Shown here one piece after another: positions 1 through 57,520 of a stretch of DNA of 57,520 bases. The notes under the pieces were generated by a model. That model was not told the origin of the DNA, ran no database searches, and saw nothing but the letters and a program-made list of their open reading frames with translations. The translations under genes were made by a program, and so were the position numbers. The DNA is taken from the NCBI GenBank assembly GCA_002862745.1, contig PKDX01000043.1, forward strand, positions 1-57,520, given 5' to 3'. This DNA comes from Bacteroidota bacterium. GTDB lineage: Bacteria; Bacteroidota; Bacteroidia; Chitinophagales; UBA8649. Positions within the stretch are counted from its first letter, which is position 1; each line of letters opens with the position of its first letter.

Positions 1-1953
1 ATAGAAGATCTGTCCTGAACCTCCGGTGGTTGTTACCGAGATAGCTCCGGTATTTTGTCCGCAGGTATCGCCAGTAATAGATGCATTAGCACTTATAGGA
101 TTAGGGCATGGAGGGGGTGGCCCTGATTGACACAGGGGATCATTAGCCGTTAAGACATTAATGGTAAATGAGTTGTTTGTGGTGTCCCCAATGCCGTTTC
201 CATCGGTTACAATGCCTTCTACAGTGTAACTTCCTGGCGCAATTGGCGTAGACATCGCAGCGACTAAATCTGCATTGATATCACCGAAGTAATTCGTACC
301 AGCTCCGGATAGGAAGATAGTATCTGAGCTACTCGTCCATAACCACTGATATGTCTCTCCTGCAGGCACAACTTCAGAGCCGTCTGTTATTAAAGGAATG
401 CTATTCCCAGGACAATAGTTTATCACAGTGTTCGCGTTGTTTGGACTAATAAGACCTGCAAAGCCTGTGGCAGGGGTGTGCGCTACGACACCTCGCACCA
501 ATAGGGGGTTGGGGAATCCTAAATTGCCCAAATCATCAAAAAGTCCTCCATTGGTATTGGCATTGGTTGCACCTGCCGTGAAAATTTCTGAACTGTAAAA
601 AAGGCCAAGATTATCTACAGTATTGGTTTCTTCAACCATAAAGGCATAGGTCTGTCCTCCATTAAGTGGAACTTGACTTGGAAAGAGTAAATCAAGTCGG
701 ACGACAGGAGTATCCGCCGCTGTAACGATAAAGTCTGCGGTAGTTGAGAGTACATTCGCAGGCAAACCATTGAATGTAGAATAGAGATACCCTCTCACGG
801 TATCTCCGATTTCTAAACTTCCATCAAAGAATGCCTGTATACCCACAGCTTCGCCGGGGACATTCATGAAGTAGTTGTTTCCCAAAATCCCAGCCCCTCC
901 TGCACCAATACCAAGAGAACCTTCTACCTGACTGTTGGATACGGCTTCATCGCGAGCATAGAGACTATCACTTAGAAAGAGTTGTATGCTCGCCGTATCA
1001 TTTTCTGGTACAATGTCATTTTGACTGATGCTTACCTGGAAGGAGGCTTTATATAATTCAATCTGCGCAGGAGGGGAAAACCCGTTGCCCCCATCAGTAT
1101 ACGCTACACTTGCACCAGGTGCAATCGTTGTACTTCCGGACATGGTAGCCGTATATACCGTGTTTCCAGCAAAGTCTGTTACCGTACATGACACATTTAC
1201 ACCGCTGGCATTGTTAATGCCCTGATTTGTTACGAAAAGAGAAGGAAAATAGGTTCCTGCTTGCTCAAAAGGTATAGCTGTATATTCGCTCAAACGGGCC
1301 TGGCTAACGGCCACATCATCTAAGGCAAGATTGCTTACACGGATAGAATCAATTCCTAAAATATATTTATCTGTAGAGTTATTTACAAAGGCAAAAGTTA
1401 CCGTCTGGCCTGCATACGTGTTGAGATTGACTTGTTGTTCAGTCCAAGCTCCAGGAGCTCCAAGGGTTGAGTAAATGGGTGTCGGATTAAAACTTCCAGT
1501 GGTATTACCGGCACTCGTTGATATAAGAACATTGTATCCATCTGGAAATGCCGGATCCAAGGCGATATCTCGCCAAGCAATCTTTAAGTTGCTTCCGGTA
1601 AGGGTAATCGGGGGAGTTATAAGCCAATCGTTGGAAGTGCCGAGAGGACTTATACTGTAGTAAGATGTACTTGTGGCACAGACATTTCCATTTATTGAAA
1701 CAGAGTTAATCCAAGCGTTATTGGTAAAAGTATCAGACAAAGTTATTCCAGCGGGTAAACCTGTCACTGGGTCAACAATTATATTATCAAGGGCAGTATT
1801 TCCGATTAATCCGTCAACATTGAGCACTGTAAATCCTTTACTTGCAAGTGACCCACCGTCAAAGTCTTCTGCATACAACGTTTGTGCACTCGCATGATTA
1901 GGATGTAGTGTGAAGGCTACACAAAGGCCGATAAAGGAGAGGAATCGTTTCAT
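1..1953 (-). CDS. Large secreted adhesin-like protein, N-terminal part (cut by window edge)
   Basis: My own reverse-strand translation stays open for 651 codons from ATG 1953 to the window edge. It opens with a signal peptide (MKRFLSFIGLCVAFTLHPNH, then ASAQ as likely cleavage site). Residues about 27-205 look like a cleaved-adhesin / choice-of-anchor J domain: an early EDFDGG, a central DWLITPPITL, and a closing GIDSIRVSN. Ig/CARDB-like segments follow. Near the edge, CPNPISANASITGDTCG then ISVTTTGGSG resembles the start of SprB-type repeats. Such proteins are normally exported by T9SS using a C-terminal sorting domain, which would lie outside the window. The function of the passenger is unknown; adhesion or surface binding is inference. 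Confidence 0.8.
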   Translation of the reverse strand, partial: MKRFLSFIGLCVAFTLHPNHASAQTLYAEDFDGGSLASKGFTVLNVDGLIGNTALDNIIVDPVTGLPAGITLSDTFTNNAWINSVSINGNVCATSTSYYSISPLGTSNDWLITPPITLTGSNLKIAWRDIALDPAFPDGYNVLISTSAGNTTGSFNPTPIYSTLGAPGAWTEQQVNLNTYAGQTVTFAFVNNSTDKYILGIDSIRVSNLALDDVAVSQARLSEYTAIPFEQAGTYFPSLFVTNQGINNASGVNVSCTVTDFAGNTVYTATMSGSTTIAPGASVAYTDGGNGFSPPAQIELYKASFQVSISQNDIVPENDTASIQLFLSDSLYARDEAVSNSQVEGSLGIGAGGAGILGNNYFMNVPGEAVGIQAFFDGSLEIGDTVRGYLYSTFNGLPANVLSTTADFIVTAADTPVVRLDLLFPSQVPLNGGQTYAFMVEETNTVDNLGLFYSSEIFTAGATNANTNGGLFDDLGNLGFPNPLLVRGVVAHTPATGFAGLISPNNANTVINYCPGNSIPLITDGSEVVPAGETYQWLWTSSSDTIFLSGAGTNYFGDINADLVAAMSTPIAPGSYTVEGIVTDGNGIGDTTNNSFTINVLTANDPLCQSGPPPPCPNPISANASITGDTCGQNTGAISVTTTGGSGQIFY

Positions 1954-2019
1954 AGCTCTAGTTTCAAGTAAGATAAGCAATAGTTGCTATTCTTTAAAAA
2001 AACCAGAAATCTCCTCCGC

Positions 2020-3414
2020 TTAACCGATCATTTTAGATGGATCTACCCAGGCGTCATATTCTTCTGAGGTAAGGTAACCCAGTGCCATAGCCGCCTCCTT
2101 AAGTGTACTTCCTTCGGCATGCGCTTTATTAGCAATTTCGGCTGCCTTATAATATCCAATATGTGGGTTGAGCGCTGTCACAAGCATAAGTGAGTTGTTC
2201 AAGTGCTCTTCAATTCGGTTAGAATTAGGTTGAATGCCTTCGACACAGTTCTTGGCAAACGAAGACGCGGCATCACCAATTAGCCTTGCAGAATGCAAGA
2301 AGTTGTAGACCATCATTGGCTTAAAGACGTTGAGCTCAAAATGACCATTGGAACCGCCAATGTTCAGGGCAACGTCGTTACCTAGCACCTGAGCAGATAC
2401 CATAGTTAGTGCTTCAGATTGGGTTGGATTAACTTTGCCGGGCATAATGGAAGAACCTGGCTCATTGGCAGGTATGGTAATTTCACCAATACCTGAGCGA
2501 GGTCCTGAGGAGAGCATGCGGATATCGTTTCCAATTTTCATTAAGCTTACAGCAATGGTTTTTAATGCACCGTGTGCTTCGACAAGCGCATCATGGGCAG
2601 CAAGCGCTTCAAACTTGTTTTCAGCGGTAACAAAGGGGAGACCAGTCAATTCGGCGATTACATCGGCCACTCGATCAGCATACCCTTCAGGGGTGTTAAT
2701 ACCTGTTCCTACTGCCGTCCCTCCAAGGGCTAATTCTGTAAGATGATCCATTGCATTTTCTAAGGCGATTAACCCATGGTTTAACTGGGAAACATAGCCT
2801 GAGAACTCCTGCCCCAACGTAACTGGCGTCGCATCCATAAAGTGTGTTCGGCCGATTTTAACGACCTCTTTAAAGGCTTCCACCTTTTCCTGGAGGGCAT
2901 TGCGCAATTCGACAAGCCCAGGGATGGTGACTTCCATAAGAAGACTATAGCATGCAATATGCATAGCCGTAGGGAAGGTGTCGTTGGAAGATTGAGATTT
3001 ATTGACGTCATCATTGGGGTGAATAAATTTTTCTTTATCGGTGAGCTTTCCTCCGCGGTGAACGTGGGCCCAATTCGCCACGACTTCATTGACATTCATG
3101 TTGGATTGAGTACCGGAACCCGTTTGCCAAACAACTAGAGGAAATTGATCATCTAAACGGCCACTTAGAATCTCATCGCACGCTTTTCCGATCCATTCGC
3201 ATTTTTCTTGATCTAGCCCTCCAATTTCGCTGTTGGTAATTGCGGCGGCTTTCTTTAATACGGCAAATGCCCGTATAATCTCCATAGGCATAGTATTGAT
3301 ATCTCTTCCAATCGGAAAATTGCTGATGGAGCGTTGGGTTTGAGGCCCCCAATACTTATCAGCCTCTACGTGTACTTCTCCAATGGTATCTTTTTCGATG
3401 CGATATTCACTCAT
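2020..3414 (-). CDS. fumC: Fumarate hydratase, class II
   Basis: Interconverts fumarate and L-malate in the cytosolic TCA cycle. The 464-residue length is normal for class II, iron-independent fumarases. Visible motifs are [11 protein letters not shown] at 100-110, [14 protein letters not shown] at 132-145, [10 protein letters not shown] at 188-197 carrying the catalytic-region His, and the superfamily signature [13 protein letters not shown] at 320-332. Starts at ATG 3414, only 20 bp after the stop of the enoyl-CoA hydratase on the same strand, so the two are probably co-transcribed. With the methylmalonyl-CoA mutase next door it forms a succinate/fumarate/malate-linked neighbourhood. No odd residues seen. 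Confidence 0.97.
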
Positions 3415-3434
3415 GATTTATACGTCTTAATGAT

Positions 3435-4217
3435 TTATTGTCCTTTAAATGAGGCTTTTCTTTTTTCTAAAAAGGCGGATGCTCCTTCTTTAAAATCTTC
3501 AGTTGCAGTGCACGCGCCAAATCGTTTGGCCTCTTCATGATAGCCATTAAGACCCTCGTCATAGAACGCATTAGCACATTGAATCACATGGTCTATGGCA
3601 AGAGGTGCCTTCGTAGTAATAGTAGCTAATAGCGATTGTGCTTTTTCCATCGCAGAGGCTTTATCCTCTTCAACGTAATTGACTAATCCTAGTGACAATG
3701 CGGTTGACGCGGGAATGATTTCAGCAGTCATAAGGTACTCTAGGCCCTTACCCTTTCCAATAAGATGTAACAGGCGTTGACTTCCTCCGTAGCCAGGGAT
3801 TAGTCCAAGATTTACTTCGGGTTGGCCAAACTTTGCATTGGATGTGGCAATTCGCATGTGACAAGCCATAGCAAGTTCGCACCCTCCACCCAAGGCAAAT
3901 CCATTTACTACGGCAATTACAGGCTTGCTGCAATGTTCAATAAGGGAAAAAACACCCTGCCCCTTTAAGGCGAAAGCCTCACCGTCTTTTGCTTCAAGAT
4001 TTTGAAATTCGGTGATGTCTGCACCTGCGGCAAATGCTCTCTCGCCCTCTCCGGTTAGAATAACTCCTTGAACGGAAGCATCTCCCTCAATCGATCGAAA
4101 AGTGTCTTCGAGGGCTTGGATCACTTCTTTGTTAAGGGCATTTAGGCTCTTGGGGCGGTTTAAGGTGATCGCTTTTACATTTCCCTGTTGTTCAATTCGC
4201 AGTACATCCATACTCAT
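3435..4217 (-). CDS. Enoyl-CoA hydratase (crotonase family)
   Basis: Predicted to hydrate trans-2-enoyl-CoA to 3-hydroxyacyl-CoA in fatty-acid or amino-acid catabolism. The 260 residues match short crotonases. The oxyanion-hole segments are AGADI at 64-68 and the glycines of GFALGGGCELA at 106-116. Both catalytic glutamates are present 20 residues apart (Glu114 in GCELA, Glu134 in GQPEV), as in rat mitochondrial hydratase. It ends in the family-typical FLEKRKASFKGQ. It is first in a two-gene minus-strand unit with fumC and diverges from mutA across 38 bp. A TATCTTTA box (4232-4239, minus) upstream resembles the Bacteroidota -7 element. The precise acyl substrate cannot be told from sequence. 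Confidence 0.93.
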   Translation of the reverse strand: MSMDVLRIEQQGNVKAITLNRPKSLNALNKEVIQALEDTFRSIEGDASVQGVILTGEGERAFAAGADITEFQNLEAKDGEAFALKGQGVFSLIEHCSKPVIAVVNGFALGGGCELAMACHMRIATSNAKFGQPEVNLGLIPGYGGSQRLLHLIGKGKGLEYLMTAEIIPASTALSLGLVNYVEEDKASAMEKAQSLLATITTKAPLAIDHVIQCANAFYDEGLNGYHEEAKRFGACTATEDFKEGASAFLEKRKASFKGQ

Positions 4218-4255
4218 ACACCGATTTTCAGTAAAGATAGTGTTAAATTCAAGGT

Positions 4256-5245
4256 ATGGACCGCAAAGATCCTTCTGTTCAATCTGATTTGTTCTCCAAG
4301 TGGTTTGCTAGAGCAGACAAAGAGTTAAAGGGCGATGCAAAAAATCGGCAGAACATCCGAATGGATGCAGGCTGGCAGACTAAGGCACTTGGAATATCTA
4401 ATGATACAATATCCTCATTAGGGGAATTGTCAACCAATGAATGGTCCATTGGAGATGACTATAAAGTAGGGGATAACGGAGCGCTCAACAGAACACTTCT
4501 TGAAGACTTAATGACAGGACTTGAATCGCCTACGATTCACCTGAACAAGGAAAATTCTCTTGCTTTTCTAGAAGAAATTTCCCTTCCACACATCCAACTT
4601 CACCTAAGAGATGAGGGAGTTGGACTTAGTGAGCAGTTTGCTCAAAAGCTAAGTCAACATCACGGCGCATGGTCGGGTTCATATTCCGTGACTCGGGAAA
4701 GTAATGTTGCTAGTAGCGATACATTTCCAGACAATGTGTGGCCGGCAGTGGTCCTTGAGACAGCTCTAGGTGGAAGGCAATCATTTGCCTTAACATGGTC
4801 TGCTGTAAGCAGGGTGTTAGACAGACATGGGCGAATCGTCCTCGACCGACCAATCGACCTAGACTTCTATCGTAACGCTTCATGGAATCGAGCCCTTCTC
4901 TATCTGGCTAAGGAAACCTTTGGCGAGGAAAGCCTAGTAATCCATCAATATGTCTTGGACAAAGACTTCGAGGGTATTCGTCAAGAGGATGCCTTGATTC
5001 GTTCTTCGGTAATGGCCCTCTCTTCAATCCTATCTGGTGCAAAATTGTTACGACTCTGTCCAACGCGCTGGAGAGAAGATGCTAATTTTAGACGGCTTGC
5101 TCGAAATATTCAATTGTTGTTGCGGCATGAGTCAAACCTCGGCCAGTGGCCAGATATTCTGACAGGTAGTCATACTGTGGACGCCTTAGTCTGGGATTTG
5201 ATCAGCATGGCTAATGTTAAACCTTCTCTGCCCAATGACAAATAG
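4256..5245 (+). CDS. mutA: Methylmalonyl-CoA mutase small subunit, reduced form
   Basis: Non-catalytic partner of the mutase that converts (R)-methylmalonyl-CoA to succinyl-CoA. The N-terminus has the family pattern [15 protein letters not shown], and the C-terminal part [20 protein letters not shown] followed by [13 protein letters not shown] corresponds to the usual end of the TIM-barrel portion. At 329 residues it is much shorter than the roughly 450-620 residues usual for MutA, and no B12-like domain follows. The stop overlaps the mutB start by 11 bp, so the two are translationally linked. Possible readings are a minimal structural subunit or a decaying gene; the intact frame and coupled layout favour the former. 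ATG 4256 is the chosen start; no good promoter seen. Confidence 0.85.
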
Positions 5246-7217
5246 AATACAGGCTCCTGGTATTTTCCCTTATCGTAGAGGTCCTTATGCATCGATGTAT
5301 TTGGGTAGGCCATGGACAATCCGTCAGTATGCAGGTTTTTCTACCGCCGAAGCTTCGAATGCCTTTTACAGAAAAAACTTAGCCGCAGGTCAAAAGGGCC
5401 TTTCTGTAGCTTTTGACTTGCCCACTCACCGAGGATATGATTCAGACCATCCGAGGGTTTCGGGCGATGTGGGTATGGCAGGAGTAGCCATTGATAGTGT
5501 AGAGGATATGAAAATATTATTTGATGGAATTCCTCTAGACACCATGTCGGTATCGATGACAATGAATGGGGCGGTAATTCCAATCATGGCATTTTACATC
5601 GTAGCTGCCGAGGAAAGTGGTGTTGACCAGGCCAAGCTTGCAGGGACCATCCAAAATGATATTCTGAAGGAGTTTATGGTGCGTAACACCTATATCTATC
5701 CGCCGCGTCCTAGCATGCGCATTATATCCGACATCTTTCAATATACGTCGGCCCATATGCCGAAATTTAACTCCATATCTATTTCAGGATATCACATGCA
5801 AGAAGCAGGTGCTAGCACAGCCCTTGAATTGGCCTATACCATTGCCGATGGTCTAGAATACATTCGAACAGGACTTCAGGCAGGACTAGATATTGACGCT
5901 TTTGCACCAAGACTTTCCTTTTTCTGGGGAATAGGAATGGACTTTGTAAGTGAAGTGGCAAAGCTTCGAACAGGACGTGAGATCTGGGCACAACGCGTTA
6001 AATCCTTTGATCCAAAGAACAGTAAATCGATGCTTCTAAGAACGCATTGTCAGACTTCAGGATGGAGCCTCACAGAACAAGATCCCTACAATAATATTGG
6101 ACGGACGACCATCGAAGCGCTTGCCGCATTGTTTGGAGGAACGCAATCTCTTCATACCAATTCGTTTGACGAGGCCATCGCCTTACCTACCCCTTTCTCT
6201 GCAGAAATCGCAAGAAACACACAAAAACAATTGCAATCAGACCATGGTCTATTACAGTTTATTGATGGTCTTGGTGGAAGCACGGTGATTGAAGAAAGAA
6301 CAGAAGCCTTAATGGCCGAAGCCAATGCCTTAATTGATGAAATTGAAGAGGCAGGGGGTATGACAAAAGCCATTGAACAAGGCATTCCAAAACAACGAAT
6401 TGAAGCGTCTGCAGCAGCAAAGCAAGCTCGAATTGATGCTGGCGAGGATAAGATAATTGGCGTTAATACATTTACTACTGGGCGTTCACAAGAATCCTTT
6501 GATGTGCTCTCCGTCGATGCAGTTACTGTCAGACAAGGTCAAGTATCTCGTTTACAACTGATAAAAGATAGTCGGGACCAAGAAGCGGTAAACAATATTC
6601 TTGATGCCATACGAAAGGCCTGTGATGATGGTAATAATCTATTGGAGCTCGCTATAGACGCAGCTCGTCTTCGGGCAACCTTAGGAGAGATTTCCGAGGC
6701 CATGGAATCATCATTTACTCGATATACTCCGAAAAGTGCCCTAATTTCAGGGGTATATGCAAAGCAAATGACAAGTAAGGAGAGCTTTCAAAAAGCCCGT
6801 GAAGCAGTTTCAGGTTTTGCAATGGAGGCAGGAAGACAGCCGAGAATTCTCATTTGTAAAATGGGTCAAGATGGCCATGACCGAGGTGCAAAGGTTATTG
6901 CCACAGGGTTTGCCGATCTAGGATTTGATGTGGATGTCGGACCACTATTCCAAACGCCTGAAGAAGCAGCTCGTCAAGCTATTGATAATGATGTTCACTT
7001 CTTAGGAGTGAGTAGTTTGGCTGGAGGTCATAAGACCCTAATCCCAAAACTTATTGAGATTCTAAGGCAGCAAGGCGGGGGTGAAATTAAGGTGATTGCA
7101 GGTGGCGTTATCCCTTCGAAGGATTATCAGGCATTGTATGACGCGGGGGTTGCCTTGGTTTTTGGTCCGGGTACTAAGCTTGCCGAAGCCGCCATTGAAA
7201 TTTTAGGCGGAGAATAA
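5235..7217 (+). CDS. mutB: Methylmalonyl-CoA mutase large (catalytic) subunit
   Basis: Adenosylcobalamin-dependent isomerase making succinyl-CoA from methylmalonyl-CoA. The start ATG 5235 (MTNRIQAPG) is preferred over ATG 5214, which would overlap mutA by 32 bp. The protein is 660 residues, shorter than the usual 710-730: the leading segment before the RGPxxxMY region is missing. Retained hallmarks are [11 protein letters not shown] (Tyr32), [10 protein letters not shown], and a C-terminal B12-binding domain with [10 protein letters not shown], where His548 is the expected lower cobalt ligand. The normally conserved DPxGGSYxxE is changed to [10 protein letters not shown], with Pro and Tyr lost. 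The gene ends 1 bp before the convergent SDR, and meaB lies close by, as expected for the mutase repair GTPase. Confidence 0.94.
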
Positions 7218-7218
7218 A

Positions 7219-7977
7219 CTAGTCCTTGATGGTGTGGTAGGCATTAGCTTGTGCAGTGGCTGTCATGACCACTTCATTCAAACAGACATGTTTGGGTAAA
7301 TTGAGTAGGTAGAGAACCACACCCGCTACATCTTCAGCAACTAAAGGTTGAAATCCATGATATACCTTTTGGGCCAATTCTTTATCGCCTTTGAACCGAA
7401 CTTCTGAAAACTCGGTTTCCACCATGCCAGGCGAAACGGCACTTACTTTAATACCTAGAGGCAGAAGATCGATACGCAAGGATTTTGTCAATGACCGCAC
7501 CGCAGCCTTTGTGGCGCAATAGACATGCCCTCCAGCGTAGGATTCCATACCTGCTATGGAGGCAATGTTAATGATGTGGGGATGATCAGAAACTTTGAGT
7601 TTATGCAAAATGCCGTGGGTTACGGTGAGAAGTCCTGTCACATTGGTAGTAAGCATAGTATCCCAATCTTCAGGTTGGCTTTCTTGGAAAGGTCCTTTCC
7701 CAAGGGCAAGGCCAGCATTGTTGATTACAGCATCAATGGCACGGGTATCCGGTAAGGAGTTAATCGCCTCGATAGTTGCCTTTCGATCTTGAATATCAAA
7801 GGCAAGCGTGGTACAATCGACATTATAAAGAGTTGTGATTTCTTCCTTAAGGGCAGCTAGTCGATTCTCTCGTCGACCCGTTAGGATAACATCATATCCA
7901 TTGGCGGCTAGTGTTGTAGCACATGCTGAACCAATGCCAGCAGTTGCTCCAGTAATTAAAACGTTTCGTTTGCCCAT
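7219..7977 (-). CDS. SDR-family oxidoreductase, YdfG-like
   Basis: NAD(P)-dependent short-chain dehydrogenase of 252 residues. The cofactor motif is TGATAGIG at 9-16, the structural NNAG is at 86-89, and the catalytic triad is Ser140, Tyr153, Lys157 (YCATK). The stretch VETEFSEVRFKGD around 186-198 is characteristic of YdfG-type NADP-dependent 3-hydroxy acid / serine dehydrogenases, so that substrate class is the best guess. It sits convergent to mutB with a 1-bp gap and divergent from meaB. A role in 3-hydroxypropionate or 3-hydroxyisobutyrate handling next to the mutase would fit but is inference. Confidence 0.88.
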   Translation of the reverse strand: MGKRNVLITGATAGIGSACATTLAANGYDVILTGRRENRLAALKEEITTLYNVDCTTLAFDIQDRKATIEAINSLPDTRAIDAVINNAGLALGKGPFQESQPEDWDTMLTTNVTGLLTVTHGILHKLKVSDHPHIINIASIAGMESYAGGHVYCATKAAVRSLTKSLRIDLLPLGIKVSAVSPGMVETEFSEVRFKGDKELAQKVYHGFQPLVAEDVAGVVLYLLNLPKHVCLNEVVMTATAQANAYHTIKD

Positions 7978-7991
7978 AACTCTAGTTTTTC

Positions 7992-8009
7992 AAAGTGAAA
8001 ATACACTTT
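7992..8009. repeat. Small inverted repeat between SDR gene and meaB
   Basis: AAAGTG, six-base spacer AAAATA, then CACTTT, in the 106-bp divergent intergenic region. It overlaps a minus-strand -7-like box, TCACTTTG. It could be an operator for the SDR gene or chance in AT-rich DNA. Confidence 0.3.
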
Positions 8010-8083
8010 CAGGATAGCTTGATTTTTAGGGTGCAAGAGCTGGGATTAAGGTTTGGCGTAAAATAGCGACCTTTACTTAAGGA

Positions 8084-9079
8084 ATGCATCCTATGCAGTA
8101 TAATGTTTCAGATTGGATTACACGGCTTTTAGAAGGGGATCGTGCGGCATTAAGCAAGACGATTTCCTATGTAGAAAGTCAACGTCAAGACCATAGGGAA
8201 TTCGCTTTGGAAGTTATGCAAGGCCTTTCTACCAATGCGCCCGATGAGGATTGTCACCGGCTTGGCTTCACAGGAAGTCCGGGTGTTGGGAAAAGCACCC
8301 TCATTAATGCCTTTGCCCAAGATTTTTTAGCAAACAATCCTCAATCCAAGCTGGCTATATTGACCATTGATCCAAGTAGCCATCGACATGGCGGAAGTAT
8401 TCTTGGAGATAAGTCTCGAATGCCTGATATCGCCACTGATCCTCGCGTCTTTGTAAGGCCAAGTCCCTCATCGGGTGCTTTAGGAGGCGTTAATCGAAAT
8501 ACTGCTTTAGTCATGCAGTTGCTCTATCTCGTAGGCTATAAAGAACTATGGATTGAGTCCGTGGGTGTTGGTCAAAGTGAGGTCTCAATTGCTGACTTGG
8601 CGGACACCTTGCTTTATCTCACGCAGGCAGAGGCGGGAGACGGTTTACAAGGGATAAAACGAGGAGTGGTTGAAACCGCCGATATTGTAGTATTTACTAA
8701 AATAGATGATCAAGATGATGGCTTGAGCCGAGAGGTAATGCGCCAATGGAAGCAGGCCATGTCCTTACACCAACACGAATCTGCGGGATGGGATATTCCT
8801 CTTGTAAGAACTTCAGCCAATAGTCGTTTAGGGCTTGATAGGCTGAGCTCTTCAGTTTCTCAGTTTATTCAGCACCAATTCAAGGGAGGCTTCAAAGAAG
8901 CTCGCCGCAATCGACAACGCAAAGCTAGAATTCGTGGCCTTGCAGAAGCTGCCTTACTTCGGCAGTTTTGGGAGCACCCAGCTGTAGCTAAATCTATTGA
9001 GGCAATTAGCCGTTCAACCCTATCCGAAGAGGCTATGCACAAGGAAGTCCTAACCTTGATTCAGCAATTTAAGGATTAG
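8084..9079 (+). CDS. meaB: Methylmalonyl-CoA mutase-associated GTPase MeaB
   Basis: G3E-family P-loop GTPase that protects and reloads adenosylcobalamin in methylmalonyl-CoA mutase. The 331 residues fit the family. The Walker A motif is GSPGVGKST at 64-72, followed by TIDPSSHRHGGSILGDKSRM near 97-116, the switch-like ESVGVGQSE, and the guanine-specificity segment TKID. Start ATG 8084 is chosen; ATG 8093 (MQYNVSD) is also possible. The location 0.9 kb from mutAB strongly supports the MeaB rather than an arginine-kinase (ArgK) reading. It ends 2 bp from the convergent permease gene. Confidence 0.95.
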   Translation: MHPMQYNVSDWITRLLEGDRAALSKTISYVESQRQDHREFALEVMQGLSTNAPDEDCHRLGFTGSPGVGKSTLINAFAQDFLANNPQSKLAILTIDPSSHRHGGSILGDKSRMPDIATDPRVFVRPSPSSGALGGVNRNTALVMQLLYLVGYKELWIESVGVGQSEVSIADLADTLLYLTQAEAGDGLQGIKRGVVETADIVVFTKIDDQDDGLSREVMRQWKQAMSLHQHESAGWDIPLVRTSANSRLGLDRLSSSVSQFIQHQFKGGFKEARRNRQRKARIRGLAEAALLRQFWEHPAVAKSIEAISRSTLSEEAMHKEVLTLIQQFKD

Positions 9080-9081
9080 CC

Positions 9082-10860
9082 TTACCGTGATTTTGGATCA
9101 AGTGCTGAGGCCAAACCTTCCCCTAATAGATTAAACATAGTTACCGTCAAGAAGATGGCAACCCCAGGGAATACGGCAAGCCACCAACCCTCGGGATGAG
9201 CTCTAGAGTCGGCTAACATTTTGCCCCATGTGGCCGTTTCTGCCTCTACCCCAATGCCTAAGAAAGAAAGGGAAGACTCGATCAAAATAGCCGAAGCTAC
9301 ACCAAAGGCAATGGCAATTAATACAGATGTCAGCGCATTGGGTAATGCATGACGGAGGATAATACGAAAGTTCTTAAAACCAAGGGCCTGTGCCGCTTCG
9401 ATAAACTCAAGGTTGCGCACGCGAAGTAATTCTCCTCGCATGAATCGGGCTATGCGAGTCCATGTGGTAAATCCGATAACCGCCATAACAAGGAGTATAC
9501 CTCCACCGCCATCCTCGGATTGGTAAACGGCAACAGCTGCCAAGATCAATAATAGTCGAGGAATGGAGATAAATACTTCAATTACACGAGAAATCCATAA
9601 ATCAACAGGGATATTTACTTCTCCGTTAACCCAATGTTCTCGGTCAAAACGCGCAGCAATGAGGCCACCGAGTTTTGTCGGAATTTGAAATAGTAAGAAG
9701 ATTACTAGGCCTGTAATGAGGAGTTTGAGTTTGCCCATCATGGAAGACAGTTGGCATATATTTCCAAAGTTTGCCCATAGACCGTCTTGAGACGGTGTCT
9801 TTATACAGCTTTCTGCATTTACATCATACTGAAAATAAGAGGCTAGCCAAGGTGCAAGAACTAGCAAGAAAATAATGTTGAGCGCCCACCAAAATCTTTT
9901 ACTTCCATGGTTTTCATCGGTAAAGAAAGCTTGAAGAGAAGGAATATGTCGAAATACCTTAAAGGGTCGCCCATTCCTCATCCAATACCAAATGTTGGGA
10001 ATCAAGAAGACGATAAAAAAGGTATAGGCAATGAGTACTATTCGTAGTAGACTGGCAAGCCCACCAGGGAGCTCCGCTAAAGAGGAATATCGATCAGGGT
10101 TTAACTTTTGATGATAAAAGGTCGGTAACCATAAGAATAAGGCAAACAATAAGAGGATCACAAAGGGGATGGATAACAATAGTGCAATCCGTTTAACCTT
10201 AAGTCGGTTATCTCCAAAATATCCTGCAATCGCACCAACTAAGATCCCGATAATCGAAGCAATTCCCATGGATATTACTCCAACAAGTACAGCGATGCGG
10301 CAGCCATGAATCAGCCTTGACATCATATCTTCTCCTCGAAGGTTGGTTCCCGCTGTATGGCATTTCCAAGCCTTCGGGTTGTTTTTGTCTTCATCGGCAT
10401 GTTCTCCAAGAATCTGTTCGGAACACTTCGGGCTTTTATACTGCACATTGAGTTGATCCGCTTCATTTGGCGAATAGGGAATAAGAGGCCAGATTTGACG
10501 TTCAAGTTTGCCATCTGCTCTCAGCTGTTTCCAGTCACAGGTATTAGGGTCTTTACAAACACTTAGTGAGTCTCCACATGCCTCGCTTTTGTCGCACGGG
10601 CTTTTCCCTCCGAAGGTCTCCTGCCAAGAGGCTTTAAAAGAAGCAATGGCTGGCCAGTGGACTTCGCCGTCAGTGGTTTTTGCCATTATGGGACGATCAT
10701 TGGCTAACATCGGGGCAAAGACCCCAACAAATACAATAAATGCGATGAGTATTAGGGATATTCTTGCAGGGATATTTTTTCGAAACTTCCGCTTAACAAT
10801 TCCCCAGTAGCTCTGATCTAGGGGCTTACTCGCTTTGTTCTTTTGCTTCTTATCGATCAT
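9082..10860 (-). CDS. Peptide-type ABC transporter permease, OppC/DppC-like with insertions
   Basis: Inner-membrane subunit of a peptide/nickel-type ABC importer. The OppC core is clear: a first membrane helix at about 33-52, then HTAGTNLRGEDMMSRLIHG at 168-186, and the ATPase-contacting EAA loop EAAQALGFKNFRIILRHALP. At 592 residues it is about twice the usual 280-330. One insertion, roughly 55-167, is extracytoplasmic and contains six cysteines (89, 95, 102, 108, 146, 167). A second, roughly 218-418, brings additional hydrophobic helices between GAIAGYFGD and the IPRLLLIL segment. It overlaps the upstream OppB-like gene by 4 bp, so the two are translationally coupled. No ATPase gene is in the window. 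Confidence 0.92.
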   Translation of the reverse strand: MIDKKQKNKASKPLDQSYWGIVKRKFRKNIPARISLILIAFIVFVGVFAPMLANDRPIMAKTTDGEVHWPAIASFKASWQETFGGKSPCDKSEACGDSLSVCKDPNTCDWKQLRADGKLERQIWPLIPYSPNEADQLNVQYKSPKCSEQILGEHADEDKNNPKAWKCHTAGTNLRGEDMMSRLIHGCRIAVLVGVISMGIASIIGILVGAIAGYFGDNRLKVKRIALLLSIPFVILLLFALFLWLPTFYHQKLNPDRYSSLAELPGGLASLLRIVLIAYTFFIVFLIPNIWYWMRNGRPFKVFRHIPSLQAFFTDENHGSKRFWWALNIIFLLVLAPWLASYFQYDVNAESCIKTPSQDGLWANFGNICQLSSMMGKLKLLITGLVIFLLFQIPTKLGGLIAARFDREHWVNGEVNIPVDLWISRVIEVFISIPRLLLILAAVAVYQSEDGGGGILLVMAVIGFTTWTRIARFMRGELLRVRNLEFIEAAQALGFKNFRIILRHALPNALTSVLIAIAFGVASAILIESSLSFLGIGVEAETATWGKMLADSRAHPEGWWLAVFPGVAIFLTVTMFNLLGEGLASALDPKSR

Positions 10861-12920
10861 GACTTCTTGGTAAATGAGATTCTTGGATCAACTAATGCAT
10901 AAATGATATCTGCCACGAGAATACCAATAATGGTAAGGGTAGAAGAAATCATAAGCACAGTAAGTACAATAGGGTAGTCTCTAGTTAAAATAGCCTGAAA
11001 GGCAATGCTCCCCATACCCGGAATTCCAAAGATTTGTTCAATAATAACCGATCCGGAAATCATTAATGGGAACAATCCCGCAAAGAGGGTTATAATTGGA
11101 ATTAGTGAATTTCGGAAGGTATGCTTCCATAGTACTTTACCTTCTGGCAGCCCTTTCGCTCGGGCCGTGCGGATAAAGTCCATTCGGACTACATTGACCA
11201 CACCACCGCGCATTTGAATGGCCAAGTAAGCCAAACTTCCAATTGTCACAGTAAACAAGGGTGCTATAAAGTGATATAACGTGCTACCAAATTTTTGCCA
11301 AACGGTATAATTCTCTGGATTAATAGAAATTCTTAGGTCTACGGGACCTCCAACCGGAAATAGGTCTGTCCATGCGCCATAATTCGGACTGGTAAAAAAC
11401 ACAATAACCAAGGTTCCCACCCAGAAGACCGGCAGGGAGTAGAGAATAAAGAGAATAATCGTTGTAACACGATCAAACACTTTACCTTGATATTTGGCCA
11501 TGTACACCCCAAGAGGAATCGCTAAGAAGTAGGCGAGCACTACGGCAAGAATGTTAAGTAGGGCAGTCCAAGGCAGGGCAACGCGAATTTTACGAGCAAC
11601 TTTTTGATCATCAATATAGCTTGTTCCAAAGTCACCGCGTAAAATCCCCCAATGCGGCTGATCTCCAATGTAGTCGGGATAGTAGGTGATTTTCCACTCA
11701 TAACCAGAACGCAACGCAGGATTGATTTTCTTAGGATTGATAGTGTCCCCGTTGTGGAATTCAAAGTAGCCGTTGTTGAGGAGCTCTATAGAAGTTGGAT
11801 TAAAGATTTGATCGTAGGCATCTCCTGGCCTTTCCCACATTTCAATACGGAAATAGGATTTTTCACGATCGGGAAGATCTACTACAAAGGCATCTCCATT
11901 ACTATATTTTTCACGAGCTAATACGACATGTTTTTCCTGAAACCAGGGAGCATCACCAAACAGCCAAGTATGATATTGGCTATGCTTGCCATACCATTTT
12001 AATGATGGTTTGTACAAAAGATTGGTGGTTGGCTCTGTCTTTAGTTTATTGAATGCAAGTTCAAGACCAGAAAACGAAGAATCAAGATGGCTTAATACAA
12101 GAAAACTCGTGTCATACTGTAGGCTGAGCTCAATAAAGGTTGCAGAGTCAAGCACCACGGCACTGCTATCCAAGGAGACGGTAACTATATTACAATGAGA
12201 TGCAATCGCGTTGACTTCCTTTTGGAAGGCGGACATGGCCTCAGCTATGCGTGCACTATCCTCGACTACACCCCATAGGGAATCTTGGTGAATCGTAATG
12301 GATAGGGAAAGATCTTCTCTTAGTGTAAGCGAATCAAGGCTATCAATTGACACACCTTCTGCTAGCCGGAAGGAATGCGTTGTCTGTTGTGCTGTATCAG
12401 ATGTCTTGCGAACAAGGGAATCCATTTTTACTAGGTCCCGTTCGATGTCTTTGGTCCATACTCGTGTTCGAATATTGGTAAAGAGCGTACTCATATCATT
12501 GAGCGCCCTGTTTCGGCGATCACTTGGTATCGCATTATCTAGCGGCTTAACCGTGGCTACTTCAAAATCGTAGAGTGCTTTGTCAAAAATTTGAATGGCA
12601 TCCCAATTACCATACGCTTTAATAAGCTCTTGATAGCGTAAGCGCTCTCTTTTATTGATAATTCGATGGAAGGTGTCAGGGTAGGCCTGATTGGTTAGAG
12701 TGAAGTAGAATGCTGGACGATCTAAGCCTAAATCTCGGCTGACTTTTGCATAGTCTTGACCTCCGCTTTGTTCCATTACCCCGTCGGGATTGGCTTTTCC
12801 TTTGACTTTATTTAAGACGGGGTCTCCGGGAGTAATCAGGCTCAACCCAAAGGTGACAAGAGAAATCACAAACAATGTTGGGATCGCAATGATCAACCGT
12901 TTAAAAATATATTTTATCAT
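10857..12920 (-). CDS. Peptide-type ABC transporter permease, OppB/DppB-like with very large insertion
   Basis: Partner permease of the importer. It has the classic OppB start (MIKYIFKRLIIAIPTLFVIS, then FGLSLITPGDPV and LGLDRP), the conserved GDFGTSY at 429-435, and the EAA-type loop RTARAKGLPEGKVLWKHTFR before GIPGMGSIAF. Total length is 687 against about 310-350 usually. The excess is one extracytoplasmic block, residues about 75-425, containing charged helical and Ser/Asp-rich segments and a recognisable QYHTWLFGD island at 315-323. This suggests two insertions around the normal QYxxWL motif. The gene follows the binding-protein gene by 20 bp and overlaps the next permease by 4 bp. Confidence 0.92.
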   Translation of the reverse strand: MIKYIFKRLIIAIPTLFVISLVTFGLSLITPGDPVLNKVKGKANPDGVMEQSGGQDYAKVSRDLGLDRPAFYFTLTNQAYPDTFHRIINKRERLRYQELIKAYGNWDAIQIFDKALYDFEVATVKPLDNAIPSDRRNRALNDMSTLFTNIRTRVWTKDIERDLVKMDSLVRKTSDTAQQTTHSFRLAEGVSIDSLDSLTLREDLSLSITIHQDSLWGVVEDSARIAEAMSAFQKEVNAIASHCNIVTVSLDSSAVVLDSATFIELSLQYDTSFLVLSHLDSSFSGLELAFNKLKTEPTTNLLYKPSLKWYGKHSQYHTWLFGDAPWFQEKHVVLAREKYSNGDAFVVDLPDREKSYFRIEMWERPGDAYDQIFNPTSIELLNNGYFEFHNGDTINPKKINPALRSGYEWKITYYPDYIGDQPHWGILRGDFGTSYIDDQKVARKIRVALPWTALLNILAVVLAYFLAIPLGVYMAKYQGKVFDRVTTIILFILYSLPVFWVGTLVIVFFTSPNYGAWTDLFPVGGPVDLRISINPENYTVWQKFGSTLYHFIAPLFTVTIGSLAYLAIQMRGGVVNVVRMDFIRTARAKGLPEGKVLWKHTFRNSLIPIITLFAGLFPLMISGSVIIEQIFGIPGMGSIAFQAILTRDYPIVLTVLMISSTLTIIGILVADIIYALVDPRISFTKKS

Positions 12921-12940
12921 GGTACGGTGCTAACTAAGGA

Positions 12941-14704
12941 TTACAAATTGGGTTTCCAAAGGGCCACATTATATCCTGGTCTTGTGGCAAGTCCATATGC
13001 ATTATCAAAGCGTTTGCTAATAATCAACTTTTTGTTCCCTGACCAAAGAAAAATATAGGGACACTCTCGATGGATGATGGCTTGAAATTCTCGATACATT
13101 TCATTGCGCTTTGTCTCATCAAGTTCCCCTCGTATCGAGTCGATAAGCGCATCGGATTGGGCGTCTCCAAATCCAACAAAGTTGGATCCTGCATTTTTAT
13201 AGGAGTCGGTATGCCATAACTGTTTAAAGTCATCAAGTCCTGGATCCTTAATCCATCCCATGATAATCATTTGATAGTCTCTGCGGTCTATTTCTTCAAG
13301 TAAAACCGTCCACTCTCTCGCCTCCATGACAAAATCTACCCCTATACGTTTGAGGGACTCTTTAAAGTGCTTTCCAATTTCTATGGCACTCTGGCTTCCG
13401 GAAGAGTATTTAAAGGAAACCCTTAGTTCAACCCTTTCGCCATCGATTTCTTTTTCTAGAAATTCTGAACCCATTTTCCATCCTGCCGCTTCGAGCAATT
13501 TGGCCGCAGTATCTAGATTGTAGTGGTAAGGCGGTAAATCGCTGTTGTAATATGGCATACTTAGGTGAACAGGAGATTGTACAGGCTTAGCTAGCCCATA
13601 GCTCAAGGTCTTAAGGAGATAGTCTTTTTCGAGGGCAAAGGTTAGCGCTTGGCGTACACGTCGATCACTGAGCACAGGGTCTCGCATATTGAGCCCCAAA
13701 AAAGAGTAGGAGTTGCCGGCTGGAGTGTCAAGCTTGTAATGGGCATCAAGAGTGCCCTCGTCAAGGAATTTACGATAGTCTTTGGCTCGTATTCGATCAA
13801 CGATATCAAACTGTTGTTCAAAGAGTCTTTCTTTAACGGACACATCGGACTCTTCCACCATAAAGACCACTTGGTCTACGTTGTTTTCAAGGCCAATAAC
13901 TTCTTCTTGAACATTATCTCCCCACCAGTCCTTTTTTCTATCTAAAATGAGAAGATCATTTTTTTGGTCCCATTTAATCAACTCGTAGGGTCCTGAACCA
14001 AAAGCCAGCTGGCGTTTGAACATATCTTGTGAAAAGAAGTCTGCTTGCTTGTCTAAGTCTTCATTGCCTTCTTCCAAGTGTTTTGCGCCATTGGCATTAA
14101 GGTCGGTAACGGAGTATGGTCCTAGTAAATCATCGGGGTCATAGCGATATCGGGGCAGTATGTGTTGTGTGGTTAAGGAACTCTCAGCAAGGATGTATTG
14201 CTTCTTGCAATAAAATTTAAAGTGTTTTGGGTCGTAGGGGTCAATCCAAATCGAATCGAGGTCTTCAAAATATGGTCGCTTATGTAGTGTTTCAGAAAAA
14301 GGATTTTTAATCATTCGATAGGTGTAATCCACATCATGGGCTGTAATGGGTGTCCCATTATCCCATGCAGCTTCTTCTCGAATGCGCATTTCCATGACCA
14401 TACCTCCGGAATAAGGACCCTTTGTTAAAATGGTGGTTTTGGGGTTTTCAATGAGCAATACTGGATTCATTGAAAAATCATTATCGTCGATTACCTGAAG
14501 GGTTTGGTAGAGATAATTTTGTATGGTTGAACTGTTGGCATCAGAAGACAACACGGCATTTAGGCTTTCCGGCTTCGAAGGCAAATAGACCCACACACTT
14601 TCCTCTCTTCCTTCATTTTCACCAAGGTTGCAACTGCTGAGTAGAGCACTAAAAACAAAAGCGATTAGGCTGATGTTAAATCCGTATCGAAGCATGGTCT
14701 TCAT
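12941..14704 (-). CDS. Peptide-binding lipoprotein of ABC importer (SBP family 5)
   Basis: Extracytoplasmic solute-binding protein for the adjacent permeases. The true start is ATG 14704 (MKTMLRYGFN), giving 587 residues; the frame extends upstream only to a TTG. A lipoprotein signal ends at LLSSC, so Cys25 should be lipidated. The family-5 framework is visible: SVWVYLPSKPESLNAVLSSD, a domain around AAWDNGTPITAHDVDYTYRM, then VRQALTFALEKDYLL, and YFxLWSG-type C-terminal segments. First gene of a three-gene minus-strand operon. A TTTG at 17 bp from TATTTTG upstream, partly inside the divergent gene, could be its promoter. Substrate (oligopeptide or other) is not decidable. Confidence 0.93.
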   Translation of the reverse strand: MKTMLRYGFNISLIAFVFSALLSSCNLGENEGREESVWVYLPSKPESLNAVLSSDANSSTIQNYLYQTLQVIDDNDFSMNPVLLIENPKTTILTKGPYSGGMVMEMRIREEAAWDNGTPITAHDVDYTYRMIKNPFSETLHKRPYFEDLDSIWIDPYDPKHFKFYCKKQYILAESSLTTQHILPRYRYDPDDLLGPYSVTDLNANGAKHLEEGNEDLDKQADFFSQDMFKRQLAFGSGPYELIKWDQKNDLLILDRKKDWWGDNVQEEVIGLENNVDQVVFMVEESDVSVKERLFEQQFDIVDRIRAKDYRKFLDEGTLDAHYKLDTPAGNSYSFLGLNMRDPVLSDRRVRQALTFALEKDYLLKTLSYGLAKPVQSPVHLSMPYYNSDLPPYHYNLDTAAKLLEAAGWKMGSEFLEKEIDGERVELRVSFKYSSGSQSAIEIGKHFKESLKRIGVDFVMEAREWTVLLEEIDRRDYQMIIMGWIKDPGLDDFKQLWHTDSYKNAGSNFVGFGDAQSDALIDSIRGELDETKRNEMYREFQAIIHRECPYIFLWSGNKKLIISKRFDNAYGLATRPGYNVALWKPNL

Positions 14705-14752
14705 AGATATTTCTTTAACGGTATTCAATAAATAACCAAAATACGCAATCTC

Positions 14753-15670
14753 ATGGTTTCCAAAGGGAATTCTGTTCTTGTTACTGGAGCAACAGGGCTC
14801 GTGGGAAGGCAGCTTTGTAAAGAACTTTTAAAATGCGGCTATTCGGTGCGTGTGTTATCGAGGTCTAATCGAAATATGGAGGGTTGTACATGTTTTTTAT
14901 GGGATATTGAGGCCAAAAAAATCGATCCGAAAGCATTTGAGGGAGTTTCTGCCATTATTCACCTGGCCGGCGCGGGAGTTGGTGATCGCCGTTGGACTAC
15001 ACGCTATAAACAACAAATCTACGATAGCCGTATAGAGAGTACTAGGCTACTGATTAATACGCTGAAAACTATCGACCACACGGTAGATTCCTTTATATCG
15101 GCAAGTGCGGTGGGCTATTATAATGATCATGGTTCAGAATGGATTACCGAAGAAGCTCCTATGGCAGAAGAGTTTATCGCAAGATTGTGCAGAGATTGGG
15201 AGTCGGAAGGGCAAGGTGCTGAGGCCTTGGGTATTCGTTACGTAGCCTTGCGAATTGGCCTTGTACTCAGCAGAAAAGCAGGGTTTTTACCCAAAACAAC
15301 GATGACACTTTCCCTTCGTATGCTCAATTACTTTGGCAACGGACAACACTATTATGCATGGATTCATGAAAAGGATGTTGTGAACATGTTTTGCCATGCA
15401 TTAACCAATTTGTCGGTGCGTGGTGTGTACAATGCAGTAGCTCCCAACCCAATTCCTCAAAAGAAGATGCTTGCCGAATTAAAGAAGGTTTTATCCAAGG
15501 CATTAGTCATGCTTCCTGTGCCAACCTTTGCTCTACGCATTGTGCTTGGAGAAATGGCACGTGTAGTGGTCTTTAGTCAGCGCGTCAGTGCTCAAAAAAT
15601 ATTGGATACTGGATTTACCTTTTCATTCGATAAGGTGGATGAGGCCTTTTCTGATTTGTATTCGGCATAG
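14753..15670 (+). CDS. TIGR01777-family SDR (epimerase-like, YfcH type)
   Basis: Extended SDR of 305 residues. The nucleotide-binding motif is VTGATGLVGRQL near 9-20. The family-typical IIHLAGAGVGDRRWT and the SRIESTRLL, SASAVGYY and EEAP segments match the TIGR01777/YfcH group, with a C-terminal DUF1731-like part (PNPIPQKKMLAELKKVL). The physiological substrate of the group is unknown, although a nucleotide-sugar epimerase fold is expected. Starts at ATG 14753, 48 bp from the divergent lipoprotein gene, and ends 5 bp before the convergent helicase gene. Here a small hairpin GCCTGATTAGGC sits at the junction. Confidence 0.9.
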   Translation: MVSKGNSVLVTGATGLVGRQLCKELLKCGYSVRVLSRSNRNMEGCTCFLWDIEAKKIDPKAFEGVSAIIHLAGAGVGDRRWTTRYKQQIYDSRIESTRLLINTLKTIDHTVDSFISASAVGYYNDHGSEWITEEAPMAEEFIARLCRDWESEGQGAEALGIRYVALRIGLVLSRKAGFLPKTTMTLSLRMLNYFGNGQHYYAWIHEKDVVNMFCHALTNLSVRGVYNAVAPNPIPQKKMLAELKKVLSKALVMLPVPTFALRIVLGEMARVVVFSQRVSAQKILDTGFTFSFDKVDEAFSDLYSA

Positions 15671-15675
15671 CCTGA

Positions 15676-18600
15676 TTAGGCAGAGGTAGACTGATGTAAG
15701 CTACACCATTCACAATCTTCTTTGCCGCAGCCTTCGAATTCGAAACGTTGGATTTTGCCATAGACTTCTTTGATTTGTTGAATCACTGCAGACACATCCT
15801 CTTGACTAATGTCTACAAAGTGCGGTTCTTGCGCCTTGTCATCTTTTTGTTCTACATACTGAAACTGAACGGACCCTACGGTACCCTGGATATCGATGGG
15901 GTGATGTGCATATTGTAGAAGAATGTAATAGAATACGGCTTGCCTCCAATAATCCCCTCCATATTGTGCCACATGATGAGAGGTGCCTTGCACAACACTT
16001 TGGTTAGGCCGATTAAAAGGCCTATAGGTATTGTTGAATTTTCCTGTCTTATAGTCGAAGACATGCCAAGTCGACTCAAGCTTATCAATCCGGTCGATAT
16101 TACCCCGGATTTCGATTCCTTCGATATTTGCTTTGACCTTTAACTCGTTTCTGCGGTTGGTGTTTGGCGAAACAGGGTGTTGCTGTAAGTAGTTTTCAAG
16201 TACTTCTTTTCCATAACTATAGAAATCTTCAAATTCTTCTTGACTAAACACCTCTTTATTTCGTTGAAGATGGCGCTGAAATGCCTTGTAGCTCTGATCG
16301 AGCTGCACGTCACCTTGGGCATCTGAGTACTTATCAAATAATACTTCAAGGGCCTTATGAACGGCGCTTCCAAACTGAGCTGCGGGAGACATAGGAGACG
16401 GTAAACGCAGTAGATTGAGGTAGTAGAATTGAAGAGGGCATTTTAAAAAGTTATTAAGATGCGTAACACTCATGACATAGTTATCCAATGCAAATTGGAG
16501 CATATCGCGGTTATCTGGATCCGCATGCAGTACATTTCCTTGTTCAAGGGATTGCTGTAAAAAATCCGCATAGACACTGCTCTCGATGTGTTGTGGACTA
16601 TGGTGTTGGGTGTTCTCATCGTCCTTTCGTTCAGCAAGTAATTCGCTGATAAACTGACATTCGACGAGGCTTTTATTGGTGTTGCTTTGGAGGGGGTAGG
16701 AAATGTATAAACGGCGTTTGGGTCGGGTTATTCCCACATAGAAAAGCCGTCTAGCATCTTCTACATCAATATTGGAGTCCATGCTCTCCGGGGTAGGCGG
16801 TAACTTGAAACGACTTCGGACACCTGACGTCCAGGTTTTGTGATCGTTTCCAATCATAAACACCGTATCAAATTCCAAGCCTTTTGAACCATGAAGCGTC
16901 ATAAACTGAACACCTTCCCCGCTATGAATAACCTTTTGCATTCTTAGGCCTATGTCATGGGTGTCTAGTAAATCGAGCGTATGAAGAAAGTCTTTGAGTC
17001 TAAGTGCCTTGTTTCGTTGAGTTTCCGCTTTAAGAAAATCAAAAAGCGTATTGATTTCTTGAAGGAGAAAGAGTTTGTTGGATTGGCCGTTAATCCAAGG
17101 CAGCATACCACATGTTTTTATGATTGAATTAAAAATATGCTGCAGGGGTTGGCTAAAGGCTTCGGCAATTAAGTTGTCGAGGGATTGTAAGGATTCAGCA
17201 ATTGCTGCAAAGGCCTCTTTCTCTTGGCTGGATTGTGCTCTTTGTATAAGGCGCTTACAATGCGATAACCACTGGAGGCGGTAATTCTTTCCATCAAACC
17301 TTTCTTCTCCTGCTTCAATTTGCTGAGCGATGGTTTGCTGAACGGAAATATGCACTCGACTGATACAAATTCCCGATAAGTCAAAACATGGGAAATGTAG
17401 AATCTTATGTAATAAATGTCCTCCCTTGAACGGGGACTGCATTTCGAGTTGCAGATATTTCATAATATCCTGAATCTGCTGGGTAAGTGCTTCCTCGAGA
17501 ATATTCGTTGTGCGCACGATTTGAATGGGGATGCCCACATGTTGGAAATACTGTGCTATGCGCTCTGCTGTGCTATGCTTTTTATAGAACACAGCAATGT
17601 CTTGATAGGCCAAGCCCTGTTGTTTGTGCAGAAACTGAATCTTCTCTGCTATTCCCGCGGCTTCTTGAAGGCCGTCTTCATAGGAAAGCACTGAAATGTT
17701 TTGATCAAAGTTTGCTTCATCAGAGGAAGCATGTAATGGATTGGGATGGCTCTGTTGAGCAAGTCGCTGGATATTGTTTCGAATAAGAACATCTGCTTCA
17801 TTGAGTATGCGCTGAGAAGAGCGATAGTTTCGTTGCAATTGAACAATACGTTCTTTTTCAAAAGCTTCTCCAAATGGACTTAGAAAGGACTCCTTGAAGT
17901 GTTCAATGTTTTCAACGTTTGCCCCTTGAAAGCGGTAAATGGATTGATCATCATCTCCAACGGCAAATAGATTGGGTTGGTCCCAAAAAGAGGCGAGCTG
18001 AAAGAGAATAGCATTTTGTATTCCATTGGTGTCTTGATACTCATCCACAAGTAGGTATTGAAACTGTTCTTGATAAGCCAATAAAAGCTCTTCATGATTT
18101 GTAAAGGCTTCATGGACAAATAGTAGCATATCTTGAAAATCAAACCGATGTTCTTCTTGGAGGATTTCTTGGTATTTAGGAAGAAGCTTACTGGCTTCAT
18201 ACGACCGTCTTAAGGGGTCCATCAGTTTGTTGTAGACCGAGGGTTTGATTTCTCCTTTTCTCTCTCCTTTCTTGTAGAGGTTATCCGGATTTTCTCCAAT
18301 GCTTGCCTCAAAGGCCTCCATTCTTTGTAGGTATTCCTCTTCGTCTACGCCTTCTTTCTTTAACTCATCAAAAAATTTCCGAAGGCCATTGACATCGAAA
18401 TACCGCATCTTTCTTCGACGAAGGGGATGGTTCCAATCAAGGTCGTCTATAATCTTCCGAATAAACTCCGCAGATTCTAAGTCAGATACGGGATCTAAGT
18501 CATCTAGATTAAAAATCTCTTTGTTTTCTTGAATTACTCGATTACAAAATCCATGGAAGGTGTGTATAGAAACCTTATGCGCCTGAGGGCCGATAAATTG

Positions 18601-18849
18601 AATAAGGCGGGCGCGCATAGCAGTTGCCCCCGCTTCAGTATAGGTCAGGCATAATATATTACTGGGGTCGGCATCGGTAGTTTCCAATATTCGCCCAATA
18701 CGCGCTGCTAAGATTTGAGTTTTTCCAGTACCTGGACCGGCTAAGACAAGCACGGGACCATCGACGAGATCTACTGCTCTTCGTTGTTCGGGATTAAGTC
18801 TTTGTAGCGCCTCTCTGTAGGCCGTGGAAGTTAATGCCATGTTATTCAT
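15676..18849 (-). CDS. UvrD/Rep-type helicase fused to PD-(D/E)XK nuclease with Fe-S cysteines
   Basis: A 1057-residue SF1A DNA helicase with a C-terminal nuclease. Helicase motifs are AGPGTGKT (37-44), VDEYQDT (268-274), GDDDQSIYRF (298-307), LQRNYRSSQ, TLHGSKGLEFD and FYVGITRPKRRLY. The C-terminal third has RecB/AddB-type nuclease features: LKCPLQFYY, GSAVHKALE, GNIDRID and the catalytic FDYKTGK. Three cysteines close the protein (C1041, C1046, C1049). With the Cys of LKCPLQ they match the four-Cys Fe-S arrangement of AddB nucleases. It therefore combines AddA-like motor and AddB-like nuclease in one chain. Likely role is DNA end processing or repair. Solitary gene. Confidence 0.92.
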   Translation of the reverse strand: MNNMALTSTAYREALQRLNPEQRRAVDLVDGPVLVLAGPGTGKTQILAARIGRILETTDADPSNILCLTYTEAGATAMRARLIQFIGPQAHKVSIHTFHGFCNRVIQENKEIFNLDDLDPVSDLESAEFIRKIIDDLDWNHPLRRRKMRYFDVNGLRKFFDELKKEGVDEEEYLQRMEAFEASIGENPDNLYKKGERKGEIKPSVYNKLMDPLRRSYEASKLLPKYQEILQEEHRFDFQDMLLFVHEAFTNHEELLLAYQEQFQYLLVDEYQDTNGIQNAILFQLASFWDQPNLFAVGDDDQSIYRFQGANVENIEHFKESFLSPFGEAFEKERIVQLQRNYRSSQRILNEADVLIRNNIQRLAQQSHPNPLHASSDEANFDQNISVLSYEDGLQEAAGIAEKIQFLHKQQGLAYQDIAVFYKKHSTAERIAQYFQHVGIPIQIVRTTNILEEALTQQIQDIMKYLQLEMQSPFKGGHLLHKILHFPCFDLSGICISRVHISVQQTIAQQIEAGEERFDGKNYRLQWLSHCKRLIQRAQSSQEKEAFAAIAESLQSLDNLIAEAFSQPLQHIFNSIIKTCGMLPWINGQSNKLFLLQEINTLFDFLKAETQRNKALRLKDFLHTLDLLDTHDIGLRMQKVIHSGEGVQFMTLHGSKGLEFDTVFMIGNDHKTWTSGVRSRFKLPPTPESMDSNIDVEDARRLFYVGITRPKRRLYISYPLQSNTNKSLVECQFISELLAERKDDENTQHHSPQHIESSVYADFLQQSLEQGNVLHADPDNRDMLQFALDNYVMSVTHLNNFLKCPLQFYYLNLLRLPSPMSPAAQFGSAVHKALEVLFDKYSDAQGDVQLDQSYKAFQRHLQRNKEVFSQEEFEDFYSYGKEVLENYLQQHPVSPNTNRRNELKVKANIEGIEIRGNIDRIDKLESTWHVFDYKTGKFNNTYRPFNRPNQSVVQGTSHHVAQYGGDYWRQAVFYYILLQYAHHPIDIQGTVGSVQFQYVEQKDDKAQEPHFVDISQEDVSAVIQQIKEVYGKIQRFEFEGCGKEDCEWCSLHQSTSA

Positions 18850-18894
18850 CTATACAGGTGAATATAACAGCTTTCTCCTCCTTCTATATGTGGT

Positions 18895-20754
18895 TTAGTC
18901 TTCCAACACTTCGATACTTCGATGCAGGAAAGTAGTAAGTTGATCTCCTGAAAGAACACCTTGGCTCAACAGTGCTAAATCGAAGAGTTGCTTGATGATG
19001 GCTTCTCGTTTACCTCGAGCTTTCAATATGCGTTGTGCCAAGGGGTGGTTCGTGTTTACGACCACATTATACCGATCGGGCATATTTCCCATCATGGCCA
19101 TTCCGCCACCCATCTGATTCATCTCTTTCATGCGACGCATCCACTCCGATTGGGTGAGCGTTACTGGGTAATCTTTTGGGTTTAAGGCTTTGCATTCAAC
19201 TTGGAAGTTTTCGTCGGCTATTGTGGCCGAAAATGCTTCTTTTAGCTGCTCAACCTCTTTTTCATTTAAGACAGATTCAACTTGCTCATCTTTATCAATT
19301 AAGCTATCTAGCGCATCGGCATCTACTCGTTTGAAGGTAATGTCACCATCCTTCATTTCAAGGTGTTGCATAAAGTGGTTGTCAATCATTACATCCATAA
19401 CCAAGACCGTGTAATCCCGAGATTTTGCTGATTCTATGTAGGTATGCTGTCCCTCAGGATTGTTGGTGTAGAGGAGAATGATTTTATCATTTTTGTCTTT
19501 GTGAATTTCAGATAAGGCCTCTTTCCATTCTTCGATGGTCTTACAACTTCCTTCCGTGTCCTTCATCAAACCAATCTTTTGACTGCGCTCAAAGAATTTC
19601 TCGTCGGATATCAATCCATATTTTACAAACACTCCAATGTCTTCCCACTTCTTCTCAAAACCTTCTCGGTCCTTTTTAAAGAGTTCATTGAGTTTGTCGG
19701 ATACTTTTTTACTGATATGCCCTGTTATTTTCTTGACTTGACTATCCGCCTGAAGCGCTGACCTTGATACATTGAGCGGGATGTCTGTTGAATCAATAAC
19801 ACCATGAAGAAGCGTAAGAAATTCAGGCACAATTTCTTCGACATTATCGGTTACAAAGACTTGGTTGCTGTACAAGCCGATCTTATTGCGTTGCACTTCC
19901 ATCGATCGGTTGAGTTTTGGGAAGTAAAGAATTCCCTCTAAATGAAATGGATAATCTACATTAAGATGAATCCAAAACAAGGGATCTTCGCTCATAGGAT
20001 AGAGCTCTCTATAGAAACTTAAGTAGTCTTCATCTTTTAACTCACTGGGGTTCTTCGTCCAGAGGGGCGTTGAGTTATTGATTATTCTCGGCGTGGTTAT
20101 CGTTGTTTTTTCTTCTCCTTCTCCCTCTTCTACGGTGTTTTCTCCGAATACTATAGGGACAGGCATGAACTTACAATAGGTAGTTAGTAGACCCAGAATT
20201 TTTCCTTCGTCTAAGTAACCCTCTCCTTCTTCTGAGATATGCAAAATGATATCGCTTCCTCGCCGATCGCGCGTTGCCTCAGATAGGGTATATTCTGTTT
20301 TTCCCTCACTTTCCCATTGTATCGCACCTTCTCCTTTGTACGAGCGGCTCACTACGGTTACTTTTTCTGCTACCATAAACGCACTGTAAAATCCAAGGCC
20401 GAAATGACCTATGATTTCAGCTCGATCATCCAGATCCTTGAATTTTTCTGCAAATTCTTCAGCACTTGAAAAGGCAATGTCTGAGAGATATTTTATCACC
20501 TCTTCTTCATCCATGCCTAGGCCATCATCTGATATGGTAAGCGTTTTCGCATCTTTGTCAAGGTGGATGGTAATTTGGGGATTGAAGTCAAGTCGCTCAG
20601 CTTCCCCTTTTCGGATAAGCATGTCAAGCTTTCTTGTCGCATCGACGGCGTTGGATACCAATTCTCGCAAAAAGATATCTTGATCCGTGTACAAGAATTT
20701 TTTGATAATAGGGAAGATGTTCTCCGTATTGACACTGATATTGCCCTGTCGCAT
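18895..20754 (-). CDS. htpG: Molecular chaperone HtpG (Hsp90)
   Basis: Cytosolic ATP-dependent Hsp90 chaperone; 619 residues is typical. The GHKL ATPase domain shows LRELVSNAVDA with the ATP-contacting Asn, DDGLGMD, and IGHFGLGFYSAFMV. The middle domain and the C-terminal dimerisation domain follow; a short Met/Gly-rich segment (MKEMNQMGGGMAMMGN) lies near residues 535-550. Starts at ATG 20754. The 93-bp upstream space holds a small palindrome (TGCCA-AAA-TGGCA, 20816-20828), but I see no convincing heat-shock or CIRCE-type element. It follows the OmpA gene in the same direction. Confidence 0.97.
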   Translation of the reverse strand: MRQGNISVNTENIFPIIKKFLYTDQDIFLRELVSNAVDATRKLDMLIRKGEAERLDFNPQITIHLDKDAKTLTISDDGLGMDEEEVIKYLSDIAFSSAEEFAEKFKDLDDRAEIIGHFGLGFYSAFMVAEKVTVVSRSYKGEGAIQWESEGKTEYTLSEATRDRRGSDIILHISEEGEGYLDEGKILGLLTTYCKFMPVPIVFGENTVEEGEGEEKTTITTPRIINNSTPLWTKNPSELKDEDYLSFYRELYPMSEDPLFWIHLNVDYPFHLEGILYFPKLNRSMEVQRNKIGLYSNQVFVTDNVEEIVPEFLTLLHGVIDSTDIPLNVSRSALQADSQVKKITGHISKKVSDKLNELFKKDREGFEKKWEDIGVFVKYGLISDEKFFERSQKIGLMKDTEGSCKTIEEWKEALSEIHKDKNDKIILLYTNNPEGQHTYIESAKSRDYTVLVMDVMIDNHFMQHLEMKDGDITFKRVDADALDSLIDKDEQVESVLNEKEVEQLKEAFSATIADENFQVECKALNPKDYPVTLTQSEWMRRMKEMNQMGGGMAMMGNMPDRYNVVVNTNHPLAQRILKARGKREAIIKQLFDLALLSQGVLSGDQLTTFLHRSIEVLED

Positions 20755-20847
20755 AATGACTTTTTTGCTCTAGGTTTAGCAAAGGCCATGCCGATGAATG
20801 CTTAGAGTGTTTTTGTGCCAAAATGGCATAAACTGGACTGGAGAGGC

Positions 20848-22980
20848 TTATTTCGTTTGGCGAAGGCCTGCATTAATGATAGGGAATGGGTCTTCTGGAT
20901 TACATGCCGTCCCTGTTCCTCCATCGATTATTTTGAATTCGACTTGTCGATATTCCAATAGGGGAAGTCCCTCTTCTTCAATGGCCTCCTCTTCACCGAT
21001 GTATCGCAATTCAAATCGCGAACAAGGAAGATCATATTTTTCACTGAGGTAGGACATAACTTCCATGGCTCGGTTATAGCTCAGCTTGATGTTGTAGTTA
21101 TCATCATTGACATAATCGGTTTTCCCTGTAATCATGATGTTTAAATCATGGCAGCGTTGCATAAGAGCTCCTACGACATGAAGGTGAGCATAGTATGCTG
21201 GGTCTATAGAGTAATAGTTCTGAGCGAAGTGCACGGTAGGGAATTCTGTAATGTCCTCACAATCCTTTGCTTGGCTGCTGTTGTTGATTAGGGCTTGAAG
21301 GTCTTGATAGATTTGAGGTAAGTCCTTTACTTTTTCGTCATAATCGGGATCATCTGGATCGATAATAGGAATATGAGCGACACCATTAGAATCTACCGGC
21401 AATCCTGTAATACTGTACTTTTCTTCATCATATAAGTCAATGATTCCATCGTCATCAGAATCTAAGGCGCGACCCTTTGTATCCACCGGGGCTTCTTCTG
21501 GAGTGTCTTCTTCTTCGTCTAATCGGTTAATCACTCCATCATCATCATCATCCGCTAAGGCTTCGTTAATGGATTTTTCGACATTGATTTCATTTAGTCG
21601 TTCATAGGTATACTGGAATGGATTTAAGTGGGTTAAGGGCTCGGTTGTTTGCTTGCCTATTAGCTTAAAAGTTATTCCTACAGTAGCTGTTGCGTAGGCA
21701 TCTTTATCCTTTGTTACCCCGTTAGAACGGTAATTCAAAGAACTTAGGTCCTGACCTGGAAACTGCGCAAAAGGTTCTGACCACCTGTGGCCATCAAGAA
21801 GATCAGATGTGGTATACATCATGCGCGTTTCAAGATCTAAATCAATAAAACGATTGACTCTGAATGTGAATCCTCCTCCAAAACCAAAGGAAGGATTAAA
21901 GGTGAATCCATTTAAAAAAGAAATGGCCTTTAGTTCGTAGTCATTTTCAGCGTCGGTTTCATAAACTCCGTCCCGCATATCTTCAAGCGCATTGAGAATG
22001 TCTGGTTTTGAGGTATTCGTCGGGGGTATATTGCCATAACTGTAGGGTTGACCATTTTCATCGTAATGATCATACCGGGTGCGGTAGAGGAAGCCACCTG
22101 CGGAAATAAAAACATTAAAAAGCACTTTTGAGCGCTCTTTGTGGAATCGTGCACCTCCGAAGCTGAACATCACATCAAAGGTCATATCATGAGACACGGT
22201 ATAGCTATTGTGATAAAAATTCACTCGATTTGGCAATTGAGGATGATTAGTTCCTAAGCCAATAGTGTCCGCATAAGAAATAAGTTCAGGAACTGCTCCA
22301 ACAAGATTAGATGTAAGCACAGATGGCTGCCAATCTGTATTCCACATACGCATGTGAGCATAATTCAGTCTGAGTGACATAAAATAAGACATGGCTTTTT
22401 TGGCAAATAATCCAAACGTGTAACCTGGTGCAAAAGGTTTGACTCCTCGAAAGAAGTTTTGATTGATATCACCATTTATTATCGCAGTACCTCCTCGTAT
22501 CCCTAAACTCCATGCGTGTTTAGGTTTAGCTGGATAATAATACTCCCTATCGATGAAACCATCTTGTTGCCGTTTATTGCGCTTGGTTTGATTGAAAGGT
22601 TGAGCACTTTGTAGATCCGGCATTAATGGAGTAGAATACCTCGCTCGAACGGAATCGGGACTTCCTCGCTCTCGCACTACGGTATCTTGTGTGGATAGAG
22701 AGTCTGTTGAATCTGTCATCTCGTACCATGAAGATCGAGTCACAGAATCATCTCCAGCTGGAGTTATTTCTTGGCTCATTGAATCTACCATAGAGTCAAC
22801 AGGGGCTTCGTTGATGGATTCCTTTGCTTCCTCTGTTTCTGCAGGATCTATGGTACTATCTTCTGCCATAAAATCTCCCTGGATGCCTGTGCTATCGGTA
22901 GATATTGGCTCATCGACAGTTTGAGCCCACAGGCGTGGGCACAAAAAAGTCAATAAAAGAAAGAGGTAAAATACCCGCAT
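20848..22980 (-). CDS. OmpA-family outer-membrane protein with TSP3 repeats
   Basis: A 710-residue envelope protein. A signal peptide ends at LWAQ (about 20). Residues about 20-145 are an unusual Ser/Asp/Glu/Thr-rich spacer. About 150-465 has the alternating aromatic/glycine pattern of an outer-membrane beta-barrel of the Bacteroidota type. Acidic DDDDDGVINRLDEEED and DSDDDGIIDLYDEE near 480-525 are thrombospondin type-3-like calcium sites. The final 100 residues are an OmpA peptidoglycan-binding domain (ITGKTDYVNDDNYNIKLS, RAMEVMSYL, ending RQVEFKII). It likely anchors outer membrane to cell wall; ligand or channel function is unknown. A perfect -7 box lies just upstream. Confidence 0.9.
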   Translation of the reverse strand: MRVFYLFLLLTFLCPRLWAQTVDEPISTDSTGIQGDFMAEDSTIDPAETEEAKESINEAPVDSMVDSMSQEITPAGDDSVTRSSWYEMTDSTDSLSTQDTVVRERGSPDSVRARYSTPLMPDLQSAQPFNQTKRNKRQQDGFIDREYYYPAKPKHAWSLGIRGGTAIINGDINQNFFRGVKPFAPGYTFGLFAKKAMSYFMSLRLNYAHMRMWNTDWQPSVLTSNLVGAVPELISYADTIGLGTNHPQLPNRVNFYHNSYTVSHDMTFDVMFSFGGARFHKERSKVLFNVFISAGGFLYRTRYDHYDENGQPYSYGNIPPTNTSKPDILNALEDMRDGVYETDAENDYELKAISFLNGFTFNPSFGFGGGFTFRVNRFIDLDLETRMMYTTSDLLDGHRWSEPFAQFPGQDLSSLNYRSNGVTKDKDAYATATVGITFKLIGKQTTEPLTHLNPFQYTYERLNEINVEKSINEALADDDDDGVINRLDEEEDTPEEAPVDTKGRALDSDDDGIIDLYDEEKYSITGLPVDSNGVAHIPIIDPDDPDYDEKVKDLPQIYQDLQALINNSSQAKDCEDITEFPTVHFAQNYYSIDPAYYAHLHVVGALMQRCHDLNIMITGKTDYVNDDNYNIKLSYNRAMEVMSYLSEKYDLPCSRFELRYIGEEEAIEEEGLPLLEYRQVEFKIIDGGTGTACNPEDPFPIINAGLRQTK

Positions 22981-23000
22981 TGGAAATGGTTAGCTCCTTG

Positions 23001-23008
23001 CAAAGGTA
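23001..23008 (-). promoter_or_regulatory. -7 box (TACCTTTG) for the OmpA-family gene
   Basis: TACCTTTG on the minus strand matches the Bacteroidota -7 consensus TAnnTTTG in all fixed positions and lies 20 nt before ATG 22980. A clear -33 TTTG at the standard distance is not seen. Confidence 0.55.
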
Positions 23009-23034
23009 GTGAAAATGACATTAAAGGCCATTTA

Positions 23035-23751
23035 TTACTCGTAGACCTCGACCTTAACTTGTTTTTTGTCAAACCCTATGTCAAATAGAGTCTTTCTTGC
23101 CTCGTCCACCATGTCCTTCCAGCCGCAGATAAAAAATTCTAGAGGGAGTTCGTTGTACTCACCGTTTTCCATGGTCTGGAAGTAGTTCTCGATAATTTCT
23201 TTGTACACTTCATGGACATATCCTTGACGTCCTTTCCAAGGCTCTCGAGACAGGATGATGTGGTAGTTTAACTGCGGAATGGCCTCGACTAACTCCTGAA
23301 TTTCCTTGAAGTATAGAATGTTTTCTTCTCTTCGTGTGCCGAAGACGAGGTGAATGTCCCCTGTTTCAATCTTTTCTTCTTTGATGAATTCTAGAATGCT
23401 TTTGAAAGGGGAAATGCCAGTTCCAGTGCAGATAAAGATGAAGTTTTTCTTGTAGTTATCGATGGTAAGCACCCCTGATGCTCCATGACCTAGTTCAATA
23501 TGGTCGCCAACTTCAAGAGACCATAGATAAGCTGTTCCTTTGCCACCTTCTTTCTCTACAATGACTAACTCAACCTCATCGGCATTCGGTGAGTTGGCAA
23601 TGGAATAATGTCTAATCCCTCGAGATTTCCTAGCGTCAATAGGCAAGCTCAGAGAAATATATTGTCCTGCCTTGAAAGGCAAGTCATTATCGGGTTTAAG
23701 GTAAAACCTCTTTGTGGTGGAGGTTTCATCAATAATCTTGGTTATTATCAT
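23035..23751 (-). CDS. FAD/NAD(P)-binding reductase, ferredoxin-NADP reductase type
   Basis: A 238-residue flavoprotein reductase with only the two FNR domains. The FAD-binding motif RHYS is at 47-50. The pyrophosphate and NAD(P)-binding segment is CTGTGISPFKSIL near 107-119, followed by LVFGTRREENILY and the C-terminal FFICGWKDMVDEA. It ends VKVEVYE with no fused 2Fe-2S ferredoxin domain, so it should pass electrons to or from a separate ferredoxin, flavodoxin or oxygenase partner, none of which is adjacent. It follows the PurF-like gene by 37 bp on the same strand, so co-transcription is possible. Confidence 0.88.
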   Translation of the reverse strand: MIITKIIDETSTTKRFYLKPDNDLPFKAGQYISLSLPIDARKSRGIRHYSIANSPNADEVELVIVEKEGGKGTAYLWSLEVGDHIELGHGASGVLTIDNYKKNFIFICTGTGISPFKSILEFIKEEKIETGDIHLVFGTRREENILYFKEIQELVEAIPQLNYHIILSREPWKGRQGYVHEVYKEIIENYFQTMENGEYNELPLEFFICGWKDMVDEARKTLFDIGFDKKQVKVEVYE

Positions 23752-23788
23752 TTACTATTACTTAGACAATAATGGGAAAATGGAATTC

Positions 23789-25690
23789 TTAATAAGCTCG
23801 AACATTTTTTCCTTCCATAAAGTTTAAAAAAGCCTTATTGACAACGCGTCTACCTCCAGGAGTTGGATAATGGCCATCAAAGTACCATTGACCAGTATGA
23901 TTAGGACAGGCAAAGGATAATCCCTCTAAACTTTGATAGATGACTTCGACATCGGAGAAAATGGATTTTGGCTTCACTATCGCTGAAATTTCTGCACTGA
24001 TGTCATCTGGAGAAAATTGATCATATAAGGGCTTGACAAAGTTCTTTTGGTCGGCATTTCCTTCCCGAAAAGCGGCTTTAATTTGTTGCACTGTGTCAGT
24101 AAGCTGACTTTCTAATCCTCTAGACTTCAGAAGATTAACCATGGCCCGAAAGGCTATAAACTCATGCATTTTGGACATATCAATGCCGTAGCAATCAGGA
24201 TAGCGTATCTGGGGCGCGGATGAAAGGATGATAATTTTTTTCGGACCGAGTCGGTCAAGAATTCGAATAATACTTTTTTCTAACGTGGTACCTCGAACAA
24301 TCGAATCATCGATTACAACGAGGGTATCAATATTCCTTCGAATGGTTCCATAGGTTATGTCGTATACATGCTGCACAAGATCGTCACGGCCCTTATCTTC
24401 TGTGATAAAGGTTCGGAGCTTTACGTCTTTCACCGCTACTTTTTCTACCCTTGGTTTTTTTTGAAGCGCCCTAATCCATTCTTCCCGATCGATTTCTTTT
24501 TGTTCTAGCTGCCTGTCTGCTCTTGATTTATAGACCTTCTCTAATCCTCTAACCAGACCATAAAATGCGGTCTCAGCCGTGTTAGGTATATAGGAGAAAA
24601 CGGTATTATCCAAGTCATAATCCACCCGCTCAAGTACGGTCTTGGCCAGGCTTTCACCCAATTTGCGTCGTTCATTATAAATGTCGATGTCTGTTCCGCG
24701 AGAGAAATATATACGCTCAAAACTGCAAGCGGTCTTAGGCTTTTCCTCATAGATCTTTTCAAGCGAGGTTTTTCCATCTCTTCGAATCCATAGCATATGG
24801 CCTGCAGGAAGCTCTTTTACCTTATCGTGCGTCACCTCAAAGGTGGTCTGAATGGCAGGTCTTTCGGAGGCCACAACAACTGCCTCATCATTATGGTAAT
24901 AGAAGGCAGGTCGAATACCATGCGCATCTCGCAACACGAAAGTGTCTCCACTTCCTGTAATGCCGGACATAACAAATCCTCCATCAAACGCTTTGCACGC
25001 ATTATTGACAATCTGCTTGAGATCAAGGTTTGCCTCAATATGCTCTGATATCGTTTTTTTGGCGTAGCTGCCTTGTTTAAACGTATCAAACAGTCGCTGC
25101 ACCTCTCGATCAAGAAAATGTCCAAACTTCTCCAATACGGTAATGGTATCCTTTCGTTCTACGGGATGTTGGCCAATCTCGATCAGTTGATTGATCAGTT
25201 GGTCTACATTGGTAAGATTGAAGTTTCCTGCAATAAGAAGATTTCTCGACCTCCAAGAGTTTCTTCTATGGAAGGGATGGCAGGCATCAGTTGAATTTAC
25301 ACCGTGGGTTCCATATCGCAGATGGCCCAGGAATATATCACCGTAGCAGACAGCCTCTTGATAAAGCGTATTGCAGAGCGCCGCACCCGATTGTTGAGGA
25401 TTTTGGTCTATACATTGTTGCACTTTGCCGTCCCAATCTTTAAATAATGAAGCAATGGCATCGGAATCAATGGAACGCTCTCGGTAAATGTAGGGTTTGC
25501 CGGGAGGCGTATAGAGTTTGACTGTGGCAATTCCTGCGCCGTCTTGGCCTCGATTTCTCTGTTTTTGCATGAGCACATGAAGTTTGGAGGCCCCCCAGGT
25601 TAAGCTCCCATACTTGTCATAGTAGTATCCCGGTGCTTTAAGCTGTCGGACAAGCGCTAAGCCGCATTCATGTTTTATAAATTCACCCAT
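23789..25690 (-). CDS. purF: Amidophosphoribosyltransferase (PurF-like, long Bacteroidota form)
   Basis: Catalyses the first committed purine step: PRPP plus glutamine to 5-phosphoribosylamine. ATG 25690 (MGEFIKHECG) is chosen because the upstream extension begins only at TTG and because a CAACTTTG -7-like box lies 12 nt before it. This gives 633 residues. Cys9 in HECGLALVR is the class II amidotransferase nucleophile, presumably exposed by removal of the first eight residues. RNRGQDGAGIA and HLRYGTHG follow. The PRPP loop VVIDDSIVRGTT is near residue 440. It is longer than the common 460-505-residue enzymes, owing to inserts in the glutaminase half and a C-terminal extension. It could be one of two PurF paralogues in this lineage. 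Confidence 0.87.
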   Translation of the reverse strand: MGEFIKHECGLALVRQLKAPGYYYDKYGSLTWGASKLHVLMQKQRNRGQDGAGIATVKLYTPPGKPYIYRERSIDSDAIASLFKDWDGKVQQCIDQNPQQSGAALCNTLYQEAVCYGDIFLGHLRYGTHGVNSTDACHPFHRRNSWRSRNLLIAGNFNLTNVDQLINQLIEIGQHPVERKDTITVLEKFGHFLDREVQRLFDTFKQGSYAKKTISEHIEANLDLKQIVNNACKAFDGGFVMSGITGSGDTFVLRDAHGIRPAFYYHNDEAVVVASERPAIQTTFEVTHDKVKELPAGHMLWIRRDGKTSLEKIYEEKPKTACSFERIYFSRGTDIDIYNERRKLGESLAKTVLERVDYDLDNTVFSYIPNTAETAFYGLVRGLEKVYKSRADRQLEQKEIDREEWIRALQKKPRVEKVAVKDVKLRTFITEDKGRDDLVQHVYDITYGTIRRNIDTLVVIDDSIVRGTTLEKSIIRILDRLGPKKIIILSSAPQIRYPDCYGIDMSKMHEFIAFRAMVNLLKSRGLESQLTDTVQQIKAAFREGNADQKNFVKPLYDQFSPDDISAEISAIVKPKSIFSDVEVIYQSLEGLSFACPNHTGQWYFDGHYPTPGGRRVVNKAFLNFMEGKNVRAY

Positions 25691-25750
25691 GCTTTTGAAT
25701 CGCAAAGTTGGTGAAATCATCCCACTAATTGAAACCAGATGTTCTATCAA

Positions 25751-25777
25751 TTGTCAACGCTCAAAAATGTATCTTTG
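25751..25777 (+). promoter_or_regulatory. Promoter for nfu gene (TTG, 16 nt, TATCTTTG)
   Basis: A perfect -7 box TATCTTTG at 25770-25777 with TTG at 25751-25753 (spacing slightly short of the usual 19-21). It lies 17 nt before the GTG at 25795 and is the main reason for choosing that start over the longer frame. Confidence 0.55.
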
Positions 25778-25794
25778 AGCAAACGCTTTATATT

Positions 25795-26379
25795 GTGAAT
25801 GTTTTAGAAATCTACACCGAATCAACTCCAAATCCTACGAAGCTGAAGTTCGTAACGTCAAAACAGCTTCTTCCTCAGATGATTTTCGAGGGGAAGGGTG
25901 TTGATGAATGCGCTGACAGCCCTTTTGCATTGGCACTTTTTGAGGAATTCCCTGAGATTGGTGAAGTATTTATATCAAATAATTTTGTCACACTTACTAA
26001 GGTCGATGATAGTAAGGATTGGTTTGAGGTAATCTATACGATAAAAGCCTTTATGCATACCTATATCACCGAAGGCAATGTCATCGTATCCGATCGATTT
26101 ATTGAGGCCTACAAAGAATCGATGAAAAGCCAGTCTACAGGGGCGGCTGATATCGAACAAAAAATTATCCATTTGCTTGAGACCTATGTTCGTCCTGCGG
26201 TAGAAACGGATGGGGGTAATATTGCCTTTGAACAGTTTGACCAAGGCATTGTGACCGTCAAGTTACAGGGAGCATGCTCGGGTTGTCCTTCTTCTACGGC
26301 CACCTTAAAGGATGGAATTGAAGCGATGCTCAAGCGCATGCTTCCAGAAGTAAAAGAAGTCGTCGCGTTGGCAGAATAA
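25795..26379 (+). CDS. Nfu-type iron-sulfur cluster carrier (NifU family)
   Basis: Predicted Fe-S scaffold/carrier delivering clusters to apo-proteins. The frame is open further upstream to a TTG, but GTG 25795 (read as MNVLEIYTESTPNPT) fits the Nfu N-terminal domain start and sits directly behind a -7 box, giving 194 residues. The N-terminal half (YTESTPNPTKLKFV to about 95) is the Nfu_N domain. The C-terminal NifU domain has VRPAVETDGGNI and the cluster-binding CSGC in GACSGCPSSTATLK. Divergent from purF-like, convergent with the CoA-transferase gene 8 bp away. The pairing with Fe-S-using neighbours is suggestive only. Confidence 0.92.
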   Translation: MNVLEIYTESTPNPTKLKFVTSKQLLPQMIFEGKGVDECADSPFALALFEEFPEIGEVFISNNFVTLTKVDDSKDWFEVIYTIKAFMHTYITEGNVIVSDRFIEAYKESMKSQSTGAADIEQKIIHLLETYVRPAVETDGGNIAFEQFDQGIVTVKLQGACSGCPSSTATLKDGIEAMLKRMLPEVKEVVALAE

Positions 26380-26387
26380 CTAGAAGA

Positions 26388-27467
26388 TTAGGTATTGCTT
26401 TCGAGATGGAAGCAAGTGGTTTTTCCAACCAGAAACGATGTGTTGTCAATGACTGTCTCATGGGTCATATGTGGCTGTTCCTTAAACGCATCGAGAATTC
26501 CTTGTACTCGGGCACAGGGAATATTCGCCGCAGTGAGTTTTTCATGAAGCGATAGAGCATAGTATTGTCGGCAGACGTCCTGAAGGATATCAATTAGTGT
26601 CGTTCTATGGATGACACGTTGAGGATTGGTTCGAAAACTATCAGCCAACATTCTTGGCTCGTTAAGCACCTCCGCTAATCGAAGATATTGTACATCTGTT
26701 CCCACGGCAAAGAGAAGATAATCTCCTCCCTTACATTCTACAAGATCCCCATAGGGACAGATATTAGGGTGTGCTGATCCCATAGGGGATGGGTTAACCT
26801 TTTGATTTAAAGCATAGCTTGATTGATTGACTTGCGCGGCAAGAGCTGCTTCAACTAAAAACACTTCGACAAGCGATCCCTTTTGGTTGCTCTGTTTATG
26901 AAGCAGGGCCGTGAGTATTCCGGCACGCAATTGATGAGAGGTAAAAACATCAATAATGGCTACGGGTATTTTTAGAGGAGGCTTTCCTATTTCACCGTTG
27001 ATTGACATCCACCCGGTTTCAGCCTGCAAAACGGCATCGTAAGCTGGCCTATTCCGATCATCAGGGTAAGTTGAGATCCAACCTACAATGAGCTTTGGAT
27101 GAATTTTACGTAAGTCATCAAGTCGAAGATTGAGTTTCTCTTGTACAATTGGGCTAAAGTTTCCAATTAATACATCTGCATCTTCCAGCTCCTGCATTAG
27201 CCATTGGTGGTCATCCGGCAGGCTTAGGTCCTTTTGCACAATTGTCTTGTTATAGTTTGCTGATGCATGGTAAGAGGAAACCTCCTCGTCATAGTGTTCT
27301 CCCTCTCGTAACCAAGTCCTCGTGGAATCCCCTCCGGTTTTTGCATTTTCAATGCGAAGAACCTTAGCTCCTAATTCTGAAAACATGTTGGCTGTCATGG
27401 GGCCTGCCAAAACAGATGAAAGGTCGATAATTTTTAAATCTTGTAAGGGCGAGCGTTGCATAACCAT
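26388..27467 (-). CDS. CaiB/BaiF (class III) CoA-transferase
   Basis: A 359-residue class III CoA-transferase or alpha-methylacyl-CoA racemase homologue. Visible family features are LKIIDLSSVLAGPMTANMFSELGA at the N-terminus, VLRIENAKTGGDSTR, NYNKTIVQKDLSLP, the acidic residue in IIDVFTSHQLRAGILTALLHKQ at the position of the catalytic Asp, and a late ANIPCARV. It is a little shorter than the usual 380-410. Typical substrates are acyl-CoA/carboxylate pairs; which one is not visible. Starts at ATG 27467 (ATG 27461 possible) and diverges from the cysteine-cluster gene. Confidence 0.88.
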   Translation of the reverse strand: MVMQRSPLQDLKIIDLSSVLAGPMTANMFSELGAKVLRIENAKTGGDSTRTWLREGEHYDEEVSSYHASANYNKTIVQKDLSLPDDHQWLMQELEDADVLIGNFSPIVQEKLNLRLDDLRKIHPKLIVGWISTYPDDRNRPAYDAVLQAETGWMSINGEIGKPPLKIPVAIIDVFTSHQLRAGILTALLHKQSNQKGSLVEVFLVEAALAAQVNQSSYALNQKVNPSPMGSAHPNICPYGDLVECKGGDYLLFAVGTDVQYLRLAEVLNEPRMLADSFRTNPQRVIHRTTLIDILQDVCRQYYALSLHEKLTAANIPCARVQGILDAFKEQPHMTHETVIDNTSFLVGKTTCFHLESNT

Positions 27468-27516
27468 ATTCTCTGACCTCCAAGGTATAGAATACTGCGA
27501 TGACTCGAAGGAAGTT

Positions 27517-27524
27517 TATCTTTA
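27517..27524 (+). promoter_or_regulatory. -7-like box (TATCTTTA) before the YkgJ-like gene
   Basis: TATCTTTA differs from TAnnTTTG only in the last base and lies 9 nt before ATG 27534. No matching -33 element seen. Confidence 0.4.
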
Positions 27525-27533
27525 CCTAACGCT

Positions 27534-27980
27534 ATGAAGGTCCTTAAAAAGAAGTTGAAGTCCCTCCCTGACAAATCACTTGATGCTATGTTTCTTCGTC
27601 ATCATGAAGAGGTTTTCAAACAAACAGATTGTTTGGACTGTGGGAACTGTTGTAAAACCTTAGGACCAAGGCTGACAAAGACCGATATACGAAGAATGGC
27701 AAAGTACCTCAAGGTAAAAGAGGGTGATTTTTTTGCTTCCTATCTGCGCGTAGATGAAGATGGAGATACGGTTATGAAGGCACTTCCCTGTCCGTTCTTA
27801 GGAGGAGACAATTATTGTTCGGTCTATCCCGCTCGCCCTAAGGCCTGTCGAGAATACCCCCATACCGATCATACAAAAATGAAAAAGCACCTCAATCTGC
27901 TTGAAAAGAACTTGAAAACTTGTCCTGCTGCCCAGCAAATCGTTGATCGGATAGCCGAGGACTTGGGACTGCCGTCTTAG
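27534..27980 (+). CDS. YkgJ-family cysteine-cluster protein
   Basis: A 148-residue protein of the zinc- or iron-chelating CxxCxxCC family. Cysteines occur as DCLDCGNCCKTLGPR near residues 37-49, then CPFLGGDNYCSVYPARPKACREYP near 85-108. This gives the eight-Cys pattern typical of YkgJ/UPF0153. The metal and biochemical role are not established for the family. It is followed 27 bp later by the ABC-F gene, which appears to have its own promoter inside the end of this gene. Confidence 0.85.
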   Translation: MKVLKKKLKSLPDKSLDAMFLRHHEEVFKQTDCLDCGNCCKTLGPRLTKTDIRRMAKYLKVKEGDFFASYLRVDEDGDTVMKALPCPFLGGDNYCSVYPARPKACREYPHTDHTKMKKHLNLLEKNLKTCPAAQQIVDRIAEDLGLPS

Positions 27981-27993
27981 TGCTGTATACTTG
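27963..27993 (+). promoter_or_regulatory. Promoter for the ABC-F gene (TTG, 20 nt, TATACTTG)
   Basis: TTG at 27963-27965, a 20-nt spacer, and TATACTTG at 27986-27993 (one mismatch to TAnnTTTG). The -33 element lies inside the end of the preceding gene. ATG 28008 is 14 nt downstream. Confidence 0.5.
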
Positions 27994-28007
27994 CACTTCC
28001 GCTCACT

Positions 28008-29900
28008 ATGCTCACAGTTAACTCTATATCAATGGAATTCGGGGGAGAGGCCCTTTTTGATAATCTGAGTTTCCAGATTTCTGCTGGGGAGCGTATTGGT
28101 CTCACGGGAAAAAATGGTGCGGGCAAGTCAACCCTGCTTAAAATCATTCTCGGAAGTTTTCGACCCACATCAGGGCAAATCGATACGCCAAAAGATTATA
28201 GAATTGGCTATCTCGCCCAAGATCTTGACGGGGTTTCTTCTCTCAGCGTCCTTGAAGAGACTAAAAAAGCACTCAAAGTAATCCAAGAGGTAGAGCAAGA
28301 GATTAATGACATCGTCCAGCGCTTAGAGACGACTGCAGATGTGAGCTCAGACGCGTACATGCGCATGTTGGATGATCTGAACGACAAGCAGATTCAGCTG
28401 GACTCTATGGGTGCTGATCACACAGAGGAGCGCATTGAAAGGGTCTTAAAGGGCTTGGGGTTTGAATCAAGTGATATGACAAAGCCGTTGAATACATTCA
28501 GCGGTGGATGGCAAATGAGGGTTGAGTTAGCGAAGGTTTTATTGGTGAACCCAGATATTGTATTGCTCGATGAGCCAACCAACCATCTTGATATAGAATC
28601 TATACTTTGGCTTGAAGGATATTTACAAGAGTTTGGGGGGAGTGCGATAATCATCTCTCACGACAGGGCATTTTTGGATGCGGTGACCAATCGGACGATT
28701 GAAATTGTCAATGGAAGTGCTCGTGATTACAAGTTTGCGTATTCAAAATACTTAGAAGAACGAGCCTCAGATGTCGAGCGGCAACGGGCGGCAAAGAAAA
28801 ATCAGGAACGGCAAATCAAACAAATGGAGCGAAATATTGAACGTTTTCGCGCTAAGGCCAATAAGGCAAAGTTTGCGCAAGGTTTGATTCGCAAGGTGGA
28901 TGCCATTGAGCGCCTAGAGGTGGATGATGATGCCATTGCCGCTATGAAGTTTCGTTTTCCTGATCCGCCTCGTTCGGGTAAAGTAGTGGTTAAAGCGGTA
29001 GACGTCGCAAAATCTTTTGGCTCAAATGAAGTGTTTCGCTCCGTTGATTTTGAGATTTTACGTGGTGAAAAAGTAGCCTTTGTTGGAAAGAATGGCATGG
29101 GTAAGACGACGTTAAGTAAGTGCATTGCGGATCAAATCGATTTTGAGGGAGATCTAAGTCTCGGAAGCAACCTTTCCCTTGGATTTTTTGCCCAACATCA
29201 GGCCGAGACCATTCCAGGTGATAAAACCGTCTTTGAAACAGTAGACGATAAAGCGACAGGTGATATGCGAACAAAAGTTCGAGGCTTACTAGGTGCTTTT
29301 CTTTTTCAAGGAGATGAGGTAAATAAAAAGGTTAAGGTGCTCAGTGGTGGAGAGCGATCACGCTTGGCATTAGCCTTATTAATGTTGGAGCCTCATAATC
29401 TTTTAATCCTTGATGAGCCAACCAATCACCTTGATATGCAGTCCAAGGCTATTTTAAAAGAGGCTATTCAGCACTTTACAGGTACTGTGATTATCGTTTC
29501 CCACGATAGAGATTTTCTCAATGGCTTAACAGAACGGGTTTTTGAGTTTAATCATCATACAGTAAAGGCCCACATCGGGGACATAAATGATTTTTTAGCG
29601 CTCAAGAAGGCCGAATCCATGCGCACATGGGAAAGGGTGGAGAAAAAATCTAAGCTTCTCGAAAGCAAGGAAAAGAAAGTCAATGATTATGCCTTGCGTA
29701 AATCCTTGGCTAAAACCGAGCGAAAGATTGAGAAGCTGGAGGCGGAAATCAATGAAATGAATCAAGCGCTTCAAGACCCAGAACAATACACCCAGTTACA
29801 AAGTGACGAAGCCTTTTTAACCCGGTACAATCAAAAAGTAAAGGACTTAGATAAACTCAATGAAGCCTGGGCGGAGTTAGCTGATCAAATCGATGAATAG
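28008..29900 (+). CDS. ABC-F family ATPase (Uup-like)
   Basis: Soluble protein of 630 residues with two ABC ATPase domains and no membrane segments. First Walker A GKNGAGKST at 34-42, signature FSGGWQMRVELAK and Walker B VLLDEPTNHLD; second Walker A GKNGMGKTT, signature LSGGERSRLAL and Walker B LILDEPTNHLD. Between them is a long charged linker (KKNQERQIKQMERNIERFRA), the ribosome E-site interaction arm of ABC-F factors. Residues about 535-628 form a C-terminal coiled coil as in Uup. Probable role is resolving stalled or structurally stressed ribosomes, or DNA branch handling as proposed for Uup. Antibiotic resistance is possible but not indicated. Ends 1 bp before the convergent small gene. 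Confidence 0.92.
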   Translation: MLTVNSISMEFGGEALFDNLSFQISAGERIGLTGKNGAGKSTLLKIILGSFRPTSGQIDTPKDYRIGYLAQDLDGVSSLSVLEETKKALKVIQEVEQEINDIVQRLETTADVSSDAYMRMLDDLNDKQIQLDSMGADHTEERIERVLKGLGFESSDMTKPLNTFSGGWQMRVELAKVLLVNPDIVLLDEPTNHLDIESILWLEGYLQEFGGSAIIISHDRAFLDAVTNRTIEIVNGSARDYKFAYSKYLEERASDVERQRAAKKNQERQIKQMERNIERFRAKANKAKFAQGLIRKVDAIERLEVDDDAIAAMKFRFPDPPRSGKVVVKAVDVAKSFGSNEVFRSVDFEILRGEKVAFVGKNGMGKTTLSKCIADQIDFEGDLSLGSNLSLGFFAQHQAETIPGDKTVFETVDDKATGDMRTKVRGLLGAFLFQGDEVNKKVKVLSGGERSRLALALLMLEPHNLLILDEPTNHLDMQSKAILKEAIQHFTGTVIIVSHDRDFLNGLTERVFEFNHHTVKAHIGDINDFLALKKAESMRTWERVEKKSKLLESKEKKVNDYALRKSLAKTERKIEKLEAEINEMNQALQDPEQYTQLQSDEAFLTRYNQKVKDLDKLNEAWAELADQIDE

Positions 29901-29901
29901 G

Positions 29902-30171
29902 TTAGACCATTTTGGTCAAGAGGTATCCGTCAACAACAGATGCAATACTTAAAATCTTGTTTTTGCTATCCTTATTGTACTTGTTGTAGTAATAGGTTGA
30001 AGGTTTTGTTTTAAGTTTTGTGGTATCCTTCCACTCTTTATGGGTAACAAGCAATCCTTCTCCTTTCTTGAGGTTTTCAATCTCTTTTCCAAAAAAAATT
30101 GCTTTTCTTCTACGGCCAACCTTACTTCCAAGCAAATCTTTGACTTCTTTTTGTGTTAATTTTTGAGGCAT
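29902..30171 (-). CDS. Small basic protein of unknown function (89 aa)
   Basis: I do not recognise this protein. It is 89 residues, rich in Lys/Arg (KVGRRRKAIFFGKEIENLKK), with no signal peptide or membrane segment, and ends in a more hydrophobic KILSIASVVDGYLLTKMV. The middle WKDTTKLKTKPSTYYYNKYNK looks like an extended basic surface. Nucleic-acid binding would fit but is inference. It lies 59 bp behind the PorE-like gene on the same strand, yet has its own -7-like box (TATCTTTT, 30210-30217) and a perfect inverted repeat upstream, so it may be separately regulated. The start ATG 30171 is preferred over the internal out-of-frame alternative. Confidence 0.6.
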   Translation of the reverse strand: MPQKLTQKEVKDLLGSKVGRRRKAIFFGKEIENLKKGEGLLVTHKEWKDTTKLKTKPSTYYYNKYNKDSKNKILSIASVVDGYLLTKMV

Positions 30172-30186
30172 AGCCGGATATCTTAA

Positions 30187-30209
30187 TGTGTTAACATAAA
30201 ATTAACACA
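30187..30209. promoter_or_regulatory. Perfect inverted repeat (operator candidate) upstream of the 89-aa gene
   Basis: TGTGTTAA, 7-nt spacer CATAAAA, TTAACACA: perfect 8-base arms. It lies immediately downstream of a minus-strand -7-like box (30210-30217) and 16 bp before ATG 30171, at about the predicted transcription start. It is not followed by a T-run, so an operator is more likely than a terminator. Confidence 0.5.
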
Positions 30210-30230
30210 AAAAGATAAAAATGGGCTACT

Positions 30231-32060
30231 CTATTTAGTCATACTTAGATTCAAGGCTTTGTTTAATACAAAGGGTCCGTTTTCCGTGAAGGTGACACTA
30301 AACTCAAAGGTCTTCTTTTGATAGCCCGTCTTTTCTACGACAAGGCGAATGTTATAGAGTTGGTCCAATGTGTATTGATCTAATGCAAATCGAAAGGATC
30401 CGTCTTTGTTTGAGAAAGTGGACTGCATGTCATTGTTATTAAGATTGGTCAAGGTGACTTTCACATCCTCCATAAATCGACGAGCTTCTCCATCCATCAT
30501 TCGACCAAAAAATGAAAGGCCTTCAAATTCGGGCAACATTAGATTCATAGTATAGTTTAACTGACGAGGATTCATGATAATTACATTATTCCCCTCATTG
30601 TATCCAGAGGCTCTAGCCTCTACTAGATATCGACCATTTTCTTGTAATTCAAAGCCATAACGCCCCTCTTCATCCGTCTTCGTTGTCATTAATACATTGA
30701 GGAAACTGTCTACAAGTTGAACATCTGAATTCGGAATTCCATTGCCTGCGGTATCCCGCACAATACCTGATATTATCTTAGAAAACTCAAAAGGGACTTC
30801 GACCTTGGCGTAGTAAATATCCTCTCTTTTTTTTGATGCTTGGCGGTTTGTAGTGAAATATCCATACTCAAGCATAGGATCTAATACCAAACCATAATCA
30901 TCTAATGGCGAGTTCACAGGGGCTCCAGGATTATCGATGATGTCATAAATTCCTAAAGATGACTTTCGCGCGATCAGTACATCAAGACCTCCTAAGCCAA
31001 AGTGCCCATCACTTGCAAATAAGAGCATATCGCCTCGCTGAGTCATGACAGGAAACACCTCATCAAAGGATGTATTGATGCGACTTCCCATATTTTCTGG
31101 TTTACTCCAACCTTCGGCTGTATAATCACTATAGTAGATGTCACTACCTCCTGATCCTCCCGGCATATTGCTTGAAAAGTATAGACGCTTACCATCAGCG
31201 GTTAGAAAAGGATGCGTGCAACTGAAGGTAGGGTCATTATGTGGAAAAGCTTCCCAGCTGTCCCACTCGCCATATTCGGATTTGTTGCCAATAAAGATGC
31301 CTAGTGGCATTTGCCCCTGAGCGTTGTATCCATTTTCCAATGTGCGACTTATGGCAGCCATAGATCCCTCTTTAGCGAAGGAAACGGGACCATCATGATA
31401 ATCGGTTTGGAAGCTTTCGTCCAATCGCGTGATGTTCTCAAGGTTTTTACCATCAATGGTTGCTTTGAAGACATCTAGAAATCCAAGACCTGTACTAGTA
31501 TTTTCTACTCTTTTGGGTTGCGCTTTGCGCCTGCTGGAAGCAAAAACCAATTCACCTCCACTCATAAACATCGGTCCGATATCGATTTGGTCATCCGAAA
31601 TAGAGGTTGGCGAGGCTGAAAAGATTCCTGTTTTACGGTCTGATAATTCGTCCATAAGGGAATCTAATTCAATGATGTCATTGGCGAGGCGATTATTACC
31701 GTATTGGTCAAGCAGTTGTTGGGCATACTCAACACTCTTACCATATTGCCGAGCCATGCGCGAATACACCATGGCTTTTAACAAGTCTGTTTGAGTCGCT
31801 TCGTCATCATAATTCTTGAGTATTCGATCATATATTCGAAAGGCTTTACTGGCTTTTCCACTTAATCGATAGGCTTCTCCAAGCATTCTCCAACCCTCAG
31901 CACTTGTAGGTTGATTCTTTTCTAGGCATAATACGGCCTTCTCATATTCCATCGCACGAAAAAACTCAGCACATTTGGAGTCTTGTGCATGGATATTAGT
32001 ATTTCCTAGAAAAAGAAGTACAAGGCTAAAGCTGAAAATCTTTACAACGGAATAATTCAT
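30231..32060 (-). CDS. PorE-like TPR/PD40-propeller/carboxypeptidase-regulatory protein lacking the OmpA domain
   Basis: Envelope protein of 609 residues. The start is ATG 32060, 20 nt after the PorP/SprF stop; the longer frame begins at TTG. A signal peptide ends at NIHAQ. Residues about 25-150 are TPR-like (ALC, GWRMLGEAYRLSGKASKAF). About 165-430 form a WD40/PD40-type propeller with repeats such as LTADGKRLYFSSNMPGG and MTQRGDMLLFASDG. Two carboxypeptidase-regulatory-like beta-sandwiches follow (ISGIVRDTAGNGIPNSDVQL; SFFGRMMDGEARRFMEDVKV). The T9SS protein PorE shares this order but ends in an OmpA peptidoglycan-binding domain, which is absent here. Third gene of the adhesin operon. Confidence 0.87.
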   Translation of the reverse strand: MNYSVVKIFSFSLVLLFLGNTNIHAQDSKCAEFFRAMEYEKAVLCLEKNQPTSAEGWRMLGEAYRLSGKASKAFRIYDRILKNYDDEATQTDLLKAMVYSRMARQYGKSVEYAQQLLDQYGNNRLANDIIELDSLMDELSDRKTGIFSASPTSISDDQIDIGPMFMSGGELVFASSRRKAQPKRVENTSTGLGFLDVFKATIDGKNLENITRLDESFQTDYHDGPVSFAKEGSMAAISRTLENGYNAQGQMPLGIFIGNKSEYGEWDSWEAFPHNDPTFSCTHPFLTADGKRLYFSSNMPGGSGGSDIYYSDYTAEGWSKPENMGSRINTSFDEVFPVMTQRGDMLLFASDGHFGLGGLDVLIARKSSLGIYDIIDNPGAPVNSPLDDYGLVLDPMLEYGYFTTNRQASKKREDIYYAKVEVPFEFSKIISGIVRDTAGNGIPNSDVQLVDSFLNVLMTTKTDEEGRYGFELQENGRYLVEARASGYNEGNNVIIMNPRQLNYTMNLMLPEFEGLSFFGRMMDGEARRFMEDVKVTLTNLNNNDMQSTFSNKDGSFRFALDQYTLDQLYNIRLVVEKTGYQKKTFEFSVTFTENGPFVLNKALNLSMTK

Positions 32061-32080
32061 TGTATGTATTGTTTTATTGA

Positions 32081-33025
32081 TCAAAAGTATCTTGGGGTTA
32101 CGGCAGGAATTCGATTTCTCTTAAACCAATCAAATCTCAGAAAGGCTTCATGCGACCCTCCATTATACGTGAATGATTGAAATCCATACGAATAGTCAAA
32201 GCTGTAACCCAGTTTAAGGCTTGGAAGAATATTCCATCCAATAAGTCCTCCCACAGCATCACCCGAACGCCATATTCCACCAACTTCAAACTTGTCTTTG
32301 ATGATCACATTCATCATAAGATGCATGGCAACAGGACTTCCGGATTCAACCTGTACCATCGCAGCCGGATTCAACTTGATGTTACTCAGGTCTCCCATAG
32401 GAATTACTCCTCCTGTTATCACATGGTAGGTCAAGCTTTCTTCGCGACTCGTTGCGTTGGTCCGGAGATTATTCTTTAGTAATCTGGGAGCGCTTAAGCC
32501 GAAATAAAATCCTTGAGAACTCAAGTAAAGTCCAGCCCCTACATTGGGTAAAAAGCGGCTGCTTTCATCTTCAGCAAAGGCAACATCTCCTGCCACTCCA
32601 TCAAGATCGGTTAAGTTGTTTTGGAAAATTCTTCCACCTCCTTTGATTCCTATAGAAAGTTTGAATTGATCGCCGAGTGGTTGACGGTAGGCAAGATCTA
32701 TGTAGGCTTGAGACGTATTGCTTGGGCCTATTTTGTCGTTCATTGCCGAAAACCCTACACCAAGTCGCTCACTAATTAAAGGGGTGTGCAGGGTAAGGGT
32801 TTGCGTCATAGGCGCTCCTTCTACACCCACCCATTGGCTGCGGTGGAGTACGGTAAGCGTTAATGCATCCCGACTACCAGCATAGGCAGGATTTACGTTT
32901 AAGGTGTTTTGCGTAAAATTGGTGTAGACTGGTTCCTGCTGTGCAGATGCTACAGAAAGGCCGAGCGTGCAAAACAATCCAAGGGCGATTCCTCGCCTGA
33001 TAAAATGTCTTTTATAGTGTATCAT
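32081..33025 (-). CDS. PorP/SprF-family outer-membrane protein (T9SS accessory)
   Basis: Outer-membrane beta-barrel of 314 residues needed for export or surface attachment of specific T9SS substrates with type B C-terminal domains. It has a signal peptide ending at SVASAQ. The family hallmark QEPVYTNFTQNTLNVNPAYAGS follows directly, then TVLHRSQWVGVEGAPMTQ and a strand-rich remainder ending FLRFDWF and an arginine-rich tail. It starts 3 bp after the adhesin stop, matching the SprB-SprF arrangement, so this barrel is presumably dedicated to the 1221-aa adhesin. Confidence 0.93.
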   Translation of the reverse strand: MIHYKRHFIRRGIALGLFCTLGLSVASAQQEPVYTNFTQNTLNVNPAYAGSRDALTLTVLHRSQWVGVEGAPMTQTLTLHTPLISERLGVGFSAMNDKIGPSNTSQAYIDLAYRQPLGDQFKLSIGIKGGGRIFQNNLTDLDGVAGDVAFAEDESSRFLPNVGAGLYLSSQGFYFGLSAPRLLKNNLRTNATSREESLTYHVITGGVIPMGDLSNIKLNPAAMVQVESGSPVAMHLMMNVIIKDKFEVGGIWRSGDAVGGLIGWNILPSLKLGYSFDYSYGFQSFTYNGGSHEAFLRFDWFKRNRIPAVTPRYF

Positions 33026-33028
33026 AAC

Positions 33029-36000
33029 TTATCGATTCAGATAAACATATCCTTTAAATAGTGTTTGGCTTCCCGGTCCAAAGGCTCCCACGCTGCCAAG
33101 ATCTATGAGGTAGAAATAGGTTCCTACAGGTAGATCCTCCCCGATGAGGCTAACTCCATTATTACTCTTTCCATCCCATCCATTGGCGTTCTTGTAAGGT
33201 TTTGCTTGATAGACGAGACTGCCCCAGCGGTTGTATACTTTTACTTCGGCCTCAAGGAAATTATCGATTCCTTGAATAAGCCAAGTGTCATTCGTGCCAT
33301 CACCATTCGGAGAGAATCCTTCAGGAATGCTAAAGGTGCAATCCTCTGTAGTAGTAATCTCAAGAGTAATGCTCGTTTGGAGATAACTACAAGGTTCAAG
33401 TGGATTGGTGCCGTCAACTACTTCTTCTGTGCCATCGATTACGCCGTCTCCATCCGTATCGGGATTGAAGGGATCCGTTCCAAGACTATCTTCCTGGTAG
33501 TTGGTGAGTCCATCATTATCACAATCAAATGTGCTATCCCCAACTTGACAGGTGACTTGTATAAGCACGGTATCCAAACTGCATGCGACGGGTAGGGTGT
33601 CGCCATTTACAACGAGGCCGGTATCACAGATTTCAAACACAAGGGTGTCTACACCAGTAAAGTTATTCTCTGGGATGTAGGTATAATTACCTGTAGAGTC
33701 AAAAGTGATTGTACCATGGTTTGGGCCACTTGTAGTTCCATTGGGATATACAAGTGTCGAGAGCTCAGGGTCGTATTCATTGCTATCGATTAGGTTGATG
33801 GATAGCGTATCACTCGATGCCATAAAGTAAAATGTATCGAAGACTACTGGTGGATCATTAACAGGAGTGATGGTAAAGAAGATCCAATTCGTATCGCAAT
33901 TCTGAGGTGGATTAGGAGTTCCATCATCACATAAAATGACCCCTATTGAGTCACTTCCATAATATTCTGCATTTGGGGTATAGGTATACTCCCCGTTCGT
34001 ATTGATCGAAAGCACACCGTGATTGGGAAGTGCAAAAACAGTCGAATAGATGACATTCCCATCAATATCAGTGTCTTCACTTCCTACGGCATTTCCAGAA
34101 TAGACTTGGTCTTCTTCTATAACAATGCTGTCATTGATAATCACAGGCGCATCATTGATTGGAATAACAGTGATGTATACCCAATTGGTATCACATAGCG
34201 TGGGAGGTGTTGGTGGTCCATCATCGCAGATGATCACAGAGAAACTATCTAATCCATAGTAGTCAGGACTTGGTATGTAGGTATAGCTTCCAGAAGAATC
34301 TGTGAGTATCAATTCACCATGGAGTGTAGAGTCAACAAATTCGGCGAGAACAAAGTTGCCATCTAAAGCAATATCATTGCCATCAACGTAGCTCGACGTA
34401 AGGGTATCATCTTCAAGAACAGATTCTGAATTGTCTACGATGACGGGCGTGTCTGTCACAGGAAAAACATTGATATACAGCCACATCGTATCACAAATCT
34501 CATTGAGGATTGGGAAGGCTCCAAGTTCTCCAAAGTCACATAAGAGTAAACTGAAAGAATCTACTCCATAAAAGTTTGGATCAGGATTATAACTGAATAC
34601 GGGGTTTCCATTGATATCCTGTGTTATAAATACCGCACCATTGTCCGTAGAATCGATTAACGTTGGGGATTGGAATCCCCCTTCGATGTCGGTGTCCGTG
34701 GAATCTAGTATGGGCATGTCAATTAGGAATGAATCTTCCTGAGCAATAAAAAACTTGTCATTGATTGTAGGGGTATCATTGATAGGCACAACTTCGATAA
34801 ACAAGGTGTCGTAGACGATTATTGCAGGTGGTGGATACCCTGCATCGGTAAACCCAATAACGATGGTGTCGTTGCCATAATAATGTGCAGGGGTTGAGTA
34901 GTCAAAGCTTCCATCTACAAAGAAGGTAAAGGTCGCATTTGGATTGGACTGGTAAATTGGATTGGAAGCAAAGTCAGGATAAAGAATAACAGGCGCCGTA
35001 TTTTGCTCTGCAAAAATATCTGCGCTATCATGTTCCAAGGATTCATCCCAGAAATCATCTGATAAGGTTACGTCTTCATTGACTGTATAATAATCATTGG
35101 TAATCGTCGGCGTATCGTTTACGGTATCAATATCGATATACAGCGTATCAAAGTAACACCAATTGCTACCTGGAACACCGGAAATGTTTAGGTCGCACAC
35201 TTCAAAGATGGCCGTATCTAAACCATATTGGTTTGGATACGGAGAAAAGAAATAACTTCCATTGGGAAGGGCAAACATATCACCTAAGGACGGACTATCT
35301 GCCACGGTGAATTGAACCACCGCCGTCGGATTAAATCCATAAAATTCTTCAATTACACCCGCCGTATCGGTATCCTCTAGAATAAAGATGGAGTCCAAGG
35401 TAATCGGATCAATGGTTACCATGTAAAACGTATCGGTGTAGTTGGTAATAGCAGGCATTGGGTCGCCATCATCGTCTGCTGTAAACACGGTAGAGTCTAC
35501 GCCGAGGTATCCACTATCTGGAGTGTAGGTTACTAATCCAGTGGAGTCCCAATAAATTACTTCCCCATGAATAGCTGAGTCTTGATAAGACGTCACAAAA
35601 AGATTTCCATCGTCATTATCGCCTTGAAGCGTATTACCATTCGTGGTGGAATCCAGAAGGCAAACCATAAACTCATTAGCCATTTGGGCTGTATCATTTA
35701 CTCCAATGATGGTGATAATAATAGTATCTGTTGTACAGAGTGAGTCGGGAAACCCTTCATCGCACACGCTGATTACAAAGGTGTCAAGACCATAGAGGTC
35801 GGTCAAGGGACTGTATTCAAAGTATCCATCTGCAGCCAGGGTGTCCAGCGTCCCTAAGTTTGGTAGATACAATAAGGTATCGATAAAGACGACGGGACTG
35901 TAGTTGATGGAATCGGCGTCATCATTAAAGAGGATCGTATCGGTAAAGGCAGAATCCTCTAATGTGGTAAAGGTGTTAAGCGTAACAACCGGAGCATCAC

Positions 36001-36694
36001 CGACGGGAAGCACGGTGATAAAGATAGTATCTGGCAGGCAGGTATTGTTTACTGTATCACAGACTTCTAAGATGGCTGTATCTGGCCCGTTATAGTTTGA
36101 GTCAAGGTGAATAGAGTAACTGCCTAAAGTGTTGTTACCAAAGGTAAGCGAACCCCCATTCATAGGGTTTTGTAAAATAGAGTTGATTTGTAGAATTCCG
36201 CCATTAAGTGCACTATCACCATTGTTCAAGAGGATACCAGCATAGGTTTCATCTTCATTAAAGGTGATGGTGTCGTTAACAAGGATTGGATTGGGACGAA
36301 CCTCCAAGAAAATGGACGCCACATTGGATATATTTCCACTCGTATCCTGAATGCTGTAATACGCCGTATCTAATCCATAAACTCCAGGATTAACCTCAAA
36401 TGTTAGGTTTCCTTGATTGTCAACCCAAAGTAAACCCAGGGAAGTAGTGAGCGAGTCTTGTTGCCCGGGACTAAGGGTATCAAGATCAATAGATGCTGAG
36501 TCAAGGTCGCCATCTACATCAAGATCATTGCTGATTAATGATATGAAGGCATCCACATTCTCTTGCGCAGAAACCGTGTCATCTACGGTAACGGGTGGAT
36601 TTTGTGCTTGCAGAGCCTGAGAAAAAAAGAGGCTAATGAATCCTGTACAAAGGATAAATCTTAGAAACGGTGTAGAGTTAAAAAATTTGTTCAC
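33029..36694 (-). CDS. Giant surface adhesin: ten Ig/cadherin-like repeats plus gliding-motility C-terminal domain
   Basis: T9SS-exported surface protein of 1221 residues, started at GTG 36694 because no ATG precedes the signal peptide (ending ALQAQ). About ten tandem domains of roughly 100 residues follow, joined by linkers such as PINDTPTIND, PVTDTPVIVD and PVNDPPVVFD. Most contain YYGLDSFSV and a paired-Cys CDDGxPxxPxxCDT. Next comes an acidic calcium-type segment (DCDNDGLTNYQEDSLGTDP) and then the TIGR04131/CHU_C type B sorting domain (IPEGFSPNGDGTNDTW, VYNRWGSLVY, GWDGKSNNG, PVGTYFYLI). Very acidic and Asp/Thr-rich. Likely a filamentous adhesin for surface or particle contact; ligand unknown. 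First gene of a three-gene operon with PorP/SprF and the PorE-like protein. Confidence 0.92.
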   Translation of the reverse strand: MNKFFNSTPFLRFILCTGFISLFFSQALQAQNPPVTVDDTVSAQENVDAFISLISNDLDVDGDLDSASIDLDTLSPGQQDSLTTSLGLLWVDNQGNLTFEVNPGVYGLDTAYYSIQDTSGNISNVASIFLEVRPNPILVNDTITFNEDETYAGILLNNGDSALNGGILQINSILQNPMNGGSLTFGNNTLGSYSIHLDSNYNGPDTAILEVCDTVNNTCLPDTIFITVLPVGDAPVVTLNTFTTLEDSAFTDTILFNDDADSINYSPVVFIDTLLYLPNLGTLDTLAADGYFEYSPLTDLYGLDTFVISVCDEGFPDSLCTTDTIIITIIGVNDTAQMANEFMVCLLDSTTNGNTLQGDNDDGNLFVTSYQDSAIHGEVIYWDSTGLVTYTPDSGYLGVDSTVFTADDDGDPMPAITNYTDTFYMVTIDPITLDSIFILEDTDTAGVIEEFYGFNPTAVVQFTVADSPSLGDMFALPNGSYFFSPYPNQYGLDTAIFEVCDLNISGVPGSNWCYFDTLYIDIDTVNDTPTITNDYYTVNEDVTLSDDFWDESLEHDSADIFAEQNTAPVILYPDFASNPIYQSNPNATFTFFVDGSFDYSTPAHYYGNDTIVIGFTDAGYPPPAIIVYDTLFIEVVPINDTPTINDKFFIAQEDSFLIDMPILDSTDTDIEGGFQSPTLIDSTDNGAVFITQDINGNPVFSYNPDPNFYGVDSFSLLLCDFGELGAFPILNEICDTMWLYINVFPVTDTPVIVDNSESVLEDDTLTSSYVDGNDIALDGNFVLAEFVDSTLHGELILTDSSGSYTYIPSPDYYGLDSFSVIICDDGPPTPPTLCDTNWVYITVIPINDAPVIINDSIVIEEDQVYSGNAVGSEDTDIDGNVIYSTVFALPNHGVLSINTNGEYTYTPNAEYYGSDSIGVILCDDGTPNPPQNCDTNWIFFTITPVNDPPVVFDTFYFMASSDTLSINLIDSNEYDPELSTLVYPNGTTSGPNHGTITFDSTGNYTYIPENNFTGVDTLVFEICDTGLVVNGDTLPVACSLDTVLIQVTCQVGDSTFDCDNDGLTNYQEDSLGTDPFNPDTDGDGVIDGTEEVVDGTNPLEPCSYLQTSITLEITTTEDCTFSIPEGFSPNGDGTNDTWLIQGIDNFLEAEVKVYNRWGSLVYQAKPYKNANGWDGKSNNGVSLIGEDLPVGTYFYLIDLGSVGAFGPGSQTLFKGYVYLNR

Positions 36695-36732
36695 AAGGCG
36701 TAAATTCAGGACGTTAAGATACGCAAAACAAG

Positions 36733-36770
36733 AAGGAGTTAACCTTTACGTAAAGTTGGTTCTACTCCTT
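36733..36770. promoter_or_regulatory. Nested dyad between adhesin operon and DoxX-acyltransferase gene
   Basis: Outer arms AAGGAGT (36733-36739) and ACTCCTT (36764-36770), then AACC (36741-36744) and GGTT (36758-36761), around a perfect 12-bp palindrome CTTTACGTAAAG (36744-36755). It lies in the 92-bp divergent intergenic space, upstream of a minus-strand TATCTTAA box near 36713-36720. Candidate operator or regulator-binding site; the bound protein is unknown. Confidence 0.5.
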
Positions 36771-36786
36771 AAAATGTTGACTGTCA

Positions 36787-37785
36787 ATGAAAAGAGCCAT
36801 TTTTTATTTTCGATATGCTTTGTTGTGGTTTACGGCATTAGGGTACATTTCAGTTGGGATTCTTCATTTTGTCAATAAGGATTTTTTTATGTGCATTATG
36901 CCGCCCTATATCCCATTTCACTCGTTTTGTGTTTTGTTTAGTGGGTTTGCAGAGATCCTTCTCGGCTGCGCGCTACTAATTCCGGCATACAGGCGCTGGG
37001 CCAGTTACGGTATACTCGCCTTGCTTGTTGCGGTCTTTCCTGCCAATATCTACTTAGCGATGGATACAGGAGCCCAGGCTTGCCTTGAAACAACCTCAAC
37101 GATTGCCATAGCACGTCTGCCTTTTCAGGCAGTGTTTGCCCTGATCGCATGGTGGCTAGGTCAACCTTTCTATCCCGGAACGCAAAGCGCTATGGTCGAT
37201 TGGTTTGAGTTGAAAGGGTGGACAATTTCTCAGGATATTCCAGAGGGTCTACATCGCAGTGTAGTTATTGCTGCTCCTCACACGAGCAATTGGGATATTA
37301 TATATGCTCGTGGCGGGTTTCTCCAGCTAGGGATTCCGCTGAGGTTTGCGATAAAATCCGATTGGATTCGCTTTCCGTATAAACGCATAATGACGCACTG
37401 GGGAGCATTGCCAATCTATCGAAATCAAAAAGCAGGACAGGCCAAAAAAAGCCGTGTTGAGGTAATGGCTGAATTGTACAACGAGCATAAGGAAATTGCC
37501 ATCATGGTAGCGCCGGAAGGAAGTCGTTCCTTTCGAACGCAATGGAAGACGGGGTTTTACTATGTGGCTTTACAAGCTAACGTTCCCATTGGCCTGGGAT
37601 ACCTTGACTATCAAAAAAAGGAGGCGGGTATTGCTCGGCTTCTTTGGCCAAGTGGTGATATCGAAAAAGATATGCGAGAAATTATGGCGTTTTATGCCTC
37701 AATTTCTCCCCGCTACCCTGAACTGTTCTCCTTGGATGAGCGCTATGCAGGTAGCTCAGTCGATGCAGATGAAGAGAAGAGATAA
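36787..37785 (+). CDS. DoxX-like membrane domain fused to PlsC-type acyltransferase
   Basis: A 332-residue two-domain protein. Residues 1-130 are a four-helix DoxX-like membrane domain (YISVGILHFVNKDFF, FSGFAEILLGCALLIPAYRR, LLVAVFPANIYLAMD). Residues about 135-325 are a glycerolphosphate acyltransferase domain: the HX4D catalytic motif as H165-TSNW-D170, WGALPIYRN, and the substrate motif PEGSRS at 243-248. It probably acylates lysophosphatidate or another lysolipid at the inner membrane, anchored by the DoxX part. The two domains are usually separate genes. The last 43 bp overlap the convergent M28 peptidase gene. Start ATG 36787. Confidence 0.85.
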   Translation: MKRAIFYFRYALLWFTALGYISVGILHFVNKDFFMCIMPPYIPFHSFCVLFSGFAEILLGCALLIPAYRRWASYGILALLVAVFPANIYLAMDTGAQACLETTSTIAIARLPFQAVFALIAWWLGQPFYPGTQSAMVDWFELKGWTISQDIPEGLHRSVVIAAPHTSNWDIIYARGGFLQLGIPLRFAIKSDWIRFPYKRIMTHWGALPIYRNQKAGQAKKSRVEVMAELYNEHKEIAIMVAPEGSRSFRTQWKTGFYYVALQANVPIGLGYLDYQKKEAGIARLLWPSGDIEKDMREIMAFYASISPRYPELFSLDERYAGSSVDADEEKR

Positions 37786-38810
37786 GAAAGTACAACTTGC
37801 CTCACGGCATGTAATGTGTTGGCATCAATTACATCTATGTTGTCTTTTTCGGTGTGCCAGTGGTCTGCAAACGAAGCATTAGCGCGGTAATTGATGATGT
37901 CAATCATAGGAATTTTTGCGATGGTGTTTACATAGAGGTGATCGTCCTCCACGGCATAGTTCGATAGATCAACAAAGAGTTTTTGGTATCCTAGATCTTT
38001 AGCAAGACACCACACGTCTTTAAGCACATGGCTAGCATACTGTGTCGAGTGCTTCTCTTTGGAAAAGTAAGCATCACTTGCCCCTACCATATCGAGGAGT
38101 ATACCGGCACTGTATTGAGGGGAAAGGCCGCTTTCTTTAATGCGTTGAGACCAAATTCTACTTCCCACACAATATGGATTGATTTCCTCTCTTGACAACG
38201 GGTCATTCGCTCCGTAGTCTTCAAGGTCAAAAAATAAGATATCAATGCCTTGATCTGTTCCAAGATGGTGTAATACTCGGGCAATTTCTAGCAATACACC
38301 TACACCACTAGCCCCATCATCAGCTCCATCAAAGAGACCACTCCCGTCTTGGTCAGCATAAGGTCTTGTATCCCAATGCGCAGCGAGTAAAACTCTATTG
38401 GTGTCTACGTCCGGGTTAAATTGCGCCCATATGTTTCGTCCTTGGACCAAACTATCAACCTGGAGATCAGGAAACGCTTTTAGCGTGTCTTGAACTTGGT
38501 GAACCATTACTGTATCGCAATACATTGTGAGCCATTCGATCAATTGGTCTCCGCACAACCTGTGTGCTTCGGTTTCGGGTATGCGAGGCCCGAAGTCTAC
38601 CTGCGCTTGAACATAATAATAGGATGAATCCCCTAAGTCTTGGATTGCCTCTGGAAGCACAGCGTGTGTTTGGCAAGTTGGTTTTACTGGAGGATTATCC
38701 TCTTCAGGTTCATCATTGCTTTCGCTATCATTTGTGCATCCGAGACAAGTACACAATCCTATTAATAGAAAGCTTGCTGAAAGCCAACGGTTGCTTACTT
38801 GATTTCCCAC
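37743..38810 (-). CDS. M28-family metallopeptidase / glutaminyl cyclase-like lipoprotein
   Basis: Exported zinc enzyme of 355 residues, started at GTG 38810 (no nearby ATG) and overlapping the cysS stop by 16 bp. The lipoprotein signal ends CTCLGC, so Cys25 should be lipidated, followed by an acidic linker. Metal-ligand motifs are AAHWDTRP, DGADDGASG, FFDLEDYG, LLDMVG and the late DHWHTEKDN, an arrangement typical of M28 aminopeptidases and type II glutaminyl cyclases. The HWDTRP and DLEDYG forms favour glutaminyl cyclase-like enzymes, which could form the N-terminal pyroglutamate common in Bacteroidota exported proteins. Activity cannot be settled by sequence alone. Confidence 0.87.
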   Translation of the reverse strand: MGNQVSNRWLSASFLLIGLCTCLGCTNDSESNDEPEEDNPPVKPTCQTHAVLPEAIQDLGDSSYYYVQAQVDFGPRIPETEAHRLCGDQLIEWLTMYCDTVMVHQVQDTLKAFPDLQVDSLVQGRNIWAQFNPDVDTNRVLLAAHWDTRPYADQDGSGLFDGADDGASGVGVLLEIARVLHHLGTDQGIDILFFDLEDYGANDPLSREEINPYCVGSRIWSQRIKESGLSPQYSAGILLDMVGASDAYFSKEKHSTQYASHVLKDVWCLAKDLGYQKLFVDLSNYAVEDDHLYVNTIAKIPMIDIINYRANASFADHWHTEKDNIDVIDANTLHAVRQVVLSYLFSSSASTELPA

Positions 38811-40267
38811 GAGCTTCCCTCTTTATTGTCAGAAAACGTTACACCTACAGAAGACAACCCATCACGCAAGGCATCTGCCACGGCCCAGTTTTTTTCTGTG
38901 CGTGCCTTATTGCGGATGCCTAACAGAGCGCCCATAACCTTATCAAGAGAGTCGTTTTGCGCGCTGCTATCAGAAAACTCCAAGCCTAATATATCGTGCA
39001 CAATGCCTTTAAATATTGCTAAGCACTGACTCTTTGTATCTGAATCAAGCGAGGTGGAATGATGTTGCATGCGCTGTATGCTATTAGTTACTTCAAATAA
39101 CGAAGCAATACAACGTGGCGTATTGAGGTCGTCACTTAAATGGTTTAGTGCATCGTTTAACACACCGAGCAAAACACTAGCATCCTCTTTGCTACCCTTT
39201 CCTTCGGGCATATTTTCTAAGCTCTCCATCCCTTTCTGAAGGCGAACAAATCCTTTCTCTGCCGCTTGTAAGGCCTCGTTGGAGAAGTCAAGTGGACTGG
39301 AATAATGGGTCTGGTACATAAAAAACTTAACCACCATAGGAGGATATCCCCTTTCTAGAAGCTTATGTTCACCGCTGACAAACTCCATAGGTAAGATGGA
39401 ATTATTGAGGGACTTCGACATCTTTGTTCCGTTAATCGTTAGCATGTTGGTATGCATCCAGTAACGAGCGCTGCTTCCTTCTCCTGCTGCTTGACATTGA
39501 GCTATTTCACATTCATGATGGGGAAATTTCAAGTCCATGCCGCCACCATGAATATCAAATGTCTTTCCCAGGTACTTCGTGCTCATGGCAGAACATTCTA
39601 GGTGCCATCCCGGTACGCCAACGCCCCATGGAGAAGGCCACTTCATAATGGTGTCTTCTGATGCTTTCTTCCAAAGTGCGAAGTCGGCAAAAAACCGCTT
39701 ATCCTCTCCGCCATCAAGATTGCGCGTTTGTTGATCAAGTTCTTCTAAGACGCGCCCTGACAATTGACCATACTCAAATTCCTTGGCATACCTATCTACA
39801 TCAAAATAGACCGATCCATTGGCCTCATAGGCAAAGCCTTTATCTATAATGGACTGAATCATGGAAATTTGCTCGACAATATGTCCTGTAGCAGTGGGCT
39901 CAACGTCGGGGTCAAGCAGACCAAACACATCAGAAACCCTATGGAATCCTCGGCTGTATTTCTGTACAATTTCCATGGGCTCGATTTTTTCAAGCCGGGC
40001 CCGTTTCTCAACTCGATCTTCTCCGGAGTCATCCGTTAAGTGTCCAACATCGGTGATGTTTCGAACGTAGCGCACCTTATACCCTAAGTAGCGCAAGTAT
40101 CGATTGAGGACATCAAAGGAGATGAAGGTTCGAAGGTTCCCCATATGCACCTCATTGTAGACGGTCGGGCCACAAACATAGAGACCGACAAACGGAGGGT
40201 TAATCGGTTCAAATGCTTCTTTTTTACCGCTAAGGGTATTTTGTAACCATAATGTGTCTGCCTTCAT
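38795..40267 (-). CDS. cysS: Cysteinyl-tRNA synthetase
   Basis: Class I aminoacyl-tRNA synthetase charging tRNA-Cys; 490 residues is normal. The HIGH-like HMGN is at 41-44 and KMSKS at 282-286. The zinc ligands that select cysteine are Cys32, Cys225, His250 and Glu254, with the same spacing as in E. coli. The C-terminal helical and DALR-like region ends in GVTFSDNKEGSSWEIK. Starts at ATG 40267; a TATCTTCA box sits just 4 nt before it (minus strand), a weak -7 match. The 16-bp overlap with the M28 gene suggests co-transcription without obvious functional link. Confidence 0.97.
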   Translation of the reverse strand: MKADTLWLQNTLSGKKEAFEPINPPFVGLYVCGPTVYNEVHMGNLRTFISFDVLNRYLRYLGYKVRYVRNITDVGHLTDDSGEDRVEKRARLEKIEPMEIVQKYSRGFHRVSDVFGLLDPDVEPTATGHIVEQISMIQSIIDKGFAYEANGSVYFDVDRYAKEFEYGQLSGRVLEELDQQTRNLDGGEDKRFFADFALWKKASEDTIMKWPSPWGVGVPGWHLECSAMSTKYLGKTFDIHGGGMDLKFPHHECEIAQCQAAGEGSSARYWMHTNMLTINGTKMSKSLNNSILPMEFVSGEHKLLERGYPPMVVKFFMYQTHYSSPLDFSNEALQAAEKGFVRLQKGMESLENMPEGKGSKEDASVLLGVLNDALNHLSDDLNTPRCIASLFEVTNSIQRMQHHSTSLDSDTKSQCLAIFKGIVHDILGLEFSDSSAQNDSLDKVMGALLGIRNKARTEKNWAVADALRDGLSSVGVTFSDNKEGSSWEIK

Positions 40268-40293
40268 AGTGTGAAGATAAAATTTCCTTTGTC

Positions 40294-42339
40294 CTATCGT
40301 GCGGAGAAAATTTCTGACTTCCGCCGTTCAATTTGTTCTAACAATATCTCATTGCCCTGAGCGAGGTTTTCTAGATCGGTCCAGTACGTTGAATCATCTA
40401 ATCGTGAGGGGGCAAAGTATAGTCCAAACTCCACTGCCCTTGAAGAATTTTTGGCATTGCCCGCCATGTTCAGCCCTTCTTGAGCATAGACAAGGTGATT
40501 TGAGTCTTGCTTTAGTGCTTTGGTAAGGAGCTCATACGCTGTGTCACGGGCGTTGTGCTCAAAATTGAGCTTAGCCAAATTACTCGTCATCTCTCGATAT
40601 TGAGGGTCAACTCGATCTCCAGGAAAAATGGAGCGCGCAGAATCAAGGAGTACAATCGCGTCATCCAATTGATTCGATGCGTAGGCAGATTGGCTTTTGT
40701 TTCGCACGATGTGATAGCGACAAAGCGTAAGATTATATTGAATCTCATCACTTGCCTTACGCTCGCTTGCTTGATTAAAGTGCTTATAGGCTAAAGCATA
40801 TCGATGTTGCGAAAAGTATAGCCTGGCTAAATCATAATGAGCCCCAAAGAAGTCTGGGTAAATCGATAAGGCTTTGAGGTAAAGGTTTTCCTTTTTGTCA
40901 TTGTCTTCCTCAACATGACTGGCATACCGAGCAAGAATGGAGGCATTGTTGGGACTTTGCCTCCAATCTGCGGTAATTAGGGAGGTGTCGCTTTCCCAAG
41001 CGGGCATTCGTTGGATCACCTTGCCACTATAGGCCATCAACCACAAAGCACTCAGACCTGTAATCCAAAAAGGCTTGAGCGAAGTCCTTGATATGGCCTC
41101 AGCAATTAAGAGCAACAAGCCAAGTACAGCTAGAAAGAAAAAGCGATCGGCATAGGTATCAGGCAGCGGAATAAAGAGGTGGGAATAGGCGATAAGAGGT
41201 AGAAGGAAGATGCATGCAGCTACGAGCATTCCTTTGAAATTAGGGCTTGATTGTAACAGATAGATAATTGCGCAAAGTATGCAGATACCTATAACTAAGG
41301 CGATATATGGCTTTGGAGATGTCCAAGAAACCACAGCGATTTGGTATGCGCCATAGTGGTGCACTAATTCTACTGGGAAGATGAGTTTAGTACAGGATAA
41401 TAAAGAAATCCAAAGTGAATTAGCTATGATTTCTAGCATAGAAGTCATGCCTAAAAAACTATTTTGAACGGCGGTGTAGGAAGATTGAGTGTTTTGATAA
41501 AACAAATAGTCTCGAGCATAAAACTGGACCAGAGGGTTATCGTTGGCACCCCGGTGTAAAAGAATAAATAGCATACTTAGCACTACCGAAAAACCAATTG
41601 ACCATTTGTACGAAAGTACTTTTTGGGTCAAACGATTAGGAAGGATGCTGAAGAAGTTGATTGCCAATAATAATAAAATCAAGGGCGCAAACATCAAGAT
41701 GTTTTGTTTTGCCTTGTGACCTAGAACAAAGAGAAATAGGCTTAGCACGATGAGACATCCTCTGTAGGCGGGGTGGTGAGTTGAAGATGTTGTGGAGTAT
41801 GGCAAGGCAAGAAGGCCTGAAACCAGTAGGATAGAGGCCAACAACTCATCAGCACTTTTTATATTGGCGACGACTTCTACATGGAGAGGATGTGCTATAA
41901 ACAAGGCCAAAACAATGCATCGTAATCCGAGCGATAGGTGACTAAAGTATTTATCTAAAAGAAAAAATAAAAGGAAGACAAGGAGGGCATAAAGCGCAAT
42001 TTGACCTCGGTGATAGCGCTTTTGTAATGCCTCTGTGGTGAGGTTCTTATCAAAGCATAGGGCAAAATAAGTTTGACTTAGCGGCCTAGCAATTTGAGCA
42101 TCATCCGGTACATTGGCTTGAAAGGTTTTAGATCCTGTTGCCCAGATGGTATTGATGGAATCCGCTCCCCCTTGAGTCACCGCATTTTCTGTGATCACTT
42201 TTTTGTCATCAAGCACAAAACCATAGTTGAGGCTTGGCCAATAGAGTATTACGGCAAACAGGATAAGAAGGACAAGAGACCATCTCTTCTGTTTCGGGGA
42301 GGGTTGCTCGACCTCAAAAAATGATTGCAGTGTTCCCAT
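40294..42339 (-). CDS. TMTC-like membrane glycosyltransferase with TPR tail
   Basis: Polytopic membrane protein of 681 residues. The N-terminal two-thirds carry many hydrophobic helices and the hallmarks of the TMTC / protein O-mannosyltransferase-like group. These are an acidic pair in the first loop (YGFVLDDKKVITENAV, about 40-55) and a conserved HPLHVEVVANIKSADELL, both expected to take part in GT-C catalysis. Residues about 490-675 are TPR-like (YLKALSIYPDFFGAHYDLARL, YKHFNQASERK). Probably transfers a sugar from a polyprenyl donor to exported proteins on the periplasmic side; donor and acceptor are unknown. Bacteroidota do carry a general O-glycosylation system, so a link is plausible but not shown. 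Confidence 0.75.
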   Translation of the reverse strand: MGTLQSFFEVEQPSPKQKRWSLVLLILFAVILYWPSLNYGFVLDDKKVITENAVTQGGADSINTIWATGSKTFQANVPDDAQIARPLSQTYFALCFDKNLTTEALQKRYHRGQIALYALLVFLLFFLLDKYFSHLSLGLRCIVLALFIAHPLHVEVVANIKSADELLASILLVSGLLALPYSTTSSTHHPAYRGCLIVLSLFLFVLGHKAKQNILMFAPLILLLLAINFFSILPNRLTQKVLSYKWSIGFSVVLSMLFILLHRGANDNPLVQFYARDYLFYQNTQSSYTAVQNSFLGMTSMLEIIANSLWISLLSCTKLIFPVELVHHYGAYQIAVVSWTSPKPYIALVIGICILCAIIYLLQSSPNFKGMLVAACIFLLPLIAYSHLFIPLPDTYADRFFFLAVLGLLLLIAEAISRTSLKPFWITGLSALWLMAYSGKVIQRMPAWESDTSLITADWRQSPNNASILARYASHVEEDNDKKENLYLKALSIYPDFFGAHYDLARLYFSQHRYALAYKHFNQASERKASDEIQYNLTLCRYHIVRNKSQSAYASNQLDDAIVLLDSARSIFPGDRVDPQYREMTSNLAKLNFEHNARDTAYELLTKALKQDSNHLVYAQEGLNMAGNAKNSSRAVEFGLYFAPSRLDDSTYWTDLENLAQGNEILLEQIERRKSEIFSAR

Positions 42340-42449
42340 TCCTTTATGCCATCTGCTGATAAGCGGTTTGTTATGTCAAGATACTATGCTTTTTGGGTTC
42401 AGCGGCTTTTGTTTAGGCCTATTGCTTTCTCTAAGCAAGGGAGATTGTG

Positions 42450-42457
42450 TAATCTTG
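42450..42457 (+). promoter_or_regulatory. -7-like box (TAATCTTG) before the small membrane protein
   Basis: TAATCTTG, one mismatch to TAnnTTTG, ends 6 nt before ATG 42464. It favours that start over an upstream in-frame ATG at 42368, which would lie 5' of the promoter. Confidence 0.4.
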
Positions 42458-42463
42458 CAGTCT

Positions 42464-42967
42464 ATGAAATGGCGCTTTTTCTTCTTTCAAGAGTTTTTAG
42501 GCCTGCTTCTCGGCGTTGTCCTTGCCTTGGCCTTGATGTATCCCATTACTAGTACAATTATCATGCTGCCTGAAAAACTCTACGGGATTGTTGCTTCCAT
42601 TATTCTCGCGGTGGTTACCTTTCGGCATGCGATAAGTTTTGGGACCTTCCCCGCGATTCGTTCAAGAGCGCTTCGCTATCTGTGGTTTGCCACGAATGTC
42701 TTTCTAATGCTCTTTGTCTATAACCAATATCAAACCATCTTATCTGATCTTGAGGGACAGAGTATTACTATTTATATGGCAGAATACGGAGTGTATCCGG
42801 ACTATCAAACCGAAGAGGCCTTATTGACCTATATCCGCTCAGTATCTACGCTTGCCATTATCGGAACTTTTTTGGGTATAGTAATCACCAATTACCGTTT
42901 GATCAAATCGTTGTTCAAGCAACGCAATGCTAAGGCTGTAAAAACGCTTTACGAAGAGCATCTTTAA
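42464..42967 (+). CDS. Small integral membrane protein of unknown function
   Basis: Not recognised. From ATG 42464 it has 167 residues with about four hydrophobic helices: near 9-28, 38-54, 72-88 and 125-145. A periplasmic or cytoplasmic loop between the third and fourth (EGQSITIYMAEYGVYPDYQTEE) and a basic tail (FKQRNAKAVKTLYEEHL) complete it. No catalytic motif seen. The start is chosen from the -7-like box immediately upstream; an earlier ATG would add 32 residues. Its stop codon shares the palindrome TTAA with the stop of the convergent ligase gene. Confidence 0.6.
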   Translation: MKWRFFFFQEFLGLLLGVVLALALMYPITSTIIMLPEKLYGIVASIILAVVTFRHAISFGTFPAIRSRALRYLWFATNVFLMLFVYNQYQTILSDLEGQSITIYMAEYGVYPDYQTEEALLTYIRSVSTLAIIGTFLGIVITNYRLIKSLFKQRNAKAVKTLYEEHL

Positions 42968-44610
42968 CCTCCACCTTGTTTATCATCTAGTAAGTACTTA
43001 AGCCGATCCATGGAGTCGATTTCATCCAATGGTTTGTCTTTGCGCCATCTCATTATTCTCGGAAATCGCACTGCAAACCCCGATTTATGGCGTGTGGACT
43101 TGCGAATGTCTTCAAAGCCAATTTCCATAACTAATTGAGGCACGACACTTCGCACAGGACCAAAGCGCTCCTTCGTATTCTTTTTAACAAACTTGTCTAC
43201 TTCAGTGATTTCTTTATCTGTTAAGCCGGAATAAGCTTTCGCAAATGGCAGGAGCGTTCGGCTTTCCTTATCGTCTGAAGACCATACTGCAAAGGTATAA
43301 TCGCTGTAAAGGTTTGCCCGTCTGCCGCTGCCTCTATTGGCATAGAGTAAAACGGCATCTACCGTCATAGGGTTCACTTTCCATTTCCACCAGTCCCCGC
43401 GTTTACGTCCTTCTCTATACTGGCTCTCGATAGATTTAATCATAAATCCTTCCGCATGATATTGCCGTGATTGTTTATGTAAGTCAACTAAGTGACTCCA
43501 TGTATCCATCTTGATGGTATCGGAAATCATCACCCTGTCGAGTTGATGTTGATGGATAAATTGTTCAAGATGATTTCTTCGAACTTTTAGGCTTTCTTTT
43601 CGAAGGTCTTTGCCATTGCGTTCAAGGATGTCATAGGCGATAAAACGCACGGGAACCTTGTGTAACATATTCTTTGAAGGTTGTTTTCGGCCTAAACGTC
43701 TCTGTAGTTGTTCAAAGGGTTCGATAGAATCTTTATAAGCTATAATTTCTCCATCAAGTACAATGTCCTCATGAAATGATTCTCCAGCACTAACCAATTC
43801 AGGAAAGCTATCAGAGATCAACTCTGACCCCCGAGACCAAAGAAACACCTTGCCCTTCCTGCGAATAAGTTGCCCTCGAATACCGTCCCATTTCCATTCA
43901 ATTTGGTAATGAGTAATCGCGCCTAATTCCTTAAGAGCTTGATGTTGCTCGTCGTCATTTGCCGTAGGATCCATGGGTAAGGGATAAGCTAGATAAAATG
44001 GATAGGGTATGCTGAGATCAGACCCTTGGCCTCGCACCATCAACTCTTTAAAGGTAAGTTGCATGGGGTCCCACTGACCGGATAACGCAAGGGCGATTTG
44101 GCCCTCTTCGCATTCTTGGTCCTTTGCCAACGCTTTGATCACTGTCCGCGTCGCAATACCTAATCGAAAACCTCCTGTAATTAATTTGTTAAATACAAAG
44201 CGTTCCTCGCTGTTCAGGCCACGCCAAGCCTCCTGGATAGCCAACCCTTGACGTGCGGGCTCTTCTTTAAATGTTTTTAGGTTTTCAAGCCAAACCATCC
44301 ACTCACTAAGCGTCTTATCAGAACGTTCTGTGGGTTCTGGAAGAAGAAGTGCTAAGGTTTCAGCTGTATCGCCAACAATGGATTTGCTTTCATCAATAAG
44401 CCATGAGGGTAGGCTAACGATGTCTGAGGCAATCTCACGAAGTCGTTGACTTGACATGGGCCTTTTTCTTGTGTTTTTGGTAAAAAGCGCGATACACCAC
44501 ACTTTATCAGAATCACTACACGCTGAAAAGAATTCCACTAAGGCCTCTAAACGCCGCGAAGTTTTGGTGGTTTGATCCACCATGCGGACTAAGGTTGAAA
44601 AATCCTTCAT
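42964..44610 (-). CDS. ATP-dependent DNA ligase (ligase-exonuclease pair)
   Basis: Nick-sealing ligase of 548 residues. The N-terminal DNA-binding domain (residues 1-200) is followed by the adenylation domain. The motif I nucleophile is Lys240 in EWKWDGIR; later motifs include LDGEIIAYK, RFIAYDILERNG, EGFMIKS and WWKWK. An OB-fold follows with the C-terminal SGFAVRFPRIMRWR. The length, domain order and 4-bp overlap with a metallo-beta-lactamase exonuclease match the bacterial ligase-associated DNA damage response module (TIGR04120/TIGR04122). The helicase and PdeM phosphoesterase that often accompany them are not beside it. Likely acts in DNA repair. Confidence 0.92.
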   Translation of the reverse strand: MKDFSTLVRMVDQTTKTSRRLEALVEFFSACSDSDKVWCIALFTKNTRKRPMSSQRLREIASDIVSLPSWLIDESKSIVGDTAETLALLLPEPTERSDKTLSEWMVWLENLKTFKEEPARQGLAIQEAWRGLNSEERFVFNKLITGGFRLGIATRTVIKALAKDQECEEGQIALALSGQWDPMQLTFKELMVRGQGSDLSIPYPFYLAYPLPMDPTANDDEQHQALKELGAITHYQIEWKWDGIRGQLIRRKGKVFLWSRGSELISDSFPELVSAGESFHEDIVLDGEIIAYKDSIEPFEQLQRRLGRKQPSKNMLHKVPVRFIAYDILERNGKDLRKESLKVRRNHLEQFIHQHQLDRVMISDTIKMDTWSHLVDLHKQSRQYHAEGFMIKSIESQYREGRKRGDWWKWKVNPMTVDAVLLYANRGSGRRANLYSDYTFAVWSSDDKESRTLLPFAKAYSGLTDKEITEVDKFVKKNTKERFGPVRSVVPQLVMEIGFEDIRKSTRHKSGFAVRFPRIMRWRKDKPLDEIDSMDRLKYLLDDKQGGG

Positions 44611-45641
44611 TCGCTGATCTGTTTTTCTTCGACTTCATGAAATCCATCGCTAAAGGCGGTTTCAGCAACGCGGGCATCCCATCCTTGTTCTTTTAAGTAT
44701 TGACTAAAGATTTGGGAGTATCCATGGGTGACAAGCACTTGACTGGCTTGGCTTTGTTCAATAGCAAACAGCAACCCCTTCCAATCCGCATGATCAGAAA
44801 GCACAAAGCCTCGATCGACATTGCGACGTCGACGATTGCCCCGAAGCGCCATCCATCCCGAGGCAATGGCCGTTACATAAGGCTTATGGTTTTTCATCCA
44901 AGGCCCATCGGCCGAAGCCGGCGGAGCAATGATAAGAGGTAAGACCTCCTTAGGGTTGTCCTTCCATTCCGTAAAGCTGCTTGTAGAATGAATGGAATAT
45001 CCTGCATCATGAATGGCTCGATTGAGCTTTTGGACGGCGGAGTGGCACACTACAGGCCCTATATTGGGGTCAATTCCTTGTAAAACACGTTGCGCTTTTC
45101 CCAAGGAATAGGCGTATACAATCGAAGTATAACCCAAGGATTGATTCTTTTTCCACCAGGCATTGATTGCATCAAAAACCTGACTTTCTTCTTTCCAGCG
45201 AAACACGGGAAGGCCAAAGGTGGATTCGGTGATAAAGGTGTGGCAAGGAATGGGTTCAAAGTGATTGCCAAAGGAGTCATGCCCAATTTTGTAGTCCCCA
45301 CTGGCGACCCATACCTCCCCCTTGTATTCTACTCGAATCATGGCTGATCCTAGCACATGACCTGCAGGATGAAAGCTGAAGGTCACCCCTCCAATCGTGT
45401 GTTTCTGACCATACTCTGTCGTCTCTATGGAGAGAGACTGGCCGATGCGCTCCCTCATGATAAGCGCGGAGCCAGGAGTAGTTAAATAGTGCTTCATCCC
45501 ATATCGGGCATGGTCTGCATGGGCATGGGTGATCAAGGCACGTTTTACTTTTCTCCATGGGTCAATGTACACATCAGCTAGTGCGCAATAGATACCATTG
45601 CTGTTAAATTCAAGGAGGGGATGTCTATTGATTGGGTGCAC
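44607..45641 (-). CDS. Ligase-associated DNA exonuclease (metallo-beta-lactamase fold)
   Basis: Predicted DNA-processing nuclease of 344 residues, SNM1/beta-CASP-like. Metal-binding motif THAHADHAR (His39, His41, Asp43, His44), then PAGHVLGSAMI, ASGDYKIG, the ligand-bearing TESTFGLP and a late DHADWKGLL. Start is GTG 45641, placed only 4 nt behind a well-spaced promoter, so the message is predicted to be leaderless. The stop overlaps the ligase start by 4 bp, so the two are co-translated. Function is inferred from the conserved ligase-exonuclease pairing. Confidence 0.9.
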   Translation of the reverse strand: MHPINRHPLLEFNSNGIYCALADVYIDPWRKVKRALITHAHADHARYGMKHYLTTPGSALIMRERIGQSLSIETTEYGQKHTIGGVTFSFHPAGHVLGSAMIRVEYKGEVWVASGDYKIGHDSFGNHFEPIPCHTFITESTFGLPVFRWKEESQVFDAINAWWKKNQSLGYTSIVYAYSLGKAQRVLQGIDPNIGPVVCHSAVQKLNRAIHDAGYSIHSTSSFTEWKDNPKEVLPLIIAPPASADGPWMKNHKPYVTAIASGWMALRGNRRRRNVDRGFVLSDHADWKGLLFAIEQSQASQVLVTHGYSQIFSQYLKEQGWDARVAETAFSDGFHEVEEKQISE

Positions 45642-45645
45642 TAAT

Positions 45646-45676
45646 TAAAGGTAGATAGTGAACACTAACAAGCCAA
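45646..45676 (-). promoter_or_regulatory. Promoter for exonuclease-ligase operon (TTG, 20 nt, TACCTTTA)
   Basis: On minus: TTG at 45676-45674, a 20-nt spacer, and TACCTTTA at 45653-45646, one mismatch to the -7 consensus. GTG 45641 follows after 4 nt, implying a leaderless transcript. Confidence 0.6.
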
Positions 45677-45728
45677 GGAAGTTGTGTAAACCTGAGGTGG
45701 AGAAGGAAGGAAGAGGAGGGGAAAGAAG

Positions 45729-45801
45729 TGGAACGGGGCGGAATCGAACCGCCGACACAAGGATTTTCAGTCCTTTGCTCTACCAACTGAGCTACCGTTC
45801 C
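45729..45801 (-). tRNA. tRNA-Phe (GAA)
   Basis: Reverse complement folds as a standard tRNA of 73 nt: acceptor GGAACGG/CCGTTCC, D stem GCTC/GAGC with AGTTGGTA loop, anticodon stem AAGGA/TCCTT with loop CTGAAAA (anticodon GAA), variable GTGTC, T stem GGCGG/CCGCC with TTCGATT loop, discriminator A. CCA is not encoded. Confidence 0.97.
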
Positions 45802-45898
45802 TTCCTTTTAAGGACGCCAAAGTTATAATTTTTTGTGGTATGTCCATGCATGAACCTTAAAAGAATCGTCACTTAGTTCCTTTTCACTAAAAGCGCTA

Positions 45899-45906
45899 TA
45901 CATTTG
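45899..45906 (+). promoter_or_regulatory. -7 box (TACATTTG) for trkA
   Basis: TACATTTG matches TAnnTTTG exactly and ends 4 nt before ATG 45911, implying a leaderless or near-leaderless trkA message. No clear TTTG at the expected -33 spacing. Confidence 0.6.
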
Positions 45907-45910
45907 CACT

Positions 45911-47248
45911 ATGAGAATACTCATTTCAGGTGCAGGTGAGGTTGGTTTTCATCTCGCCAAAGATCTAGCTATGGAAGGACAGGATATTGTCCTTATTGAC
46001 CCGGATCGCCATCGTTTGGAACATGCTTCCAACACCTTAGATATACAAACTATTGAAGGGGATGCAACATGCCCCAATACCTTATCCAAAGCGGGTATTG
46101 CCAATGCGAGTCTTTTAGTAGCCGCCACGAATTTGGAGGCTCGGAACATGACAATTTGTACCATTGGAAAACAGCTAGGGGTGAAGCGAACCATTGCTAG
46201 AATAAGCAATTTGCAACACCTTCGAAATAAGCAAAACATTGACTATCAGGCATTGGGAATCGATATAATGATTTCGCCAACGGAGCTGGCAGCGCTCGAA
46301 ATTTTGCGCCTTGTAGAGCATTCATCGTTTACAGATCATTACATTTTTGGAGACAATGCGCTCCACTTAGTGGGTATTCGTTTGGCTTCGACCTCAAGTT
46401 ATGTGGGCCATCCATTAATGGATATGCGAGAATCGGGTGATGTGCGATTCATTCCCGTATCCATCAAACGAGGTACCGAGACCCTGATTCCCACCGGAAA
46501 TACTATTCTAGAAGTTGATGATTTTGTGTATTTCATATGTATATCTGAAGCCTTGGATAAAGTGGCTTCACTTGATGGTATTGATCAAGTAAATACAGAG
46601 CGCGTAATGGTTCTAGGGGGTAGTCGCATCGGAGCGCGAGCCGCCGAACTTCTATCAAAAGAGTTTTTTACCAAGCTTGTTGAAATTAATCGAGAAAAGG
46701 CCGTTCGCTTAACAGACGAGCTTCCTAATACGTTAATCTTGAATGGTGATGGTCGCAATGTTGAGTTTCTGGAAGAAGAAGATATTTCAGCGACTGATCT
46801 CTTTATTGCCGTTACAGGGCAGACCGAGACCAATATTATGTCTTGCTTAGTCGCGAAAAGTAAAGGGGTTAAAAAGACTATTGCCCTAGTGGAGAATATC
46901 GATTACATGAATTTCTCTCAAGCCGTTGGGGTGGATACCATGCTAAATAAAAAGTTGATTGCAGCTAACAGCATCTTTCGATTTGTTCGAAAAGGAAGTG
47001 TTGTTTCTGTGGCAAGTATACGTGGAGTTGATGCCGAGGTCCTTGAATTTGAGGTCAACGAGAAATCAAAAGTGATTAACAAACCCATCCGCGAGTTGAA
47101 AATTCCACCAGGCGCAATCATTGGAGGCGTTATTCGAGATGGAATTGGCAAGGTTACCTTAGGGGATTTTGTCATCCTACCCGGTGATCACGTTGTTGTA
47201 TTTACGATGCCAGATAATATGGATAAGGTAGAACGCTTTTTTCGATGA
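45911..47248 (+). CDS. trkA: Trk potassium-uptake regulatory subunit TrkA
   Basis: Cytosolic NAD(H)-binding gating subunit of the TrkH potassium channel; 445 residues, as usual for a duplicated RCK protein. The first RCK domain opens ILISGAGEVGFHLA (GxGxxG) with Asp at the end of the second strand (LIDPDRHR). A second starts at VMVLGGSRIGARAAELL, near 230. Each is followed by a TrkA-C domain (for example EFEVNEKSKVINKPIREL at the end). Overlaps trkH by 4 bp (ATGA). Confidence 0.95.
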   Translation: MRILISGAGEVGFHLAKDLAMEGQDIVLIDPDRHRLEHASNTLDIQTIEGDATCPNTLSKAGIANASLLVAATNLEARNMTICTIGKQLGVKRTIARISNLQHLRNKQNIDYQALGIDIMISPTELAALEILRLVEHSSFTDHYIFGDNALHLVGIRLASTSSYVGHPLMDMRESGDVRFIPVSIKRGTETLIPTGNTILEVDDFVYFICISEALDKVASLDGIDQVNTERVMVLGGSRIGARAAELLSKEFFTKLVEINREKAVRLTDELPNTLILNGDGRNVEFLEEEDISATDLFIAVTGQTETNIMSCLVAKSKGVKKTIALVENIDYMNFSQAVGVDTMLNKKLIAANSIFRFVRKGSVVSVASIRGVDAEVLEFEVNEKSKVINKPIRELKIPPGAIIGGVIRDGIGKVTLGDFVILPGDHVVVFTMPDNMDKVERFFR

Positions 47249-48702
47249 GATTAAATCACAAGATTATTCTCAGCTTTTTGGGACTGCTCCTTATGCTCAG
47301 CGGCGTTCTAATGGCATTATCCATTATTCCTTCTGTTTATTTTAAAGATGGAGTTACCCCGCAATTGGTGATTTCAAGCGTAGCCACTTTTTGCAGTGGA
47401 GGTCTTTTATATCTTCTAAATCGAGGAAGTTCACGCAATATTGGAAAGCGAGATGGTTATCTGATTGTCACCTTGGGATGGGTAGTTATGTCGCTCTTTG
47501 GTAGCTTACCCTTTCTTTTGACTGGGTCTATCAGCCATGTTCCTGATGCCATTTTTGAATCCATTTCGGGCTTTACAACAACAGGAGCCTCCATTCTCAG
47601 TGATATTGAATCCATGCCTGAAGGTGTGCTTTTGTGGCGTTCTACCACTCATTGGATTGGTGGAATGGGAATTATTGTACTTACGATTGCCATTTTGCCT
47701 CTTTTAGGTATTGGCGGTATGCAGCTATACAGTGCTGAGGCACCTGGCATTGGAGGCGAAAAACTCCATCCTCGAATCACGCAAACTGCCAAAAGATTAT
47801 GGCTGATCTATGTGGGGATGACCATTGCAGAAACCCTTGCCTTGCGCATAGCAGGTATGTCAACCTTTGATGCCGTAAACCATGCTTTTGCCACGGTCTC
47901 GACGGGAGGTTTTTCAACTAAAAACCTCAGCATTGCCTATTGGAATGACAACCATGCTATCCAATGGATCATCATCGTATTTATGTTTCTAGCGGGCATC
48001 AACTTTTCGTTGATCTATTATTTTCTTCGGGGGTCTTGGAAAAAGATGGTAGGTGATGCGGAATTCAAGTTCTACGCTGTAATCGTAGTAATCATGACCC
48101 TAGTCATTACTGGCAATGTCCTTGCTCATCCGCCATCTGAGGGTTGGGATTACCCTTTGAGGGATGCATTGTTTCAAGTGCTAGGAACCATAACAACAAC
48201 AGGCTTTGTTACCGCTGATTTGACGGTACATCCAATGCTCATTACGCTCTTCTTTATGATGTTGTTCCTCGGTGGATCGGCAGGCTCTACGAGTGGGGGT
48301 ATGAAACTGATTCGCCATCTTGTGATTTTAAAAAATAGTGCGCTGGAATTTCGTCGTTTGATGCACCCGAACGCCGTGCTTCCGGTGCGGATAAATCAAA
48401 GTTCTGTAAGTAGTAAAATCCTTTTTAATACGATGGCCTTTATGATTGTATACTTTACGATTTTCATATTAGGAGCCGTTGTTATGAGTATAAGCGGGGA
48501 AGACTTCTTAACCTCTATTGGCTCAAGTGCTTCGGCGATAGGGAATGTTGGTCCTGGCTTAGGGAAGGTTTGTCCGACCTGTAATTATGCGGGGCTAACA
48601 AGTTTTGGCAAACTCTTCTTATCATTATTAATGCTAGTCGGGCGTTTGGAAATTTTTACTGTAATCATTGTTCTAACTCCTTCATTTTGGAGAAGAACAT
48701 AG
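47245..48702 (+). CDS. trkH: Trk potassium-uptake channel subunit TrkH
   Basis: Integral-membrane potassium transporter of 485 residues. The four pore-loop segments with their conserved glycines are SGFTTTGAS, ATVSTGGFSTKN, GTITTTGFVTAD and SASAIGNVGPGLG. The intramembrane-loop region GGSAGSTSGGMK, typical of the third repeat, is present. It is translationally coupled to trkA by a 4-bp overlap and ends 78 bp before the glucosaminidase start. Forms a complete two-gene Trk system. Confidence 0.95.
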   Translation: MRLNHKIILSFLGLLLMLSGVLMALSIIPSVYFKDGVTPQLVISSVATFCSGGLLYLLNRGSSRNIGKRDGYLIVTLGWVVMSLFGSLPFLLTGSISHVPDAIFESISGFTTTGASILSDIESMPEGVLLWRSTTHWIGGMGIIVLTIAILPLLGIGGMQLYSAEAPGIGGEKLHPRITQTAKRLWLIYVGMTIAETLALRIAGMSTFDAVNHAFATVSTGGFSTKNLSIAYWNDNHAIQWIIIVFMFLAGINFSLIYYFLRGSWKKMVGDAEFKFYAVIVVIMTLVITGNVLAHPPSEGWDYPLRDALFQVLGTITTTGFVTADLTVHPMLITLFFMMLFLGGSAGSTSGGMKLIRHLVILKNSALEFRRLMHPNAVLPVRINQSSVSSKILFNTMAFMIVYFTIFILGAVVMSISGEDFLTSIGSSASAIGNVGPGLGKVCPTCNYAGLTSFGKLFLSLLMLVGRLEIFTVIIVLTPSFWRRT

Positions 48703-48780
48703 GCAATACGCCCTTTGAGCACATTTAACCGTGTAAAACTGACGTTTTATTACATGTTAAGTCATTGTTTTTTTGTGACC

Positions 48781-50394
48781 ATGATGCGTTATTATTTTGG
48801 ATTTTTTCTTTGTTTAAGTACTTTCTTCAATTCCGCAGTCGCCCAGGAATTGAGTTATGTAGATATCTATCACCCGATTGCCGTGCGCGAAATGCACCAA
48901 TATGGAATTCCAGCTTCCATTACGTTAGCACAAGGCATATTGGAGTCCGGTAGAGGAAAGTCAGCATTGGCTGCTGAGGGTAATAATCACTTCGGTATAA
49001 AATGCCATAAGGGATGGGAGGGACCTTCTATGTTGTTGGATGATGATGCCCATGATGAATGTTTTCGAGTCTATGAGGACGCAGAATCATCCTACAAAGA
49101 CCACAGTATATTTTTGACAACAAGATCTCGTTATGATACGCTATTTACCTTCGACATAAAGGACTATACCTCTTGGGCGCACGGCCTTTCTGCCTGCGGG
49201 TATGCAACGAATCCTAAATACCCCGAGCTTTTGATAAGCATTATTGAAAGTGCCAATTTGCAGCGATTTGATGATTTTGCTGAAGGGCAATATGAAGTGG
49301 AGGGTCCATACAGTAGTTTAGTTAGTGAAATTGGAAACGGCACTTCATCTGATCCAACAAATGATAACCCTCCAGAAGCTAGAACCTCCTATCCTGATCT
49401 CCGTGAAAACGACGGAGTTTTCCTACTTAATCGCATCCAGGCGGTAGGTTATCGAGGAGAAGCCTTAGATTCTTTAGCCGTCTTGTTAGACCTAAGTATT
49501 CTGCAGCTTTCAAAGTATAATGATTTGTTAGCGGGGGAGTCCATTCCGCTAGGCAGTCCGATTTACAGGCAGCCTAAAAAGAAAAAAGGTCTTGAAAAGA
49601 CAGTTACAGTTCAACCCGGGGATAATATGTGGTTGATTAGTCAATGGCAGGGAATTCGCCTAACAAGGCTGTATATTCTCAATAACATGATTCCAGGAGA
49701 AGAGCCGGCAGTAGGCGAGGTATTGCATCTGCGTAAGCCATCTGAGAACAAGCCTACTTTGCGCGATAAATCGGAAGATAATGCGGAAACTACCCATGCC
49801 ACTGAAGGTAAAATGGAAGAGGAAGAAGATGACATTGAGGTAAACCTTGAAGAAGTAGCTAGCCAAAACGCAGAAACAGACTCAGAAACAGACTCAGAAA
49901 TAGACAGAGAAATCAACGTAGAAAAAAATGCAGAGGCATTAGAGGCGTCGGAGCCTGCTGAGCAAGCCGCCGACATCTCTGATGATGGCCCTGGTGAGGA
50001 GGCCCTTTCTGATGTAAGTCCTGCTCCTCAAGTTTCAGTGGAGGTTGCTGACGGTCAGATCTCGACTCTTAGTGAGGATGAATCATCGCCTGAACTCGTT
50101 GAGGGGGTTGAGACGGATGTTGCTGAGGTGACTGAACCTGTAGAGCCAATCATTGTAAATGAGGAGAGTATTGCCCCTGATGTTAACCAAGCGCCTTCAG
50201 AAACGGCCCTATCTGAGCCTATGCCCGAAGTCATAGAAACTAGGGAGCGCTCGTTTCATACCGTGTCCGAAGGGGAAACACTTTTTTCAATAGCCCGCCT
50301 TTATGATTTGACATTGATGAATCTGAAGCAGTGGAATGCCCTAGATGGGGTAGGTATTGAAGTAGGTCAAAAGCTTTTTGTAGAACCGAGATAG
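48781..50394 (+). CDS. Exported N-acetylglucosaminidase with two LysM domains and acidic linker
   Basis: Cell-wall hydrolase of 537 residues, started at ATG 48781 (or 48784); the longer frame begins at TTG and would put sequence before the signal peptide, which ends SAVAQ. The GH73 glucosaminidase domain spans about 25-165, with catalytic Glu55 in ILESGRGK, NNHFGIKCHKGW, and YKDHSIFL. LysM-like peptidoglycan-binding units follow: VTVQPGDNMWLISQW with LNNMIPGEEPAVG, and at the C-terminus HTVSEGETLFSIARLYDL with NALDGVGIEVGQKLFV. Between them is a long Glu/Asp/Ser/Thr-rich low-complexity linker (residues about 325-485, including ETDSETDSEIDREI). Likely separates daughter cells or remodels peptidoglycan. 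Followed 6 bp later by hpt. Confidence 0.9.
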   Translation: MMRYYFGFFLCLSTFFNSAVAQELSYVDIYHPIAVREMHQYGIPASITLAQGILESGRGKSALAAEGNNHFGIKCHKGWEGPSMLLDDDAHDECFRVYEDAESSYKDHSIFLTTRSRYDTLFTFDIKDYTSWAHGLSACGYATNPKYPELLISIIESANLQRFDDFAEGQYEVEGPYSSLVSEIGNGTSSDPTNDNPPEARTSYPDLRENDGVFLLNRIQAVGYRGEALDSLAVLLDLSILQLSKYNDLLAGESIPLGSPIYRQPKKKKGLEKTVTVQPGDNMWLISQWQGIRLTRLYILNNMIPGEEPAVGEVLHLRKPSENKPTLRDKSEDNAETTHATEGKMEEEEDDIEVNLEEVASQNAETDSETDSEIDREINVEKNAEALEASEPAEQAADISDDGPGEEALSDVSPAPQVSVEVADGQISTLSEDESSPELVEGVETDVAEVTEPVEPIIVNEESIAPDVNQAPSETALSEPMPEVIETRERSFHTVSEGETLFSIARLYDLTLMNLKQWNALDGVGIEVGQKLFVEPR

Positions 50395-50400
50395 ACTACT

Positions 50401-50937
50401 ATGGCAAGTATACAGTTACACGACAAGGTTTTTAAGCCTTACATAGATCGCAAAGAGGTCGAGGCTATAATAGATAAAATGGCTAACGATATTTCCAATA
50501 TTAATAATAATGATCTGTTGGTCGTCATTGTACTCAATGGGAGTATGTTTTTTGCCACCGAGTTGTTGCAGCGCATTAATCGTCCATGGGAAATCGATAC
50601 TATGCGACTAGCATCTTACCACGGTGGGCTGCAATCAAGTGGTCAGGTAGAGTTTTTATTGGATGTTAAGGCTGAGGTAAATGGGAGAAATATTCTATTG
50701 ATTGAAGATATAGTGGATACGGGAAGGACGCTAGCCTTTTTGCACGAGCACTTTAAGGACTTAGGAGCACAAAAAATAATGACAGCTACCCTTCTTCACA
50801 AGCCAAGTCAACGAATCAATGATATGCCCATTGAATACATAGGCAAGGATATTGACGATGCTTTTGTTGTTGGTTTTGGATTGGACTACCGCGAACTCGG
50901 CAGAAACCTTCCAGAAATATATGTTCTAGAGGATTAG
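50401..50937 (+). CDS. hpt: Hypoxanthine phosphoribosyltransferase
   Basis: Purine salvage enzyme joining hypoxanthine or guanine to PRPP. The 178 residues and the PRPP-binding loop LLIEDIVDTGRTL are typical, with VVIVLNGSMFFATEL and VDDAFVVGFGLDY-like FVVGFGLDYRELGRNLPEIYVL at the C-terminus. Starts at ATG 50401 and probably shares a message with the upstream glucosaminidase. With purF-like and adk in the window, it adds to purine metabolism, though the three are not one operon. Confidence 0.94.
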   Translation: MASIQLHDKVFKPYIDRKEVEAIIDKMANDISNINNNDLLVVIVLNGSMFFATELLQRINRPWEIDTMRLASYHGGLQSSGQVEFLLDVKAEVNGRNILLIEDIVDTGRTLAFLHEHFKDLGAQKIMTATLLHKPSQRINDMPIEYIGKDIDDAFVVGFGLDYRELGRNLPEIYVLED

Positions 50938-50954
50938 GACGGCAATTTAGTCCT
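50936..50954. terminator. Hairpin at the hpt / 56-aa gene junction
   Basis: AGGAC, 9-nt loop, GTCCT spans the stop codons of the two convergent genes. No clear T-run on either side, so a bidirectional terminator is only a possibility. Confidence 0.3.
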
Positions 50955-51117
50955 CATAAATTACGAAGACAGCACATTGGTTGAGCTTATCTCCAATAAC
51001 TTTTATCTCCTTCAGGTTCAATCCCTCTTGCTGCATTTCAGCTAGCTTATCATTGATGGACTCCTCCATTTTATCGAACTTGATTCCGTATAAATCGATG
51101 ATTTTAATCTTTTGCAT
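50947..51117 (-). CDS. Small protein of 56 residues, possibly Cse60-like
   Basis: A short frame from ATG 51117 to TAA 50947, translated as MQKIKIIDLYGIKFDKMEES... ending NQCAVFVIYED. It is well formed: alternating strand (KIKIIDLYG), an amphipathic helix (INDKLAEMQQEG), then two strands (KEIKVIGD, CAVFVIYE), suggesting a small alpha/beta fold. This pattern recalls the Cse60/phage-type small proteins of about 60 residues, but I am not sure of the family. It is convergent to hpt and divergent from adk, filling an otherwise unexplained 270-bp gap. A TATATTCA box, 6 of 8 to the -7 consensus, lies upstream. Confidence 0.6.
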   Translation of the reverse strand: MQKIKIIDLYGIKFDKMEESINDKLAEMQQEGLNLKEIKVIGDKLNQCAVFVIYED

Positions 51118-51170
51118 TTGTCTGTGTTCTTCTCTTGAATATAATAGGAATCCTCGACTAGTGCGAAAAC

Positions 51171-51202
51171 TTTGTGACCAATAGAGGCATTATATATATT
51201 TG
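51171..51202 (+). promoter_or_regulatory. Promoter for adk (TTTG, 20 nt, TATATTTG)
   Basis: TTTG at 51171-51174, a 20-nt spacer, and TATATTTG at 51195-51202: a full match to the Bacteroidota sigma-A consensus. It ends 5 nt before ATG 51208, so initiation is probably leaderless or uses ATG 51214. Confidence 0.75.
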
Positions 51203-51207
51203 AAACT

Positions 51208-51786
51208 ATGATTATGACGAATATTGTGTTGTTTGGCCCTCCGGGCAGTGGTAAGGGAACACAGGCTCAAAAGCTTGAAGCGAACCTCGGATTAAGACAA
51301 ATCTCCACTGGAGATCTCTTTCGTTTTCATCTTGGCAATTCTACCGAGTTAGGCAAGAAGGCTAAGGCCTATATGGATAAGGGTGATCTTGTGCCGGATG
51401 CATTAACTATTGAAATGTTGCAGTCGGAGGTTGAGAAATATCCTGATGCTAAGGGGTTCATTTTTGATGGTTTTCCACGAACAGCTCCCCAAGCCGAGGC
51501 GCTTGATGCTTTTCTTTTAGGTCGAGGTACCTCCATTGCTGCAATGATTCTTTTAGAAGTTGGAGAAGATGAACTGGTCCGCCGACTTCTAGAGCGCGGG
51601 AAAACGAGTGGAAGAGAGGATGACCAAAATGAAGAGGTTGTTCGGCATAGAATATCCGTGTATCATGAAAAGACGGCACCTGTCGCAGATTTTTACTCAG
51701 CTCAAGGTAAGTTCCACAAGATTCCAGGAGAAGGAGGTGTAGAGGCCATTTATGCCAGCTTGGAGTCTTTAGTAAAAAGCCTGTAA
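51208..51786 (+). CDS. adk: Adenylate kinase
   Basis: Catalyses AMP + ATP to 2 ADP. P-loop GPPGSGKGT at 10-18, then STGDLFR, the FDGFPRT motif and LLERGKTSGREDDQ with conserved arginines. At 192 residues with a short LID and no four-Cys zinc site, it is the short form common in Bacteroidota. ATG 51208 or 51214 (MTNIVLFG) could be the start; the promoter places both within a few bases of the predicted transcription start. obgE follows by 12 bp. Confidence 0.96.
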   Translation: MIMTNIVLFGPPGSGKGTQAQKLEANLGLRQISTGDLFRFHLGNSTELGKKAKAYMDKGDLVPDALTIEMLQSEVEKYPDAKGFIFDGFPRTAPQAEALDAFLLGRGTSIAAMILLEVGEDELVRRLLERGKTSGREDDQNEEVVRHRISVYHEKTAPVADFYSAQGKFHKIPGEGGVEAIYASLESLVKSL

Positions 51787-51798
51787 CCCTTATTGGTT

Positions 51799-52803
51799 AT
51801 GGCAGATCAAAATTTCGTTGATCGAATACGCATCTTTTGTCAAAGTGGCAACGGTGGTGCAGGATCATCGCACTTTAGACGGGAGAAATTTGTGCCTTTA
51901 GGTGGTCCTGATGGCGGTGATGGTGGTCGCGGTGGTCACGTTATTATCCGTGGCAATCGCAATCGCTGGACGCTATTGCATCTAAAGTTCCAAAAACATA
52001 ACAAGGCAGGTCATGGTCAGCCGGGAGCAGGTCAACGATCTTCTGGTCCTAGCGGTGAGGATATCATTTTAGATGTCCCCTTGGGCACGGTCATTAAGGA
52101 CGAGGAATCAGGCAAGGTGCTCTTGGAAATCAATGAGCACGATGAAGAGCTGATTCTCTTCGAAGGAGGTCTTGGTGGACGAGGAAACTGGCATTTTAAG
52201 ACATCGACAAATCAAGCACCGACCTATGCGCAGCCCGGCACATCGGGCCAAGAAGGGTGGGTCACCTTTGAGTTAAAGCTATTGGCAGATGTTGGTTTAG
52301 TTGGCTTTCCCAATGCTGGCAAGTCAACTTTGTTAAGTGTGGTAAGTGCTGCTAAGCCAAAAATTGCCTCTTATGCTTTTACCACGTTGACACCTAATCT
52401 TGGCATGGTGTCGTATAGAGATGATCAGTCCTTTGTTATGGCAGATATTCCTGGAATCATTGAGGGCGCTTCAGAAGGTAAGGGGCTGGGGATTCGATTT
52501 TTGAGACATATTGAGCGAAATGCTTGCTTACTTTTTTTAGTGCCTGCTGATGCTGACAACATTGTTGAGGCTTATAAAGTCTTACTGGCTGAGCTTGAGG
52601 CCTACAATTCTGAGCTGATTTTAAAGGAGCGAGTGCTGGGTATCTCTAAGGCTGACTTAATTGATGATGAACTGCAGGACTTGATTCTACAAGAGCTTCA
52701 AGCGTTTCTGCCGGAACACTTAGATGTAGTCTTCTTTTCTTCAGTATCAGGGCAGGGACTAGCACTATTAAAAGATGTTTTGTGGCGTGTAATGAACCAC
52801 TAA
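51799..52803 (+). CDS. obgE: GTPase ObgE/CgtA
   Basis: Ribosome-assembly GTPase. ATG 51799 (MADQNFVDR) is chosen over an upstream TTG; this gives 334 residues. The glycine-rich Obg fold is at 1-158 ([29 protein letters not shown]). The GTPase domain has G1 GFPNAGKST at 169-177, switch residues [12 protein letters not shown]3 DIPGIIEGA and the specificity segment SKADL. Downstream of adk by 12 bp and probably co-transcribed. No C-terminal TGS or OCT extension seen. Confidence 0.96.
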
Positions 52804-52912
52804 ACGGCCCCAATGAGGGTTAGGCTATGTAGAGGATTTAATTCGTTTCCAAAACCATCACGTGTTTTCTAACGTTTATGCCTGAAAAAGAAAGGTATTC
52901 GTAAGGGTGAAA

Positions 52913-53815
52913 ATGATATCAGATAAAGCACTTATCCCCATTTTAATCAGCGTACTCTCGTTGATTTGGGGTTCTTCCTATATCTTAATGACCATAGGGT
53001 TAAAGTCCTTTACACCTTACGAAGTTTCAGCGTGGCGTTATGTTTTTGCATTATTACCCATAGCTCCTTTTGCTCTTAGGAAATTAACTCAGATTAGTCG
53101 AAGTGACTGGCCTTGGATTATAGTGGTGACTTTTGTGGGTACAGGATTTCCTGGTATTATTTATCCTACGGCAGTGCAATATGTAGATAGTTCGGTTATT
53201 GGAATAATCAATGCCTTAACCCCGCTCTTTACATTATGTATTGGCCTTGCCATATTTCGGTTACGACTCACCTTGTTTAAAGGTCTCGGTGTTTTACTAG
53301 GATTGCTTGGGGCAAGTATTTTGATCTTGGCTGGAAGTCCTTCCGGTTCAGATACTACGGTGAGCTATGCGTTACTCGCTGTACTTGCGCCTTTTTGCTA
53401 TGGAATAAGTACCAACGTGATTAAATCAAAGTTGGGTCATCTCAATCCCTTGGCGATCACCATGGCTATGTTTACACAACTAGGGTTCTTAGGTATTCTA
53501 TTTTTAGTGTTAAGCCCCAATTGGAAGGTGTCTTTTTTTGATACATCTAATGGGATTGATTTTATGCATATTGAGTCTATTCTGGCCATGATCATTCTTG
53601 GTGGATTTGGTACTTCTTTGGCGCTCTTTCTCTTTTATAATCTGATACAGCGTACCTCAGCAGTCGCGGCATCAACGGTCACTTATATAATGCCAGTAGT
53701 TGCCTTATTTTGGGGCTTTCTTGCTGGCGAGGAAATTGACATTTGGCATGCATTCGGTTTTGCCTTCATAGTTTCCGGTATTTTTCTCGTTAACACAATG
53801 TGGAAAAAAAATTAA
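52913..53815 (+). CDS. EamA-family (DMT) transporter
   Basis: Inner-membrane transporter of 300 residues with about ten hydrophobic helices in two EamA halves. Start ATG 52913 (MISDKALIP) is preferred to GTG 52907. Family features are LIWGSSYILMTIGLKSFTP and RYVFALLPIAP in the first half and ALFLFYNLIQRTSAVAASTVTYIMPVVALFWG with GEEI near the end. Substrate unknown; members export amino acids, nucleosides or other metabolites. The following 211 bp to the next gene are AT-rich and hold two small hairpins (CGGTT-AACCG near 53820; CGTCT-AGACG near 53900) and a promoter. Confidence 0.9.
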   Translation: MISDKALIPILISVLSLIWGSSYILMTIGLKSFTPYEVSAWRYVFALLPIAPFALRKLTQISRSDWPWIIVVTFVGTGFPGIIYPTAVQYVDSSVIGIINALTPLFTLCIGLAIFRLRLTLFKGLGVLLGLLGASILILAGSPSGSDTTVSYALLAVLAPFCYGISTNVIKSKLGHLNPLAITMAMFTQLGFLGILFLVLSPNWKVSFFDTSNGIDFMHIESILAMIILGGFGTSLALFLFYNLIQRTSAVAASTVTYIMPVVALFWGFLAGEEIDIWHAFGFAFIVSGIFLVNTMWKKN

Positions 53816-53978
53816 ATAATCGGTTATATAAAACCGCTTAACAATTTTATAACATTAGATCTTTCTTAATTCCCTGAAAATAAGTGTATTGTAAATAGCC
53901 GTCTTAAAAAGTAGACGATTTATTTACAAAAGTTAACGTGTGATTTCAAAAAAGGTAGCGATTTATTCACTTGCACTT

Positions 53979-54010
53979 TTTGGTGTTTTCATTGAAATTT
54001 TCAAAATTTG
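53979..54010 (+). promoter_or_regulatory. Promoter for the large secreted protein (TTTG, 20 nt, AAAATTTG)
   Basis: TTTG at 53979-53982, 20-nt spacer, AAAATTTG at 54003-54010 (7 of 8 to the consensus counting only the fixed positions as one mismatch). ATG 54027 follows 16 nt later. Confidence 0.5.
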
Positions 54011-54026
54011 ACAAAAATTAACTCTA

Positions 54027-57000
54027 ATGAACTCCTTCTTATCTCACGTCCGCCAAACTATATTTATCTGCTTGTGGCTAGGCTTTCTACCTTTCGTAAG
54101 TGCTCAAACTAACTTACTTACTGTTGACTTCGAAACAGAAAGCGCTGGATATACAGCAACCGGTGCATACGGTAGTGGCTTTACTGATCTATTTAATCGA
54201 ACCAATGCTTCTTTAACCCCAACGACAAATGAAAGTGGTTACTATTGGGGAGCAGAAGATATGAACTCTGGCACTCGAAGGATTGACTTAGATCAAATTG
54301 ATGTAACTGGGTTGACCTCATTCACTTTTGCCATTGACATGCTTGCACACCATTACGTGGATTGGGATGCCTCGGACGAACTGCTTATTACTTATTCCGT
54401 TGATGGCGGGGCCTATCAAAATTTAATGTGGGTTCAGATGATTCGAGACCCTAACAACTCAAGTGATGGCTCTAATGGACCAGCAGGTTTAGATATAGCT
54501 TTCGATGGTGATGGAGACTGCGGTGCAGCTACCACGTTGCCATCAATTTCAACTGGTACTGCACATGGCTGTACTGTTTCAAGCAGCGATTTTGCTACGT
54601 TTACTACAAGTGATGTTTCACTTAGCGGCAACACAACACTAGACATCAGAATTGATGCCAACAATATGACTTCTACAGACGAAGGAATGTATTTTGATAA
54701 TATAATCGTAAGCGGTGTCTCATCATCCACGGCCACGATGGACTATTACAATTTACAGTTCCCCGCTAACGGTACGATTGATATAGGTGGATCATTCACG
54801 GCTTTTGCCCAAGGGTATGAGGCAGGGGTTACGGATATAGGGAACAACCCTGGTACGGGAGTAGAGTGCTGGATCGGTTACAGCACGACAGACGCGAATT
54901 CGACGGCAGACTTTGATGGCGCAGGATGGACATGGGTGCCTGCAACATTTAACGTTCAGCAAGGAAACAATAATGAGTTCTCAGCTGAATTTGGTTCATC
55001 AATCTCAACACCAGGAACATATTACTATGTAAGTCGTTGGTCACTTGAGAATGGACCCTATACATATGGCGGATTGCAAAACGCATGGGACGGCACTACG
55101 GTGCCATCTGGTGTTTTAACGGTAAATGACGTAACGATGGATTATGCCAACCTACAGTCACCACAGAATGGTTCGATTACCGTTGGCGGAAACTTTGACG
55201 TATATGCTCAAGGCTATGAGCCAAGTGTTACGGAAGCATCTGGTGCTGGAACAGGAGTACAGTGTTGGATCGGTTACAGCACGACAGACGCGAATTCGAC
55301 GGCAGACTTTGATGGCGCAGGATGGACATGGGTGCCTGCAACATTTAACGTTCAGCAAGGAAACAATGATGAGTTTGTTGCAGAGATCGGTTCAGGTTTA
55401 ACACCGGGTAGCTACTACTATGTTAGTCGTTGGCAGCTAGGCAGTGGATCATTCACCTATGGTGGCTACAATGGCGGTGCATGGGATGGAACGGCTAATG
55501 TCTCTGGAAGTTTGACGGTAAGTTGTCCTGGACCATTTACATTTCCATTCACAGACAACTTTGATAATGAGAACTATTGTGTCACTTTAGGAGGAGAGGG
55601 TACTGATGGCACAGGAGACTACTTTGGCCGCACAGATGGCACAAATCCTTTCCCTATCAATCAGAGCTATACTAACGCATCAGGAACTTTCTTTGCAGCA
55701 CAAGATATTGACGACGGGGGATGGTCAGGTAGCGCGAACCCATCTCAGATAACTTGGTCAGGTATTGACGTAACGGGCCAGACTGATGTTCGTATTGCAG
55801 CGGATTATGCTGCAAACAGCGGAGGCCTAGATGCCACAGATTACATGACACTTGAATATTCAGTGGATGGTGGTTCGACTTGGAATACGGTACATTACTT
55901 TACGACAGATGGTTGTGGTAATTGTGTTTTCCAAGAGGATACGGATTTAAATGCAATTGGTGACGGAACAACGTTAACGACGACTTTCCAGACCTTCACA
56001 AAAGACATTGTATTGTCTTCAGCAACCTCTATGGATCTGCGCCTTACTATTGCGGCAAATAGCGGCAATGAAGCAGTAGCGGTTGACAATATCAGCGTAG
56101 ATGTTCTGCCATCGAACGAACTTCCTACGGTGAGCAATGTATCGGATGATGCGAACTGTCCAGATGCTTCTACTTCGGTTACGGTAAGCGCTGATGCTTC
56201 TGATAATGATGGAAGCATTGCTACAGCAGTTTTAAACTGGGGTACTGCTACAGGTAGCTTAGGGAATGCAGTCTCGATGACACTATCTACAGGCAGCACC
56301 TATACAGGAGCTATTCCTGCTCAAGCTGCAGGTACTACGGTTTACTATGAAGTGGTTGTTACCGATGACGGTGGAGCAACGGCTACATCTGCCGAGTCAA
56401 GCTACCTTGTGATTCCAAATACCTTCACGCTTCCATTCTTAGATAACTTTGATGCACAGAACTACTGTGTTACTCAAGGACTAGAAGCTACAGACGGTTT
56501 CTACGATTATTTCGGAAGAGTAACTGATGCGAGCATTGGAAATGGTTCAAGCGGATACTCTGGATTCACCGGTACTAACTTCTTTGCAGCACAGGATATT
56601 GATGCAGAGCCTGGTCAAAGTAATCCAGGAACGGTTCAATGGTCAGGTATTGACATTACAAGCATTTCATCGTTAGACTTCTCTGGAGATTTTGCGAGCA
56701 TTGCCTTTGGCAGTGGCGGTCCAGATGTAACGGACTCATGCTTGTTTGAATACAGCACGGATGGTGGTACTACATGGAATGATTTGATTTCCTTCCGTTC
56801 AACAGCATCTTCTAATGGTGTCTTTGCTGAAGATACGGATGGAGATGGCGTAGGTGATGGTACTTCGTTAACGTCAGCCATGCAAAACTTCCGCAAAACA
56901 ATCGCAGTAAGCGGCACTACACTCGACCTTCGAGTGACTGTGGCATCAGGTTCAGGATCTGAGGATATAGCCTTTGATGAAATTCAATTATATGAGACGC

Positions 57001-57520
57001 CAGTCTTTACTATGGACTTTGTCAATCTACAATTCCCTGCAACTGGTACGATTACAGCACCTACAACCTTTGATGTATTTGCTCAGGGGTATGAGCCAGG
57101 TGTTACAGAAGCAGCTGGAGCTGGATCTGGCGTTGAATGCTGGATTGGATACAGCACAACCGATGCTACGACAACTGCGGACTTTGCTACAGGATGGACT
57201 TGGGAGTCTGCTACGTTTAACACACAGTCAGGAAACAACGACGAGTTTACATCGGATATCGGAGTAGGCATAGTAAATGCAGGTACATATTACTACGTAA
57301 GTCGATGGAGACTTAACGGTGGTCCATTTACTTATGGTGGATACAACGGAGGCGCTTGGGACGGAACAAGTAATGTTTCTGGTGTGCTTACGGTTAACCC
57401 TGCGCCACTTCCTGATTTAATTCTTAACGAGATTCATGCTGATCCGTCCAACGCATCAGGTAATGTTGGAGATGCCAATGGCGATGGTACTGCAGTGTAC
57501 AATGAGGATGAGTTCATTGA
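54027..57520 (+). CDS. Giant modular secreted protein, N-terminal part (cut by window edge)
   Basis: Translated by hand from ATG 54027 with no stop through the window end (1164 codons). A signal peptide ends LPFVSAQ. Modules in order are: a choice-of-anchor-like A module (about 28-235); two B modules (codons about 238-365 and 371-498); a second A module (NFDNENYCVTLGG to DNISVDV); an Ig-like unit (PTVSNVSDDANCPDAS to SSYLV); a third A module (NFDAQNYCVTQG to FDEIQLYE); a third B module from codon 996; and the start of a lamin-tail-like domain (LILNEIHADPS, EDEFIE). B modules share FAQGYEPGVTEA, CWIGYSTTDA, YYYVSRW and GGYNGGAWDG. Probably a T9SS-exported surface or secreted protein; its C-terminal sorting domain is outside the window. 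Enzymatic function, if any, is not visible. Confidence 0.85.
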   Translation, partial: MNSFLSHVRQTIFICLWLGFLPFVSAQTNLLTVDFETESAGYTATGAYGSGFTDLFNRTNASLTPTTNESGYYWGAEDMNSGTRRIDLDQIDVTGLTSFTFAIDMLAHHYVDWDASDELLITYSVDGGAYQNLMWVQMIRDPNNSSDGSNGPAGLDIAFDGDGDCGAATTLPSISTGTAHGCTVSSSDFATFTTSDVSLSGNTTLDIRIDANNMTSTDEGMYFDNIIVSGVSSSTATMDYYNLQFPANGTIDIGGSFTAFAQGYEAGVTDIGNNPGTGVECWIGYSTTDANSTADFDGAGWTWVPATFNVQQGNNNEFSAEFGSSISTPGTYYYVSRWSLENGPYTYGGLQNAWDGTTVPSGVLTVNDVTMDYANLQSPQNGSITVGGNFDVYAQGYEPSVTEASGAGTGVQCWIGYSTTDANSTADFDGAGWTWVPATFNVQQGNNDEFVAEIGSGLTPGSYYYVSRWQLGSGSFTYGGYNGGAWDGTANVSGSLTVSCPGPFTFPFTDNFDNENYCVTLGGEGTDGTGDYFGRTDGTNPFPINQSYTNASGTFFAAQDIDDGGWSGSANPSQITWSGIDVTGQTDVRIAADYAANSGGLDATDYMTLEYSVDGGSTWNTVHYFTTDGCGNCVFQEDTDLNAIGDGTTLTTTFQTFTKDIVLSSATSMDLRLTIAANSGNEAVAVDNISVDVLPSNELPTVSNVSDDANCPDASTSVTVSADASDNDGSIATAVLNWGTATGSLGNAVSMTLSTGSTYTGAIPAQAAGTTVYYEVVVTDDGGATATSAESSYLVIPNTFTLPFLDNFDAQNYCVTQGLEATDGFYDYFGRVTDASIGNGSSGYSGFTGTNFFAAQDIDAEPGQSNPGTVQWSGIDITSISSLDFSGDFASIAFGSGGPDVTDSCLFEYSTDGGTTWNDLISFRSTASSNGVFAEDTDGDGVGDGTSLTSAMQNFRKTIAVSGTTLDLRVTVASGSGSEDIAFDEIQLYETPVFTMDFVNLQFPATGTITAPTTFDVFAQGYEPGVTEAAGAGSGVECWIGYSTTDATTTADFATGWTWESATFNTQSGNNDEFTSDIGVGIVNAGTYYYVSRWRLNGGPFTYGGYNGGAWDGTSNVSGVLTVNPAPLPDLILNEIHADPSNASGNVGDANGDGTAVYNEDEFI
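54870..54971 (+). repeat. 102-bp perfect direct repeat, copy 1
   Basis: Identical base for base to 55266-55367, inside the first B module of the giant secreted protein. Flanking parts of the two modules differ. Confidence 0.95.
55266..55367 (+). repeat. 102-bp perfect direct repeat, copy 2
   Basis: Identical to 54870-54971, at an offset of 396 bp, in the second B module. The third B module (from 57012) is diverged over the same stretch. Confidence 0.95.

Follow-up and report, generated by a model that had tools for sequence, protein, structure and literature searches.

The paired OppB- and OppC-like permeases encoded in the window (the whole 57,520-nucleotide stretch of contig PKDX01000043.1 that was analysed) carry an order-level extracytoplasmic OppB domain and additional OppC helices, and amount to a previously undescribed form of a known importer, not a new machine. 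Their enlargement is two-layered, inserts found at the level of the order having been extended by further additions at the same sites in the source genus; as Opp-type permeases with real inserts, they form the distinct subclass of peptide importer which the initial annotation had suspected. The usual view of type I importers is that the conserved permease core bears short accessory loops, and no description of enlarged OppB or OppC proteins in Bacteroidota was found in the searchable library. Taken jointly, it is probable (roughly 0.6) that the system belongs to the type I ABC importers of the Opp/Dpp/Yej kind, with peptides as its presumed substrate, and that the enlarged OppB domain, to judge by its position, serves the docking of the solute-binding protein (SBP) and the sealing of the cavity.

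Composition of the operon and of the importer

The two open reading frames, both on the minus strand and overlapping by 4 bases, lie exactly where the initial annotation had placed them (Table 1), and the length of their products, 687 and 592 aa, agrees with the claim that the permeases are about twice the usual size. The SBP encoded in the same operon is recognised by Pfam (SBP_bac_5, 185 bits), has the lipobox LSSC and, with 595 aa vs 598-615 in complete relatives, is not co-enlarged as far as length is concerned. A divergent nucleotide-sugar-epimerase-like gene, so labelled from sequence resemblance only, adjoins the SBP gene in two genera (window 14753-15670; L105:29-913), and in some relatives from the order a tandem pair of SBP-like lipoprotein genes precedes OppB (L105:986-4709). 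Directly 3' of OppC, relatives from the order encode a protein of about 487 aa (L105:7637-9097; L106:5639-7105; L107:6323-7789; L108:3900-5456), the L105 copy of which has no Pfam match; a distant homologue (25% identity) is encoded elsewhere in the window's genome (C19:20633-22000), and the protein may be a partner of the importer not described so far.

The cores of both permeases are intact, because BPD_transp_1 (Pfam) spans residues 467-682 of OppB and 416-591 of OppC, in both cases far above the cut-off; cores with EAA-type coupling regions, as in Opp/Dpp-type permeases, are present in both proteins (Pfam, Foldseek), so that the functional appearance ascribed to them from their core motifs is upheld. 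Sequence matches in the PDB fall mainly on the C-terminal core of OppB and on split stretches of OppC, and the nearest solved structures found by Foldseek are DppB/OppB for the OppB model and DppC/OppC for the OppC model (TM-score 0.92 over the target for E. coli OppC, 8z21_B). Among the NCBIfam models, Opp4B, Opp2B and YejB match OppB, all below their cut-offs, and the curated YejB, YejE and YejF models are not passed (176 vs a cut-off of 445, 123 vs 439 and 551 vs 834 bits, respectively).

The genome is 99% complete at 2.06 Mb, and searches of it with PF00528, PF00496 and PF08352 recovered a single permease pair (PF00528), a single SBP gene (SBP_bac_5) and a single protein with oligo_HPY, an ATPase. 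This ATPase is a fused OppD-OppF of 604 aa with two ABC_tran domains in addition to oligo_HPY, unlinked to the permease operon (contig C22; L114:5341-7152); its score against the GsiA model exceeds that against YejF. Since the single permease pair, the SBP gene and the fused ATPase together would form one importer, the system looks complete.

Table 1. Features of the SBP-oppB-oppC region, in window coordinates
Feature	Position	Strand	Basis and remarks
Family 5 solute-binding lipoprotein (SBP)	12941..14728	(-)	SBP_bac_5; first gene of the operon, just upstream of oppB
OppB-like permease, 687 aa	10857..12920	(-)	ORF; BPD_transp_1 at 467-682
DppB-type scoop motif position, OppB 34-63	12732..12821	(-)	Model helices; E. 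coli DppB scoop position
OppB insert 1, residues 68-314	11979..12719	(-)	Alignment; helical domain, scoop to alpha3; order-wide, larger in source genus
Genus-specific portion of OppB insert 1, ~171-276	12093..12410	(-)	No counterpart in order relatives; low model confidence
OppB insert 2, residues 325-424	11649..11948	(-)	Genus-specific; QYHTW-GDFG interval
OppB transmembrane core with coupling-helix region, residues 425-687	10860..11648	(-)	Pfam; DppB/OppB structures by sequence and fold
OppC-like permease, 592 aa	9082..10860	(-)	ORF; OppC_N and BPD_transp_1; Foldseek
Post-TM1 extracytoplasmic segment of OppC, residues 54-170	10351..10701	(-)	YejE-like domain, ~40 extra residues
Cys-rich stretch, OppC 89-108, C-x5-C-x6-C-x5-C	10537..10596	(-)	Same cysteines in L016 and L017
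OppC TM2-TM3 loop insert, residues 217-419, four extra hydrophobic helices	9604..10212	(-)	Lengths; model; hydropathy
Two genus-specific OppC helices, ~267-348	9817..10062	(-)	Absent in order relatives; pLDDT < ~60
OppC transmembrane core, residues 420-592	9085..9603	(-)	Pfam

The inserts of OppB

The landmarks PGDP, QYxxW and GDFG were read on alignments of all fetched relatives. From PGDP to GDFG, OppB measures about 394 residues (280, QYHTW and 109); the canonical relatives, of 321 aa, have 40 and E. coli YejB has 78, and the figure of some 350 extra residues before GDFG first proposed is therefore right. The interval from PGDP to QYxxW is 280 residues vs 29 in the canonical relatives and 67 in YejB, and that from QYxxW to GDFG is 109 vs 6-31 in relatives (6 in the canonical ones and in YejB). 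Both inserts are wholly extracytoplasmic.

In the AlphaFold2 model, built from 54 relatives (mean pLDDT 78.5; core about 90 or more), two short helices of the scoop type, 34-40 and 52-63, are predicted between TM1 and the pre-GDFG helix, with lower confidence around 46-49. Insert 1 starts directly after the scoop position; its predicted elements are a strand (73-77), five helices (90-103, 106-124, 133-152, 156-170 and 277-295) and a second strand (305-309) which leads into the pre-GDFG helix. The pLDDT is mostly 77-97 in residues 70-170 and 277-310, and mostly <70 in the genus-specific parts (~171-276 and ~330-420). The order-level domain has invariant residues, such as GNW.

The order-level OppB inserts and OppC helices have no credible relative in Pfam or the PDB. 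Indeed, a Pfam scan of 54 OppB and 42 OppC sequences returned the permease domains and scattered weak matches only; DUF3482, a recurrent weak match which in the query falls on TM2, was rejected as being far below cut-off. In the PDB, the order-level OppB domain found only coiled-coil-like chance matches (best E 2e-4, a lectin neck), and insert 2 only short weak matches to designed proteins. When genomes were searched for the inserts, much as the initial annotation had advocated, a profile of the order-level domain matched 3 of 395 genomes from across the phylum, each of them a member of the same order, and an 89-aa probe for insert 2 found nothing beyond its own genome among 395 genomes of the class. 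In one relative, whose OppB has 576 aa (L109:1566-3293), the extracytoplasmic OppB domain contains an acidic stretch of low complexity (ADSTATENEGTEVADSTIMEDEDVAA).

The OppC segment and the additional helices

OppC had been credited with a six-cysteine extracytoplasmic insertion. The six cysteines between TM1 and GT(D/N) are real (89, 95, 102, 108, 146 and 167) and are kept in both sister-genus genomes with full-length OppC (L016 and L017); indeed, all nine OppC cysteines are conserved between the members of the genus. A wholly new insertion is nevertheless ruled out, because a query-free profile of relatives aligns with residues 14-171 of E. coli YejE at 114 bits, with a characteristic N(D/E)KPL...G..YFP segment: the C permease thus has a YejE-type extracytoplasmic domain to which some 40 residues, cysteines included, have been added (117 residues from TM1 to GT(D/N) vs 77-81 in YejE and other Bacteroidota), the remainder being ancestral.

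The extra hydrophobic helices noticed at the outset are confirmed by model and hydropathy: four lie between GYFGD and VDLWISR, an interval of 202 residues here that measures 2 in YejE, as in most of the other Bacteroidota examined, and 63-84 in most relatives from the order. The loop which joins the two order-level helices contains the genus-specific pair. The largest OppC insert thus consists of membrane helices with only short outside loops and, the number of helices being even, the topology of OppC would be preserved. The mean pLDDT of the OppC model is 69.3; values are mostly 60-90 in the core and, the Cys-rich stretch excepted, in the extracytoplasmic segment, and below about 60 in the genus-specific helices. 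In one genus (L103:409-2211; L104:1475-3286), OppC reaches 601-604 aa by a hydrophobic N-terminal extension of about 180 aa, a separate route to a larger OppC, unrelated to the TM2-TM3 helices.

Authenticity and conservation of the inserts

The window belongs to a draft assembly of 72 contigs, so that an assembly or frameshift artefact, or an accidental fusion with neighbouring genes, had to be considered. This explanation can practically be dismissed, because near-identical full-length copies occur in sister genomes and purifying selection acts on the inserts: a Saprospirales MAG (PAPS01000027.1; L016/G004) encodes OppB and OppC of the same lengths, 93% and 95% identical over their full length, in the same gene order with the same neighbours; a second independent assembly (L017) has the complete OppC; and dS far exceeds dN throughout. 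The enlarged permeases are therefore genuine.

Between the genus members, dN/dS is 0.08/0.36 (~0.22) in OppB insert 1, where 38 of 245 residues differ, and dN is 0.02 and dS 1.04 (ratio ~0.02) in insert 2, where 5 of 105 do; the helix insert of OppC has a dN of 0.05 and a dS of 0.62 (ratio 0.08-0.11). The corresponding values of the cores are 0.014/0.65 and 0.005/0.71, with 6 of 263 residues differing in OppB and 0 of 174 in OppC, the latter count being the same in L016 and L017.

Distribution and the question of matched enlargement

The first layer, found in most enlarged relatives from the order, comprises an alpha-helical OppB insert of about 150 aa, from the scoop to the pre-GDFG helix, and two additional helices in the TM2-TM3 loop of OppC; the second, found in the source genus alone, comprises about 90 aa within the OppB domain, a further OppB insert, likewise of about 90 aa, two more helices in OppC and the conserved Cys-rich stretch. 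The term lineage-specific, initially applied to the inserts, thus fits the additions of the genus, whereas in the order at large smaller forms of the two enlargements are common. Across 150 genomes of the order, most good matches are open frames of about 450-530 aa for OppB and 400-470 aa for OppC, and in another genus of the family to which the source genus belongs the two proteins are of the size usual for the order (507 and 444 aa). With enlargement of OppB defined as a scoop-to-alpha3 segment >120 residues, 55 of 72 aligned OppBC pairs have it and 56 have the OppC helices; 53 pairs combine the two and 14 lack both. In the other Bacteroidota examined, the OppB segment is mostly 29-39 residues long (up to 69 in a few) and the OppC helices are mostly missing. 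Outside the order, L065 and L068 have the OppC helices and an OppB segment of 81 residues. In the OppBC tree the query is weakly placed (support 73, branch 0.73).

It had been proposed that the matched enlargement of the two partners reflects contact of the inserts with each other, with the SBP or with an outer-membrane partner, in a matched envelope assembly. The lengths of the inserts are indeed correlated (Spearman 0.76 across 72 pairs, uncorrected for kinship), both genus-specific enlargements co-occur, and the SBP is a lipoprotein; the tree, however, yields only 4 independent contrasts, of which 1 is concordant, the OppC trait changing in 1, and the argument for contact is accordingly one of co-occurrence confounded by descent. 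The traits also dissociate, G128 (L109/L090) having an OppB segment of 282 aa with a normal OppC, L134 one of 249 aa without OppC helices, and L126, L065 and L068 the OppC helices with a small OppB segment; with so few independent events, enlargement as a linked trait of the two proteins is not supported. Moreover, the OppC insert consists mainly of membrane helices, the SBP is not enlarged, and neither of the published types of surface-export signal, K-(D/E)2 and Q-A-(D/E)2, follows its lipobox cysteine. Contact between the inserts fails as a deduction from matched enlargement, and the assembly model as a whole is improbable.

Proposed role of the OppB domain

In E. coli DppABCDF, the scoop of DppB (residues 32-62, from TM1 to alpha3) enters the cleft of DppA and closes the cavity, and its deletion brings ATPase activity down to about a quarter (PMC12136057). 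An undescribed order-level domain thus occupies the site which in E. coli DppB is important for peptide retention and sealing. Within the order, the scoop-to-alpha3 stretch of OppB would have gained a helical extracytoplasmic domain, OppC would have gained a two-helix hairpin between TM2 and TM3, and both would have been enlarged further in the source genus. The OppB domain probably widens the docking surface for the SBP and helps to seal the cavity once the peptide has been released, in a role like that of MalF-P2; the extra OppC helices likely pack outside the conserved core, as peripheral elements. The start of insert 1 right after the scoop position and the confident fold of its order-level part support docking and sealing, whereas the low model confidence of the genus-specific parts and the SBP without matching enlargement speak against it.

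A less probable alternative, though one of some weight, is neutral growth, in which the scoop-alpha3 link and the TM2-TM3 loop of OppC tolerate insertions, ratcheted up without new function. The sizes of the inserts vary widely at the same sites, the insert of G128 (L109) is of low complexity and acidic, as expected of a tolerant loop, L103 and L104 have an unrelated N-terminal extension, and insert 1 has diverged more quickly than the core (38/245 vs 6/263 residues); the invariant residues and confident fold of the order-level domain, an insert 2 as conserved as the core and the retention of all nine OppC cysteines argue against such drift. The presence of a single such system in the genome and the high conservation of insert 2 might also suggest a sensor or regulated importer instead of a plain nutrient importer, but no known sensory domain emerged from the Pfam scan and the SBP and ATPase are ordinary, which makes this very improbable. 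A bolder extension of the docking reading, quite unlikely, is that the OppB domain could be an order-restricted docking module for lipid-anchored SBPs held away from the inner membrane, insert 2 and a disulfide-rich OppC segment forming a periplasmic stalk or cage around the SBP. The scoop regions of 29, 39, 67, about 180 and 280 residues offer a natural size series in which the role of the region can be tested.

Comparison with known systems

MalFGK2 is another type I importer in which one of the permeases bears a large extracytoplasmic domain, MalF-P2, which contacts the binding protein according to work cited in PMC3150292. The likeness is one of role only: no homologous domain was recognised in OppB, the order-level domain having found no MalF when searched as a profile against the PDB and the Foldseek matches of MalF to the OppB model being weak (13-16% identity). 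Moreover, in the topology of MalF the insertion site of P2 differs from that of OppB.

With DppABCDF and OppABCDF of E. coli the system shares the core fold, the motifs and the position of the scoop between TM1 and alpha3. It differs from them in the length of this region (a scoop of about 30 residues there, about 394 from PGDP to GDFG here), in the number of TM helices (six per permease there, about ten predicted in OppC here) and in its ATPase (two separate proteins there, one fused protein here).

YejABEF of E. coli, an importer of microcin C and oligopeptides, differs in that YejB (364 aa) and YejE (341 aa) have neither the helical insert in the scoop region nor the TM2-TM3 helices, and in that the YejF gene adjoins that of YejE, whereas here the ATPase is unlinked and better matched by GsiA. 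Nevertheless, its composition is the same, namely an SBP, two permeases and a fused double-ATPase; its scoop region is already longer than the canonical one (67 vs 29 residues), and the extracytoplasmic domain which follows TM1 in YejE is shared by the OppC described here.
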